64,000 nucleotides of DNA, taken from assembly GCA_902563305.1 (NCBI GenBank), contig CACEWP010000004.1, positions 43,150 through 107,149 of the forward strand, written 5' to 3'. Source of the stretch: an uncultured Alphaproteobacteria bacterium. GTDB taxonomy: Bacteria; Pseudomonadota; Alphaproteobacteria; Methylaequorales; Methylaequoraceae. Positions 1 to 64,000 of the stretch are shown one piece after another. A model generated the notes under the pieces. The model saw only the letters and a list, made by a program, of their open reading frames with translations, was not told the origin of the DNA and made no database searches. The position numbers were made by a program, and so were the translations under genes. Numbering within the stretch: position 1 is the stretch's first letter; every line of letters starts with the position of its first letter.

Positions 1-2
1 AT

Positions 3-983
3 AATAAAGGACCCTTTAGCTTAAGTGAGTTAGCTAACATAATCGGATGTGATTGCCTTGGTGATAAAAATAAATTGATATATGATCTTGCTGTGGTTGA
101 AGAAGCTAAAAGCAATGAAATTTGTTTTATAACCCAAAAATATAAAAATTTATATAAAAGTTCGAAGGCGGGTGCTTTTATTATCAGTAAAGGTATTATT
201 TCCAAAGACAACAAAAATAAACTTGTTTCTGAAAATCCACATTTTGATATGGCGAAAGTGGCATCCGCATTCTATCCAGATTCAGACTATCCAAAATTTT
301 TCTTCAGTAAGACAGACCAAAAAACTAAACTAGATAAAACCATTAGAGTTTCTGAAAATTCTTTCATACATAAAAATGCTTCAATTGGCAATAATTCTGA
401 AATAGGATTAAATAGTGTTATTGGTCCGGGAGTCACTATAGGAAAAAATTGTCTTATTGGCGATAATGTATCAATTTATTTTTCTAAAATAGGTGATAAT
501 GTTAAAATATATCAAGGTGTCAAGCTAGGAAGTGAGGGTTTTGGCTTTATAATGAACAAAGATGAATTTAAAAAAATACCTCAGTTAGGAAGAGTGATAG
601 TTGGAAATAATGTTGAAATTGGTGCCAATTCTACTGTCGATAGGGGATCAATTGGTGATACGATCATCGATGATTATTGTATGATTGACAATATTGTTCA
701 TCTAGGCCATAACGTTAAATTAGGCAAAAGGTGTATAATTGCTGCTATGTCAGGAATTTCAGGTAGTACAACAATTGGAGATAACGTAATGATAGGGGGA
801 CAAGTAGGCATCAGCGGTCACTTAAAAATCGGTAATAATGTAAGAATTGCTGCTAAAACCGGTGTTATGAAAAATATTGAAGACAATAATGTAATAGCAG
901 GCTACCCTTCTGAAAAAATATTAGATTGGCATAGAAATACAATCATCCTAAAAAATCTTAGAAAAAATGATAAAAAAGACTGA
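3..983 (+). CDS. lpxD: UDP-3-O-(3-hydroxymyristoyl)glucosamine N-acyltransferase LpxD (5' partial at window edge)
   Basis: Hexapeptide left-handed beta-helix repeats. The frame of ORF 75..983 stays open upstream to base 3 (NKGPFSLSELANIIGCDCLGDKNK...), so the N-terminus is cut by the window edge. Followed by fabZ-lpxA. Confidence 0.93.
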   Translation, partial: NKGPFSLSELANIIGCDCLGDKNKLIYDLAVVEEAKSNEICFITQKYKNLYKSSKAGAFIISKGIISKDNKNKLVSENPHFDMAKVASAFYPDSDYPKFFFSKTDQKTKLDKTIRVSENSFIHKNASIGNNSEIGLNSVIGPGVTIGKNCLIGDNVSIYFSKIGDNVKIYQGVKLGSEGFGFIMNKDEFKKIPQLGRVIVGNNVEIGANSTVDRGSIGDTIIDDYCMIDNIVHLGHNVKLGKRCIIAAMSGISGSTTIGDNVMIGGQVGISGHLKIGNNVRIAAKTGVMKNIEDNNVIAGYPSEKILDWHRNTIILKNLRKNDKKD

Positions 984-1419
984 ACTAAATATTGAGGATA
1001 TAAAAAGGTTAATACCTCATAGATACCCTTTTCTTTTAATTGATAAGTTAGTTGATATTATTCCTGGTGAAAGTGCTGTAGGTGTTAAAAATGTAACTTT
1101 TAATGAGAATTTTTTCCAAGGTCATTTTGATTCAATGTCTGTAATGCCAGGAGCATTAATTATTGAATCTATGGCTCAATCTGCTGGTACACTAGTAATG
1201 CATAGTCTTAAAAAAAATCAAGAGAATATCTCAGTTTATTTATTAACTGTCGATAAAGCAAAATTTAGAAAACCAGTCTGTCCAGGTGATACTTTGTTAC
1301 ATAAAGTAATAAAAAAACAAAATATTAAGAATATATGGAAATTTAAATGTAATTCATTTGTTAACAAAGAATTGGTTGCAGAAGCTGAGGTATCAGCAAT
1401 TATTAATTCTGAGGGTTAA
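967..1419 (+). CDS. fabZ: 3-hydroxyacyl-ACP dehydratase FabZ
   Basis: IPHRYPFLLIDK and FQGHFDSMSVMPGALIIESMAQ hot-dog dehydratase motifs; lpx operon context. Confidence 0.96.
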   Translation: MIKKTELNIEDIKRLIPHRYPFLLIDKLVDIIPGESAVGVKNVTFNENFFQGHFDSMSVMPGALIIESMAQSAGTLVMHSLKKNQENISVYLLTVDKAKFRKPVCPGDTLLHKVIKKQNIKNIWKFKCNSFVNKELVAEAEVSAIINSEG

Positions 1420-1482
1420 ATCTGTAATATTTTGTAATTATTTATTATTTGTCCTTGTTATAATATTAATCTATAAAATATT

Positions 1483-2259
1483 ATGAATTCTCGATCAATT
1501 ATTCACAAAGATTCTAAAATTGGTAAAAATGTTGAGATAGGTTCGTTTTGCTCTATCGGTTCTAACGTTTCTATAGATGACAACTGCAAAATTCACAGTA
1601 ATGTAGTGATTAATGGAAATGTGACAATAAAAAAAAATGTTGAAATTTTTCCTTTCGTATCGATTGGTTCAATACCACAAGATTTAAAGTATAAAGGTGA
1701 GAAAACAAAAATAATTATTGGAGAAAATTGTAAAATTAGAGAATATGTAACTGTTAATTTAGGAACAAAGGGTGGAGGTGGTGTCACTAAGGTAGGCAAG
1801 AATTGTCTTTTAATGATTGGAACTCATATTGCCCACGATTGCATAATAGGAGATAATGTTATTTTTGCTAACCATTCCACCTTAGCAGGACATGTAATCA
1901 TAGAAAATAATGTTGTTGTAGGTGCATTAAGTGCAATACATCAATTCAGTAGAATAGGAGAAGGATCAATGATAGGAGGGATGTCAGGGGTTACCGCAGA
2001 TGTAGCACCATTTTCAACAGTGATGGGAAATAGAGCGAAATTAAGTGGTTTGAATTTAGTGGGCCTAAAAAGAAGTAGGTTTAAAAAAGTTGAAATTAAT
2101 GAATTAAGAAAAGTGTTTAAATATATATTTTACAGTAAAGATAAAACATTAGAAGACAGAGTGAAAAAAATAAAAAATCAGAAAATAAAGTTTTATACAA
2201 TAAAAAGAATATTGAACTTTCTTGATGGAGAAACACGAAGATCGTTTTGTATGCCTTAA
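1483..2259 (+). CDS. lpxA: UDP-N-acetylglucosamine acyltransferase LpxA
   Basis: Hexapeptide repeats plus GTHIAHDCIIGDNVIFANHSTLAGH motif. Confidence 0.96.
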   Translation: MNSRSIIHKDSKIGKNVEIGSFCSIGSNVSIDDNCKIHSNVVINGNVTIKKNVEIFPFVSIGSIPQDLKYKGEKTKIIIGENCKIREYVTVNLGTKGGGGVTKVGKNCLLMIGTHIAHDCIIGDNVIFANHSTLAGHVIIENNVVVGALSAIHQFSRIGEGSMIGGMSGVTADVAPFSTVMGNRAKLSGLNLVGLKRSRFKKVEINELRKVFKYIFYSKDKTLEDRVKKIKNQKIKFYTIKRILNFLDGETRRSFCMP

Positions 2260-2266
2260 TATTAAT

Positions 2267-3079
2267 ATGAAAAAAATTATATTATTAACTGGAGGTGGAA
2301 CATTACCAGAGGAGGTAATCAGAAGCTTAAAAAGGAAAAAAATAAAATTTTTTTGTATAATTTTTAAAAATAATCCGGTGTCAAAGTTCATTTTAAATCA
2401 TGAGTATAAGCTTATAAATTTTGGAAAAATTATCTCAGAATTAAAAATTTTAAAAAATTCAGGTTTTAAAAAAATATTAATGATTGGAAATTTAAAAAGA
2501 CCAAATCTAGCGGACATTAAACCAGATATTAATTCTATAAAATTAATACCATCATTTACAAATATGCTTCTTAAAGGTGGAGATAATAATTTATTGGCTT
2601 TTTGTATTAATCAACTTTCATTACTAGGCTTTGAGGTTCTAGATTTGAGGAAAATAATTCCTGAAAACTTTTTAAATTTCGGAAACCAAACCAATGTCAG
2701 TTTATCAGAAGTTAATATGAATGATATTAAAAAGGGTAAACGTATTTTAGATTATATTTCAAAATTTGATATTGGACAATCTATCATTATGAATAAAGGA
2801 AATGTTATTGGAATTGAAGCTGCACAAGGGACTGATAATTTAATTAAAGAATCTAAAGTTCATTTGAACAAAAATGAAAAATCAATTTTAATTAAACTTG
2901 TCAAAGTTAAACAAAATTTAAAAGCAGACTTACCAACAATCGGAATTAAAACAGTTAGAAATTGTAGAAAGTCAAATGTAGCAGGAATAGCATATTCAGC
3001 AAATAAAACACTTTTTTTAAAAAAACAAAAAATTGTTGAATACTGTAATGATAATAATATTTTTCTTTTTGGTGTTTAG
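2267..3079 (+). CDS. lpxI: UDP-2,3-diacylglucosamine pyrophosphatase LpxI
   Basis: LpxI-type protein (DUF1009) between lpxA and lpxB. The MKKIILLTGGGTLP start at 2267 follows the lpxA stop; the ORF-track start at 2222 is probably too early. Confidence 0.88.
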   Translation: MKKIILLTGGGTLPEEVIRSLKRKKIKFFCIIFKNNPVSKFILNHEYKLINFGKIISELKILKNSGFKKILMIGNLKRPNLADIKPDINSIKLIPSFTNMLLKGGDNNLLAFCINQLSLLGFEVLDLRKIIPENFLNFGNQTNVSLSEVNMNDIKKGKRILDYISKFDIGQSIIMNKGNVIGIEAAQGTDNLIKESKVHLNKNEKSILIKLVKVKQNLKADLPTIGIKTVRNCRKSNVAGIAYSANKTLFLKKQKIVEYCNDNNIFLFGV

Positions 3080-3081
3080 TT

Positions 3082-4170
3082 TTGAGAATAGTAATATTAG
3101 CAACAGAACCATCAGGTGATTTTTTAGGTTCAGAACTTATTAAATAATTAAAAAAAAAAAAAAAAATAAAAATATTCGGAGTTGGTGGAGAATTAATGGA
3201 ATCTGTTGGAATGAATTCATGGGTTCCGATAACGAAATTTAATGCTATTGGATTATATGAGGTAATAATTAGAATTGTAAAGTTTATTAATCTTTTTAAT
3301 CTTGTTAAAAAAAAAATAATAGATTGTAACCCTGATATTGTTATAACAATAGATTCTCCAAGCTTTAGTTATAGAATAGTTAAAAAACTTCAGCACTTAA
3401 GGAAAAATACTAAATTCATTCACTATGTGGCACCAACAGTTTGGGCTTGGAAATCATATAGAGCAAAGATTTTTTCTAAACTATACGATAAAATTTTTAC
3501 ATTATTTAAATTTGAACCTAAATATTTCTCTAAATACGGATTAGATACCAAATTTGTTGGACATCAAATTTTTTATAAAAAGGTCCCTTTAAGCAATCCT
3601 AAAAAGATAATTTCTTTTTTCCCTGGATCTAGAAGCGTAGAAATTAAAAGTAATATGAGAAAACTTAAAAAAATAATCTTAAGTTCTACAAATATTTTTA
3701 CTGATTACAATTTTTATATTTTAACTTTTGAACATGAAAAAAAAAATCTAGAAAAAATAATGGATACAAGGAAGATTAAAGTTATAAGTGATACACAATT
3801 AAAACATAAAATTATGCGAAAATCTTGCTTAGCAGTTGCTGCATCTGGCTCAGTAACACTAGAATTAATAAATTATAAAATTCCAACATTAGTCTTTTAT
3901 GAGACTCACTGGTTGACAAAAATTTTAATTAAATTTTTTGTAAATGTAAAATATGCATCAATAATTAATATATTTTATAACAAAGAAATTATATCAGAAT
4001 TTTTATTTGAAAGATTTACTCACGATAACATAATTAACTCAATGAAAAATTTAATTAATAATCATGAATCTAGATTAGAACAAATTAGATATTTTAAAGA
4101 TTTTTCAAAACAAATGCTTGTTAATCAAAGAAATCCATCAGAAATCATTGTTAAGAATTTGGATATTTAG
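3082..4170 (+). CDS. lpxB: Lipid-A-disaccharide synthase LpxB; N-terminal ~21 codons separated from the rest by an in-frame TAA at 3145-3147 (annotated ORF 3196..4170)
   Basis: TTG at 3082 opens LRIVILATEPSGDFLGSELIK-stop-LKKKKKIKIFGVGGELMESVGM, all in one frame. Downstream VAPTVWAWKSYRAK and AASGSVTLEL motifs are typical of LpxB. Confidence 0.85.
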
Positions 4171-4171
4171 T

Positions 4172-5503
4172 TTAATCAATACGGTCTGGAAATAAGTCCT
4201 TACTCGATTTTCTATCTTTGATCTTGATAAATTTTCTGTTTTTCTTTCCATTATATAGTTGACGGGGTCTACTAATTGTATTGTCACTTTCTGTCATTTC
4301 CTTCCATTGCGAAATCCAACCAACAGTTCTTGCAACAGCAAAAATCACAGTAAACATTGACTCTGGCAACCCAAGTGCTTTTAGAATTATTCCAGAATAA
4401 AAATCTACATTAGGATAAAGTTTTTTTTTAATGAAGTACTCATCATTAAGAGCGATTTCCTCAAGTTTTGTAGCCAACTTAAACAAAGGTACATTAAAAT
4501 TATCAACCTCCTTTAGAAGGTTATGACAATACTTTCTTAATACCTTTGCTCTTGGATCATGATTTTTATAAACTCTATGTCCAAATCCCATTAATCTAAA
4601 AGAATCATTATTATCTTTTGCTCTTTTTATATATTTATTAATATTTTCCTCTTTACCAATCTTATTTAACATTCTAATAACTGACTCATTAGCTCCTCCG
4701 TGTGCAGGTCCCCATAATGATGCTACTCCAGCAGCCACGCATGCAAATGGATTAGCTCCAGACGATCCGGCAATTTTTACTGTTGAGGTGGACGCATTCT
4801 GTTCATGATCTGCATGTAAAATTAATAATTTATCCAATGCATCTATACTTGCTTGGCTTGGTTTATATTCTCCACAAGGAGTTGAAAAAAGCATATGTAG
4901 AAAGTTTTCACTATAAGAAAGGGTATTCTTTGGATAAATAAAAGGTTGTCCCAGTGAATATTTGTATGCCATTGCAGCCATTGTTGGAAGTTTGGATAAT
5001 AGACGACTAACTGCTACCCACTTGCCTTTATTAGATGAAAAATCATATGTTTTTTCCGGATAAAAAGAAGACAAAGCTCCAACAATACCAACCATAACAG
5101 CCATTGGATGAGAATCTCTTCTGAAACCACTGTAAAAACGTAATATCTGTTCATGCAACATCGTATGATGAGTTATAATATTGATAAACTTTTTTTTATT
5201 CTTTTGATCAGGCAAGTCTCCATTAAGTAATAAATAGCAAACTTCTGAATAATCGGATTTTTCTGCTAGTTCCTCGATTTTATAACCTCTGTGAAGAAGA
5301 ATTCCTTTTTCACCGTCAATAAAGGTAATCTGTGATTTACAACTTGCTGTAGATTTAAAACCTGGGTCATAAACAAACATACCTGTTTCTTGATAAAAGG
5401 TCGATAAATCAGCTACTGCGGGTCCACAAGAACCCTCTTTTACTTGAAACTCATAAGTTTTACCGTTTCTATTATCTTTGACTGTCAGAGTTTTTTTCTT
5501 CAT
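4172..5503 (-). CDS. gltA: Citrate synthase
   Basis: [63 protein letters not shown]. Confidence 0.97.
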
Positions 5504-5517
5504 TTAAAATGTATTTT

Positions 5518-6873
5518 TTATCTATTGATTCTTCTGATTATTTCGTCATTACCTAAAATTCGTATTATTTTATAAATTGAAGGTCCAAAGATACTCCCTG
5601 TTATTAGTAATCTAAGTGGTTGAGCAACTAATTTAAAGGAAATATCATGGTAGTTAACAACATCTTTTATAGTTTCTTCAATATTTAAATCATTCCATTC
5701 AATTATATCAGAAAATTTATCTTTAAAGGTTTTTTTATATTTTTTGAATCCTTCTAATATATTAAGTTCTTCTTTTGTAAAACTTTTTGTTATTGAACTT
5801 AGCTTTAAAATATTGAATTCTATATCATTTAGAGATGAGGATCTATCCTTATATAGATCTATCAACTCTAGCAAATCTACTTGACTAAAAAAATCAAGTT
5901 TTTCTATTTTTTCAGTATTTTTTTTTAAATGATCTAGTATTTTCTCATTTGACATTTCTTTAATATAGAAATTATTTAGAAAATTTAATTTCTTATTATC
6001 AAATTTTGCAGGAGATTTACCTAATTTATCTAATGAAAATTTTTCTTTTATAAAATCAATTGAGAAAATTTCTTGATCACCGTAAGACCAGCCAAGCCTT
6101 ATCATGTAGTTGATTAAAGCTTCAGGAAGAAAACCATCGGATTTATATTTAAGAATTGAAACTGCGTTATCTCTTTTTGACATTTTCTGATTATTTTCAT
6201 TATGAATTAAAGAGATATGAGCAAAATTAGGTCTATAATTAAGAAAATCAAAAATAATTTTTTGCCTAAATGAGTTAGTTAGATGATCATCACCTCTAAT
6301 TATATCTGAAATATTCATTCTCAAATCATCTACAGCTGAAGATAAAAGGAATGTAGGTGAACCATCACTTCTTACAATAATATAGTCATCAATTTCATTA
6401 GCGTTTACATTTACCTTTCCTTGAATTTTATCGTTAAGAGTTTGAGATTCGTCAAGAGGTGCTTTTATTCTAATACAATAATCTTGATTATTAGGAAGGT
6501 TGCTTTGTTTATCCCTCCATTCACTATAAAATCTTTTTTTTGAAGATTTAAATCTATGAATAAATTCTTTATCATGAAAACATTTATATGCTAGGCCCCT
6601 GGATAAAAGAGACTTAGCTACTTCCAAGTGCTCTTTTTTATTTTTACTTTGATAAATTATCTTATCATCAATATCCAGACCTAGCCATTCTAAACCTTTT
6701 ATAATTGATTTAGTCGACTCTGCTGAGTTTCTATCTTTATCGGTATCTTCAATTCTTAATCTAAATTTTCCATTATTTTTTTTTGCATGAAGATAGTTAA
6801 ATAAAGCTGTTCTAGCACCTCCAATGTGTAAAGGTCCTGAAGGAGAGGGGGCAAATCTAGTAATAATGGACAT
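5518..6873 (-). CDS. gltX: Glutamyl-tRNA synthetase
   Basis: RFAPSPSGPLHIGGARTALFN HIGH motif and KMSKRD motif. Confidence 0.97.
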   Translation of the reverse strand: MSIITRFAPSPSGPLHIGGARTALFNYLHAKKNNGKFRLRIEDTDKDRNSAESTKSIIKGLEWLGLDIDDKIIYQSKNKKEHLEVAKSLLSRGLAYKCFHDKEFIHRFKSSKKRFYSEWRDKQSNLPNNQDYCIRIKAPLDESQTLNDKIQGKVNVNANEIDDYIIVRSDGSPTFLLSSAVDDLRMNISDIIRGDDHLTNSFRQKIIFDFLNYRPNFAHISLIHNENNQKMSKRDNAVSILKYKSDGFLPEALINYMIRLGWSYGDQEIFSIDFIKEKFSLDKLGKSPAKFDNKKLNFLNNFYIKEMSNEKILDHLKKNTEKIEKLDFFSQVDLLELIDLYKDRSSSLNDIEFNILKLSSITKSFTKEELNILEGFKKYKKTFKDKFSDIIEWNDLNIEETIKDVVNYHDISFKLVAQPLRLLITGSIFGPSIYKIIRILGNDEIIRRINR

Positions 6874-6894
6874 ATTAAGTTTTGAAAAAAAACT

Positions 6895-7512
6895 TTATTT
6901 AAATTTTCTTATTAAACCAACTAAAAGACCTTGAATCTTAACCCTACCTTCACCAAAAATTCTTGTTTTATAATTTTTGTTTGCAGGTTCAAGGGCGATA
7001 GAGTTTTTAAAAGACCTGAATTTTTTTAAAGTTACCTCATTTCCATCTATGAGTGCAACAACAATATCACCTGTATGAGCTTGTTGAGCTTTTTTTATTA
7101 CTACAATATCTCCATCAAATATACCTTCATCAATCATAGATTCACCGTTAACTTCTAACGTGAAATGTTCATCTCTGTTATTTATTAAGTAGTTTGGAAC
7201 TGATATTTGCTCAAAACTTCCCGTAATTGCTTCAATGGGGTTTCCAGCAGCAATTCTCCCTAAGAAAGGAATATCCGTTTCTAAAGTATTCGTTGAGCTT
7301 TTATTTGTGGTCAGCAATTCTAGTGCTCTTGCTTTATGAGGGGTTTTTTTTATAAATCCTTTCTCTTCCAGACTGGAAAGTAATTTATATATCCCCGATT
7401 TTGACTTGATGCTTAGGTTATTTTTCATCTCATCAAAAGTAGGAAAAAGCATCTCTTTTTCATAATAATTTTTTATATAATCTAAAAGTTGTTTCTGTTT
7501 TATTGTTAACAT
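6895..7512 (-). CDS. lexA: LexA SOS repressor
   Basis: N-terminal wHTH, AAGNP cleavage region, GESM catalytic Ser and VTLKKF Lys; LexA box upstream. Confidence 0.96.
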   Translation of the reverse strand: MLTIKQKQLLDYIKNYYEKEMLFPTFDEMKNNLSIKSKSGIYKLLSSLEEKGFIKKTPHKARALELLTTNKSSTNTLETDIPFLGRIAAGNPIEAITGSFEQISVPNYLINNRDEHFTLEVNGESMIDEGIFDGDIVVIKKAQQAHTGDIVVALIDGNEVTLKKFRSFKNSIALEPANKNYKTRIFGEGRVKIQGLLVGLIRKFK

Positions 7513-7519
7513 ATTAAAT

Positions 7520-7534
7520 GTTCTACATAAGTTC
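7520..7534 (-). promoter_or_regulatory. LexA (SOS) box, autoregulatory site of lexA
   Basis: GTTC-TACATAA-GTTC on the + strand (GAAC-N7-GAAC relative to lexA), 8 nt upstream of the lexA ATG. It overlaps a predicted -10 (TAGAAC, 7525-7520), 17 nt from a consensus -35 TTGACA (7548-7543, - strand). Confidence 0.88.
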
Positions 7535-7559
7535 TACCAACATGTCAAGTCATAAGTTT

Positions 7560-8747
7560 CTAATTTACAAAATCATTAAAAACCAGAATTCTTGCATTTT
7601 GTTTCCTCTTAATTGGATTTGAAAATGGTTTTCTTACTAAAATACCATCAGCAATATTTAACATATTTATTAATGAACTGTCTTGATTATCTATTAGTTC
7701 GAAGGTATTATTTTTAATGATAACTCTTTGAAATAATGTTAAATTTGAATTCTTTTTTATAGATTTACCAGAAGAAAATTCTCTTTGCTTTAAATCTATA
7801 TATTTAAATCCGTAAAATGAATTAATGAATGTTGGTAAAAAATTAATCAAAGAAGTAAAACATGACACAGGATTACCTGGTAATCCAAGAAAATATTTAT
7901 TTTTATTAAACTTTCCAAATGTTGTCGGCTTACCTGGTTTAATAGCTACCCTCTCAAATAAAATTTTAAGTCCAACCTCTTGAAGTGCTGATTTAACTAG
8001 GTCGTACTTCCCTTTTGAAACACCACCACTAGTAATTAGTAGATCAAATTTTTTTTGTGATTTATATTTTTTAATAAATTCATTATGATTGTCTTTAGAT
8101 AGTTCTATTTTGATCAGTTCACCACCAAATAGTTCTACAAAATGCTTGATAAAGATGTTATTGGTCGATTCAACAAGTGGTGATTCATTTTTATTTTTAA
8201 TTAACTCATCCCCAGTACAAATTACAAATATTCTGGGTTTTTTTAAAACTTTTAACCTTTTTAACTTCATGGATTTAGCCAAAGCAATTGATCTAACATT
8301 CATAATAGACTTTTTATGAAGGTATTTTTTGTTTTTGACAAGGTCAGAACATTTTTTCCTTATAAAATTATTAGATGGAAAATCATTAATATAAATATGC
8401 TTGGTCTCAATTTGAAAGTTTTCTTTTGGAATAACTCTTTTATCATCACCATATACAGGAGCTCCAGTATAAATTAGAACGCATTCGCCATTATTAATTT
8501 TTTTTGCTTTTTTATCTCCTGCTTTTGATTCACCAATTATTTTAAATCTTTTTACTTTTTCTTTTTTTAAAACAAGAACACCATCCATTGATGAGACATT
8601 ATTATTTGGAAGATTTGCTTTTGAATAATAGTCGGTTAGAAGGATTCTATTTCCTGAATTTTCAGTCTTAACAAGTTCAAAACTCTTGGATTTATAAACA
8701 TTTCTTGAAATTATATTAAGAGCTTGGGTATATGTTATCATCTTCAT
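7560..8747 (-). CDS. moeA: Molybdopterin molybdenumtransferase MoeA
   Basis: SSMDGVLV, VSKGKYDLVK, KPGKPTTFG, LPGNPVS motifs. The start is probably MKMITYTQ (~8747) rather than ORF start 8792. Confidence 0.93.
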   Translation of the reverse strand: MKMITYTQALNIISRNVYKSKSFELVKTENSGNRILLTDYYSKANLPNNNVSSMDGVLVLKKEKVKRFKIIGESKAGDKKAKKINNGECVLIYTGAPVYGDDKRVIPKENFQIETKHIYINDFPSNNFIRKKCSDLVKNKKYLHKKSIMNVRSIALAKSMKLKRLKVLKKPRIFVICTGDELIKNKNESPLVESTNNIFIKHFVELFGGELIKIELSKDNHNEFIKKYKSQKKFDLLITSGGVSKGKYDLVKSALQEVGLKILFERVAIKPGKPTTFGKFNKNKYFLGLPGNPVSCFTSLINFLPTFINSFYGFKYIDLKQREFSSGKSIKKNSNLTLFQRVIIKNNTFELIDNQDSSLINMLNIADGILVRKPFSNPIKRKQNARILVFNDFVN

Positions 8748-9207
8748 AATTTCCTGATTTTCCACCGCTTTTAAACAACAACCTAATATCATTTATTACA
8801 ATTTTTTTATCAAAACTTTTACACATATCATAAATTGTTAGAGCAGCTATAGAGCAAGCTGTAAGTGCTTCCATCTCAACTCCTGTCTTTGTATTACTTT
8901 TAACAATAGATATAACTTCAACCTCAGATTTTTTTTTTATAATTTTGAAATCAATATCAACTGAACTTAAATTAATATTATGACACAAAGGAATTAATTC
9001 GTAAGTTTTTTTTGCTGCCATTGTTGCCGCTAAGGCAGCAGTGTTAAATATAGTGCCTTTTGGACTGTCATCTAAAACTACCTTTTTAAATGTTTGCAAA
9101 CTGAATTTGACTCTAGCTGTAGCTCTAGCTTCTCTATGAGTATTCTTTTTTTTTGAAATATCTACCATTTTTATTTCTTTATTTTTTTTTAGATGGGTGA
9201 ATTTCAT
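8716..9207 (-). CDS. moaC: Cyclic pyranopterin monophosphate synthase MoaC
   Basis: MVDISKK..REARATARV, PLCHNINLSS, VEMEALTACSIAALTIYDMCK. Confidence 0.95.
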   Translation of the reverse strand: MKFTHLKKNKEIKMVDISKKKNTHREARATARVKFSLQTFKKVVLDDSPKGTIFNTAALAATMAAKKTYELIPLCHNINLSSVDIDFKIIKKKSEVEVISIVKSNTKTGVEMEALTACSIAALTIYDMCKSFDKKIVINDIRLLFKSGGKSGNYEDDNIYPSS

Positions 9208-9992
9208 TTTTTTCTTATTATTTCTTCAGTTTTTAATTTAATATTTTTGGCCGACATCAATGATTCTCCTATTAAAAAACCATCTGCACCTTGACTTGTA
9301 AAATCAATAAGTTGTTTATTATTATCTAAACCACTTTCACATAATTTAATAATTCCCTTGGGAATTTCTTTTGATAGTTTAGTAAATGTGTTTAAATCAA
9401 TTTTAAGTGTTTTAAGATTTCTATTATTTATTCCTATACAATTAACTTGTAGTTTAATTGCTCTTTCCAATTCAATTTTATCATGAACCTCTACTATTAC
9501 ATCCATTCCTAGGTCTTGAGCAATCTTATAAAATAGTCTAGCTTCTTTATCATCTAGAATTGCAAGAATCAGAAGTATACAATCAGCACCGAAATAATAA
9601 CTTTCATATATCTGCCATTCATCTAATATAAAATCTTTCCTTAAAATTGGTAAATCAACAATATTTTTAACCTCATTTAAATAATGAATATCTCCCTTAA
9701 AAAAATTCTTTTCTGTAAGTATAGATAAACAGGATGCTCCTGCATTCATATATTCAGTTGCTATTTGTTTTAAGTCAAATTTTTTACAGATTTCTCCTTT
9801 ACTGGGAGAAAATCTTTTAATTTCAGCAATTAGATTAAAATATTTATGATTTGTTTTTATGAGTTTATCTAAAAAATTTCTTCTTTCACAAATGTTAATT
9901 TTACTCTTATATTCTATCTGACTTTTTTGAATTGTAATTTCAGAAAGTTTTTTTTCACAAATTTGTTCTAGAATATTCATTTTATTTGGCAA
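9204..9992 (-). CDS. trpC: Indole-3-glycerol phosphate synthase
   Basis: IAEIKRFSPSKGEI, LRKDFILDEWQIYES, GINNRNLKT. Confidence 0.97.
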   Translation of the reverse strand: MPNKMNILEQICEKKLSEITIQKSQIEYKSKINICERRNFLDKLIKTNHKYFNLIAEIKRFSPSKGEICKKFDLKQIATEYMNAGASCLSILTEKNFFKGDIHYLNEVKNIVDLPILRKDFILDEWQIYESYYFGADCILLILAILDDKEARLFYKIAQDLGMDVIVEVHDKIELERAIKLQVNCIGINNRNLKTLKIDLNTFTKLSKEIPKGIIKLCESGLDNNKQLIDFTSQGADGFLIGESLMSAKNIKLKTEEIIRKK

Positions 9993-10989
9993 TTAATGAT
10001 AAAAGCTTATTTAAGACTAAACCATTATCAATTTTACTTTCAACAATTTTTATTCCTTGATTAAGAGTTTTTACTTTTTCACTAATTAATAATCCGGCTG
10101 CTGAATTAAGAACAATATTATCTCTGATAGCACCAGTTTCTCCTTCAAATGCTCTTTTCATAATAAATGCATTTTCTCTTGCCGAACCACCTTTTAATTC
10201 ATTCTCTTGTCTGACTTTAAATCCAAATTCTTTAGGGTCCAATTTCTTTTTTCTTGATATTATTCCATTTTTAATTTCTATATATAAGTTATTTGACGTC
10301 GAAGTGAGTTCATCATACCCATTGGTATTAAAAACCACCCATGCTTTTTTTAGTTTCAACTTTGATATACATTTTGCATGAGTTTCTAAATTTTTTTCAT
10401 TGCTTACACCTATTATTTGATAATTAAGTCTAACCGGATTTAATAAAGGACCTAGCAAGTTAAAGATGGTTCTAAATGGTAGTGATTTTCTTATTTTTGC
10501 AACACTTTTTAATGCGGAATGATATTTAGGTGCAAATAGAAAGCAAATACCATTTCTCTTGAAAAAATCTACAGTATCCTTTTCATTTAAATCAATTTTT
10601 ATTCCGAGGGATTCAAGAACATCAAAACTACCTGATTTTGAAGTTATAGATCTGTTTCCGTGTTTGGCGATTTTTACATCACAAGCTGATAAAACAATTG
10701 ATGTTGCAGTAGAAAAATTAAAACTATTTTTATGATCACCACCTGTTCCACAAGTATCCATAATTTGACCAGAAAGAGAAATTTTTCTCATTTTTTTTCT
10801 AAGAATTTTGACAAATGCATAAATTTCTTCAAAACTCTCACCTTTTTTAAATAAAAATGATAATAGGCTGACAATCTGATATTCATCAAATTTTTCTTCT
10901 AAGACTCCTTGAGAAATAAAATCTGATTCAGACTGAGAAAGTTTTGAATTCTTAAGAATTTTATTAATAATAACTTCAAACTTTTTCAT
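9982..10989 (-). CDS. trpD: Anthranilate phosphoribosyltransferase
   Basis: DTCGTGGDHKNSFNFST, KHGNRSITSKSGSFDVLE. Confidence 0.97.
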   Translation of the reverse strand: MKKFEVIINKILKNSKLSQSESDFISQGVLEEKFDEYQIVSLLSFLFKKGESFEEIYAFVKILRKKMRKISLSGQIMDTCGTGGDHKNSFNFSTATSIVLSACDVKIAKHGNRSITSKSGSFDVLESLGIKIDLNEKDTVDFFKRNGICFLFAPKYHSALKSVAKIRKSLPFRTIFNLLGPLLNPVRLNYQIIGVSNEKNLETHAKCISKLKLKKAWVVFNTNGYDELTSTSNNLYIEIKNGIISRKKKLDPKEFGFKVRQENELKGGSARENAFIMKRAFEGETGAIRDNIVLNSAAGLLISEKVKTLNQGIKIVESKIDNGLVLNKLLSLIAK

Positions 10990-11015
10990 TATAGTATCAA
11001 GACTCCTTATAATAT

Positions 11016-11597
11016 TTAGCTCTTCTTAATGTTTAGAAAATTTTTTAAAAGTAAGTGCCCATTATCGGTTGCTATGCTTTCTGGATGAAATTGGACTCCA
11101 AAAATTGGAAGCTTTTTATGTTCTATAGCCATTATTACATTGTTTTTAGTTTTAGCGGTGATTGTAAGATCAGAATTAATTGACTTTGGATCTACGATTA
11201 AGGAATGATATCTTGTAGCATTAAATGGATTTTGCATTGATTTAAATAGTAATGATTTACTAAAAAAAATTTCACTTACTTTCCCATGAACTGGTTTTCC
11301 ACTTTGAATGACTTTAGAATTAAAACACTCTGCAATAACTTGATGACCCAAACATACTCCTAAAGTTGGAATCACTGAGCGACTCTTAGCATTAATTTTA
11401 ACTAAGTCCATACAGATTCCAGAATTTTCAGGTGTGCTTGGTCCGGGAGAAATGACAATGTATTCTGGTTTTAATTTAAAAATTTGTTCTACTGAAATTT
11501 CATCATTTCTATATATTCTTACTTTTTGACCAATTTCTTCAAAATAATGAACTAAGTTGTAGGTAAAGCTATCATAATTATCTATTAATATTATCAT
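11016..11597 (-). CDS. trpG: Anthranilate synthase glutamine amidotransferase component
   Basis: Class I GATase motifs: SPGPSTPENSG, GVCLGHQ, FHPES. Confidence 0.95.
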   Translation of the reverse strand: MIILIDNYDSFTYNLVHYFEEIGQKVRIYRNDEISVEQIFKLKPEYIVISPGPSTPENSGICMDLVKINAKSRSVIPTLGVCLGHQVIAECFNSKVIQSGKPVHGKVSEIFFSKSLLFKSMQNPFNATRYHSLIVDPKSINSDLTITAKTKNNVIMAIEHKKLPIFGVQFHPESIATDNGHLLLKNFLNIKKS

Positions 11598-13099
11598 TAT
11601 TTAAAGTTTCTAGCTTGTTCACATGCAGTTAATAGTGCAAGAGCTTTATTTTCGGTTTCTTTATATTCATTTAATGGGATACTATCTGCCACTATTCCTG
11701 CCCCTGATTGAATATAAATATATTGATCCTTAATAACTGCAGTCCTCAATGCTATGCATGTATCAATATTGCCATTAGCAGAAATATAACCTACAGAACC
11801 TGCGTAGACGTTTCTTCTATTCTTTTCAAGCTCTTCAATTATTTGAATCGCTCTTATTTTTGGAGCACCGGTAACAGTTCCAGCTGGGAAACCGCTAAAA
11901 AGAACATCCGTTTGTTTTTTTTTCTTATCGATTGTTCCTTCAATATTTGAGACAATATGCATTACATGTGAAAAATACTCAACATACATCTTATCAGTTA
12001 CATTTACAGTACCTGGTTTAGTTACTCTGCTTAAATCATTTCTTCCTAAATCTAAAAGCATAAGATGCTCTGAAATTTCTTTAGGATCATTAATAAGTTC
12101 ATTTTTTAAATTTTCATCTTCTACATCATTTTTTCCTCTTTTTCTAGTGCCTGCGATTGGCCTAATTGTAACTTTTTTGCTTTCTAACTTTATTAAAATT
12201 TCAGGACTAGAACCAACTATTGAAAAATCTTTAAAATTCATAAAGAAAAGATAAGGTGAAGGATTTAAATATCTCAATGCTCTGTATACTGAAAATGGAT
12301 CAGTTTCTATTCTTTTTTTAAATAGTCGTGATAGTACTACTTGAAAGATTTCTCCTTCATAAATATATTTTTTTGCTTTATTAACCATTACTTTAAATTC
12401 GTTATAATTTGTATTGGACTTAACATTTTTAAAAATATTTATTTTTTTCTTATTCTTATGAAGTGAACTAAAACTATTTTTAGATATTGGTCTGTTAATT
12501 TTATTGACAACTTGATGAATTTCTTTTTTTGCTTTTTCAAAAGACTCCATTGGTTTCAGATTACTTTTACAGACTAGTTTAGTAATAAATAATTTGTCAT
12601 TAACATTATCAAAAACTAATGTTATTGACGGTCTTATAAAAATTGAGTCAGGTAAATTTAAATTATTTTTCTTTTCAAGCTTTATCTTTTCAAAGTGTTG
12701 AATCATTTCGTATCCCATATATCCAAAAAGACCAGTTGATATTGACGGAATATTTTTTGGAATATTCAACCTATTGTTATTAAATAATTTTTTTAAGTTT
12801 TCTATTGGACTTTTATCTAAAATTTTTTTTTTTGAAGAAAGGTTTAGATTTTTGAACTTACATTTATTGTTTTTACATTCCCAGATTAAATCTGGTTTTA
12901 AACCTATTACTGAATAGCGACCTTTCTGACTGCCTTTTTCAACAGATTCAAAAAGGAAAGTATATTTTTCTTTTTTAAGTTTTATCAATGCTGAGACTGG
13001 TGTGTGTACATCTGCAGCAAATGACAAAAACACAATTTGATCCTTACCGGCTTTATAGTTTTTTTGAAAAAGCTTATAGTCAGGTTTATTAATATCCAT
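11597..13099 (-). CDS. trpE: Anthranilate synthase component I
   Basis: Chorismate-binding domain: RPIAGTRKRG, FSGFPAGTVTGAPKIRA, QSGAGIVADS. Confidence 0.97.
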   Translation of the reverse strand: MDINKPDYKLFQKNYKAGKDQIVFLSFAADVHTPVSALIKLKKEKYTFLFESVEKGSQKGRYSVIGLKPDLIWECKNNKCKFKNLNLSSKKKILDKSPIENLKKLFNNNRLNIPKNIPSISTGLFGYMGYEMIQHFEKIKLEKKNNLNLPDSIFIRPSITLVFDNVNDKLFITKLVCKSNLKPMESFEKAKKEIHQVVNKINRPISKNSFSSLHKNKKKINIFKNVKSNTNYNEFKVMVNKAKKYIYEGEIFQVVLSRLFKKRIETDPFSVYRALRYLNPSPYLFFMNFKDFSIVGSSPEILIKLESKKVTIRPIAGTRKRGKNDVEDENLKNELINDPKEISEHLMLLDLGRNDLSRVTKPGTVNVTDKMYVEYFSHVMHIVSNIEGTIDKKKKQTDVLFSGFPAGTVTGAPKIRAIQIIEELEKNRRNVYAGSVGYISANGNIDTCIALRTAVIKDQYIYIQSGAGIVADSIPLNEYKETENKALALLTACEQARNFK

Positions 13100-13100
13100 C

Positions 13101-14987
13101 TTAATTTAATTGATCTATTACATCATCATTAATTGTGATTTTATATTTTTTTCTTAATGCTTCTGAAAACTGCGCTAATAAGTCAATTGTAAGATCATCT
13201 TTTATTTTTTTTGTAAAATCAGATACTTCATTTTGATCATTACTAAGATTATCTAGAATTTCTGCAGTTTGAGCAACAATTACTTCTCCGTTTCCTCTAT
13301 TTTCGATATTGATATCTTTTAAACTTGAATCAAAGATTTTACTTATTAGGGGAATTGGAAGCTCGCTACTATCTGGAAGCACTCTAGTAAAGGGCTTTAC
13401 ACCTTTAATCTCAAGGTTTAAAGACTTAGCGACATTTGTAAAGTTTTCTCCGTTAGAAACTCTTTCTTTGATTTTATTTGCTTTTTGTTTAGCACTTTTA
13501 AGTTTTAACTCCAAAACAAGGTCTTTAATAACTGAATCTTTTGACTCTTTAAGTGAAAGTTGTCTAGGTTCTATAATTTCTGTAACAAGACTTATAGCTA
13601 GGCCTTCGTCTTTATCTATATCAATGATGTTGCCTTCTTCATTTAACTTTTGATTGAATATAGTTCTTAATATCCTTTCATCTTGAAATTCATTATTCAA
13701 TTTATCGTTTTCAAAATAACCTAAGCTATTTATCTTAGTAGCTATTATCATTTTAACATCCAAAATTTTCGAAATTTCTTCAAATGTATTACCAGAAGCT
13801 AGCAAATCTTCTAGCTCGTCTTGTAAATCAAAAACTGCTTCTTTACCTTTCTCAAGAAGTAATTCTTTTTCAAATTGATCTTTTACTTCTGAATATTTTA
13901 CCTCTTTTCTTTCTTTTGTATCAATGACTTTTATTATATGCCAGCCAAAAGAACTTTTTATTGGTTTAGATATCTTGCCTTTATTCAAATCAAATACAGA
14001 TTCTATTATTTCCTCAGGTAAATCATTTTTGGTATTCCAGCCTAAATCAATGTCTTCCTCAGTAAGATCAGCCATTTTTTTTGCAATTGAAGAAAAGTTT
14101 TGATAATTAACTGAACTCTCTATAGATTTTGCAAGAGTTTCGGTGTCTACAATTATCTGATGAAGATATCTTTGAGCTGGTTCTATTAAAAGATTTTTTC
14201 TTTCTTCGTATAATAATTTAATTTCTTCCTCGGTAACTGTTGATTTTTTTGCGTATTCCTTTGCATCTAGTAAAAGAGTTTCAGCACTTCTTAATTCTTT
14301 TGACATAAAATTAGATTTATTTTCATCATAATATCTCTTAATTTCATCTTCATTTGGCTCTCTAGATTTCTCCTTTTCAACAATAATAGTGACAAAATCT
14401 ACTGATCTCTCTTCCAAATTGTATTTACTAAGATTTTTTTTCATTACCTCTGGAATTGTTAAACTTGAACTAATAGTTTCTACCATTTGCTCTCTTGCTA
14501 AATCTTGGCGAGTGCCTTCAACATAAGAGTCTTCTGTGTAACCGGATTCAGAAATCAGTTGTCTAAAAACTAGTTCGCTAAACTGTCCAAGATCGTCTTT
14601 AAATGCATCATCCTTGAGAATTTTATCTCTAACATTTATGTCACTTACTGACAAACCTAATTCAGATGCCTCATTGTTAAAAAGAGCTCGATTTATTAGA
14701 GAACTTAATGCTCTGTCAACATATCCAAATTCTCTTGATTTCTTAATATCAAGAGAGGATCCGAGAAGCTTTCTAATTTCTTCTGTTTGTCTTGAATAAA
14801 GAGAGTAAAATTCTTGAGAAGAAATATCAATCTTACCAACTGTAGCAACACTTGATTGTTTTTGAGAGACGCCTACCAAATCTTCAGTTCCCCACATGCC
14901 AAAACTAATAATTAGTACTGTTAATAAAGTACCAAATATTATTTTTAGTATTGAGTTTTTTGAACTGTTTCTTAAAGTTGTAAGCAT
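13101..14987 (-). CDS. ppiD: PpiD/SurA_N-type periplasmic peptidyl-prolyl isomerase
   Basis: N-terminal TM anchor, SurA_N-like domain, parvulin PPIase signature (HQIIVDTE...DLGWN...SSFGWHIIKV). Confidence 0.9.
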   Translation of the reverse strand: MLTTLRNSSKNSILKIIFGTLLTVLIISFGMWGTEDLVGVSQKQSSVATVGKIDISSQEFYSLYSRQTEEIRKLLGSSLDIKKSREFGYVDRALSSLINRALFNNEASELGLSVSDINVRDKILKDDAFKDDLGQFSELVFRQLISESGYTEDSYVEGTRQDLAREQMVETISSSLTIPEVMKKNLSKYNLEERSVDFVTIIVEKEKSREPNEDEIKRYYDENKSNFMSKELRSAETLLLDAKEYAKKSTVTEEEIKLLYEERKNLLIEPAQRYLHQIIVDTETLAKSIESSVNYQNFSSIAKKMADLTEEDIDLGWNTKNDLPEEIIESVFDLNKGKISKPIKSSFGWHIIKVIDTKERKEVKYSEVKDQFEKELLLEKGKEAVFDLQDELEDLLASGNTFEEISKILDVKMIIATKINSLGYFENDKLNNEFQDERILRTIFNQKLNEEGNIIDIDKDEGLAISLVTEIIEPRQLSLKESKDSVIKDLVLELKLKSAKQKANKIKERVSNGENFTNVAKSLNLEIKGVKPFTRVLPDSSELPIPLISKIFDSSLKDINIENRGNGEVIVAQTAEILDNLSNDQNEVSDFTKKIKDDLTIDLLAQFSEALRKKYKITINDDVIDQLN

Positions 14988-15021
14988 AATATTATTTTTT
15001 TTGTAAATCTATATCATAAAT

Positions 15022-15756
15022 ATGAGTCAAGTTAAATTAATTGTTTCAAATTGGAAAATGAATTTGAATTTCAAAGAAGCAAAGATTCTTGTAAATAACC
15101 TAAAGAAAATTAACTTTAAAACTACACCTCCAATAAATATTATATGCCCTCAATTTATTTTATTACCTTTTGTATCTAATCTTCTCTTAAAAAGTTCATT
15201 TATTTTAGGTGCTCAAGACTGTCATTATAAAAAAAAAGGACCATATACAGGAGACACTAGCATTGAGTTAATAAAAGAAATTGGATGTAAATATATCATC
15301 GTGGGTCACTCAGAGAGAAGACAAGAATATAAAGAAACTGATAAAACTGTAAAAGAAAAAGTTGATTTAATTTTGTCTGAAAAACTTAAACCAATTTTAT
15401 GTATTGGTGAATCAGAAATTGAGAGGAAAAAAAAAAGTTATCTAAAAATTCTCCAAAAACAGTTAGATATATGTGTTCCTAAAAATTTAAGTGAAATTAT
15501 AATTGCATACGAGCCGATCTGGTCAATAGGTACTGGTTTAACCCCTTCATTACAAGAAATAATTGAAGTAAAAGAATTTGTATATAAATTTTTAAAAAAT
15601 AATAAAAATATTAATAAAGTTATTTTTTTATATGGGGGGTCAGTTAACTCTCAAAATGCTAAAGAAATTTTAATTGATGCAAAAGTAGATGGCTCATTAA
15701 TTGGAGGATCGAGTATTAAGATAGAAGAAATGAATAAAATTCTTACATTAGGTTGA
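15022..15756 (+). CDS. tpiA: Triosephosphate isomerase
   Basis: SNWKMN, VGHSERRQ, AYEPIWSIGTG, YGGSVN. Confidence 0.97.
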   Translation: MSQVKLIVSNWKMNLNFKEAKILVNNLKKINFKTTPPINIICPQFILLPFVSNLLLKSSFILGAQDCHYKKKGPYTGDTSIELIKEIGCKYIIVGHSERRQEYKETDKTVKEKVDLILSEKLKPILCIGESEIERKKKSYLKILQKQLDICVPKNLSEIIIAYEPIWSIGTGLTPSLQEIIEVKEFVYKFLKNNKNINKVIFLYGGSVNSQNAKEILIDAKVDGSLIGGSSIKIEEMNKILTLG

Positions 15757-15762
15757 TTTTTT

Positions 15763-16149
15763 GTGATTTTAAACTATGGTAACTTTATGTTTGCAGTAGT
15801 TTTATCAGTACATATATTGGTTTGTGTTTTTCTTGTTGTGTTTGTACTTCTTCAAAAGTCCGAAGGTGGTGGTCTTGGAATTGGTCAGTCTAATAGTGGA
15901 GGTTTAGGAGATTTTTTATCTACACGTAGTACTTCAAATATTCTTACTAAAACAACTTCATTTCTTGCTCTTTGCTTTTTTTTAACAAGCATTTCATTGG
16001 TTATAATAGCAAATAAAAATTACAAAAAAGAATCAATAATAGATTCAGGTGAGGATTCAATAATTGATAGACTAGATCTTATTCCAGAAGAATTTGATGT
16101 TGAAAATATAAATGAAAATGATGAGGATGTAAGTGTACCTGTTGATTAG
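15763..16149 (+). CDS. secG: Preprotein translocase subunit SecG
   Basis: Two TM helices and VLLQKSEGGGLGIGQSNSGGLGDFLSTRSTSNILTKTT; the true start may be ATG 15787. Confidence 0.93.
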   Translation: MILNYGNFMFAVVLSVHILVCVFLVVFVLLQKSEGGGLGIGQSNSGGLGDFLSTRSTSNILTKTTSFLALCFFLTSISLVIIANKNYKKESIIDSGEDSIIDRLDLIPEEFDVENINENDEDVSVPVD

Positions 16150-16184
16150 AAAAGGTATTATCTCCAAAAAAATTCTTATTAAAA

Positions 16185-17828
16185 ATGACTAAATTTATCT
16201 TTATCACTGGTGGTGTGGTCTCATCACTTGGGAAAGGGATAGTATCATCGTCATTGGCCTCTTTATTAACACTTAGTAATTATAAAGTAAGAATAAGAAA
16301 ACTTGATCCATACTTAAATATTGATCCAGGAACAATGAATCCTTCCCAGCATGGAGAAGTTTTTGTAACGGATGATGGAGCTGAAACAGATATGGATTTA
16401 GGTCATTATGAGAGATTTACTGGAATTATTTCGAAAAAAAGTGACAACATTACATCAGGAAAGATTTTTTCTGAAGTACTAAAAAAAGAGAGAAGAGGAG
16501 ATTATCTCGGTTCAACAGTACAGGTAATTCCTCATGTAACTGACGAGATTAAAAAATTCATTAAAAAAGATTTAAATAAAGAAGATTTTGTAATTTGTGA
16601 AATTGGTGGAACTGTTGGTGACATTGAAAGTCTGCCATTTTTAGAAGCACTTCGTCAATTAAGAAACGAATTGGGAAGGTCCAAAACCTTTTTTATACAT
16701 TTAACCCTTGTACCTTTTTTATCATCAGCAAATGAATTCAAAACAAAACCAACACAACACTCTGTTAAGGAGTTATTAGGATTGGGTATTCAACCTGATC
16801 TATTATTATGCAGAACTGAAAAAAAATTTGATCAAAAAGCTAAGCAAAAAATTTCACTATTCTGTAATATATCAATGAAATCTGTTATTTTAGTCGAAAA
16901 TGCAAATACAATTTATGAAGTTCCTCTAAAACTCAATAATCAGGGAATACTTGAACAGATTTTTAATCATTTCTCTTTGAAGAGTCAAGGGAACGTAAAC
17001 TTAGAGTTATGGGAAGATTTTTTAAAAAAATTCTATAAATTAAAAAAAAGTGTTTCTGTTGCTATTGTTGGAAAATATACCAACCTTTCAGAATCATATA
17101 AATCATTAAATGAGGCTTTATTTCATAGTGGTATTTTTAACAATACAAAAGTAGAAGTGAGATGGATTGATTCAAAAAAAATTGAAAGAATATCTGATTG
17201 TGAAAATATTTTACGTAGTTTTAATGGAATTTTAGTTCCAGGAGGGTTTGGAAAAGATGGTACAATTGGTAAAATTAACGCTATTAAAATTTCTAAAAAA
17301 CTAAAAATACCTTTTTTGGGAATTTGTTTTGGCATGCAACTAGCCATTCTTGAATCAATAAGTAATTTAAAAGGTTTTGAAAAAGCTTCTTCAACAGAAT
17401 TTGGAAAAACTTCAACTCCAGTGATTTCAATGATACATGAGTGGACAAAAAATAAAAAAATAATTACTCTGGATAGGAAAAATTTAGGTGGAAGTATGAG
17501 ATTGGGTTCTTACACGTCGATACTTTTAAAAGGATCAAGGGCCAGCTTGATTTATAACAGAAAAAAAATTAATGAAAGACACAGGCATCGTTATGAAGTC
17601 AATTACAACTATAAAAATGATATTGAAAAAAGTGGAGTTATCTTATCAGGAATGTCTCCTGATGGGAACTTAGTTGAAATAATGGAAAGACACGACCATC
17701 CTTGGTTTCTAGGAGTTCAATTTCATCCTGAATTAAAATCTACTCCATTTAAACCACATCCAATCTTTAACTCCTTTATTAAAGCTTTATTAAATAACTA
17801 TAATTCATATGAAAAAAACCAAAATTAA
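16185..17828 (+). CDS. pyrG: CTP synthase
   Basis: FIFITGGVVSSLGKGI, DPGTMNPSQHGEVFVTDDGAETDMDLGHYERF, GATase domain GICFGMQ. Confidence 0.98.
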   Translation: MTKFIFITGGVVSSLGKGIVSSSLASLLTLSNYKVRIRKLDPYLNIDPGTMNPSQHGEVFVTDDGAETDMDLGHYERFTGIISKKSDNITSGKIFSEVLKKERRGDYLGSTVQVIPHVTDEIKKFIKKDLNKEDFVICEIGGTVGDIESLPFLEALRQLRNELGRSKTFFIHLTLVPFLSSANEFKTKPTQHSVKELLGLGIQPDLLLCRTEKKFDQKAKQKISLFCNISMKSVILVENANTIYEVPLKLNNQGILEQIFNHFSLKSQGNVNLELWEDFLKKFYKLKKSVSVAIVGKYTNLSESYKSLNEALFHSGIFNNTKVEVRWIDSKKIERISDCENILRSFNGILVPGGFGKDGTIGKINAIKISKKLKIPFLGICFGMQLAILESISNLKGFEKASSTEFGKTSTPVISMIHEWTKNKKIITLDRKNLGGSMRLGSYTSILLKGSRASLIYNRKKINERHRHRYEVNYNYKNDIEKSGVILSGMSPDGNLVEIMERHDHPWFLGVQFHPELKSTPFKPHPIFNSFIKALLNNYNSYEKNQN

Positions 17829-18642
17829 AAAAGACTTTTATTTTTCAAATAATTCTGAAGTAAAATTTATTCTCGGACCATGTCAAATTGAGAGCAAACA
17901 GCATGCCTTTGATATTTGTAATGAAATAGAATGTTTATCTAAAAAATTAAATTTCAAATATGTTTATAAAAGTTCTTTTGATAAAGCTAATAGAACAAGT
18001 CACATGAGTAAGAGAGGCATTGGTATTAAAAAAGGTTTGAATATTTTATCACAAATTAAGCAAAAGTTTAAATGCCCTGTAATTTCTGACATTCATGAAG
18101 CATCACAATGTGCTGAAGTAAAAGAATTTTTAGATATAATACAGATTCCTGCTTTTTTATGTAGACAAACTGATATTCTAATTGAAGCAGGAAAAACAAA
18201 ACTTCCTATTAATATAAAAAAAGGTCAATTTTTATCACCATGGGATATGGGAAGCGTAATTAAAAAAGTTCAGTCAACTGGAAATGATAGTTTACTTCTA
18301 ACCGAAAGAGGTACTATGTTTGGATATAATAACCTTGTATCAGATATGAGATCTCTTCCAGTTATGAAAAAAATGGGATATCCTGTAATTTTTGATGCAA
18401 CTCACTCTGTTCAATTACCTGGTGGCAAAGGTACTTCTTCAGGAGGACAATGTGAATTTATCCCAATTTTAGCAAAGGCTGCAGTAACTACAGGTATTTC
18501 TGGAATATTTTTAGAAACTCATGATAATCCTAAGAATGCTCCTTCTGATGGCTCAAATATGGTCCCACTAAAAAATTTAGGTGCTTTAATCCATTCGATT
18601 ATGCTTTATGATAACTTATCAAAAAATGAGAATTTAATATAA
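17809..18642 (+). CDS. kdsA: 3-deoxy-8-phosphooctulonate synthase
   Basis: GPCQIES, SSFDKANRTS, FDATHSVQLPGG. Confidence 0.97.
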   Translation: MKKTKIKKDFYFSNNSEVKFILGPCQIESKQHAFDICNEIECLSKKLNFKYVYKSSFDKANRTSHMSKRGIGIKKGLNILSQIKQKFKCPVISDIHEASQCAEVKEFLDIIQIPAFLCRQTDILIEAGKTKLPINIKKGQFLSPWDMGSVIKKVQSTGNDSLLLTERGTMFGYNNLVSDMRSLPVMKKMGYPVIFDATHSVQLPGGKGTSSGGQCEFIPILAKAAVTTGISGIFLETHDNPKNAPSDGSNMVPLKNLGALIHSIMLYDNLSKNENLI

Positions 18643-19919
18643 TGTCAAAAATATCATCAATCTTTGCAAGAGAAATTATTGATAGTAGGGGTGTTCCAAC
18701 AGTCGAAGTGGAAATAAAACTTAAATCACAACATATTGGGATGGCTTCTGTACCCTCAGGTGCATCAACTGGTTCGTATGAAGCACATGAGCTTAGGGAT
18801 CAAGAGAAAACTAGATTTTTTTCAAAGGGTGTTCAAAACGCAGTAAATTTAATAAATACTGAAATTAAAGAAACAATTCTTGGGTTTGATGTGCTTAACC
18901 AGAATGAAATTGATCAATTACTTATCGAGCTTGATGGAACAATTAATAAAAAAAGATTGGGAGCTAATTCAATTTTATCAGTTTCTTTGGCATGTGCAAA
19001 AGCTGCATCGAATTTCCTAAACACACCACTTTATAAATATATCGGAGGAATACAAAATTTAATACCCACGCCAATGATGAATATAATGAATGGAGGTTGT
19101 CATTCAAACAATAAATTAGATTTTCAAGAATTTATGATTATTCCATGCGGTTTTGAAACTTTTAAAGAATCATTAAGAGCGGGATGTGAAATTTTTAATT
19201 CATTAAAAAATTTACTTTCAAAAAAAAATCTTTCTACTTCAGTAGGTGATGAAGGAGGTTTTGCTCCAGATATTTCATCTAATAAAGAATGTTTGGATTT
19301 AATTATAAGTGCAATTGAAAAAGCAGGCTACAAACCTGGAAAAGAAATTTTTCTAGCTCTTGATGCTGCTGCATCTGAATTTTTTAAAAAAAATAAATAC
19401 ATATTATCTGGCGAATCTTTGGAACTTGACGGTGAAGGGTTAGTGAAGTATTTCAAAAATTTAATTCAAAACTATCCAATTATTTCAATTGAGGACGCAC
19501 TAGATGAAAATGATTGGAATAATTGGAATTTTTTAACAAAAGAAATAGGACATAAATGTCAACTCGTAGGGGATGATTTATTTGTTACTTCCTCTAAAAG
19601 GTTAAATGATGGTATAAATAAGAAATGTGCTAATTCAATTTTGATAAAATTAAATCAAATCGGGACTATTTCTGAAACAATTGAAACTATAGAGTTAGCG
19701 AAAAAGAATAATTTTAATACTATTATATCTCATAGATCGGGTGAAACAGAGGATACATTTATTTCGGATTTTTCTGTTGGTATGTCTTCTGGTCAAATCA
19801 AAACTGGCTCTTTAAGTAGGTCTGAAAGAGTATGTAAATACAATCAACTTCTGAGAATTGAAGATAGAGAAGAAAATATGAAATTTTCAGGAATAGATCC
19901 TTTTCAGAAATTTTTATGA
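18642..19919 (+). CDS. eno: Enolase
   Basis: AREIIDSRGVPTVEVE, GDEGGFAPDI, SIEDALDENDW, SHRSGETEDTFISD. Confidence 0.98.
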   Translation: MSKISSIFAREIIDSRGVPTVEVEIKLKSQHIGMASVPSGASTGSYEAHELRDQEKTRFFSKGVQNAVNLINTEIKETILGFDVLNQNEIDQLLIELDGTINKKRLGANSILSVSLACAKAASNFLNTPLYKYIGGIQNLIPTPMMNIMNGGCHSNNKLDFQEFMIIPCGFETFKESLRAGCEIFNSLKNLLSKKNLSTSVGDEGGFAPDISSNKECLDLIISAIEKAGYKPGKEIFLALDAAASEFFKKNKYILSGESLELDGEGLVKYFKNLIQNYPIISIEDALDENDWNNWNFLTKEIGHKCQLVGDDLFVTSSKRLNDGINKKCANSILIKLNQIGTISETIETIELAKKNNFNTIISHRSGETEDTFISDFSVGMSSGQIKTGSLSRSERVCKYNQLLRIEDREENMKFSGIDPFQKFL

Positions 19920-20206
19920 AATTAAAAACCTCAAAAATTTATTTCTTTATTTATTTTTTGTTGGTTTTTTTTCTAATGTTCGAGATTTTATTTAGTGAGA
20001 AAAATGTTTTTAAATTTTTAAATAATATTGAAATTGTCTCAAAAAAGAAAACTATAATAACACAGAAAACAAAAGAGTTAGAAAAGTTAGAATCCTTCTT
20101 AAAAAACTTTGAAAATTCAAAGGAATTTAAGAAAATTGTTGTTAAAGATAAATTATTTTATAAAGAGAGAGATGAAAAGGTTTTGCTTTACGATATCTCT
20201 AACTAA
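19916..20206 (+). CDS. FtsB/DivIC-like septum formation initiator protein
   Basis: Short protein with N-terminal TM and coiled coil, directly downstream of eno, the usual alphaproteobacterial position. Confidence 0.7.
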   Translation: MKLKTSKIYFFIYFLLVFFLMFEILFSEKNVFKFLNNIEIVSKKKTIITQKTKELEKLESFLKNFENSKEFKKIVVKDKLFYKERDEKVLLYDISN

Positions 20207-20693
20207 TTATACTGAGACTTTGATCAATCATCTCTTTAACTATTGCATCGATGATCTTTGATCTAGAATTAAAATGAAATTTTTTTTTTATTGTAAATAA
20301 TTTATGCTCAAAACTTATACCGATGTATACTGTTCCAATTTCAGTTTTTTTATTTAAATAACCTGGACCAGCTTGTCCCGTGCAAGAAATACCTAGAGTT
20401 TTCTTAGATTCTGAGAATCTTGTTACTTCTTTAACCATTAATTCTGCAACTTCTTTGCTAACTAAATTATATTTATCTAATTGATTTTTTAATTTTAAAA
20501 TTTTACTTTTTGCATGTTTAGAGTAGACCACTAAACTATAATCAAATATTTTTGATGCATTCTCATATTTAATTATTTCGTATGCAAACTTGCCTCCTGT
20601 AACTGATTCAGCAGAACAAATTTTAATTCTTTTTTTTATTAAAATTTCAACTAGTTTTTTTGTGTTACTTTTAAATTCCATAATAAATGACAA
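20199..20693 (-). CDS. CinA C-terminal domain / nicotinamide-nucleotide amidase (PncC-like)
   Basis: CSAESVTGGKFAYEI...VVYSKHAKSKIL...GISCTGQAGPG. Confidence 0.92.
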   Translation of the reverse strand: MSFIMEFKSNTKKLVEILIKKRIKICSAESVTGGKFAYEIIKYENASKIFDYSLVVYSKHAKSKILKLKNQLDKYNLVSKEVAELMVKEVTRFSESKKTLGISCTGQAGPGYLNKKTEIGTVYIGISFEHKLFTIKKKFHFNSRSKIIDAIVKEMIDQSLSIIS

Positions 20694-21120
20694 ATAAGAC
20701 AGCTACAATTAATCCGGCAATAACATCATCAAGCAAAACTCCAGAAATACTTTTTTGATTGTCGAAATAATTTATTGGAAAGGGTTTTTTAATATCTAAA
20801 ATTCTAAATAGTAAAAAGGAAATTATAAAATCAATTAATTTTTGTTCACAAAAAATTAGTGCAATAGATTGTCCAATGTATTCATCACAAACGACATAGC
20901 TGGGGTCTTTATTTTTTGAATCTTTTAAAATTTTTTTCAAGAAAAAATATGATAATAAATAATAGATCACTATTCCACAAATTAATATTTGTGTAGAGTA
21001 ATTTTGTTTGATAAACCAGATTACTGGTAAAATTGCCAATGAAGCCAATGTGCCAGGTATTATTGGGAATCTGCCAACACCAAATCCTGAACAAAAAAAA
21101 ATTGATATTTCTTTAATCAT
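20671..21120 (-). CDS. pgpA: Phosphatidylglycerophosphatase A
   Basis: GFGVGRFPIIPGTLASL, VCDEYIGQ, FRILDIKKPFPI, DDVIAG. Confidence 0.93.
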   Translation of the reverse strand: MIKEISIFFCSGFGVGRFPIIPGTLASLAILPVIWFIKQNYSTQILICGIVIYYLLSYFFLKKILKDSKNKDPSYVVCDEYIGQSIALIFCEQKLIDFIISFLLFRILDIKKPFPINYFDNQKSISGVLLDDVIAGLIVAVLFVIYYGI

Positions 21121-22270
21121 CTTTCGAAAGTGTTACAGATACTTGACAAGCTATACCTTCTTCTCTTCCAAGAAAACCTAATTTTTCAGTCGTAGTTCCT
21201 TTAATGTTTACCCTTTTAATATCAATATTAAGAGCTTCTGAAACACTTTTAATAAATGAAGATTTGTAAACGGACACCCTTGGGTTTTCGCATATAAGTG
21301 TTATATCAAGGTTATTAATTTTAAATTTTTCTTTGATTAATAAATCTCTTGCATATTTCATAAAAAAAACTGAAGCTTTGTTTTTCCACTTTTTGTCAGT
21401 TGGCGGGAAATGATTTCCTATATCTCCAAGACACAATCCACCAAGCACTGCATCAACTATTGAGTGAAAACCAACATCAGCATCCGAATGACCTTCTAGA
21501 CTCTTATCGAAAGGAATTTTTATTCCAAATAGTTTTAAAAACTTACCTTTTTTGAACCTATGAACATCAAAGCCTGTTCCAACTCTAATTTCATTCATAT
21601 AATTTAATCCTTTTGATAATAATTTTCCTAATTCAAAATCTTCTTTTGTAGTAATTTTAAAATTAGATTTTTCACCTTTGATTAATTTTATTTTATTTTT
21701 AAAATCATATAAAACCATAGAATCGTCTGTGTAAATAGAACCTTTTATATTTTTATGTGCTTCATAAATTGAATTAAAACAGAATCCTTGAGGTGTCTGA
21801 ATGAGTTTTAGGTTTTCTCTAGAAACATCTTGGTAATCTTTTTTTTTTAAATATCTAACTGAATCATAAACGTCAAGCGTGGGAATTACGCATATATTTT
21901 TTTTTAAATTAATAAATATTGAGTTTAATAAATTTAAGGAAAAAAAAGGTCTGACTGAGTCGTGAATAAAAATATATTTTGGTTTTTTTTTTTTAGCTTC
22001 TTTAAGTCCGTTAAATACTGACTCTTGTCTTGTTTTTCCACCTTTGATTATAGATATTTGTTTATTTTTGAACAAGAGTTTGGTGTCTTTGATAAATTTA
22101 TCGTGGCTTACTATAATTATTTCATCAAATAATCTTGACTCAACAAATTTATTAACACTTTTTTCTATTATTGTTAAATTATTGATTTTAAAAAATTGTT
22201 TTGCTTTTTTGTTATTAAATCTTTTGCCTAATCCACCGCTAAGTATTATTGCTAAGTTACTTTTTTGCAT
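21113..22270 (-). CDS. ispDF: Bifunctional IspD/IspF (MEP cytidylyltransferase / MEcPP synthase)
   Basis: N-terminal IspD (LSGGLGKRFN, IHDSVRPF) fused to IspF (RVGTGFDVHRF, EGHSDADV). Confidence 0.95.
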   Translation of the reverse strand: MQKSNLAIILSGGLGKRFNNKKAKQFFKINNLTIIEKSVNKFVESRLFDEIIIVSHDKFIKDTKLLFKNKQISIIKGGKTRQESVFNGLKEAKKKKPKYIFIHDSVRPFFSLNLLNSIFINLKKNICVIPTLDVYDSVRYLKKKDYQDVSRENLKLIQTPQGFCFNSIYEAHKNIKGSIYTDDSMVLYDFKNKIKLIKGEKSNFKITTKEDFELGKLLSKGLNYMNEIRVGTGFDVHRFKKGKFLKLFGIKIPFDKSLEGHSDADVGFHSIVDAVLGGLCLGDIGNHFPPTDKKWKNKASVFFMKYARDLLIKEKFKINNLDITLICENPRVSVYKSSFIKSVSEALNIDIKRVNIKGTTTEKLGFLGREEGIACQVSVTLSKDD

Positions 22271-22294
22271 TAATTATTGTAGTATAGATATTAT

Positions 22295-23101
22295 ATGAAT
22301 TTATACATTTCAATTGAAGCTATTTCTTTGTTAAGTTTTATTCTATTTTCTCTTTTATGTTTTACAAGGATAGAAAATAATTTTGATATAAATAAGGCCG
22401 TGTATCTTTTTAGCTTAGCCTTTTTGGCTATCATCGGGATGTTTCATTACATTTTTGTATTAAACTTTATTTCGAATAAACTAGCGGTTATTACATCATT
22501 ACTTATATTAATAATTTTCTGTATATACTTCATATTTTCTGTATTTTCATACCAATTCATAAGATTAAGAGTTTTTTTTATTCCTTTTTTTTTGTTTGTA
22601 CTAATATCTCGTTTTTTAATTGGAATTTCATCAAACGATAATAAAGATCTGACTCAATTATTTGATAATAAATTTTTAGTTTTACACATTATTACATCAC
22701 TCTTCTCTTACTCTTTCATTACAATAAGTCTTGTAATATCTTTTTGCACTTATACTCAATATTCATACATTAAAAAAATGAAGTACAATAAGATAATCAA
22801 TGATTTTCTCCCTTCAATATATGAAAGTGAGGTTTTAGCAATAAAATTTTTATATTTGACAATAATTTTTTTAATTATTTCATTATTGTCTGGTTTCTAT
22901 TATTTTATTGAAACTAATATAGAATTAATTTATTTTTTTAACGAAAAGGTTGTTTTTAGCTTAATAACATTGTTTCTTACCATCTTAATTATATTATTGA
23001 GAAAATTAAGAGGTTTATCTGGTCAAATGGTATTTAAAATGGTTTTATTGAGTTACTTGCTAATAAGTTTTTCTTATTTTGGAATAAAATTACTAGGCTA
23101 A
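22295..23101 (+). CDS. YpjD/CcsA-type cytochrome c assembly-family membrane protein
   Basis: About 8 TM helices; LHIITSLFSYSFITIS and RKLRGLSGQ resemble the YpjD/CcsA family. Confidence 0.7.
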   Translation: MNLYISIEAISLLSFILFSLLCFTRIENNFDINKAVYLFSLAFLAIIGMFHYIFVLNFISNKLAVITSLLILIIFCIYFIFSVFSYQFIRLRVFFIPFFLFVLISRFLIGISSNDNKDLTQLFDNKFLVLHIITSLFSYSFITISLVISFCTYTQYSYIKKMKYNKIINDFLPSIYESEVLAIKFLYLTIIFLIISLLSGFYYFIETNIELIYFFNEKVVFSLITLFLTILIILLRKLRGLSGQMVFKMVLLSYLLISFSYFGIKLLG

Positions 23102-24039
23102 TGATCAATATTGGGGATTTAAAAATTAAAAGTAATTTTTTGTTAGCTCCAATGTCAGGTGTTACAGATTATCCAAATAGAGAGATAGTCAAAAAATTTG
23201 AACCTGGATTAGTTTTTTCTGAAATGATTGCTAGTAGAGCATTATTATCTCAAAATGAAAAAACTCTTAAAATGATTAAGAAAACTGATAACTATATTTC
23301 GGCAATTCAGTTAGCTGGCTGCGATGCCAAAATAATGGGAGAAGCTTCTAAGATTTGTGAGAATAGTGGAGCAGATATTATTGATATAAATATGGGTTGT
23401 CCAGTTAAAAAAGTTGTTAATGGTTTTGCTGGTTCTGCTTTAATGAAAAATGAAGGGCTCGCAACAAAAATTTTAGAATCTGTAACAAGATCTGTAAATA
23501 TTCCAGTAACATTAAAAATGAGGAAGGGTTGGGATGATAATTCTCTAAATGCACCAAATATTGCTAAAATTGCAGAAAATTGTGGAATAAAAATGATTAC
23601 TATTCATGGAAGAACCAGATGTCAAATGTATAAGGGTAGATCAGATTGGAAATTTGTTAAAAATGTAAAAAGAAGTGTTAAAATACCAGTTTTAGTAAAT
23701 GGGGATATAACTAATAATAAAAGTTTAAAAGAAGCCTTAAGGGATTCTGAGGCAGATGGAGCAATGATAGGACGAGGTTCCTACGGAAGACCCTGGATTT
23801 TTCAAGAACTAAACTCAGATACTCCTTTAAAAATAAATAACAGTTTTAAAAAAGATATAATATTAAACCATTTACAATTGAGCTTAGAGCATTACGGCAA
23901 AGAGATTGGCTTAAAGTCATTTAGAAAACATTTAGGATGGTATTCAAAATCAATAATCAATTCTAATGAGTTTAGATCTAAAATAAATCAATGTACAGAC
24001 GAAGTTAAATTGAAATATTTAATCAATGATTTTTTTTAA
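23101..24039 (+). CDS. dusB: tRNA-dihydrouridine synthase B
   Basis: LAPMSGVTDYPNR, NMGCPVKKV, TIHGRTRCQMY, IGRGSYGRPW; upstream of ntrBC. Confidence 0.96.
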   Translation: MINIGDLKIKSNFLLAPMSGVTDYPNREIVKKFEPGLVFSEMIASRALLSQNEKTLKMIKKTDNYISAIQLAGCDAKIMGEASKICENSGADIIDINMGCPVKKVVNGFAGSALMKNEGLATKILESVTRSVNIPVTLKMRKGWDDNSLNAPNIAKIAENCGIKMITIHGRTRCQMYKGRSDWKFVKNVKRSVKIPVLVNGDITNNKSLKEALRDSEADGAMIGRGSYGRPWIFQELNSDTPLKINNSFKKDIILNHLQLSLEHYGKEIGLKSFRKHLGWYSKSIINSNEFRSKINQCTDEVKLKYLINDFF

Positions 24040-24048
24040 TGCTTCTTT

Positions 24049-25101
24049 ATGTCTGATAAGCTTCCTCTAGTTTTTTTTAAAACAATTTTTGATCTACTAC
24101 CTGAACCCATTCTTATAATTGATAAGGGTAATTTTAAGATCAAACTTTGTAATATAGAGACTCAAAGTCTTTTAGGAAAGAGTAATGAATATCTCATAGA
24201 TAAAGAACTAAACCAAATATTTCCAAATAATGACGTTTTAATTTCTAATCTTGTAGAAATGATAAAAAAAAGTGAAAACTTTATAATAAAAGATAATTTA
24301 AAGATTAAAAAAGATTTATTTTTTGAGATTAAATGCATAATTCCTGACGAGATTAAAGACAATTTTTTTATTATTTTGAAGCAAGTTAATAATAAGAATA
24401 AGGGTCTAGAAGAAAATCTAGATCATTTTAATGAGATATTTTCTATATTATCCCATGAGGTAAATAATCCTATTTCCTCAATCAAATTAGCTTCAGATCT
24501 TATCAAAAAGCAATATAAAGAAGTAGATAATGAACTTTTAGAAATTATAAAGTCCGAAGCAATGAGAATTACAAGATTATTTAATAATTTTAATTTAACT
24601 GAATTTCAGAGTATGGGAAAAAAGAGTAGTGAGAATATTCATGAGGTTATAAGACTCTGTTTATTTAAAATCAGACAAATGCCTAATAAATTTAAAATTA
24701 TTGAGGAGTTTGATCCTTCCTTACCTTTGATAAGAATAAATAAGGATTTAATTACTCAAGCTTTTGACAATCTATTTATTAATGCATATGAGTCATCAAA
24801 CTTTAATAATTCATCATACTTAAAAATAAAAACCAGATTTATTATTGGAGAGAGTATTAGAATACCTACAATGAAAGATAATATTAAAAAAAACTCTATC
24901 AAAATTATTATTTCAGATAATGGTGTCGGTATTTCTCAAAATTTAATAGAAAAGATTTTTCTACCTTTTTTCTCTACAAAAAAGAAAGGTTCAGGTATAG
25001 GATTATTTTTAGTAAAAAAAATAATTGATGATCATGATGGCGTGATTGTTATAGAATCAAATGAAGGAATTACTTCAGTAGAAATAAATTTACCTTTCTA
25101 A
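24049..25101 (+). CDS. ntrB: Nitrogen regulation sensor histidine kinase NtrB
   Basis: PAS domain, LSHEVNNPISSIKLAS H-box, HATPase_c; ntrC downstream. Confidence 0.93.
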   Translation: MSDKLPLVFFKTIFDLLPEPILIIDKGNFKIKLCNIETQSLLGKSNEYLIDKELNQIFPNNDVLISNLVEMIKKSENFIIKDNLKIKKDLFFEIKCIIPDEIKDNFFIILKQVNNKNKGLEENLDHFNEIFSILSHEVNNPISSIKLASDLIKKQYKEVDNELLEIIKSEAMRITRLFNNFNLTEFQSMGKKSSENIHEVIRLCLFKIRQMPNKFKIIEEFDPSLPLIRINKDLITQAFDNLFINAYESSNFNNSSYLKIKTRFIIGESIRIPTMKDNIKKNSIKIIISDNGVGISQNLIEKIFLPFFSTKKKGSGIGLFLVKKIIDDHDGVIVIESNEGITSVEINLPF

Positions 25102-25109
25102 TTTATATT

Positions 25110-26546
25110 ATGCAAAAAAAAATACTTATAATTGACGATGATTATGCTCTTAAAGTTGTGATGATAAAAGCTCTTCGCACATCCAAAATCAATATAAAAA
25201 CTGCAGCAACAATATCAGAGGGCTGGTATTTACTTGAAAAAGAAGAATTTGATTTGGTGATTTGCGATGTGGTTCTGCCGGATGGAGATGGTTTGGAATT
25301 AGTGAAGAAGTTAAAAAAAAAATTTAGTCATTTAGAGTTCATAATTATAAGTGCACAAAATAATATTTTAACAGCAATTAAAGCAGATCAACTTGATGTT
25401 TTTGAATATATTACAAAACCACTTGATCTTAATGATTTAATAATATCTGTAGATAGATCACTAAAAAAGAAAACAGAAAAAAATCAAAATTTTAAGTTTG
25501 AAGAAAACCTTCCTATGATTGGAACCTCTCAAGTGATGCAAGTTGTTTATAAAAATATTGCTAAGATTACGAAAACTAATTTTTCTGTGTTAATAAACGG
25601 AGAATCTGGTACTGGGAAAGAGTTAGTTGCCAAAACTATACATAACTTTAGTGACCGTTCTAAAGAGCCTTTTACAGCAATTAATATGGCTTCGCTGCCA
25701 GAAAATCTAATTGAAAGTGAATTATTTGGTTATGAAAAAGGGGCTTTTACTGGGGCAGAAAAAAAAACACTCGGATTTTTTGAAAAATCATCAGGTGGTA
25801 CAATTTTTTTAGATGAAATAGGTGATATGCCGTATGATATTCAGTCACGTTTATTAAGAGTTCTTCAATTTGGAGAATTCACTAGAGTTGGTGGAAGAGA
25901 GTTGATAAAAACCGATGTAAGAATCATTTCAGCTACTAATAAAGACTTGAATAGTGCCATCTCAAAGAATGAATTTAGAGAGGATCTATATTATAGATTA
26001 AACGTTATTAATATAACGCTGCCAGCTTTAAGAGAAAGAGAAAATGATATTATCTCGATTGCTCAACATTATTTATCTTTATATTCCGAGAGAAAAAAAC
26101 AATTTGATAGTTCAGCTATTAATTTTCTAAGAGGTTATAGTTGGCCCGGAAATGTGAGAGAACTTGAAAATTTACTAAAAAGAGTTTCAGTACTTACTTC
26201 TGAAACTATTATTAATTCTACAATACTAGAAGATTATATTGATTACGATAAACCAAATACTTATGAAAATAACCATGATCTAACTAATAAAAGTGAAAAA
26301 GAAAATTTACGCTCTTATCTAGATAATTTTTTAAAAAATTTCTTTAAAACCCTAGATTCCAATGATGAAAAAATTGGTTTGCATAATAAATTTATGGATG
26401 AGTTTGAAAGACCTTTAATAGTGAAAACACTTAATTTTTGTAGGGGTAATCAAATTAAAACTTCAAAAATTCTTGGTATTAATAGAAATACTTTAAGAAC
26501 TAAGATTAAAAAATTTAATATTCCAACAAAACTTGGGAAAAAATGA
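25110..26546 (+). CDS. ntrC: Sigma-54-dependent response regulator NtrC
   Basis: Receiver domain, GESGTGKE Walker A, GAFTGA, FLDEIGDMP Walker B, Fis-type HTH. Confidence 0.96.
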   Translation: MQKKILIIDDDYALKVVMIKALRTSKINIKTAATISEGWYLLEKEEFDLVICDVVLPDGDGLELVKKLKKKFSHLEFIIISAQNNILTAIKADQLDVFEYITKPLDLNDLIISVDRSLKKKTEKNQNFKFEENLPMIGTSQVMQVVYKNIAKITKTNFSVLINGESGTGKELVAKTIHNFSDRSKEPFTAINMASLPENLIESELFGYEKGAFTGAEKKTLGFFEKSSGGTIFLDEIGDMPYDIQSRLLRVLQFGEFTRVGGRELIKTDVRIISATNKDLNSAISKNEFREDLYYRLNVINITLPALRERENDIISIAQHYLSLYSERKKQFDSSAINFLRGYSWPGNVRELENLLKRVSVLTSETIINSTILEDYIDYDKPNTYENNHDLTNKSEKENLRSYLDNFLKNFFKTLDSNDEKIGLHNKFMDEFERPLIVKTLNFCRGNQIKTSKILGINRNTLRTKIKKFNIPTKLGKK

Positions 26547-28666
26547 TTGATTCTAAACTAAACGATTTGATTGATAAAAAGGATTCATTAAATATATTCT
26601 TCTTATTTCTTTTTTCTCTATCATTTGTTCTCAGTTTATTAATATTTTTAACATTGACTGGTAACTTATCTAATTTAGAGCAAATTGATAATGTTTCGGA
26701 TCTTATAAAAATTAATTTTACATTAATCGTAATTCTTATTTTGATCTCATTTAGGAAGATCAAGGAAAATTTCGACAATAGAAAATTTAAATCAAAATTT
26801 AAGGTTCAATTTACTCTTCTTTTTATTTTTATAACATTAATACCGTCAACTTTAATAACAATTTTCTCTTTAATTTTTTTTGATCAGGGTATCAAGATAT
26901 GGTTTAATGATAAAATTAAGCAAGTAATTAATGGATCAAAGAATATTTCTGAATCGTATTTTAGTGAACATATAAGTAATATCAAAAATGATATATTATT
27001 TGTAAATAGTGAAATTAATAATGAAAAAATTGTTTTTTTTACAAACAAGAATAGATTAACTGAGTTTTTAAATTACTTTGCTGAAATTAAAGATTTAGAT
27101 GAAGCAATTATATTTGAGGGAACTGGTCAATTACTAGCAAAAGTAGGAAGTTTTTTAATTGAATCTGAAACTGCTCCTCCAATGTGGTCCTTTTTAATTG
27201 CAGATGATGGTGATATTGCAGTTTTTCCTAACAATGAAAAAACTAAAGTTAGAGCCTTAATGAAAATACAAAGAGCTATACCTACTTATTTATTTATTGG
27301 AAAAGATGTAGATTCAAATGTGTTGAGTCGAGTTGAGAAAGTTGATAATGCTGCAACAGAATATCTAAATATTACAAAAAAGTTAGATGACTTCCAGTCT
27401 CAATTTAACTTACTTTTTATAGCAATTAATTTTTTAATGATACTTCTTTCGATTTGGTTTGGATTAAGATTTTCTAGTAGAATTATAGAACCAATATTAC
27501 AAATTATTAATGACTCCGAAAAAATTATAAAAGACGATTTTTCAACAAGAATTAGAGTGTTTAAAGGAAATAATGAATTTAATATTTTATCTAATGTATT
27601 AAATAAAATGCTTGATATTCTCAACTATCAAAGAGATAGACTTTTTAAAGCTAAAGAGACTATAAATCTGAGGAGAAAGTTTACTGAAAATATTATAAAT
27701 AACGTAAGTACTGGTATAATTTATATTGATTTAAACAATAAGGTGCTTTTAAGTAATAAAAATTCTCAAAAAATATTTGATACAAAAATAACTAAAGATT
27801 TTTTAATTCATAACAATGTCGTATCTAACGTAATTAAACAGTTCAAGCAAAAACTTATTAAAAATAATGAATTACAAATAAAGTATTTAACAAAAGATAA
27901 GTTGAAGTTTCTTAATATTAAAATATCAGAGATCATAGAGAAAAAAACTATAAAAGGATTCATTTTAAATATTGACGATGTATCAGAGTTAGTTTCTGCA
28001 CAAAAACACGCGGCATGGTCAAGTGTTGCTCGATATATGGCTCATGAAATTAAAAATCCCTTAACTCCTATAAAACTCTCTGCTCAAAGAATTGAGAAAT
28101 CCTTCAATCTAAATGATCAAAAAAAAAAAGTTTTTCTTGAATGTACAGAAACAATAAAAAGACAAGTTAATAATATTCAAAAACTTGTGAGCGAGTTTTC
28201 AAACTTTGCAAGAATGCCTGAGAGTAGTTTCAAAGAAGTAAAACTGAATTCTATTATTGATACTCAGATTAATACAATAAAGATCTTAGATAATAAAATT
28301 AAGATTATATATGAAAATGAGTTCAAAGACTTGAAGATAAATTGTGACAAAGATCAATTGGGGAGAGTCTTTTTAAATGTTCTAAAGAATTCATATGAAT
28401 CCTTATCTGAAAAAAATAAAATTATATCTTTAAACGTGTTAAAAGATAAGAAATATGTTGTGATTTTAATTGAAGATAGTGGTAGAGGTTTTCCTGAAAA
28501 TAGAGATAAATTATTTGAACCTTATATAACAAATAAAATTAATGGAACTGGTTTGGGGCTTGCAATATGCAAAAAAATTATTGAAGATCATGGAGGGGAA
28601 ATTAATTTATTGAATAGTGAAAAATTTGGTGGAGCTTCTGTGCGAATTAAACTTTTTAAAGTTTGA
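26543..28666 (+). CDS. ntrY: Sensor histidine kinase NtrY
   Basis: TM segments, HAMP, PAS, MAHEIKNPLTPIKLSAQRIE, HATPase. Confidence 0.95.
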   Translation: MIDSKLNDLIDKKDSLNIFFLFLFSLSFVLSLLIFLTLTGNLSNLEQIDNVSDLIKINFTLIVILILISFRKIKENFDNRKFKSKFKVQFTLLFIFITLIPSTLITIFSLIFFDQGIKIWFNDKIKQVINGSKNISESYFSEHISNIKNDILFVNSEINNEKIVFFTNKNRLTEFLNYFAEIKDLDEAIIFEGTGQLLAKVGSFLIESETAPPMWSFLIADDGDIAVFPNNEKTKVRALMKIQRAIPTYLFIGKDVDSNVLSRVEKVDNAATEYLNITKKLDDFQSQFNLLFIAINFLMILLSIWFGLRFSSRIIEPILQIINDSEKIIKDDFSTRIRVFKGNNEFNILSNVLNKMLDILNYQRDRLFKAKETINLRRKFTENIINNVSTGIIYIDLNNKVLLSNKNSQKIFDTKITKDFLIHNNVVSNVIKQFKQKLIKNNELQIKYLTKDKLKFLNIKISEIIEKKTIKGFILNIDDVSELVSAQKHAAWSSVARYMAHEIKNPLTPIKLSAQRIEKSFNLNDQKKKVFLECTETIKRQVNNIQKLVSEFSNFARMPESSFKEVKLNSIIDTQINTIKILDNKIKIIYENEFKDLKINCDKDQLGRVFLNVLKNSYESLSEKNKIISLNVLKDKKYVVILIEDSGRGFPENRDKLFEPYITNKINGTGLGLAICKKIIEDHGGEINLLNSEKFGGASVRIKLFKV

Positions 28667-28685
28667 ATTTATATAATTAAAAAAT

Positions 28686-30044
28686 ATGAATAGTAAAGAA
28701 AGTAGAATTTTAATAATTGATGATGAACCTGATATTTGTGATCAACTTTCAGGACTTTTGAATGATATAGGTTACATATGCGATAAAGCTACAACATCTG
28801 AAAAAGGGATCGAAATATTTAAGAAAAACAATTTTTCATTGGTTCTTTTAGACATTTGGTTAAATAATTCAAAATTTGATGGATTTCAAGCCCTAGAAAA
28901 AATTCTTGGAATTGATCAGAATATTCCAGTAATTATGATTAGTGGTCATGGAAATATTGAAACAGCAGTTAACTCAATCAAAAAAGGTGCCTATGATTTC
29001 ATAGAAAAACCATTTGATAGTGATTTGTTGATTTTCAAAATTAAAAAAGCACTTGAAAATTTTATCCTAAAAAAAAAGATAAAAGATCTTGCAAAAAAAG
29101 ATATAGATTCAGAAATAGTTGCATTTTCAAAATCTTCTAAACTTCTTGAAAAGCAAATTAATGAGATTAGTAAAATAGATTCAAATGTAATTTTAATTGG
29201 TGATAATGGGAGTGGAAAAGAGTTTGTTGCATCAAGGATTCATAATCTTTCTCATAGAGCTAAAAAAAACTTCAAATCTGTTGACTGTAAATTAGAAAAA
29301 TTAACACTTGAGAAAAACCTTTTTGGTTACGAAGAAAATCAGGTTATTAAAGATTTAGGTATACTTGACGAAATTCATAATGGAACAATTTATTTTAAAA
29401 ATATAAATTTTTTTCCAGAAAACCTCCAAGGTAAAATTTTGAGAATTTTAGAAGAAAAAAAGTATTATAGAGATGGAGCTCTTAATTCCAATCCCCTTAA
29501 TCTTAGAGTTATTGCATCTGCTTCAACTAATTTCAGAAAATTAAATCTAAGAGCAGATTTACTAAAAAAACTAAATTTTTCTATAATAGAGGTACCCAGT
29601 TTAATGAAAAGAAAAGAAGACATAGAAAAATTAATTGAAATATTTGCTGATAAAACTGTAGTTGAAAAAAATCTCACAGTAGCTAGGTTCTCTGAAGAAG
29701 CAATATCTTACATAATAAATCTTAATTTCTTTAAAAATATTTCTCAACTTAAAAAATTTGTTGAATGGATTCTTGTTATGCTAAATTCTAAAAATATTAC
29801 TGAAATTTCAAAAAATGATCTTCTTGATACATTTTCCGATCTTTTTGGCTCAAATTATGCTAATTCTGAAGATTCAATGAATTTAAATATAAAAGTTGCA
29901 AGAGAGCAATTTGAAAAAAAATATCTTATATACAATCTCGAAAAATTTAAATATAACGTATCTAAAATGTCAGATGCAATTGGTATGGAAAGAACTGCCT
30001 TATATAGAAAACTGAAACTTTTAAATATTAATACGGAATTTTAA
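28686..30044 (+). CDS. ntrX: Response regulator NtrX with degenerate AAA+ domain
   Basis: Intact receiver, degenerate AAA+ (GDNGSGKE retained; GAFTGA and Walker B DE absent), C-terminal Fis HTH; ntrY upstream. Confidence 0.93.
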   Translation: MNSKESRILIIDDEPDICDQLSGLLNDIGYICDKATTSEKGIEIFKKNNFSLVLLDIWLNNSKFDGFQALEKILGIDQNIPVIMISGHGNIETAVNSIKKGAYDFIEKPFDSDLLIFKIKKALENFILKKKIKDLAKKDIDSEIVAFSKSSKLLEKQINEISKIDSNVILIGDNGSGKEFVASRIHNLSHRAKKNFKSVDCKLEKLTLEKNLFGYEENQVIKDLGILDEIHNGTIYFKNINFFPENLQGKILRILEEKKYYRDGALNSNPLNLRVIASASTNFRKLNLRADLLKKLNFSIIEVPSLMKRKEDIEKLIEIFADKTVVEKNLTVARFSEEAISYIINLNFFKNISQLKKFVEWILVMLNSKNITEISKNDLLDTFSDLFGSNYANSEDSMNLNIKVAREQFEKKYLIYNLEKFKYNVSKMSDAIGMERTALYRKLKLLNINTEF

Positions 30045-30046
30045 TT

Positions 30047-31429
30047 ATGAAGATTATTGTATGCGGAGCTGGTGAAATTGGTTCCAATATTGCCAAACAA
30101 CTTGTTTATGAGGATAATGATGTCACTATTATCGATGAATCGGAATCTTCCTTAAGATTACTTAATAAAAGTGTTGATTTAAAAACAGTTTCTGGAAAAA
30201 CGTCACATCCTGAAATTCTTGAAAAAGCTGGAGCAGATGAGGCAGATATGATCATTGCGGTTTCAGATAGTGACGAACTAAATATAATCTCTTGTGAACT
30301 TGCCAACCATTTATTTAAGATACCTCTGAAAGTTGCTAGAATAAAGGAGTCCGAATATTTAAAGAAAAACTATGCTGACAAACTATTTGTATCGGGAAAA
30401 ATTGATGTTGATGCAATAATTTCTCCTGAACTTGAGGTTGCAAAAGATGTGATTAGAAAGTTAAATACCCCTGGTGCATTTGATTCTTTTTATTTAGGTA
30501 ATAAAATAGCTAGAATAATAGGAATTTCTATAAATGAAACATGTCCAATAATTAATACTCCATTAAGGATGCTTCCAGGAATTTTTTCAGGTTTAGAAGT
30601 AAAAATATTATCAATCTTTAGAAAAAATGAAATAATTATTCCATCAGGTAAAATTGAATTATATCCAGGTGACGATATCTATATTTGTATAAAAAATGAA
30701 GATATATTAAGGGCATTAAGAGTATTTGGAATAAAATCTCAAGAAAATAGAAAACTAATTGTAGTAGGTGCAGGGAATATTGGCTTAAACATTTTAAAGT
30801 TATTAGAGAAGGATTACCCTGATATTAATTGTAAAATAATTGACAATGATCTTGAAAGAACAAAAGACATTTCATCACAATTGTCGAAGCAAAGCACAAT
30901 TCTTTGTGGTGATGCTAATGACTCAAATCTTTTAAAAGAAGCAGGTGCATCAAACGCTGAAGCAATAATAACTGTAACTGATGATGATGAAGTAAATATA
31001 TTTTCATCGCTTTTAGCAAAGGACCTTGGATGTAAGAGAACAATGGCAATTGTTAACAATACAAATTATAGAAACCTATCCAAAAAACTTGATTTAGATG
31101 TTCTTATTAATCCAGGTAATATTACGACATCGGCTATTCTTCAATATGTAAGAAGAGGAAAAGTAAAGGAAGTTCACGACTTTGGAAATGACAGAGGGGA
31201 AATAATGGAAATTGAAATTCTTCCAACAACTAAATTTGCTGATAAAAAAATTGAGGACCTAGATATGCCTAAAGGTGTTGTTATTGGGGGTATTGTTAGA
31301 GAAGATAAATTAATTTTTCCTGATGAAAATACAACGATTTATGTAAAAGATAAATTAATAATTTTTTCCGAACCATCATCAATTAAAGAAATTGAAAAAT
31401 ACTCTGAAGTCAATATAGAGTTCTTTTAA
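30047..31429 (+). CDS. trkA: Trk system K+ transport NAD-binding protein TrkA
   Basis: Two RCK_N/RCK_C repeats: IIVCGAGEIGSNIAKQL and LIVVGAGNIGLNILKLL. Confidence 0.96.
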   Translation: MKIIVCGAGEIGSNIAKQLVYEDNDVTIIDESESSLRLLNKSVDLKTVSGKTSHPEILEKAGADEADMIIAVSDSDELNIISCELANHLFKIPLKVARIKESEYLKKNYADKLFVSGKIDVDAIISPELEVAKDVIRKLNTPGAFDSFYLGNKIARIIGISINETCPIINTPLRMLPGIFSGLEVKILSIFRKNEIIIPSGKIELYPGDDIYICIKNEDILRALRVFGIKSQENRKLIVVGAGNIGLNILKLLEKDYPDINCKIIDNDLERTKDISSQLSKQSTILCGDANDSNLLKEAGASNAEAIITVTDDDEVNIFSSLLAKDLGCKRTMAIVNNTNYRNLSKKLDLDVLINPGNITTSAILQYVRRGKVKEVHDFGNDRGEIMEIEILPTTKFADKKIEDLDMPKGVVIGGIVREDKLIFPDENTTIYVKDKLIIFSEPSSIKEIEKYSEVNIEFF

Positions 31430-32283
31430 TGTCGATTTGCTTTATAAACGGTTCATTTGAAGACAAATCTTCAGCTTCGATATCGATTCAAGATCGAGGT
31501 TTCAATTTTTCTGACGGCGTGTACGAGGTAATGTCCTTCCAGAAGAATAAAATAATCAATTTTGATAAACATATTAAACGTCTTGATAGATCTCTTAATA
31601 GTTTAAGAATTATAAAACCTATGAGAAACTTTAAATCACTAGAGTTAATAATAAAAAAACTCATTAAACTAAATCACTTACGTGATGGTTTTCTGTATTT
31701 ACAAATTACAAGAGGAAGTTCATCTAGGAACCATCTCTTTCCTTCATTGATTAACCCAAACATTGTGATTTTCACATTTAGCATAAAATTAGATGTAAAA
31801 ATGATCAAAAATGGAGTGAATGTTATGCTTTCTGACGATTTAAGATGGAAAAGATGCGATATAAAGTCTATTTCGTTATTGCCGAATGTTTTAGAAAAGC
31901 AAAACGCACATGAAAATGGAATGTATGAATCGTGGCAAAAAAGGGATAACTTAATTACCGAAGGATCAACATCAAACGCGTTTATTGTAAACTCTAAGAA
32001 TGAGATTCAAACCCATCCAGCAAATAATTACATTTTAGGAGGAGTTACTAGGGATACTGTAATTGACCTCGCGAAAAATTCTAAGTTTATTGTCAAAGAG
32101 AAAGCATTCACAAAATCAGAATTATTTAAATGTAGAGAAGCATTTTTAACTAGTACAACTGCAAGAATCCTTCCCGTTATAAGTGTTGATAATAAAAAAA
32201 TTTTTAATGGTAAACCTGGTGAAATAACCAAAACGTTGATTACAAAATATAATGAGCTTATAAAAAGTCAATCACATGAATAA
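31429..32283 (+). CDS. D-amino-acid aminotransferase (class IV PLP enzyme)
   Basis: IQDRGFNFSDGVYEV, LITEGSTSNAFIV, GGVTRDTVIDLAK. Confidence 0.92.
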   Translation: MSICFINGSFEDKSSASISIQDRGFNFSDGVYEVMSFQKNKIINFDKHIKRLDRSLNSLRIIKPMRNFKSLELIIKKLIKLNHLRDGFLYLQITRGSSSRNHLFPSLINPNIVIFTFSIKLDVKMIKNGVNVMLSDDLRWKRCDIKSISLLPNVLEKQNAHENGMYESWQKRDNLITEGSTSNAFIVNSKNEIQTHPANNYILGGVTRDTVIDLAKNSKFIVKEKAFTKSELFKCREAFLTSTTARILPVISVDNKKIFNGKPGEITKTLITKYNELIKSQSHE

Positions 32284-33379
32284 TATAAAAACTTTAGTAA
32301 TTCACCCTTATATAAAAACCTCTAGAAGAGATAAAGATTTATTATTGAATGAGGCAATATGCTTAGCTGAAGCTATAGAATTAAGATGTATTTTCTCAAC
32401 TAGTGTAGGGATAGATAGAGTAAATCCCAAAGCATATTTTAAGTCAGGATATGTTTCTTATCTAAAAGAAAAAGCCATTGAACTTGATATAAAGCTTCTG
32501 TTTATCAATACTAATCTTACGCCGATACAACAAAGAAATTTAGAAACAGATATAAATTGTAAAATAATAGATAGAACTGGTTTGATTTTAGAAATATTTG
32601 GATCTAGAGCTAGATCAAATGAGGGGAAATTAAGTGTCTCACTAGCAAGTTTACAGTTTCAGAAAAGCAGGCTAGTTAGGTCATGGACACATTTAGAAAG
32701 ACAAAGAGGTGGAGCTGGTTTTATGGGTGGTCCCGGAGAAAAACAAATTGAATCAGACCGGAGACAGTTGACAGAGAAGATAAATAAACTCAAAAAAAAA
32801 ATTAAAAAAATTGATAAAATACGAAATATCCAAAGGTATAGAAGGGTGAAAAATAAGTTACCTGTAATTTCATTGGTTGGTTACACAAACTCTGGAAAAT
32901 CAACATTATTTAATTTGATAACAAAGTCGTCAGTTTTATCCAAAAATATGCTTTTTGCATCCTTAGATTCAACTATTAGGAATGGTTATGTTAAAGGTTT
33001 TAATTTTGCTTTTATTGATACAGTAGGTTTTATAAGAGATTTACCTACAACTCTAATTGATGCATTTAAATCTACTTTAGATGAAATAATCAACTCAGAT
33101 CTCATTCTTCATATTAGAGACGTAACTGATTCTCAATTTTTAATGCATAAAAATGAAGTACTAAAAATTCTCGAAGAGATAGGTATTAATAGAGATGACA
33201 AAAGAATCATAGAGGTAATTAATAAAGTTGATTTAATAGAAAATAAAGTAAATTTTCATAATCTCATTGATAAAAGCTCTGTATTGATTTCAGCAAGAGA
33301 TGGTAAAGGTATTGATTCACTTAAAACTAAAATTCTCAAATGTTTTGAAAATTATGATTTAAAAAGTGTTTTAAATTAA
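32276..33379 (+). CDS. hflX: GTPase HflX
   Basis: GGAGFMGGPGEKQIESDRR, GYTNSGKSTLFN, FIDTVGFIRDLP. Confidence 0.96.
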   Translation: MNNIKTLVIHPYIKTSRRDKDLLLNEAICLAEAIELRCIFSTSVGIDRVNPKAYFKSGYVSYLKEKAIELDIKLLFINTNLTPIQQRNLETDINCKIIDRTGLILEIFGSRARSNEGKLSVSLASLQFQKSRLVRSWTHLERQRGGAGFMGGPGEKQIESDRRQLTEKINKLKKKIKKIDKIRNIQRYRRVKNKLPVISLVGYTNSGKSTLFNLITKSSVLSKNMLFASLDSTIRNGYVKGFNFAFIDTVGFIRDLPTTLIDAFKSTLDEIINSDLILHIRDVTDSQFLMHKNEVLKILEEIGINRDDKRIIEVINKVDLIENKVNFHNLIDKSSVLISARDGKGIDSLKTKILKCFENYDLKSVLN

Positions 33380-34249
33380 TAGTCTAATCAGATTAGAAGT
33401 ATCTTCTTTTTCATATCCAAGTTTTATCAATTTTTTATAATAACTTTTAATTAATTTTGTTTGAGGAAGTTTGATATTTGTTTGATCAATTTCATCAAAA
33501 ATTATATTTAAATCCTTGAGCATGAGTTTGTTCATAAAACCGAAGTCAAATTCATTTTTACTCATCGTAATTCCTCTATTTTCTAATTGCCACGACTGAC
33601 CAGCGCCACTTTTTAATACACTTATTAAATTTTCTATATTAAGTTTTTTTTTTTTTGCAAAATTCAACCCTTCAGCTAATCCTTGTATTATTGAAGCTAC
33701 ACATATTTGATTTACCATTTTAGTCAATTGTCCAGAGCCACTATTACCCATATATACTAGTGTCTTGGAGTACAAACTTAAAGTACTTAACAAACTATTG
33801 AATTTTAATTTTTTTCCTCCAACCATTATTGATAAAGTTCCTTTCTCTGCACCAATTTGACCTCCACTAATTGGTGCATCAAAAAAAAATGATTTCTTTG
33901 ATAAAAATTTTTTGTATAAAATTTTTGATACCTTACATGAAGCAGTTGTATGGTCAACTATGATTGTATTTGGTTTTGTTCCCTTAAGAATTCCTTTTTT
34001 TGATAAATATATTTCATTTAAATCATTGTCATTACCAACACAAGAAATTATGAAATTACAATTATTTGATAGTTTTTCCAAACTATCATGAATATGTAGA
34101 AATTTTGATTTTATATATTGTTTTTTTAACTTTTGAGTATTTTTTGATTTTCTTTCAATTATATGAACATGTTTTTTTGCTTTTAATAAATGAGATGCCA
34201 TGTGAAATCCCATAATCCCAATTCCAATGAATCCAATATTTTTATTCAT
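33371..34249 (-). CDS. 3-hydroxyisobutyrate dehydrogenase / 2-hydroxy-3-oxopropionate reductase family oxidoreductase
   Basis: GFIGIGIMGFHMASHLL NAD(P)-binding motif, DAPISGGQIGAEKGTLSIMVGG. Confidence 0.92.
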   Translation of the reverse strand: MNKNIGFIGIGIMGFHMASHLLKAKKHVHIIERKSKNTQKLKKQYIKSKFLHIHDSLEKLSNNCNFIISCVGNDNDLNEIYLSKKGILKGTKPNTIIVDHTTASCKVSKILYKKFLSKKSFFFDAPISGGQIGAEKGTLSIMVGGKKLKFNSLLSTLSLYSKTLVYMGNSGSGQLTKMVNQICVASIIQGLAEGLNFAKKKKLNIENLISVLKSGAGQSWQLENRGITMSKNEFDFGFMNKLMLKDLNIIFDEIDQTNIKLPQTKLIKSYYKKLIKLGYEKEDTSNLIRLLI

Positions 34250-36824
34250 GATCTATTATTAATTCGTTATTTTGATTTAAAGTTATTTTTAAAATTGAAC
34301 CTTCTTGAATTTTGTTACTAAGCATTAAATGTGCTATTTTATCAATAATTTCTGTCTGAATTACTCTTTTTAATGGTCTTGCACCATATGTACTTGAAAA
34401 ACCCTCATTGACTATCCATTCTTTTGATTTTTCGTCTAATACAACAGATAATTTTTTTTGCTTAAGAATATTACATAAATTCTTTATTTGAATTTCAATT
34501 ATATTATTTATTTCTTTTTTAGTAAGCCTATTAAAGATTATTAAATCATCTATTCTATTCAAGAATTCTGGCTTAAAAGATTTTTTAACCATTTCCATAA
34601 TTTTTTCTTTGGTAAAAACTTCTATTTTATCTTTTTGTTCTTCTGAAAATTCAATTAATTCAGCACCAATATTTGAAGTCATTATAATTATAGTATTTTT
34701 AAAATTAACAACTCTACCTTGAGAATCTGTTAATCTTCCATCATCAAAAACTTGTAATAATAAATTGAAAATATCTGAATGTGCTTTTTCAATTTCATCA
34801 AGAAGAATCAATTGATATGGTTTTCTTCTTATTGATTCAGTCAAAATTCCACCCTCTTCAAAACCAATATAACCGGGTGGAGATCCTATTAACTTTGAAA
34901 CAGAATGTTTTTCCATAAATTCTGACATATCAAGCCTAAATAGTGATTTTGAATTATTAAAAAGGAACTCTGCAAGTACTTTTGTTAATTCTGTCTTTCC
35001 AACACCAGTAGGACCTAAAAATAAAAAAATTCCTATAGGTCTGTTAGGATCTTGAATGCCAGCTCTAGATCTTAAGACAGATTTAGATATTTGTTTTATG
35101 GCTTCTTGTTGTCCAACAACTTTTTTTTCTAATTCCCTTTCCATATTTATAATTTTTTCTTTTTCACCCTCTAACATCCTATCAACAGGAATTCCTGTTG
35201 ATTTTGAAACTACTTCTGCAATTTCATCAGAAGAAACAGATTTACTTAAAATTTTTTGTTTTTTTTGCGATTCAAGATCTTTGAGTTGTTTTTCTAAAGT
35301 TGGGATTTTACTATACGCAAGCTCACCCGCCAAGGATAATTCTCCTTCACGTTGTAATATACTTAGTTTATTTTTACTATTTTCGATTGTTGACTGAATT
35401 TTTTGGATATCGTTAATGATATTTTTCTCTTTTCTCCAATCTTGATCAAAATCTCGGAATTCTTTTTCAAGTTTATTTATCTCTTTTTTTAAATCATTTG
35501 TTCTGTCTATTGATTTCTTATCATTTTCTTTTTTCAAACTCTCATACTCAATTTTACTTTGAAGAAGTTTTCTTTCAATTTTGTCTAATTTTTCAGGTTT
35601 AGAATCTATTTGTAATCTTATTCTTGAAGCAGCCTCATCCATTAAATCAATTGCTTTATCCGGAAGGAATCGGTCATTTATATATCTTTGTGAAAGCTCT
35701 ACGGCAGATACTATTGCGGAGTCTAATATTTTAACTCCATGATGAACCTCATATTTTTCTTTAAGACCTCTTAGTATTGAAATTGAATCTTCTAAAGAGG
35801 GTTCTTCAACTAAAATTTGTTGAAACCTTCGGGCTAGGGCAGCATCTTTCTCGATATTTTCTCTATATTCTTTAAGAGTTGTAGCTCCAATACAATGCAA
35901 TTCGCCCCTTGCAAGTGCTGGTTTAAGAAGATTGGAGGCATCCATTGTACCATCAGTTTTACCTGCACCAACTAAAGTATGAATCTCATCAATAAATAAA
36001 ATAATCGAATCTTTATTTTCCTCGATATCTTTTAAGATTTTCTTAAGCCTATCTTCGAAATCTCCTCTAAACTTTGCTCCAGCTACTATAGACCCCAAGT
36101 CCAATGAAATTACTTTTTTATTTTTTAGTGAATCAGGAATGTCATTATTAATTATTCTAAGTGCTAAACCCTCAACAATAGCAGTTTTACCAACACCTGG
36201 CTCTCCAATTAAAACTGGATTATTTTTTGTTCTTCTTGATAAAACTTGGATACTTCTTCTTATTTCTTCTTCTCTTCCAATAACTGGATCTAATTTTCCA
36301 GTTTTAGCAAGCTCAGTCAAATCTGTTGAGTATTTTTTTAATACATTAGAGTCAATATTGGTATTTTTATTTTCTATTGTTTGTCCTTTTCTTAGTTTTA
36401 AAATTGCTAATTTTAAGTTTTCCTTATTAATATTATTTTCTTTAAGTAACTTGGATACCTCTAAGTTTTCATTCTTAACTAAAGTATACAATAAAATCTC
36501 GGGAGATATGAACGAATCATTAAATTCATCTTTAATATTTTTTGAGTCCTCTAAAACTTTTACCAATTCATCTGAAAAAAAAATATTTAAATTTCTGCCT
36601 AAAACTTTAGGGATTTTATTGATTTGAATTTCAACTTCCCGCTTTAAACTTGAATTCTCAGCTTTACAGTTTTTTAATAATTCAATTAAGAAATCATCAT
36701 TAGAATTAATTATACTATGAATTAGATGTGAATTAAGTATCTGCTGATTATTTAACGATATTGCTTTATTTTGTGCTTGATTGATAACTAATTTACTTTT
36801 TTCATTGAATTGATCAAAATTCAT
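34242..36824 (-). CDS. clpB: ATP-dependent disaggregase ClpB
   Basis: Two AAA modules ([27 protein letters not shown]), middle coiled coil, Clp_N domain. Confidence 0.97.
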
Positions 36825-36866
36825 GCTTTATTTTGATTATATTAAACCAAAATCTCAAGTATTTTA

Positions 36867-38027
36867 TTGGAAAAAAATTTAAATAAGCTACCCTTGGATG
36901 GTGTTGTTGTTCTAGACTTAACAAATGTTTTGTCTGGTCCTTTTGCCACTTTAATTTTATCTGAGTTAGGAGCGAATGTAATTAAGGTAGAGAAACCTGG
37001 AGGTGATGATTCAAGAGCCTTTGGTCCTTTTGTTGATGGTCACTCAGGTTATTATATCTCTTTAAACAGAGGTAAAAAAAGTATCGAATTAAACCTTAAA
37101 AAAAAAAAAGATAAAAATATTTTTGAAAAAATCTTAGAAAAATCAGATGTTTTAATCGATAATTTTAAGCCAGGGACACTTGAAAAACTAGGATATAGCT
37201 GGGAATATTTATCTAATAAATATCCTGAGTTAATTCATTCTAAGATAAGTGGTTTTGGAGAAACTGGACCATTTAAGGATTTACCTGCGTACGACATTAT
37301 AGTTCAAGCTATGGGTGGGCTTATGAGTATTACAGGAACTGGTAAAGATAATTTTGTAAGAGTCGGAACATCAATTGGTGATATTGCTGCAAGTTTATTT
37401 GCTGTAATTGGAATTTTATGTCAATTAATAAGAAGAAATACAACAAATAAAGGATCCAAACTTGATCTTAGTATGCTCGACTGTCAAGTTGCAATTTTAG
37501 AAAACGCTATTGCAAGATACACTATTACTGGAATAGTACCCGAGCCGATGGGCACAGATCATCCTTCAATAACTCCTTTTGGTGGGTTTGAAACCAAAGA
37601 CGGTAAAATAGTTATAGCAATTGGGAATAATAAATTATTTAAAAAATTCTGTAAGGTAATAGGTGGGATGACGATTTCAAAAGAATATGATTCTAATAAA
37701 AAAAGAAATTTAAATATTAATAAACTTAGAAAGAGAATAGAGAGGTATTTGAAAAAAAAAACAAGTGAATACTGGTTAAAGCAGTTTGCTACAGAAAAAA
37801 TTCCTTCAGCCAAAATTGATTCAATAAGTGAATTGATTATGAATAAGCAGATAATTCATAGAAATATGTTAATAGATTATTCATTAAATTCGAAAAAAAA
37901 TAATGAAATGAAAGTTACAAATATGCCATTTAATTTTAATTTTATTAAAAATAAATCTAAAGTAATAAAAGCTCCAGGTTTAGATGAGAATAGGAAAGAT
38001 ATTTTGAAATTCTTTGGAATTGATTAA
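36867..38027 (+). CDS. CoA-transferase family III (CaiB/BaiF)
   Basis: LPLDGVVVLDLTNVLSGPFATLILSELGANVIKVEKPGGDD; TTG start. Confidence 0.93.
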   Translation: MEKNLNKLPLDGVVVLDLTNVLSGPFATLILSELGANVIKVEKPGGDDSRAFGPFVDGHSGYYISLNRGKKSIELNLKKKKDKNIFEKILEKSDVLIDNFKPGTLEKLGYSWEYLSNKYPELIHSKISGFGETGPFKDLPAYDIIVQAMGGLMSITGTGKDNFVRVGTSIGDIAASLFAVIGILCQLIRRNTTNKGSKLDLSMLDCQVAILENAIARYTITGIVPEPMGTDHPSITPFGGFETKDGKIVIAIGNNKLFKKFCKVIGGMTISKEYDSNKKRNLNINKLRKRIERYLKKKTSEYWLKQFATEKIPSAKIDSISELIMNKQIIHRNMLIDYSLNSKKNNEMKVTNMPFNFNFIKNKSKVIKAPGLDENRKDILKFFGID

Positions 38028-38722
38028 TGCCAAGGTCCTTTTCTTCTAGCTAGTATTGATTTTCCCTTTTTTATTTTTGAAGACCTAGTTTTTTCAACAA
38101 AAATAACAGCGTATACTAAACCAAAAATAAACCCTCCAATATGTGCAATCCAAGCTATATTAGAACCTTGACTTCCAAGATTAATAAATTGATAAAAAAA
38201 CCAAAAAATTAAAAGATAAAATGCTGGAATTCTTATTGTAAAAAAAATGAAGAATGGAATTAAAACTAATACTTTTGCCCTGGGATATAAATAAAGATAT
38301 GCCCCCAACACTCCTGCAATAGCTCCTGATGCTCCGATTAGTGGAGTGTTTGAGGTGATATCTATTAAGCCGTGACAGATTGATGCAAAAACTCCACTAA
38401 TCAAGTAAAAAAAAATAAATTTTTTTGCACCCATTTTATCTTCAATGTTGTCCGCAAAGATCCAAAGGTATAACATATTTCCCAAAAAGTGCATCCATCC
38501 ACCATGCATGAAAAGTGAGGTTAATAATGTAAGAGTGGGTGAGAATGACGGTATTTCAGAGTTTAAAAAAAATGTAGAGGGTTTAAATCCAAAATAGTAT
38601 GTATAAAAATTATAATCATTAGAAGTTATTTGCAAGAAAAACACAAAACTACAAATTAATAAGATTATTAATCTTATATATGATTTATTTTGGGTGGGGT
38701 TATCGTCTTTAAGAGGAATCAT
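38024..38722 (-). CDS. Rhomboid family intramembrane serine protease
   Basis: HFLGNMLYLWIF, GASGAIAGVLGAY catalytic Ser, AHIGGFIFG catalytic His. Confidence 0.94.
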   Translation of the reverse strand: MIPLKDDNPTQNKSYIRLIILLICSFVFFLQITSNDYNFYTYYFGFKPSTFFLNSEIPSFSPTLTLLTSLFMHGGWMHFLGNMLYLWIFADNIEDKMGAKKFIFFYLISGVFASICHGLIDITSNTPLIGASGAIAGVLGAYLYLYPRAKVLVLIPFFIFFTIRIPAFYLLIFWFFYQFINLGSQGSNIAWIAHIGGFIFGLVYAVIFVEKTRSSKIKKGKSILARRKGPWH

Positions 38723-39402
38723 ATTTTATATTTTTTTAATAAAATTTTTTTTTTTCCAAGAACAATAATATCTGCTACATCATTTATTATTTCTTTAAAA
38801 TCTTTTGAGTAAATATCCATTCCTCCAGTATAATATCCAAAAGATGGTAGAATGCAAAAGTCCTTTGAAACTATAAAACATTTATAAAAGAATCTTGAAT
38901 TGTTAATTTTAATTGAAACTTTAGGATGAAAATGACCAGAAAACTCAAAATTCTTTGTTTTTTTTTTAGTTTTTATATGTCTAAAATAGAAGTTATTTTC
39001 CTTATAACTATCAAAAAAAAAACCTCCAATTTTATCTTTTCCTATTAAATCATGGTCATGATTTCCATTGATCCAAAAGAAATTAACTCTTTTTGTAATT
39101 TTTTTTAATTCATTTAGATCACTTTTTTCCATATTTAAAATAGAGAATTTATCATGAAAGCTATCTCCTAATGAAATAATCTTTGAGGGACTATATTCAT
39201 CTACAATATCATTTAATTTCTTTAAAGTTTCTTTTATATCGTAAGGTGGAACTTGGATACAATTTTTATTTAAAGATGTTCCTTTTCCAAGATGAATATC
39301 AGCTAAAACAATCGTATTCGTTTGTTTGATCATCAAAAAACCAGATTTGTGAAAATTTAAATCACTATTAAAAATTTTTTTTGATAAGTAGTTTTTTATC
39401 AT
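38719..39402 (-). CDS. pdeM: Ligase-associated DNA damage response endonuclease PdeM (calcineurin-like phosphoesterase)
   Basis: ADIHLGKG, GDSFHD, INGNHDHD, SGHFHPK metallophosphoesterase motifs; neighbours the ligase-associated helicase. Confidence 0.9.
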   Translation of the reverse strand: MIKNYLSKKIFNSDLNFHKSGFLMIKQTNTIVLADIHLGKGTSLNKNCIQVPPYDIKETLKKLNDIVDEYSPSKIISLGDSFHDKFSILNMEKSDLNELKKITKRVNFFWINGNHDHDLIGKDKIGGFFFDSYKENNFYFRHIKTKKKTKNFEFSGHFHPKVSIKINNSRFFYKCFIVSKDFCILPSFGYYTGGMDIYSKDFKEIINDVADIIVLGKKKILLKKYKI

Positions 39403-41717
39403 AAAGGATCGCTGGCTTTGATTTTTTCCTTTTCCATTATCAATGCTCTTGAAAATTCAGATAAGTTTTTAAGGTTATTAAAAGTGAATTTCATGTTTTT
39501 AAATTTAATTATTTGACTTGAATGCAAAAGATGATTTTGAACTTCTTCCTCGGTAATTTTAAGTATTATATGCTCAGGTTCGTATTTCCTAAGAGTATCA
39601 AATATAATATCACTATTAACATAATTTTTTTTTAAATTTAAAGTGGTATTATTTTTTTTAACTAATCCGCTAATCATAGAAACTTCTTTAAATACTTTCC
39701 TAGCAATTGCAGTATCTAATTTGATTAAATGATCAAAATTCAAATGAAAAAAAACTTTAAAATCCGAACTTGTTATTGTGGTTTTATTTTCAAAAAATAG
39801 ACCAAATGAATAGTCATTAAGTATATAATTTATTGTAAATACTCTCTTTTTATTTAAGAATTTAATTAATAAATTTGCTAGAGTCTGATTAGTTTCTCTT
39901 CCAGAAAATGTATGAATAAAAATATATTCTCCTTGCTTGAATGGAAACTTTTCAATTAAAATTTTATTTTTTGATGGAATACCTGATTCAATCTTTTGTT
40001 TTTTTATAAATTTTTGTATTTCTTTTGGAAAATCATAATTTTGATTATTTAACAGATTAAGTATTTCATCTGAAAGATTAGATTTTAAAGGAAGACTTCC
40101 CCCCCAATAAATTGGTACTTTATGAGTTTTATGTTTTTTCAGATCAACAATTATTTCATCATTTCTAATTTTCACGCAAACAAGGCTTAATCCAGCAAAA
40201 ATGAAAACTTCTTTCTCCTTTATCGAATTTAGAAAAGATTCTTCAACGGTGCCTAATAATTTACCTTTAATGGTTTTAATTTTAAAATTAAAGGAATTAA
40301 TAATAGTCCCAGCATTGATCAAAACATTTATTTTATTATTATTATCCTTGATTACATATCTCCCGTCTTTTTGTTTTTTTAACTTTTTAAGATCTTGATA
40401 GTTTTGAAGAGCATACCCACCATTATGAATAAAATTCAATATTTTAAGGTACACCTCTTTAGATAAATCCCTGTATGGATAAGTTCCTTTTATGGTTCTA
40501 TATAGATGATCTGGGCAGAAACTAGAATGACAGGCAACTAGCAACAAGTGTTGGCATAAAACATCTTTAGCACCTTTTTTTTCAAAAATAGTGTCAAACT
40601 TTTTTGAATAAATTAATTTTTTTATTGCTTTACACTCTAAAAATTCAAATTTGTTGGTTGGAATTAATATAGCTTCTGAAACTTTATTATATTTATGATT
40701 TGATCTTCCAGTTTTTTGAAGGATTTTATTTACACTTTTTGGTGCACCAATATTAATTATTTTATCAATATTTTCCCAATCAATCCCCATTTCAAGGGCA
40801 GAAGTAGTAATGACAGATTTTAAAACATTTTCTTTAATTTTTATTTCTGTATCAATTCTTACTTTTTTTGATAATGAACCATGATAAATGCCAATTTTTA
40901 AATCAGGATAATTAAGATAAAGATTTTTAAACAACAACTCTGATTGTGCTCTTGTATTTACAAAAATTAAAGATTTACAACTTTTTATTATTGTGTAAAT
41001 TTCTTCTAATGCAAAATCTACTGAATGACCATAGTTTGGCGTTTTATCTAAAAATAAAATATCAAGATTAAACTTTTTTATTGTTTTATTTTTAATAATT
41101 TTAGTTTTTCCATTAAAACTTAACCAATTTGATAAATAATTATAATTTTCTACGTTAGCTGAACATGAAAATAATTTTATCTTCCTATTTTGACTTAGTA
41201 TTTGAGATATAGCTAAAGCAAGTTGATCTCCTCTTTTTGTATTTACAATTTCGTTTAATTCATCTATGGCTATGTATGATGTACTCTTGAATAATTTATC
41301 AGAATCAGTTCGGGATATCATCAAAGCTAATGATTCGGGTGTTGTTAACAAAATTTCAACAGGATTCTTTAATTGCGTTTGTTTTAATGAATGTGATTCG
41401 TCTCCTGTTCTCTTGCTGACATTAATTTTCAGATTTAGTTCGGATATGATTTTTTTGAGATTTTGGTATAAATCAGAAATTATTGATTTCAAAGGTGATA
41501 TGTATATAAGTTTTTTTTTTTTTTGGTTAAGAATATCTATTAACAATGGCAAAAACAAAGTAATTGTTTTTCCAGTACCTGTGTCAGATGAGATTAAATA
41601 TCGAGTGTTAACTGAAAATTCTAATTCTTTTAGAAATTTTTTTTGATAATTGAATAGTTTCCAATTTCTATTCTGAAGAAAATTATAAAAGTTTTCTGGT
41701 AACTTGATTTCAGTCAT
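39399..41717 (-). CDS. Ligase-associated DNA damage response DEXH-box helicase (Lhr-like)
   Basis: SSDTGTGKT, TTPESLALM, AIDELNEI box II, QKTGRSNHKYNK; Lhr-type C-terminal extension. Confidence 0.92.
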   Translation of the reverse strand: MTEIKLPENFYNFLQNRNWKLFNYQKKFLKELEFSVNTRYLISSDTGTGKTITLFLPLLIDILNQKKKKLIYISPLKSIISDLYQNLKKIISELNLKINVSKRTGDESHSLKQTQLKNPVEILLTTPESLALMISRTDSDKLFKSTSYIAIDELNEIVNTKRGDQLALAISQILSQNRKIKLFSCSANVENYNYLSNWLSFNGKTKIIKNKTIKKFNLDILFLDKTPNYGHSVDFALEEIYTIIKSCKSLIFVNTRAQSELLFKNLYLNYPDLKIGIYHGSLSKKVRIDTEIKIKENVLKSVITTSALEMGIDWENIDKIINIGAPKSVNKILQKTGRSNHKYNKVSEAILIPTNKFEFLECKAIKKLIYSKKFDTIFEKKGAKDVLCQHLLLVACHSSFCPDHLYRTIKGTYPYRDLSKEVYLKILNFIHNGGYALQNYQDLKKLKKQKDGRYVIKDNNNKINVLINAGTIINSFNFKIKTIKGKLLGTVEESFLNSIKEKEVFIFAGLSLVCVKIRNDEIIVDLKKHKTHKVPIYWGGSLPLKSNLSDEILNLLNNQNYDFPKEIQKFIKKQKIESGIPSKNKILIEKFPFKQGEYIFIHTFSGRETNQTLANLLIKFLNKKRVFTINYILNDYSFGLFFENKTTITSSDFKVFFHLNFDHLIKLDTAIARKVFKEVSMISGLVKKNNTTLNLKKNYVNSDIIFDTLRKYEPEHIILKITEEEVQNHLLHSSQIIKFKNMKFTFNNLKNLSEFSRALIMEKEKIKASDPL

Positions 41718-41750
41718 ATAAATAAGAATATCTTATTAATATTATATGGT

Positions 41751-42761
41751 ATGAATAAAACGAATATAAATTGGTTAATAAAAAAAAAGGAAGGTTTATA
41801 CTGCATTCCTGGTGATTTTTTTATTGACCCAATACTACCTGTTAAAAAAGCGCTTATTACCCATGCTCACACTGATCATGCAAGGCCAAATAATCAGTTT
41901 GTACTTTCTTCGAAGAATACAATTGATTTAATGAAATTAAGGTATGGAAAAAATTGTTTTAAAAGTTCTCAGGTATGCAAGTTTCGAGAAAATTTAAATA
42001 TAAACGATGTTAAAGTAAGAGTATATCCAGCCGGTCATATATTAGGTAGCATACAATTTCTGATTAATTATAAAGGCTATAAATTACTAGTAAGCGGAGA
42101 TTATAAAAGAATGTATGATCAAACTTGTGATTCTTATCAACCAGTTAATTGTGATACATTTATTACAGAGGCTACTTTTGGATTACCCATTTTTAAACAT
42201 CCAGATGATAAAGAGGAAGCGAAAAAGTTAATTAAATCAGTTACTGAAAATAAAGGGTCAACTCATCTTATAGGAGTGTATGCTCTTGGAAAATGTCAAA
42301 GATTAATATGTCTATTGAGATCACTTGGTTATGAGGATACTATTTATTTACATGGTGCTTTAATAAAAATTTCGGAATATTACTCCAAAAATGATATAAA
42401 ACTAGGAAAAATCAAAAGTGCTTCGGGAAAAAATCCCGAGAAATTAATAAATAAAATAATTCTTTGTCCACCTTCATCTTTAAATGACAAATGGTCTCAA
42501 AAATTTATAGAAGTTATTAAGGGCTATGTTTCTGGTTGGATGAGAATAAGACAAAGAGTTAAACAAAAAAATATAGAATTACCTATTATTATCTCCGATC
42601 ATGCTGACTGGAATGAAATTCTTAAAACTATAAAGGACGTAAATGCTTCTGAGGTATTGGTTACTCATGGAAGAGAAGAGGCTTTAGTAAGTCATTTAAA
42701 TAATCATAATTATAAAAGTAGTGCATTAAATTTAATTGGATTTGAAGACGAAAATGAATGA
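41751..42761 (+). CDS. Ligase-associated DNA damage response exonuclease (metallo-beta-lactamase fold)
   Basis: HAHTDHARP, YPAGHILGS, VSGDYKR; located between the helicase and ligase genes. Confidence 0.92.
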   Translation: MNKTNINWLIKKKEGLYCIPGDFFIDPILPVKKALITHAHTDHARPNNQFVLSSKNTIDLMKLRYGKNCFKSSQVCKFRENLNINDVKVRVYPAGHILGSIQFLINYKGYKLLVSGDYKRMYDQTCDSYQPVNCDTFITEATFGLPIFKHPDDKEEAKKLIKSVTENKGSTHLIGVYALGKCQRLICLLRSLGYEDTIYLHGALIKISEYYSKNDIKLGKIKSASGKNPEKLINKIILCPPSSLNDKWSQKFIEVIKGYVSGWMRIRQRVKQKNIELPIIISDHADWNEILKTIKDVNASEVLVTHGREEALVSHLNNHNYKSSALNLIGFEDENE

Positions 42762-44328
42762 ATTCTCAAACTTACTAAATGATCTATTACTTACCTCTTC
42801 AAAAAAAAAAAAGATCAAGCTTCTTTGCAAGTTTTTTAATAATTCCAATCTGAAGGATAAAGGTTGGGCATTTTGCATTTTGACAGATAGATTTGAAAAA
42901 AAAATTATTAGTTCAAAGGATTTAAAAGATCTTATTTATGAAAAAATTAATGAGGAATTATTTCAGTATTCGTATGATTATGTTGGCGACTTAGCTGAAA
43001 CTATTTCATTATTATGGAGAAGTGAAGTTGAAGAAAATATAAGTATAGAATTGTATAAACTTATGGAGTTTTTAGTTAGTAATAAATCTAAAGAAGTTTT
43101 AAAAGAAAAATTAAAATATGTACTTAATAATTCAAACGAGAATCAAAGATATTGTATTTTAAAGATTCTTACAGGAGGATTGAGAGTTGGAGTTTCGGTT
43201 GGATTGATAAAAGATTCACTTGCATTGTATGGAAATAGGAAAATAGAGGAAATTGAAGAATTTTGGCATGGATTTAAATTACCATATACCGATTTTTTTG
43301 AGTGGTTAGATGGAAAAAGTCTTCCTCAATATATTAATAAAAAAAGCATGTTTAAATCATTTATGCTTGCAAATAGTTTTAATCTAGATGATTTTAAAAA
43401 TCTTAGCATATCTGATTATTTTGCTGAATTTAAATGGGATGGAATCCGAGCTCAAATAATATTTTCTAAAGAAGGAAAAATTTATTCAAGAAATGGTGAG
43501 GATATAACAGAGTCTTTTCCTGATATTAATATATATCATGATAAATATTTTGTAATTGATGGAGAATTGGTTGTAAAGAAAAATGATCAAATACTCTCTT
43601 TTAATGACCTTCAAAAAAGGATTGGTAGAAAAAAACCAACAAAAAAGTTATTAAACGATTTTCCAATCTCTTTTATCGCATACGATATTCTTTTCTATAA
43701 CGGCATTGATTGCAGAAAACTAAAATTAATTAAAAGAAGGGAATATTTAAAGAAATTTGTTCAATCACATAAAAATAAAAGAATTTCTTTATCTTCATTA
43801 GTTAAATTTACAAGCTGGAATAATTTAAAGGATATAAAAGAGAACTCAATCAATAATCATATTGAAGGTGTGGTTATAAAAAAAAAAGATAGTTTTTATA
43901 AAAAAGGCAGAATTATTAACTGTTGGTACAAATGGAAAAGAAACCCTTTTTCTATTGATTTTGTCATTATGTATGCACAAAGAGGTCATGGTAAAAGATC
44001 TTCGTTTTATTCAGATTTTACTTTTGGCTGCTGGGTTGACGATAAGTTTAAAGATCTTGTTCCGGTTGGTAAAGCCTACTCTGGTTATACTAATGATGAA
44101 TTAATAAAGTTAGATCGTTGGGTTAGACACAATACTTTACAAAGGTATGGTCCCGTAAGATCTGTTAATCCAGGACTAGTTGTTGAGATTTCATTTGATA
44201 ATATTAATTATTCTTCTAGGCACAAATCTGGCATTGCACTTAGATTCCCAAGATTTTCTAGGATACGTTGGGATAAGCCTGTATCTGAGGCTAGTTTATT
44301 AAAAGATGTAAAAGATTTAATTAATTAA
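42736..44328 (+). CDS. ATP-dependent DNA ligase (cisplatin-ligase-associated family)
   Basis: EFKWDGIRAQ (KxDG nucleotidyl-Lys motif), IDGELVV, EGVVIKKKDSFYKKGR. Confidence 0.95.
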   Translation: MDLKTKMNEFSNLLNDLLLTSSKKKKIKLLCKFFNNSNLKDKGWAFCILTDRFEKKIISSKDLKDLIYEKINEELFQYSYDYVGDLAETISLLWRSEVEENISIELYKLMEFLVSNKSKEVLKEKLKYVLNNSNENQRYCILKILTGGLRVGVSVGLIKDSLALYGNRKIEEIEEFWHGFKLPYTDFFEWLDGKSLPQYINKKSMFKSFMLANSFNLDDFKNLSISDYFAEFKWDGIRAQIIFSKEGKIYSRNGEDITESFPDINIYHDKYFVIDGELVVKKNDQILSFNDLQKRIGRKKPTKKLLNDFPISFIAYDILFYNGIDCRKLKLIKRREYLKKFVQSHKNKRISLSSLVKFTSWNNLKDIKENSINNHIEGVVIKKKDSFYKKGRIINCWYKWKRNPFSIDFVIMYAQRGHGKRSSFYSDFTFGCWVDDKFKDLVPVGKAYSGYTNDELIKLDRWVRHNTLQRYGPVRSVNPGLVVEISFDNINYSSRHKSGIALRFPRFSRIRWDKPVSEASLLKDVKDLIN

Positions 44329-44329
44329 C

Positions 44330-44357
44330 TTGAAAGTTCTACTTTTGTTCTTATAAT
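44330..44357 (+). promoter_or_regulatory. umuDC promoter with LexA box (GTTC-N7-GTTC, 44336-44350) filling the spacer
   Basis: TTGAAA (44330-44335), 16-nt spacer containing GTTCTACTTTTGTTC, then TATAAT (44352-44357). Confidence 0.9.
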
Positions 44358-44362
44358 AAAAT

Positions 44363-44767
44363 ATGAGGAATAATTTAGTGGTTAATAAAATAAAGTTAAT
44401 TAATGCAGCTGCAGGATTTCCTTCACCTGCAGAAAACTATATTGAAGAAAAATTAGACCTAAATAAATATTTAATAAAAAATAAAGAGTCATCTTTTTTT
44501 GTAAGGGTATCAGGAGACTCTATGATTAATGTTGGTATATTTGATAATGATATATTGATCGTAGACAGATCATTAACTCCAACAAAACAGTCAATAGTTT
44601 TAGTTTCAATAGATGGAGAATTAGTTATAAAAAGGCTAGTAAAAGATCGATCAAGTAATTACTATTTGAAATCTGAAAATAATAACTATCCCAACATACA
44701 ACTAAACTCGAATACAGATACCATTATATGGGGAGTAGTTACCTATGTAATTCATAATTTGAGATAA
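44363..44767 (+). CDS. umuD: UmuD-like SOS mutagenesis protease subunit (start may be GTG 44378)
   Basis: AAGFPSP cleavage site, SGDSM catalytic Ser, DGELVIKRL Lys; umuC downstream. Confidence 0.94.
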   Translation: MRNNLVVNKIKLINAAAGFPSPAENYIEEKLDLNKYLIKNKESSFFVRVSGDSMINVGIFDNDILIVDRSLTPTKQSIVLVSIDGELVIKRLVKDRSSNYYLKSENNNYPNIQLNSNTDTIIWGVVTYVIHNLR

Positions 44768-44771
44768 AATT

Positions 44772-46091
44772 ATGCTCGCCTTGTTAGACTGTAATAATTT
44801 TTATGTATCTTGTGAGAGATTATTTAATCCAAAATTAATAGGTAGACCTGTTGTTGTTCTTTCAAATAACGATGGTTGTATTATTTCTAGATCCAATGAA
44901 GCAAAAAGTATTGGAATAAAAATGGGTGAACCATTTTTTAAAATTAAAAATAATATATTAAGTAATAGAGTTGTAGTTTTATCGTCAAATTATTCTATTT
45001 ATGGAGATATTTCAGATAGAATAATGAACATCTTAAAAAATGATTTTCCTGAAGTTGAGGTTTATTCAATAGATGAGGCATTTTTTAAATTGAAGGGAAT
45101 AAAAGATAGAGAGCGGAGATGCGTTGATGTAGCTAATAAAATATTAAAATGGATAGGTATTCCTGTTAGTATAGGAATAGCTAAAACAAAAACGTTAGCA
45201 AAAATTACTAATAGAGTCATAAAAAAAAAACATGAGTATAGAAATATAACTTTTAATAATAATGTCTTAGAAATAAAAAACGATAATGATCTAGAATATA
45301 TTCTAAAAAATACACCAGTTGAAGATATTTGGGGGGTTGGAAAAAAATTATCTGTTTTCCTAAAAAAAAATACCATTAACAGTGCTTTTGATTTAAAAGA
45401 TTGTGATGAGAATTTTATCAGAAAAAAAAAGGGAGTTATATTACAAAGAACAGTTCTTGAATTAAGAGGTGTTGAATGCAACTATATTGAAAGTACTAGA
45501 CCTGTTAAAAAGTCAATTTGTGTTTCAAGGTCTTTTGGTACCAAACTACGTTATCATGAAAATATAAGAAGTGCACTGATTGTTTATGTTCAAAAGGCTA
45601 CATCTAAGATGAGATTAAATCAGCTATTTTGTAGGACGATAACTGTTTTTCTAAAAACTTCTAGATATGAAAGTCGTGCTTATTCAAACAGTAAAACATA
45701 CACTTTAATAGAACCAACAATTGATTTAAGGTTAATTTGGAAAATTGCTGATAAATTACTAAAAGATATTTATAAAGATTTATATTTATACAGTAAAGTT
45801 GGCATCATACTATCTGAATTTTATGATGAAAAATCTATACAACAATCATTGATAAATAATAAACTTAGCCAAAAAGAAACGAATAATGAAAAAAAACTTA
45901 TGCAACTAATAGATGATATTAATGGGAAATTTGGGTATGGAAAATTAAAGCTCTCATCTGACTGTGATAAAGATTTTTTTTCAAATAAAAAAACCAGAAA
46001 TAGTAGAAATTCCAATTGGAAGATGAAATCCAAATATTGTTCACCTTGCTATACTACAAGATGGTATGATATACCAAAAGTTAAGGTTTGA
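44772..46091 (+). CDS. umuC: Y-family DNA polymerase V catalytic subunit UmuC
   Basis: LLDCNNFYVSCERLFNP, YSIDEAFF, SIGIAKTKTLAKITN. Confidence 0.96.
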   Translation: MLALLDCNNFYVSCERLFNPKLIGRPVVVLSNNDGCIISRSNEAKSIGIKMGEPFFKIKNNILSNRVVVLSSNYSIYGDISDRIMNILKNDFPEVEVYSIDEAFFKLKGIKDRERRCVDVANKILKWIGIPVSIGIAKTKTLAKITNRVIKKKHEYRNITFNNNVLEIKNDNDLEYILKNTPVEDIWGVGKKLSVFLKKNTINSAFDLKDCDENFIRKKKGVILQRTVLELRGVECNYIESTRPVKKSICVSRSFGTKLRYHENIRSALIVYVQKATSKMRLNQLFCRTITVFLKTSRYESRAYSNSKTYTLIEPTIDLRLIWKIADKLLKDIYKDLYLYSKVGIILSEFYDEKSIQQSLINNKLSQKETNNEKKLMQLIDDINGKFGYGKLKLSSDCDKDFFSNKKTRNSRNSNWKMKSKYCSPCYTTRWYDIPKVKV

Positions 46092-46094
46092 GTA

Positions 46095-46319
46095 ATGGAT
46101 CAAAAAGATCAGAAAAAATTAGCATCGGCGATAGTTTTAAAAGCAAGAGAAGAGTGCAGAAAAAGAAAAATTGACCCTTATATTGCAGTTGGTGCATTTA
46201 TAGATGAAACAATAAGAGAGCTTTCAAAAGTAAATTCAGACGAAAAAGTAGCAGAATTTTTGATCAGTATCGCTGGAAAAGTGAAATTAGGAATGTACAA
46301 GAAGAAAAAATCAAACTGA
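46095..46319 (+). CDS. Uncharacterised 74-aa protein, probably cotranscribed with umuDC
   Basis: ATG 3 nt after the umuC stop; charged, helical composition; no family recognised. Confidence 0.75.
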   Translation: MDQKDQKKLASAIVLKAREECRKRKIDPYIAVGAFIDETIRELSKVNSDEKVAEFLISIAGKVKLGMYKKKKSN

Positions 46320-46709
46320 TTTTGAAGAAATATACTTTTCTATCATTTTATCAAGCTTTGAATATCTTGGGTGATTACCATCAATTTGTTTAAGAAGATT
46401 TTTTGCCTTGGTGGAGATTTTTTTTTTAACAACAAAATCATTGGACTGACATAGAACACCGTTCTTATTTTTTTTGTAATAATCTGATAATTTGTAGAAA
46501 GTTTGCATTGATCTATGTGAAACATTTTTTAAAACACTCATTTTAAGATTCTTTGGGTATGCTGTATCTAGATTTTTGGAGTCAGATAAACCTTTAACTA
46601 CATACTTTTTTAATAAGTTATAGGCTTCGAAAGAAATAACATGTTTTTCGCTAAAATATGTTTTGTTAATATGTTTTTTTGCTTTATGATAGATATTAAA
46701 TACACCCAT
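46311..46709 (-). CDS. Uncharacterised 132-aa basic protein
   Basis: Open frame filling the intergenic space, 9-nt convergent overlap with the upstream ORF; no family recognised. Confidence 0.6.
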   Translation of the reverse strand: MGVFNIYHKAKKHINKTYFSEKHVISFEAYNLLKKYVVKGLSDSKNLDTAYPKNLKMSVLKNVSHRSMQTFYKLSDYYKKNKNGVLCQSNDFVVKKKISTKAKNLLKQIDGNHPRYSKLDKMIEKYISSKSV

Positions 46710-46760
46710 TATTACAATATAGTGTATTAAAGCTTAGTTGTAAATACTAGATGTTGTTTT

Positions 46761-47135
46761 ATGTATGAAATTGAAACTTTTTTAAAAATAGATAAAATTA
46801 AAGATTTATTACCTTTTCTTGATAATACGATTTACCTATATTTTTTTTTCATTATCATATTTTTTCTTGTTTTTTTTCTAATATCTACTGTTGCCAAGTC
46901 TTCTAAAAAGAGAAAAACTGAAACTATTGAACGGAAACAGCCAAACCTAGATGAGATAGTTGATACTAGGAACTTAAATGTGAATGACGATAATGAATTT
47001 GTAGATGTTCTTGTTGCAATTGAAGAGGAAATGACAGCTATCAGAGAGTTATACGTTGGAGGTTATATTAGCAAAGGTGTCTATATATCAGAAACAGATA
47101 GACTTTATGAAAAAGCAAAAATCTTTGGTATATAA
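46761..47135 (+). CDS. Single-TM membrane protein with SHOCT-like C-terminal segment
   Basis: TM segment YLYFFFIIIFFLVFFLISTVA; C-terminal IRELYVGGYISKGVYISETDRLYEKA resembles short oligomerisation (SHOCT-like) helices. Confidence 0.65.
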   Translation: MYEIETFLKIDKIKDLLPFLDNTIYLYFFFIIIFFLVFFLISTVAKSSKKRKTETIERKQPNLDEIVDTRNLNVNDDNEFVDVLVAIEEEMTAIRELYVGGYISKGVYISETDRLYEKAKIFGI

Positions 47136-47205
47136 TTAAAATTTAGTTATTAGTTAATTATTAAGTGAATTATGAGATAACTTCCTTTATAGTAATTATC
47201 ACTAT

Positions 47206-47883
47206 ATGACAAAATTTATTGAACATATTTCTAGTAACATCATTGAAATAGCTTCTAATAATTCAGGTCAAAATGCAAACAATTTTCATGAAAATCTGAA
47301 TAATACAATAAATGATATATCTACTTTTATGCAAAAACTGGGAATCAATGATAATATAATTGAAAATGTTTCAGATGCTTTAAAACAAAAATTTAATGAT
47401 CTCATAGATAGTGGTGTTCTACCTAAGGAAGCATATTTTCAGACATTTGAATCAGTATCAAATATTCTAAGTTTATCAATTTCAAATGAATCTCTGATAG
47501 ACGATTTGGAAAATGAAGATGGTCAATATGATTTAAATTTCGCAAGTTCAACTGTTAATGATAAATCTTTATTAATTGATGATGCAATGTCACAGGGAAT
47601 GACAGTTGAAGAAGCAATACGATACGTTAATAGTCAAGTTAATCCCTCAAATAGTGAGGTTTTTGGTCCCCCTAACTTCGTAGACTCTGAAAAAATAAAT
47701 TCTAATAATCAATTAATTGCTAAATCTGAAGATGAAATTAATTTAGATAAAATTGAAGCGGATATGGACGAACAAGCTAATAAAATGAATAGAAATGATT
47801 CTTCAAACACAGAAAAATCATCATCTAAAGAAATATTGGTTGATACTAAAAACGAAAATCTAGAAGAAGATGATATGAGCTAG
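47206..47883 (+). CDS. Uncharacterised acidic 225-aa protein
   Basis: Single long ORF, low-complexity acidic/Asn-rich C-terminus; no family recognised. Confidence 0.65.
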   Translation: MTKFIEHISSNIIEIASNNSGQNANNFHENLNNTINDISTFMQKLGINDNIIENVSDALKQKFNDLIDSGVLPKEAYFQTFESVSNILSLSISNESLIDDLENEDGQYDLNFASSTVNDKSLLIDDAMSQGMTVEEAIRYVNSQVNPSNSEVFGPPNFVDSEKINSNNQLIAKSEDEINLDKIEADMDEQANKMNRNDSSNTEKSSSKEILVDTKNENLEEDDMS

Positions 47884-47894
47884 TTCTAAAATCT

Positions 47895-47926
47895 TTAAAT
47901 GAAAATTATACTTTTTTTTTCATTTA
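47895..47926 (+). terminator. Possible AT-rich hairpin terminator
   Basis: TTAAATGAAAA...TTTTCATTTAA inverted repeat just after the ORF stop; AT-rich, so the call is weak. Confidence 0.35.
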
Positions 47927-47963
47927 ATAAAAAAAATAATATTTTAAAATCAATATTTAAATT

Positions 47964-48716
47964 ATGAAAGAAATAACTAAATTATACAAAAAAGTTCTAT
48001 TTAATCTTAAAAATAAGATCAACATTGATAAGGAATCATTAGATAATAAATCTTTAGACGAATTGTTCAATTATTTTGGAACTGATAAAGGAACAAAAGT
48101 TATTAATCCATATTTACATGATTCCAATGAAATATTGGGTCATGGCTTTGCAAAGTTTTATGAAAAAAAACTATTTGATTTTAAATATGATATTTTTAAA
48201 ATATTAGAAATTGGAACATGGGAGGGAGCGTCAACAGCAGCACTTGCCTCATTTTTTCCAAATTCAATAATTTACGGTCTTGACAAGAATTTTAGATTTA
48301 AATTTAAATCCCACAGGATTTTTTTTAATTATTGCAATATTAATGACTATAAAGATTTAAAAAAATTCTCTTCAAATCATTCAGTTAAGAAATTTAAAAT
48401 TGTAATAGATGATGCATCTCATATTTTGACAGATATGATAAGGAGTCTTAGTTTTTTCTTTAAATACGTGGAGCGAGGAGGATATTTCATTATTGAGGAT
48501 TTTAATGCACCTGTTTATTTCAAGAGCCTTAATGATTCAAATGGAAAAGAATTATTAATAAATGATATACTTGAAAATTTAAAAAGAAAAAAACATTTTA
48601 AGTCTTCTATTTTATCAAAACAAGATCAAGAATATCTATTTGATAATATTCTTAGTGTAGAAAAATATAAGGGTAAAACAGAGATATCTGATATTGCATT
48701 TCTCCAGAAAAGCTAA
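47964..48716 (+). CDS. Class I SAM-dependent methyltransferase (CmcI/TylF-like)
   Basis: LDELFNYFGTDKGTK...HGFAKFYE, ILEIGTWEGASTAALASFFPNSIIYGLD, VIDDASHILTDMI. Confidence 0.8.
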   Translation: MKEITKLYKKVLFNLKNKINIDKESLDNKSLDELFNYFGTDKGTKVINPYLHDSNEILGHGFAKFYEKKLFDFKYDIFKILEIGTWEGASTAALASFFPNSIIYGLDKNFRFKFKSHRIFFNYCNINDYKDLKKFSSNHSVKKFKIVIDDASHILTDMIRSLSFFFKYVERGGYFIIEDFNAPVYFKSLNDSNGKELLINDILENLKRKKHFKSSILSKQDQEYLFDNILSVEKYKGKTEISDIAFLQKS

Positions 48717-48924
48717 AAATAAATACCAGAGAGCAAATTTTTCTTAGTTAGAATTGTTCTAATTTATAATTTAAATTTATTGTAATAATTTTTAATAAAT
48801 ATTAATATTAGATGTTGAATAGTTAAATTTTTTTTACATATCTTAAGTGGAGAACTGAGAGTAGATATATTTATAAATTGTATTTAAATCCGTTCTTTCA
48901 ATGATACAAAAATGAAAGGATTAG

Positions 48925-51060
<2,136 letters not shown>

Positions 51061-51075
51061 AGACGATAATTTAGA

Positions 51076-51104
51076 TTCTGGGTATTTACTAATAATACCC
51101 AGAA
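51076..51104. terminator. Bidirectional intrinsic terminator between convergent katG and the ABM gene
   Basis: Perfect 11-bp stem TTCTGGGTATT / AATACCCAGAA with 7-nt loop, followed by CTTTT. Confidence 0.8.
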
Positions 51105-51113
51105 CTTTTAACA

Positions 51114-51416
51114 TTAAATTATCACTACGAATCCCTCAAATATTGGGTGTCCGACGTAAATTTCACTGTGTTCTCCAGCATTTTTATGTGCTTTTCTGAA
51201 CGAATCCGACCTTGTCCAATTGGTAAAATCATTCTCAGTATTCCATGTACTATGTGAAGCATAAAGTGTGAAATCTTCATTTGCTCTACCCTTAATTAGA
51301 TGAAAATTTAGAAATCCCGTTACATTTTTTAAATGTGAATCTCTATTTTTCCATATATCCTCGAAAATTTTTTCCTTACCCTTTATTATTTTAAATCTGT
51401 TCATGGCTATGTACAT
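51114..51416 (-). CDS. Antibiotic biosynthesis monooxygenase-domain protein, IsdG/HmoB heme-oxygenase-like
   Basis: ABM dimeric ferredoxin-like fold pattern; N6, W67 and H77 match the IsdG-type N/W/H triad spacing. Confidence 0.8.
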   Translation of the reverse strand: MYIAMNRFKIIKGKEKIFEDIWKNRDSHLKNVTGFLNFHLIKGRANEDFTLYASHSTWNTENDFTNWTRSDSFRKAHKNAGEHSEIYVGHPIFEGFVVII

Positions 51417-51563
51417 GTTTCACTCCTTAAAGATTTATTCTAAATAGATGAATTACGAAATTTATGTATTCATAATAAAAATAATATAAGTTCAATAAAT
51501 AAATTTTACAAATATATATATTTAAAATAACTATTAATTAAATAATTTAAAGAAAGGAATGAT

Positions 51564-51815
51564 GTGAAATTTATTATAATTACTTTTTTAATATCTAGCT
51601 TAAATTTTAATTCATATGCTACGGAAAATATTAGCATTAAAAATAAGGAGGTTATTTATTCTAACCTTCTATCAAGATTTGAATGTGTAAGAGGTCCTAA
51701 TATTAATAACCCTCAATGGATATGTAACGAAGAAGCTCCTAAAGGATGGGGTGAATTTTACAGTGATAAACTAAAAAGGCAAAAAAACTTAAGAAAACAA
51801 TACGTTGAAAATTAA
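51564..51815 (+). CDS. Small putatively exported protein (83 aa)
   Basis: N-terminal signal-like MKFIIITFLISSLNFNSYA; AAAGAAAGGA upstream; two Cys in the mature part. Confidence 0.6.
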   Translation: MKFIIITFLISSLNFNSYATENISIKNKEVIYSNLLSRFECVRGPNINNPQWICNEEAPKGWGEFYSDKLKRQKNLRKQYVEN

Positions 51816-51852
51816 GTTTTTATAAGTTGAAGATAGTGAGTTCAGTTAATTT

Positions 51853-53976
51853 TTATATTTTAGTGACTTCTACAAGATTATCTGAAAAAGTTGGAGCGTT
51901 TCCCATGTCTGCTAAGTTAGCTGAACTTATACTATTAACTGTTCCTTTGTTCAGTTGTCTCCAATATCCCAATGACGAAACAACTATTCCTTCTGAAACA
52001 TCATCAGAAACATCAGCAACTCCTTCATAAGATCCTCTGTCATTGTGAACTTTAACTTTGTCCCCAGTTGATATTCCTCTTTTATCAGAATCAATTTTAT
52101 TAATCAAAACAAATTGTTCTCCTTGAACTCTTTGTTTATCTTCCATATTTGCATAACAACTATTAAGAAAGGCATGACTTTTTGGCGAAATTATATTTAA
52201 TGGATATTTTTTAGCCAGATCTGGGTTAGTATCTTTATTTTCGAACTGAGGAACATAATCAGGTAGTGCAGGGAGATCTTGTCCAGGTTGGTACCCTTCG
52301 TACATTTGTCTAAACGGTCCTGCAACAAAGTTTTTGACACCTTTTATACTAAATTCACATTTGCCTGATTCAGTGGGAAAGTTTCCATTTTTATGTGGTA
52401 CTCTAGTATCTTTGCAACCTACATTTAGTCTTGCATATCCTTTTTGTTTAAGTAATTCTAAGGTAATACCTTCACAGGCTGGAGCATCCCAATCAACATA
52501 GTTTTCTAGACATTTCTCGTCACTCCATTCAAACTGTTCTTCTTTAAGATCCATTTTCTTTGCTAACCTTCTAAATATTTCATAATTAGGAAGTGCCTCT
52601 CCAGGAGCATCGATACATTTTTCATTATAAGTAAGATATAAATGCCCCCAAGATAATATCATATCTTGGTGTTCAGCCCCCATTGTTGCTGGTAAAATTA
52701 TATCAGCATAAGAAGCTGTGTCAGAGATAAAATGTTCTGCTGAAACAAGAAACAAGTCTTCTCTTTCAAGACCTCTTACTATTTTATCAGTTTCTGTTGC
52801 TTGTGTCACAGGGTTTGCATTCCAACACATCATCGACATTATTGGATTTTCTTTATCAATGTTTTCTCCAAGAAGTGCTCTTCCGATTTGCAATGCATTA
52901 ACTACCCTTGTTCCTTCAGGTATAAGGTCAGGTCTACAAATTACATCAAACTTGTATGGATGTTCCCAAACAGGAAATTGAGTGATTCCTCCACCAACAT
53001 GTTTCCATGCTCCTGTTAGCGCGGGTATGCAAGTAACAGCTCTGATTGTCTGACCACCACCGTGGTGTCTTTCTAGAGCTACTCCAATTCTAATGCCAAC
53101 TGGTTGATTTGTAGCAATTTGGTGTGCAAGTTTTTTGATTTCTTCTTCAGGTATTCCGGTAATTTTTGAAGCCCATTTTGGTGTTTTGTCCTTAACATGA
53201 ACTTTTAAATCATCAAACCCATTAGTATAATTTTTTATATAATCTTCATCAGTTAGATTATTATAAATAATATAATTAATTAGTGAAACAGCCAAGGCAC
53301 CATCTGAACCTGGTTTTGGCTCGATATGCCAATCTGCTTGCTTTGCAGTCCTTGATTTATATGAATCAATAACAACAACTTTTGCTCCCTTTTTTTTTGC
53401 CTCTTGAACAATAGTCCAGTGATGAAGATTAGTGCTCACGCTGTTACATGCCCAAATAACAATATACTTGCTGTGAATATAACTTTCTGGATCTAGTCCA
53501 GCAGTTGGACCTATGGTAGTTAACCATGCTGTACAAGAACCCTCACCACAAAAAGTTCTCTCACAAACCGTTGCTCCCAAAGCATTAAAGAAAGAATCTC
53601 CCCCATTTAAACCATGAACAAGTCCTTGGTTACCAAGATAACTGTATGGTATTATAGATTCGGGTCCATATTCTTTAATTAGAGCTTTCCATTTGTTTGC
53701 TATTGTGTCTAACGCTTCATCCCAAGAGATTCTTTGGAATTTTTTTTCGCCCTTTTTTCCCACTCTTTTTTGCGGATATAAAACTCTGTCTGGATGATAG
53801 TGTCTATTTTCGTAATCTTTTAATTTAACACATAAAACACCACCCGTCATAGGGTGTTCATTGTTACCTTTAACACTTACTAGTTTTTTGTCTGATACTT
53901 CATAAATCATCGCACAAGTATCAGGACAGTCGTGGGGACAGCCACCGAAATATTTTTTTATGGAATAATCATCCAT
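51853..53976 (-). CDS. Molybdopterin-dependent oxidoreductase (DMSO reductase superfamily)
   Basis: GCPHDCPDTCAM...GGVLCVK Fe-S motif, QRISWDEALDTIA, C-terminal molydopterin dinucleotide-binding domain. Confidence 0.92.
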   Translation of the reverse strand: MDDYSIKKYFGGCPHDCPDTCAMIYEVSDKKLVSVKGNNEHPMTGGVLCVKLKDYENRHYHPDRVLYPQKRVGKKGEKKFQRISWDEALDTIANKWKALIKEYGPESIIPYSYLGNQGLVHGLNGGDSFFNALGATVCERTFCGEGSCTAWLTTIGPTAGLDPESYIHSKYIVIWACNSVSTNLHHWTIVQEAKKKGAKVVVIDSYKSRTAKQADWHIEPKPGSDGALAVSLINYIIYNNLTDEDYIKNYTNGFDDLKVHVKDKTPKWASKITGIPEEEIKKLAHQIATNQPVGIRIGVALERHHGGGQTIRAVTCIPALTGAWKHVGGGITQFPVWEHPYKFDVICRPDLIPEGTRVVNALQIGRALLGENIDKENPIMSMMCWNANPVTQATETDKIVRGLEREDLFLVSAEHFISDTASYADIILPATMGAEHQDMILSWGHLYLTYNEKCIDAPGEALPNYEIFRRLAKKMDLKEEQFEWSDEKCLENYVDWDAPACEGITLELLKQKGYARLNVGCKDTRVPHKNGNFPTESGKCEFSIKGVKNFVAGPFRQMYEGYQPGQDLPALPDYVPQFENKDTNPDLAKKYPLNIISPKSHAFLNSCYANMEDKQRVQGEQFVLINKIDSDKRGISTGDKVKVHNDRGSYEGVADVSDDVSEGIVVSSLGYWRQLNKGTVNSISSANLADMGNAPTFSDNLVEVTKI

Positions 53977-54061
53977 CTAATTCTCCACATATTTTAACTC
54001 TACACTAAATTTTAAAAAAAAAAATAACTTTTAAATATTTTTGAGTTTAACTAATATGTAA

Positions 54062-55549
54062 TTATCTAATTTCTTTTAAATATCTATCGACTATATGATT
54101 TTCGTAATACTTTAAATTAAGTTTTTCACCAGTTATATTTTTCATGAGATCATCAATTTTAAATAAACTTCCATGAGTGTGTATATTTTTTCTTAACCAA
54201 CTAATGATCGGCTTAAAGTTTCCATCTTTTAACATATTATTGATTTTTGGAATTTTTTTACTGATTTGATTATTAATCTGCGAAGCTATAAATGCACCTA
54301 TGCTATAAGTTGGAAAATAACCAAAATCACCTCCAAACCAGTGAATATCTTGAAGACAACCTTCATTATCATTTTTAACTGTTCTATTAAAATATTTAAA
54401 GAACTCCTCATTCCATAGATCTGGTAAATTCTCCACATTAAAATCTTCTTCAATTAATTTTTTTTCTATATTAAACCTATGAATAATGTGAAGCGGGTAA
54501 TGTACTTCATCAGCATCAACTCTAATATTATTTTCAGTAACTTTTTTTCTAATATTATAGATATTTTGATAATTCCAAATTGAATTCTTTTTTCCTAAAT
54601 TTGTTTTAATAGTTTTTTCAATAAATTGGCTTACAGGTAGGGATTTTATAATTTGCATTTCAATGAAAAGTGATTGGCTTTCATGAAGAGACATTCCACC
54701 AGCGTTTCCTATAGGTTGATGCAACCATTTTTTTGGTAACCCTTGCTCATATAATGCATGTCCAGTTTCGTGCATTAAGGCATCAAAACAGGAAAATGAA
54801 CTATTTTTATCAAATCTTGTTGTAATCCTAATATCTTGTGGATTTCCCCCACAAAATGGATGCAAACTTTTGTCTATCCTTCCTCTTGAAAAATCAAACC
54901 CGAGTTTTTTCATAAAGATCTTTGATAATTTAAATTGTTCGTTTTCCGATAAGTTTTCGTCAAAGGTATCGAAATTCAAAGTTTTTTGTTTTTTAAGAAT
55001 AAATGGAAGTTTTTTTTTGATAAATTTTTCCACTCTTTGAAAGATTTTAGTTATATATCTAGAGTTTAATGATCTGTCATAATTTAATAGTAAACAATCG
55101 TACTTAGATTTGTTTTTTTTCTGTGATAATATTTCTGATTCTTCTCTAATAATGTTAATTAGTTTTTTAAATGATTTTTTAACTATATTAAAATTTGATT
55201 TGACTTTAGCTTCTCTCCAAAGTCCTTCACATTCGATCGATAGAGTTGCTTTTTGTTTAATTTTCTCATACGGAATTGTATCAAAGTATTCAAATCTTTC
55301 TTTCATCAAATCTAAATTTGATTTATTTACTGAGTCTAACTTTATTTGATCTATTTGTTTAAATAATTCATTTTTTTTAATTTCATCAAAGATTTTTTTT
55401 CTATAATCATGAATTTTTTTTATTTGCTCTACTCTTGTAGCTCTAGATTTTTTAGGCATATATGTTGCCATGTCCCAGCTTAAAATTCCATTAATGTCGT
55501 TTAGGAGACTTTGTTCTTCAAAAAGTTGTTTTAATCTTAAATAACTCAT
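54062..55549 (-). CDS. Carboxypeptidase M32 (Taq carboxypeptidase family)
   Basis: HETGHALYEQG HExxH motif, GMSLHESQSLFIEM, WFGGDFGYFPTYSIGAF. Confidence 0.95.
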   Translation of the reverse strand: MSYLRLKQLFEEQSLLNDINGILSWDMATYMPKKSRATRVEQIKKIHDYRKKIFDEIKKNELFKQIDQIKLDSVNKSNLDLMKERFEYFDTIPYEKIKQKATLSIECEGLWREAKVKSNFNIVKKSFKKLINIIREESEILSQKKNKSKYDCLLLNYDRSLNSRYITKIFQRVEKFIKKKLPFILKKQKTLNFDTFDENLSENEQFKLSKIFMKKLGFDFSRGRIDKSLHPFCGGNPQDIRITTRFDKNSSFSCFDALMHETGHALYEQGLPKKWLHQPIGNAGGMSLHESQSLFIEMQIIKSLPVSQFIEKTIKTNLGKKNSIWNYQNIYNIRKKVTENNIRVDADEVHYPLHIIHRFNIEKKLIEEDFNVENLPDLWNEEFFKYFNRTVKNDNEGCLQDIHWFGGDFGYFPTYSIGAFIASQINNQISKKIPKINNMLKDGNFKPIISWLRKNIHTHGSLFKIDDLMKNITGEKLNLKYYENHIVDRYLKEIR

Positions 55550-55666
55550 TGTATTTTTAAGGATTGTATTAAAAATTAATTGTTGTTTAAATTATAATCT
55601 AATTATTAATTTTAAAAAAATAAGTATTACTATCAATATTTATACAAAAATTAAAAAATAATTCTC

Positions 55667-57532
55667 ATGGATACAATTTACTTGCCCATTTTAGCCTTTT
55701 CTCCGATCCTTTTAGCTGGAATACTTTTAATTGGTTTTCGAATTGCAGCTAAAATAGCTATGCCAATTGTATTTTTGTATACTGCTTTGATTGCATATTT
55801 TTTTTGGGGAATGAGTGAGAATAGAATTCTAGCGTCGACTATTCAAGGACTAATTATAAGTGCTGGCATTTTATGGATAATCTTTGGTGCTTTAATGTTA
55901 TTAAATACTCTTCGGTTTTCAGGGGCAATAAGTACAATTAGAAGTGGTTTTTCTAATATTAGTCCAGATAGACGGGTACAGGTAATATTAATAGCTTGGT
56001 TATTTGGATGTTTTATTGAAGGTGTATCTGGGTTTGGTACCCCCGCAGCGGTCGCGGCACCTTTAATGGTTGCAGTTGGTTTTCCTGCATTAGCATCGAT
56101 TGTTTTTGGAATGATGATACAATCTACTCCTGTTTCATTTGGAGCAGTAGGTACTCCATTGATAGTTGGTGTTCAAGGTGGCCTAGATAAAACTAATTTA
56201 ACAGAAAAATTGATGGAGAATGGAGTTGAATGGGATTTGTTTTTTAGAACAATTGTATCTGAAGTTGCAATTATTCATGCAATTTGTGGAACATTTATGC
56301 CACTTTTATTAGTGATGATAATGACAAGATTTTTTGGTAGAAAAAAATCTTGGACGGAGGGATTATCCATATTACCTTTTGCAATTTTTGCAGCTTTTAG
56401 CTTTACTATACCGTATGCATTTGCTGGGATAATCCTAGGGCCAGAGTTTCCTTCTATTATAGGAGGACTGTTGGGTTTGTTTATAGTAACTTTTTCAATA
56501 AAGAAAAAGTTTCTTATACCTAAAGATAAATGGGATTTTGATTCTCCAAAAAATTGGCCCGCTCATTGGATGGGAATAATTAAGAGTAATTTAGAAATAA
56601 AAAGTAAAAAAAAAATATCAAATTTCATGGCTTGGTTTCCATATTTGTTGCTCGCAATATTATTGATTTTGTCAAGAACTTATCAACCTTTAATGACCTT
56701 TTTAAAGTCAATTAATTTTAATTTCTTAGATATACTAGATGAAGAGAAAATAAATGCTAGTTTTCAAATTTTATATTTACCAGGTGGAATTTTGTTTTTT
56801 GTGTGTGTAGTAACTTTTTTTCTGCATAGAATGTCATTTGGTGAAATAAATAAAACTATTACTCATTCCATAAAAACTATTTTTAGTGCTGGTTTTGTTT
56901 TAGTTTTTACAGTTCCACTTGTTAGAATAATGATTAATTCTGGAGTTAATTTTAATGAGCTGGTTAGCATGCCAATCGCCATGGCTGAAGGAGTTTCTAA
57001 CTTAATGGGACAAGTTTATCCTCTTTTCGCACCTTCAGTTGGTGCAATTGGGGCATTTTTGGCAGGTTCAAACACAGTTAGTAATTTAATGTTAAGTCAA
57101 TTTCAATACGAAACAGCTAGTTTGCTTAACCTATCAGGGACTTTAATGGTTGCTGCCCAAAGTGTAGGAGCTGCTGCTGGAAATATGGTTGCTATTCATA
57201 ATGTTGTAGCTGCTTCGGCTACTGTGGGTTTGTTGGGAAAAGAAGGTTATGTTTTGAGAATAACAATCATTCCAACTCTTTACTACATAATATTTGCAGG
57301 AATAATTACTTTTATTTTTTTTAGCACAATTAAATTTAATAATACTTTTAAAGATTCCAATATTTATAATGAAAAAACTTTTTCAGGACCAATGGGTATG
57401 GGTTTAGCTAAATCCTATGAATTGGAAGGCAACACAATTTGTATTTACAATACGATTAACGGGCAGGAGAAAATTACGTTTAATAGAATTTCTGAGTGCC
57501 CAATCAAAATCAAAAAAACTAAAAATGAATAA
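55667..57532 (+). CDS. L-lactate permease (LctP family)
   Basis: [72 protein letters not shown]. Confidence 0.94.
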
Positions 57533-57567
57533 GTTGAAAAATATATTATAGAATTTATAAATATTTA

Positions 57568-58584
57568 ATGGATCCATTCACCCAGAGTTTAATTGGAGCA
57601 ACAGCAGCTTCAGCCTTTTCTAGAGAAGAAGAATTAAAAAAAAACTCTCTATTCGGTGCCTTAGGTGGAATATTTCCAGATATAGATGTTTTTATAAAAT
57701 CATCAAATGATCAATTGTTATTTGTTGAATATCATAGGCATTTTACACACTCAATTTTTTTTATTCCTTTTGGGGGATTTATATTATCTATAGTTCTTTT
57801 TTTAATCTTTAAATCAAAAACCTCATTTAAAAGATTATATATATACACTACAATTGGTATTGCTACTCATGGGTTATTAGATGCTTTCACAACTTATGGA
57901 ACCTCACTTTTTTGGCCTTTGTTCGATATAAGAGTTGCTTGGAATGTAATATCAATAGTAGATCCAATTTTTACCCTAATCTTATTATCATTTTTAGTAT
58001 ATTGCCTTACCAAAAGTTCAGTTATTTTTTGTAGGTTAGGATTGCTTTTGTCTGTTATATATTTATCTTTTGGTTTTCAACAAAATCAGCAAGTTAAATC
58101 CTTTATAAATGAAATTGCAGATAAGAGAGGTCATAAAGTTGAAAGATTAATTGTTAACCCTACTATTGGAAATTTAATATTGTGGAGAAGTGTATATCAA
58201 AACGAAGGTAAATATTATGTTGATGCAGTCTATTTCCCTTTAATTTCAAAGCCAAAACTTAAACAGGGAGTAGTATTGGATGTAATAAATAAAGAGACTA
58301 TATTTCCTGAATTAGGACCAAACTCAGTGCAGAGAAACGATATAAGACGTTTTTCATATTTTACAAATGATTATATTTATTTACATCCTAATTATGAATT
58401 TATAATTTCTGATTTAAGATATGGTAGTCTTCCAAATGACCACCTATCATTGTGGGGAATAGAAATTAATATAGAAAAGCCTGAAAATCACGTTATATTT
58501 AAAAATTTACGAAATTTTGACGAGAAAATATATTCAGACTTTTGGAAAATGATTAAAGGAGACTTTACTGAAACTATAAAATAA
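57568..58584 (+). CDS. Membrane-bound metal-dependent hydrolase (YdjM/YbcI, DUF457-like)
   Basis: MDPFTQSLIGATAASAFSR, GALGGIFPDIDVF, HRHFTHSIFF, ATHGLLDAFTTYGT. Confidence 0.9.
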   Translation: MDPFTQSLIGATAASAFSREEELKKNSLFGALGGIFPDIDVFIKSSNDQLLFVEYHRHFTHSIFFIPFGGFILSIVLFLIFKSKTSFKRLYIYTTIGIATHGLLDAFTTYGTSLFWPLFDIRVAWNVISIVDPIFTLILLSFLVYCLTKSSVIFCRLGLLLSVIYLSFGFQQNQQVKSFINEIADKRGHKVERLIVNPTIGNLILWRSVYQNEGKYYVDAVYFPLISKPKLKQGVVLDVINKETIFPELGPNSVQRNDIRRFSYFTNDYIYLHPNYEFIISDLRYGSLPNDHLSLWGIEINIEKPENHVIFKNLRNFDEKIYSDFWKMIKGDFTETIK

Positions 58585-58641
58585 AACTCTTAAAAATATT
58601 TATTATTAAGATGTTTTGTTTATAAATTATTTAATTAAATT

Positions 58642-60465
58642 ATGTCTCATAATATAAGAAATATAGCTATCATTGCACATGTTGATCATGGTAAAACCAC
58701 ACTTATTGACGCAATATTAAAACAAAGTGGTATGTTTCGTTCTAATGAAAAAGTAGAAGAAAGATTATTAGATAGTGGTGATTTAGAAAAAGAAAGAGGA
58801 ATAACAATTTTAGCAAAGCCAACCTCAATACAATGGAAAAATATAAAAATAAATATTATTGATACACCTGGTCATGCTGATTTTGGTGGAGAGGTAGAGA
58901 GAGTATTGTGTATGGCTGATGGTGTGATTTTATTAACGGACGCCTCAGAAGGTCCTATGCCACAGACAAAGTTTGTACTTGGAAAAGCATTGTCTCAAGG
59001 TCTTAAACCCATTGTAATAATTAATAAAATAGATAAAAAAGATAGTAGACCAAATGAGGTTTTAAATGAAGTATTTGATCTTTTTGTGGCATTAAATGCA
59101 AATGATGATCAACTTGATTTTCCAATTTTGTTTGCATCAGGAAAAAACGGTTGGTGCGTGCAAGATTTAAAGGAACAAAAAAACAATTTATACCCACTTT
59201 TGGATATGATTTTAGAAAAAGTACCATCACCTAAAGTTAATGATCAAAAAGATTTTTCTCTTTTAGCAACCCTTTTAGATTCAGATCCATTTTTGGGCAG
59301 ATGTCTGACTGGGAAAGTTGTAAGTGGATTTGCTAAAGTGAATGATGTTGTTAAAGCTATTGATTTAAATGGAAACCTTGTAGAAACTGGTAGATTAACA
59401 AAATTATTATCTTTTGAGGGTAATAAAAGAGTGGCGGTAAAAGAAGCAAATGCAGGCGATATAGTTTGTATAGCTGGATTAACCAAATCATCAGTATCTG
59501 ATACTATATGTAATCCATCTATTTCTAATCCGGTAAAATCATCACCTATAGACCCTCCTACAATGGCAGTAACCATCACTGTTAACAGTTCACCTTTAGC
59601 AGGACATGAAGGTAAAAAAGTTACTTCAAATATTATTAGAGAAAGACTTTTATCTGAGGCTGAGTCAAATGTTGCTATAACCTTTAAAGAAAATGATAAA
59701 AAGGATTCTTTTGAAATAGGAGGAAGAGGAGAATTACAGTTAGGAATTTTAATAGAAACTATGCGAAGAGAGGGTTTTGAGTTATCTGTTTCACGGCCTA
59801 AAGTTCTATATAAAACCCAAGATTCTAAAAAACACGAACCAATTGAAGAAATAATAATTGATGTTGATGAGCATTATACTAGTACAGTTATAAGTTCAAT
59901 GAATAAGAGGAAGGCTGAAATGATTGATATGAAAACTACTGCATCTTCATCAAAAAGTAGAATTATATTTCTTGCACCATCTAGAGGTTTAATTGGTTAT
60001 CAAAATCAATTTCTCACAGAAACAAAAGGAAGTGGAGTTATTAATAGAATTTTTCACTCATATCAACCCTTTAAGGGAGAAATAGCTCGTAGAAGAAATG
60101 GTGTATTAATATCAACAGACACTGGAACGGCTGTGGCTTATGCACTTTTTAACCTTCAGGAAAGAGGGAATATGTATATTGAACCTCAAACCAAAGTTTA
60201 CAAAGGAATGATAGTAGGTGAGCATAATAAAGATAATGATTTAGAAATTAATGTATTAAAAGGAAAACAATTAACTAACATAAGAGCATCTGGATCTGAT
60301 AAAGCAATAACTTTAGTTCCTCCAAGGAAAATGACATTAGAACAGATGATCTCTTACATCAAAGACGATGAATTATTAGAGGTAACACCTAAGAGTTTAA
60401 GGTTAAGAAAAATGTATCTTGATCCAAACGATAGAAAACGTATGTCAAAAAACAAATCAAACTGA
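58642..60465 (+). CDS. typA: Translational GTPase TypA/BipA
   Basis: IIAHVDHGKTTL, DTPGHADFGGEVERVL, NKIDKKDSRP; TypA-specific C-terminus. Confidence 0.97.
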   Translation: MSHNIRNIAIIAHVDHGKTTLIDAILKQSGMFRSNEKVEERLLDSGDLEKERGITILAKPTSIQWKNIKINIIDTPGHADFGGEVERVLCMADGVILLTDASEGPMPQTKFVLGKALSQGLKPIVIINKIDKKDSRPNEVLNEVFDLFVALNANDDQLDFPILFASGKNGWCVQDLKEQKNNLYPLLDMILEKVPSPKVNDQKDFSLLATLLDSDPFLGRCLTGKVVSGFAKVNDVVKAIDLNGNLVETGRLTKLLSFEGNKRVAVKEANAGDIVCIAGLTKSSVSDTICNPSISNPVKSSPIDPPTMAVTITVNSSPLAGHEGKKVTSNIIRERLLSEAESNVAITFKENDKKDSFEIGGRGELQLGILIETMRREGFELSVSRPKVLYKTQDSKKHEPIEEIIIDVDEHYTSTVISSMNKRKAEMIDMKTTASSSKSRIIFLAPSRGLIGYQNQFLTETKGSGVINRIFHSYQPFKGEIARRRNGVLISTDTGTAVAYALFNLQERGNMYIEPQTKVYKGMIVGEHNKDNDLEINVLKGKQLTNIRASGSDKAITLVPPRKMTLEQMISYIKDDELLEVTPKSLRLRKMYLDPNDRKRMSKNKSN

Positions 60466-60542
60466 TTCATAAAATTGAATATTAGAGGTTTTTTTAGTTA
60501 TTTAAATGTAGACAAAATTTAATTAATCCTTATTTCAATATA

Positions 60543-61145
60543 GTGTTTATAATAAAATTTAGTGTCTACTTCATATTATCTGTTCTATTCTTTTCTAGTG
60601 ACATCCTAGCACTACCTGCTTGCAACGGAAAATATATAGATCCATGTTATGGAACAATCTTTCATCAAAATGGTGAAAAGTACGTTGGAGAAATAAAAAA
60701 TAATAAATATAACGGTAAAGGGTCATACCTATATATAAATGGAAATGTTTATATTGGTGATTTTAAAGATGGCATCCAGCATGGAGAAGGTGTGTTTACA
60801 TATGTGAATGGAGATAAATATGAAGGTGGTTTTAGAGATGGTTACTATAGTGGCAATGGCACATCGACTTTTTCTGATGGAGAAATATATGTAGGTGAAT
60901 TTAAAAATGATTTACCTAACGGGCAAGGTACTTTTACATATTTAAACGGTGATAAATATGTTGGAGAATTTGTCAATGGCATAAGGTCAGGCAAAGGAAC
61001 ACTAACTTTCGTTAACGGAGATGAATACATAGGTGAATTTAGTAATAATATGTTCAATGGTTTTGGTATTTTAACTCTAAAAAATGGAATAAAAAAAGAG
61101 GGGCTCTTCGAAAATCACAAATTTTCTGGTATTGAAAAGGATTAA
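60543..61145 (+). CDS. Exported MORN-repeat protein
   Basis: Signal-like N-terminus followed by about 7 tandem ~23-aa MORN repeats (GEKYVGEIKNNKYNGKGSYLYINGNVYIGDFKDG...). Confidence 0.9.
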   Translation: MFIIKFSVYFILSVLFFSSDILALPACNGKYIDPCYGTIFHQNGEKYVGEIKNNKYNGKGSYLYINGNVYIGDFKDGIQHGEGVFTYVNGDKYEGGFRDGYYSGNGTSTFSDGEIYVGEFKNDLPNGQGTFTYLNGDKYVGEFVNGIRSGKGTLTFVNGDEYIGEFSNNMFNGFGILTLKNGIKKEGLFENHKFSGIEKD

Positions 61146-61300
61146 TAATATGACAGAAAAATATTTTTTTGTTTTTTAAATCTTCAGTTATTTTGGTTTT
61201 GATTTGTATTTTAGTAAACTCGTAATCTAAAATTACCTTAAAAGTTATCGGTTATAAAGTATCAAGTGAATTTCACTGTTGTTAATTGCTTTATTCATCT

Positions 61301-61519
61301 ATGAAAGAGAACAAATATTTAGGAACTCCTAAAAAATTTAAAAAAACTTAAAGATGAATTTGAGTTTAAGAAAATGGGTATAAAAGCAATTTTTATTAAA
61401 CAATCATAAAGAAGATATTAACGAATCAGGTGAATGCTATCTAGCTGAGAAGGTTAGTAGATGTAGTGAGTTAATGATAAGGAAATTAAAAAAAAGAGAG
61501 CTTTACGCTCTCTTTTTAT
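61301..61519 (+). pseudogene. Putative decayed small ORF (two apparent 1-nt insertions)
   Basis: MKENKYLGTPKKFKK | LKDEFEFKKMGIKAI | LLNNHKEDINESGECYLAEKVSRCSELMIRKLKKRELYALFL* becomes continuous if one A is removed from 61340-61346 and one T from 61390-61394. Confidence 0.45.
61491..61517 (-). terminator. Intrinsic terminator (possibly bidirectional) for the 84-aa gene
   Basis: Perfect 11-bp stem AAAAAGAGAGC-TTTAC-GCTCTCTTTTT with a T-tract in both orientations. Confidence 0.82.
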
Positions 61520-61525
61520 AGATAG

Positions 61526-61780
61526 TTAGTTGGTAAATAGGGCTAATGCTCTATCGAAAATCTCTTCAGCATTATCAAGTTCACCAATTTTTAATTTTTT
61601 TTCGCCTTGCATTCTTAAATTTGAAATTTTAGCGAAAGTTTCAGTATTTATTTTGCTCTGATCAGAAAAAAGTTTAGAGTCAACTTCAGCCATCTTTTGA
61701 TATGGACAAGCGTCTAGATTAAGAGCAAAGGCAAAAACAATACAGAAAGTTAGAAAAGTTTTTTTCATGATTAACTCCAT
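61526..61780 (-). CDS. Small exported protein (84 aa; likely start MKKTF at 61768)
   Basis: MKKTFLTFCIVFAFALNLDA signal peptide; terminator immediately downstream. Confidence 0.7.
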   Translation of the reverse strand: MELIMKKTFLTFCIVFAFALNLDACPYQKMAEVDSKLFSDQSKINTETFAKISNLRMQGEKKLKIGELDNAEEIFDRALALFTN

Positions 61781-61933
61781 TCTAATAAATATATAGTGTT
61801 AAATATAATTATTTCTATTAATTTTGGAACAAATTAACATATTTATATTAATTTATTAATTTTTTATTTCATTTAAAATAATTTTATTAAAATATTCTAA
61901 GTAAACTATTAAAAAAATTTAAGGAAAAAAATT

Positions 61934-62767
61934 ATGGAATTTTCTGGTACTAAAGATTACGTATCAACAGATGACTTAACTGTCGCCGTAAATGCTGCAA
62001 TTTCTCTTGAAAAACCATTGTTAGTTAAAGGAGAGCCTGGGACAGGAAAAACTGAATTAGCCAGGCAGATTGCTAAAAGCTTAAATCTTGAAATCATCGA
62101 GTGGAATATTAAGTCTACAACTAAAGCTCTTCAAGGATTGTACGAATACGATGCTGTAAGTAGGTTAAGAGACAGTCAATTGGGAGGTAAAGTTCAGGAT
62201 ATATCAAAATATATTAAAAAAGGAAAAATATGGGAATCATTTGAAACCAATAAAAAATCAGTTCTTCTTATTGATGAAATTGACAAAGCGGATATAGAGT
62301 TCCCTAACGATCTTTTACAAGAACTTGATAGGATGGAGTTTTATATTTATGAAACTGGTAAACTAGTAAAAGCTAAGAAAAGACCGATAGTAATTATCAC
62401 TTCAAATAATGAAAAAGAGCTTCCAGAAGCCTTTCTAAGAAGGTGTTTTTTTCATTATATTAGATTTCCAGATATAGAAATATTAAAAAAAATTGTTAAA
62501 GTTCATTTTCCTGAAATAAAGAAAAATCTTTTAGATTCAGCTCTTAAGACTTTTTTTAAGATAAGGGATATACCTGGTTTAAAAAAAAAACCTTCAACCT
62601 CGGAAGCACTTGATTGGTTGAAACTTCTTTTAGTTGAAGATTTAGATTCAAAAGATTTAAAAACTGATGGCAAGAATATTTTACCTAAACTCCATGGAGC
62701 TTTGATAAAGAATGAACAGGATATTCAGCTTTTCGAGCAATTAGCATTTATATCTAGAAATGAATAA
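61934..62767 (+). CDS. MoxR-family AAA+ ATPase
   Basis: GEPGTGKTELARQIA, LLIDEIDKADIEFPNDLLQELDRMEF, TSNNEKELPEAFLRRC. Confidence 0.95.
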   Translation: MEFSGTKDYVSTDDLTVAVNAAISLEKPLLVKGEPGTGKTELARQIAKSLNLEIIEWNIKSTTKALQGLYEYDAVSRLRDSQLGGKVQDISKYIKKGKIWESFETNKKSVLLIDEIDKADIEFPNDLLQELDRMEFYIYETGKLVKAKKRPIVIITSNNEKELPEAFLRRCFFHYIRFPDIEILKKIVKVHFPEIKKNLLDSALKTFFKIRDIPGLKKKPSTSEALDWLKLLLVEDLDSKDLKTDGKNILPKLHGALIKNEQDIQLFEQLAFISRNE

Positions 62768-62775
62768 AAAAATAA

Positions 62776-63966
62776 ATGTTTTTAGACTTCTTCATTAAAC
62801 TAAAAAACTCTAAAATTCCAGTTTCATTAAATGAGTTTTTAACATTCTTGAATGCCCTTAAATATGATTTAACTCAGTATGATATTGATAAATTTTATTA
62901 TTTAGCTAGAACCTGCCTAATAAAAGATGAAAAGTTAATTGATAGATTTGATGTAGTTTTTGGAGAGCATTTTAAATCAATTGAAAAAGTTAAATTTGAA
63001 GATATTTTTAACTTTTTAGATATTCCATCCCATTGGTTAAAGAAACTTATTGAAAGACATTTTACAGATTCAGAAATTAAAAAAATTAAATCTATTGGTG
63101 GTTTTGATAAACTAATGGAAGAGTTAAAAAAAAGAATTAATGAGCAAAAAAAACGTCATCAAGGTGGAAATAAATGGATTGGAACATCTGGTACTTCTCC
63201 ATTTGGAGCTTATGGATATAATCCAGAGGGAATTAGGATAGGACAAAGTAAGAGAAGACATGGAAGAGCTGTAAAGGTTTGGGATAAAAGGGTCTTTAAG
63301 GACTTTGATGCAAATAACGAGTTAAATAATAGAGGCTTTCAAGTTGCTTTGAAAAGATTAAGACAATGGGCAAGAACGGGCATTGAAGATGAGTTAGATA
63401 TAGAACAAACTATAAATGAGACTGCTAAAAATGGATATTTTGATATCAAAACTAGAAAAGAACGAGAGAATTCTATCAAAATTTTATTATTTTTAGACGT
63501 TGGAGGCTCAATGGATGATTATGTTAAACAAGTAGAAGAATTATTCTCCGCGGCTAAAAATGTATTTAAAAATCTTAAATACTTTTATTTTCATAATTGC
63601 TTATACGAGGGAGTCTGGAGGAATAATTCACGTAGGTGGAAAGAGAGATTTTCTACCAGCGAAGTAATAAGAACCTATGGAAAAGAATACAAATGCATTT
63701 TTGTTGGAGATGCTTCAATGAGTCCATACGAAATAATGATTCCTGGTGGTGGAAATGAGCATTATAATAAAGAGTCTGGTAAGGTTTGGCTGGAAAGAGC
63801 TATCGAAAAATGGCCTTCAAATATTTGGATAAATCCCATACCTAAAAAATTTTGGGAATATTCTCAATCAACAACAATTATTAGAAAAATTTTCAATAAT
63901 AGGATGGTACATCTTAGTAGTAATGGGATATTAAAGGCAACTAATATATTGTCAAAAAGATATTGA
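62776..63966 (+). CDS. VWA-containing CoxE-like protein
   Basis: LLFLDVGGSMDDYVKQVEELFSAAK, CoxE-like domain; paired with the MoxR ATPase. Confidence 0.92.
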   Translation: MFLDFFIKLKNSKIPVSLNEFLTFLNALKYDLTQYDIDKFYYLARTCLIKDEKLIDRFDVVFGEHFKSIEKVKFEDIFNFLDIPSHWLKKLIERHFTDSEIKKIKSIGGFDKLMEELKKRINEQKKRHQGGNKWIGTSGTSPFGAYGYNPEGIRIGQSKRRHGRAVKVWDKRVFKDFDANNELNNRGFQVALKRLRQWARTGIEDELDIEQTINETAKNGYFDIKTRKERENSIKILLFLDVGGSMDDYVKQVEELFSAAKNVFKNLKYFYFHNCLYEGVWRNNSRRWKERFSTSEVIRTYGKEYKCIFVGDASMSPYEIMIPGGGNEHYNKESGKVWLERAIEKWPSNIWINPIPKKFWEYSQSTTIIRKIFNNRMVHLSSNGILKATNILSKRY

Positions 63967-64000
63967 ATACTAATGATCTTTTTAACAAATAAAAAAAAAG

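Follow-up and report, generated by a model that had tools for sequence, protein, structure and literature searches.

The window, the whole 64-kb stretch of DNA that was analyzed, contains a umuD-umuC gene pair on its forward strand, located downstream of genes with profile matches to a ligase-associated exonuclease and an ATP-dependent ligase, and contains lexA on the reverse strand. The features considered below are as follows:

44330-44335, forward strand: -35 hexamer TTGAAA, read directly
44336-44350, forward strand: LexA box GTTCTACTTTTGTTC, of the alphaproteobacterial form GTTC-N7-GTTC, read directly
44352-44357, forward strand: -10 hexamer TATAAT after a 16-nt spacer, from direct reading, pattern counts, a promoter scan and family comparison
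44363-44767, forward strand: umuD, 134 aa from the ATG or 129 aa from the GTG
44363-44365, forward strand: ATG, possible leaderless start
44365-44370, forward strand: GAGGAA, candidate Shine-Dalgarno (SD) sequence
44378-44380, forward strand: GTG, alternative in-frame umuD start, favored
44772-46091, forward strand: umuC, Y-family polymerase
46095-46319, forward strand: 74-aa ORF, probably the operon's third gene
7520-7534, reverse strand: LexA box of lexA
6895-7512, reverse strand: lexA

UmuD matched NF007621 with 157 bits (cut-off 110) and PF00717 above its cut-off, which places it both in the family profile and in the S24 fold. Its alignment with E. coli UmuD' (1umu; E 1.9e-23) began at G18, the Ala-Gly falling at the N-terminus of E. 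coli UmuD', and both GDSM and the Lys of VIKRL aligned with 1umu, so that the cleavage site and the Ser-Lys dyad are present. Cleavage is expected between A17 and G18 (ATG numbering), and self-cleavage there would take off the N-terminus whichever start is used. UmuC contained the Pfam domains IMS (PF00817), IMS_C (PF11799) and DUF4113 (PF13438), all above cut-off, and its best NCBIfam match was PRK03609 UmuC, with 380 bits, under the 431 cut-off of that profile. By these matches, umuD and umuC are genuine genes.

The 74-aa ORF begins 3 nt past the umuC stop, and matched no Pfam or NCBIfam family. It was present in umuDC-bearing genomes across the family, with the exception of G020, whose contig ends inside umuC, and was found in none of ten genomes without umuD in which it was sought. 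This co-occurrence makes it a probable operon member and a candidate Pol V accessory. The distribution of umuDC and the ORF was patchy (G005, G006 and G007 are examples), with umuD in 18 and lexA in 26 of the 32 family genomes, and some of these absences may result from incomplete assemblies.

The 16-nt spacer of the umuD promoter consists of the 15-nt LexA box and a single T, so that GTTC-N7-GTTC overlaps a sigma-70 promoter. Five bases separate the end of TATAAT from the ATG at 44363, and the box lies 12 nt from this start. The pattern TTGAAA-N16-TATAAT occurs once in the 64 kb, both strands counted, as does TTGNNN followed directly by GTTC-N7-GTTC, and a promoter scan of the surrounding 2.6 kb placed the umuD promoter as the best of 14 sites, with 11/12 matches. 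When the exact pattern was searched for in viral contigs, none matched. The first-pass annotation had located the two hexamers, the box, the ATG, GAGGAA and the GTG correctly to the base; its term "annotated" for the ATG does not apply, since the window has no annotation.

The family set comprised 32 genomes, 18 with umuD. GTTC-N7-GTTC was found directly upstream of umuD in all 18, and TTGAAA-16-TATAAT was unaltered in 14; the other four (genera g4, g9 and g2) carry weaker hexamers, and the contig of one genome, G027, is too short to include the -35. Scanning genome contigs for further members of the genus returned the same single-cell genomes and none that were new, and the UmuD tree, which has weak support within the genus, was used only loosely.

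GTTCN7GTTC is the LexA motif of Caulobacter (PMC12700426). The number of boxes was ruled out as evidence on its own, because the genome contains 23 exact copies of GTTC-N7-GTTC and 28 of the reversed control, and nearly all of the 23 lie inside genes, as chance predicts. The significance of the umuD box comes from its position and conservation, the box by itself being without enrichment. Only three boxes lie just before genes that plausibly belong to the SOS regulon, at distances of 7 nt (lexA), 12 nt (umuD) and 4 nt (recA); of two other boxes, one precedes an unrelated ORF by 20 nt, beside a tRNA-like end, and one precedes by 40-49 nt ORFs that come from inside a gene. The lexA product matched TIGR00498 with 178 bits, and the window thus encodes the cognate LexA with its own upstream box. 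The lexA and recA boxes were conserved in relatives with readable upstream regions, so the operator is retained at orthologs of all three genes.

The proposal that umuDC is expressed from a LexA-repressed promoter whose operator fills the spacer is supported by this family-wide conservation. With the box in 18/18 genomes and the exact promoter in 14/18, the reading is as good as sequence allows, and we predict a LexA-controlled switch of an already known type for these genes of error-prone DNA repair, for which LexA binding and damage induction are predictions. The sequence and its conservation establish the promoter, the operator and the operon umuD-umuC-orf74, whose third gene is probable; under one sigma-70 promoter, with the 16-bp spacer as the LexA operator, it would be an SOS operon. 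Since operator and spacer coincide, bound LexA and RNA polymerase would be mutually exclusive, and DNA damage would free the promoter through RecA-stimulated self-cleavage of LexA. Transcription would then begin within or beside the ATG at 44363; from sigma-70 geometry, the start site is expected between A44363 and G44365, which would leave a leader of 0 to about 15 nt. In this genus, translation would start at GTG 44378, with GAGGAA at the extreme 5' end of the mRNA, and in sister genera the same promoter would drive a leaderless ATG.

The choice between these start codons was examined by surveying every in-frame ATG, GTG and TTG from the -10 to the cleavage site in the family umuD genes; the classes by genome cover all but G013. 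GTG 44378 lies seven bases past the end of GAGGAA, in the same frame as ATG 44363. Seven of the eight genus genomes, counting the window, have the ATG at 5 nt and the GTG, with GAGGA before it, at 20 nt past the -10. The GAGGA-preceded GTG is present in 8/8 congeners, and absent from the sister genera. In the eighth genome, G008, taken as sequenced, the ATG has lost the umuD frame and runs into a stop (ATGAGGAAAAATTAG), and GAGGAA and the in-frame GTG are retained, the GTG being the sole start. The first-pass annotation had named conservation of the MRNNL residues as a check against the GTG, and the outcome is split, since MR(N/K)NL is kept in 7/8 genus genomes but G008 favors the GTG. The ATG after the -10 in G008 (L080/L035) opens a four-codon ORF whose TAG precedes the umuD GTG by a single base, and an ATG-CTG-TGA overlaps the GTG of G019; both short frames are possible tiny upstream ORFs.

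Between the window and its congeners, 1/18 sites differed from the ATG through the GTG and 11/33 in the following codons (Fisher p 0.037, a value drawn from few independent lineages, with five genus sequences identical in the stretch); the core gene differed at 62-63/330. This pattern suggests that the stretch between the two codons is a leader under constraint at the RNA or DNA level, not at the level of codons. Exact TATAAT sites before well-spaced genes lie mostly 11-27 nt from the start, a range that includes the GTG, at 20 nt, and excludes the ATG, at 5 nt.

The genome was represented by 400 kb of stretches, and the figures for start codons and SD use come from 434 genes, taken as longest ORFs, 349 of which start with ATG and 19 with GTG. 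SD cores peak 6-8 nt before the ATG, but at a spacing of 5-10 nt one is present for only 35 of the 349 ATG starts; by chance, 7 of 85 in-frame alternative starts located no more than ten codons from an ATG have one. A sample from the window (4/55) had indicated no SD use at all, a view overturned by the true 6-8 nt peak in the 434 genes. For GTG 44378, the core GAGG lies 9 nt and AGGA 8 nt upstream, and the 16S tail in this genome has an intact anti-SD, CACCTCCTT. The earlier argument from GAGGAA thus has its sequence in place, but is weaker than supposed (∼10% of ATG starts, against 8% by chance); weak SD use together with the chance rate gives GAGGAA only a modest factor, and SD pairing was rejected as decisive for the GTG. 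Rare AGG was also rejected as a sign of selection for an SD, because AGG makes up 17% of Arg codons and is too common. On balance, we consider translation of umuD in this genus somewhat likelier to start at GTG 44378 than not. Against this prediction stand the preponderance of ATG starts, the weak use of SD sequences, the ATG-only umuD genes of sister genera, and one genome (G018, of g7) in which the ATG at 5 nt is in frame, with a TTG with GAGGA and no GTG.

The first-pass annotation had posed the question as either a GTG start or a leaderless mRNA, a dilemma that was well framed, with neither alternative proved. In the leaderless case, a transcript beginning at A44363 would present a 5'-terminal AUG to a 70S ribosome, UmuD would carry a 17-residue arm, and GAGGAA would be merely codons 2-3. 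An argument for it comes from relatives, since six genomes of four sister genera have a sole ATG, with no SD and no other ATG, GTG or TTG before the cleavage site, located 6 nt (G021 of g10, G025 and G029 of g7, and G027 of g9) or 7 nt (G015 of g4 and G020 of g9) past the -10. The sigma-70 +1 is normally seven bases past the -10, so these ATGs would coincide with the transcription start or follow it by one base, and their umuD mRNAs would be leaderless; because all six must start there, leaderless would be the commoner state of the family. Two further genomes without an SD have only a GTG at 9 nt (G019) or only an ATG at 11 nt (G023). The family lexA promoters, with TTGAC(A/T), a box-embedded TAGAAC and an ATG 6-8 nt further on, point the same way. 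We found no paper on a leaderless umuD in a limited literature search; precedent for such starts comes from Caulobacter, where 375 leaderless mRNAs are translated equally well (PMC4117421), and from M. tuberculosis LexA, which is translated from the codon at its transcription start (PMC2897130). However, ATG 44363, like its counterparts in this genus, is one base nearer the -10 and starts one base before the position usual for sigma-70, the frame is lost in G008, the ATG-GTG stretch resembles a leader more than codons, and no genome-wide peak of -10 sites was found 4-7 nt before starts. In this genus the ATG appears to have slipped one base to a less favorable position, and a GTG with a leader is available; a leaderless umuD here is therefore possible but doubtful.

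Use of both starts, with heterogeneous transcription from A44363 or G44365 yielding two UmuD forms that are five residues apart and both self-cleaved, is improbable. Each of these positions is a purine after a T, the two codons are in frame together in 7/8 genus genomes, and the choice of transcription start can give alternative products in Caulobacter (PMC4117421), but two forms would bring no evident benefit, as the arm is cleaved off. Expression of umuD mainly by read-through from the exonuclease-ligase genes, which would make the leader question moot, is very unlikely. On the same strand, 34 nt separate the end of the ligase gene from umuD, and the ligase-umuD order is kept in most relatives; against read-through, the near-ideal promoter is conserved even in genomes whose retrieved stretch showed no ligase next to umuD (G015, G023, G020 and others), and a weak terminator-like site with a 5-bp stem lies at 44276-44292 within the ligase gene. 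A GTG start at 44378 behind a very short leader remains our preferred reading.

Across the family (L109-L130; 7512-7545 on the reverse strand in the window), lexA has TTGAC(A/T) ∼17 nt before the TAGAAC that lies inside its LexA box, and with the ATG placed so near, lexA may be leaderless too. In recA (L136, among loci L135-L160), the box lies 4-9 nt before the ATG and apparently just downstream of the -10, where bound LexA would cover the transcription start.

In E. coli umuDC, the operator also lies within the promoter. Both loci have the order umuD-umuC and an S24 self-cleaving UmuD with a GFPSPA cleavage region. In contrast to E. coli, the operator here is GTTC-N7-GTTC rather than a palindrome, the N-terminal arm is 12-17 residues rather than 24, the 74-aa third gene is extra, and the leader is almost absent. 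The Caulobacter crescentus LexA regulon has the same operator consensus (PMC12700426), but here only three boxed promoters (lexA, recA and umuD) were recognized with the exact motif. M. tuberculosis lexA is likewise an SOS gene translated from the codon at its transcription start, a start shown by tagging and frameshift mutants (PMC2897130), whereas here it is inferred from the distance between promoter and start codon.

These results describe, for a streamlined and uncultured lineage of marine alphaproteobacteria, a clear SOS operator-promoter unit, and correct a umuD start that is likely misannotated. The promoter itself is ordinary; the single feature worth testing is that umuD and lexA would have almost no leader throughout the family, a predicted arrangement for which precedent exists. 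A tentative extension, which we regard as less probable than its alternatives, is that lexA and umuD are systematically leaderless or near-leaderless in the family because the operator abuts the start codon, which would tie damage-induced repair to 70S-type initiation, and that in this genus an SD-led GTG is coming to replace a leaderless ATG as the umuD start. If this geometry is true, the orthologs would form a natural series of promoters that differ in where the start codon lies with respect to the transcription start, and would be useful for learning how leaderless and leadered initiation replace one another.
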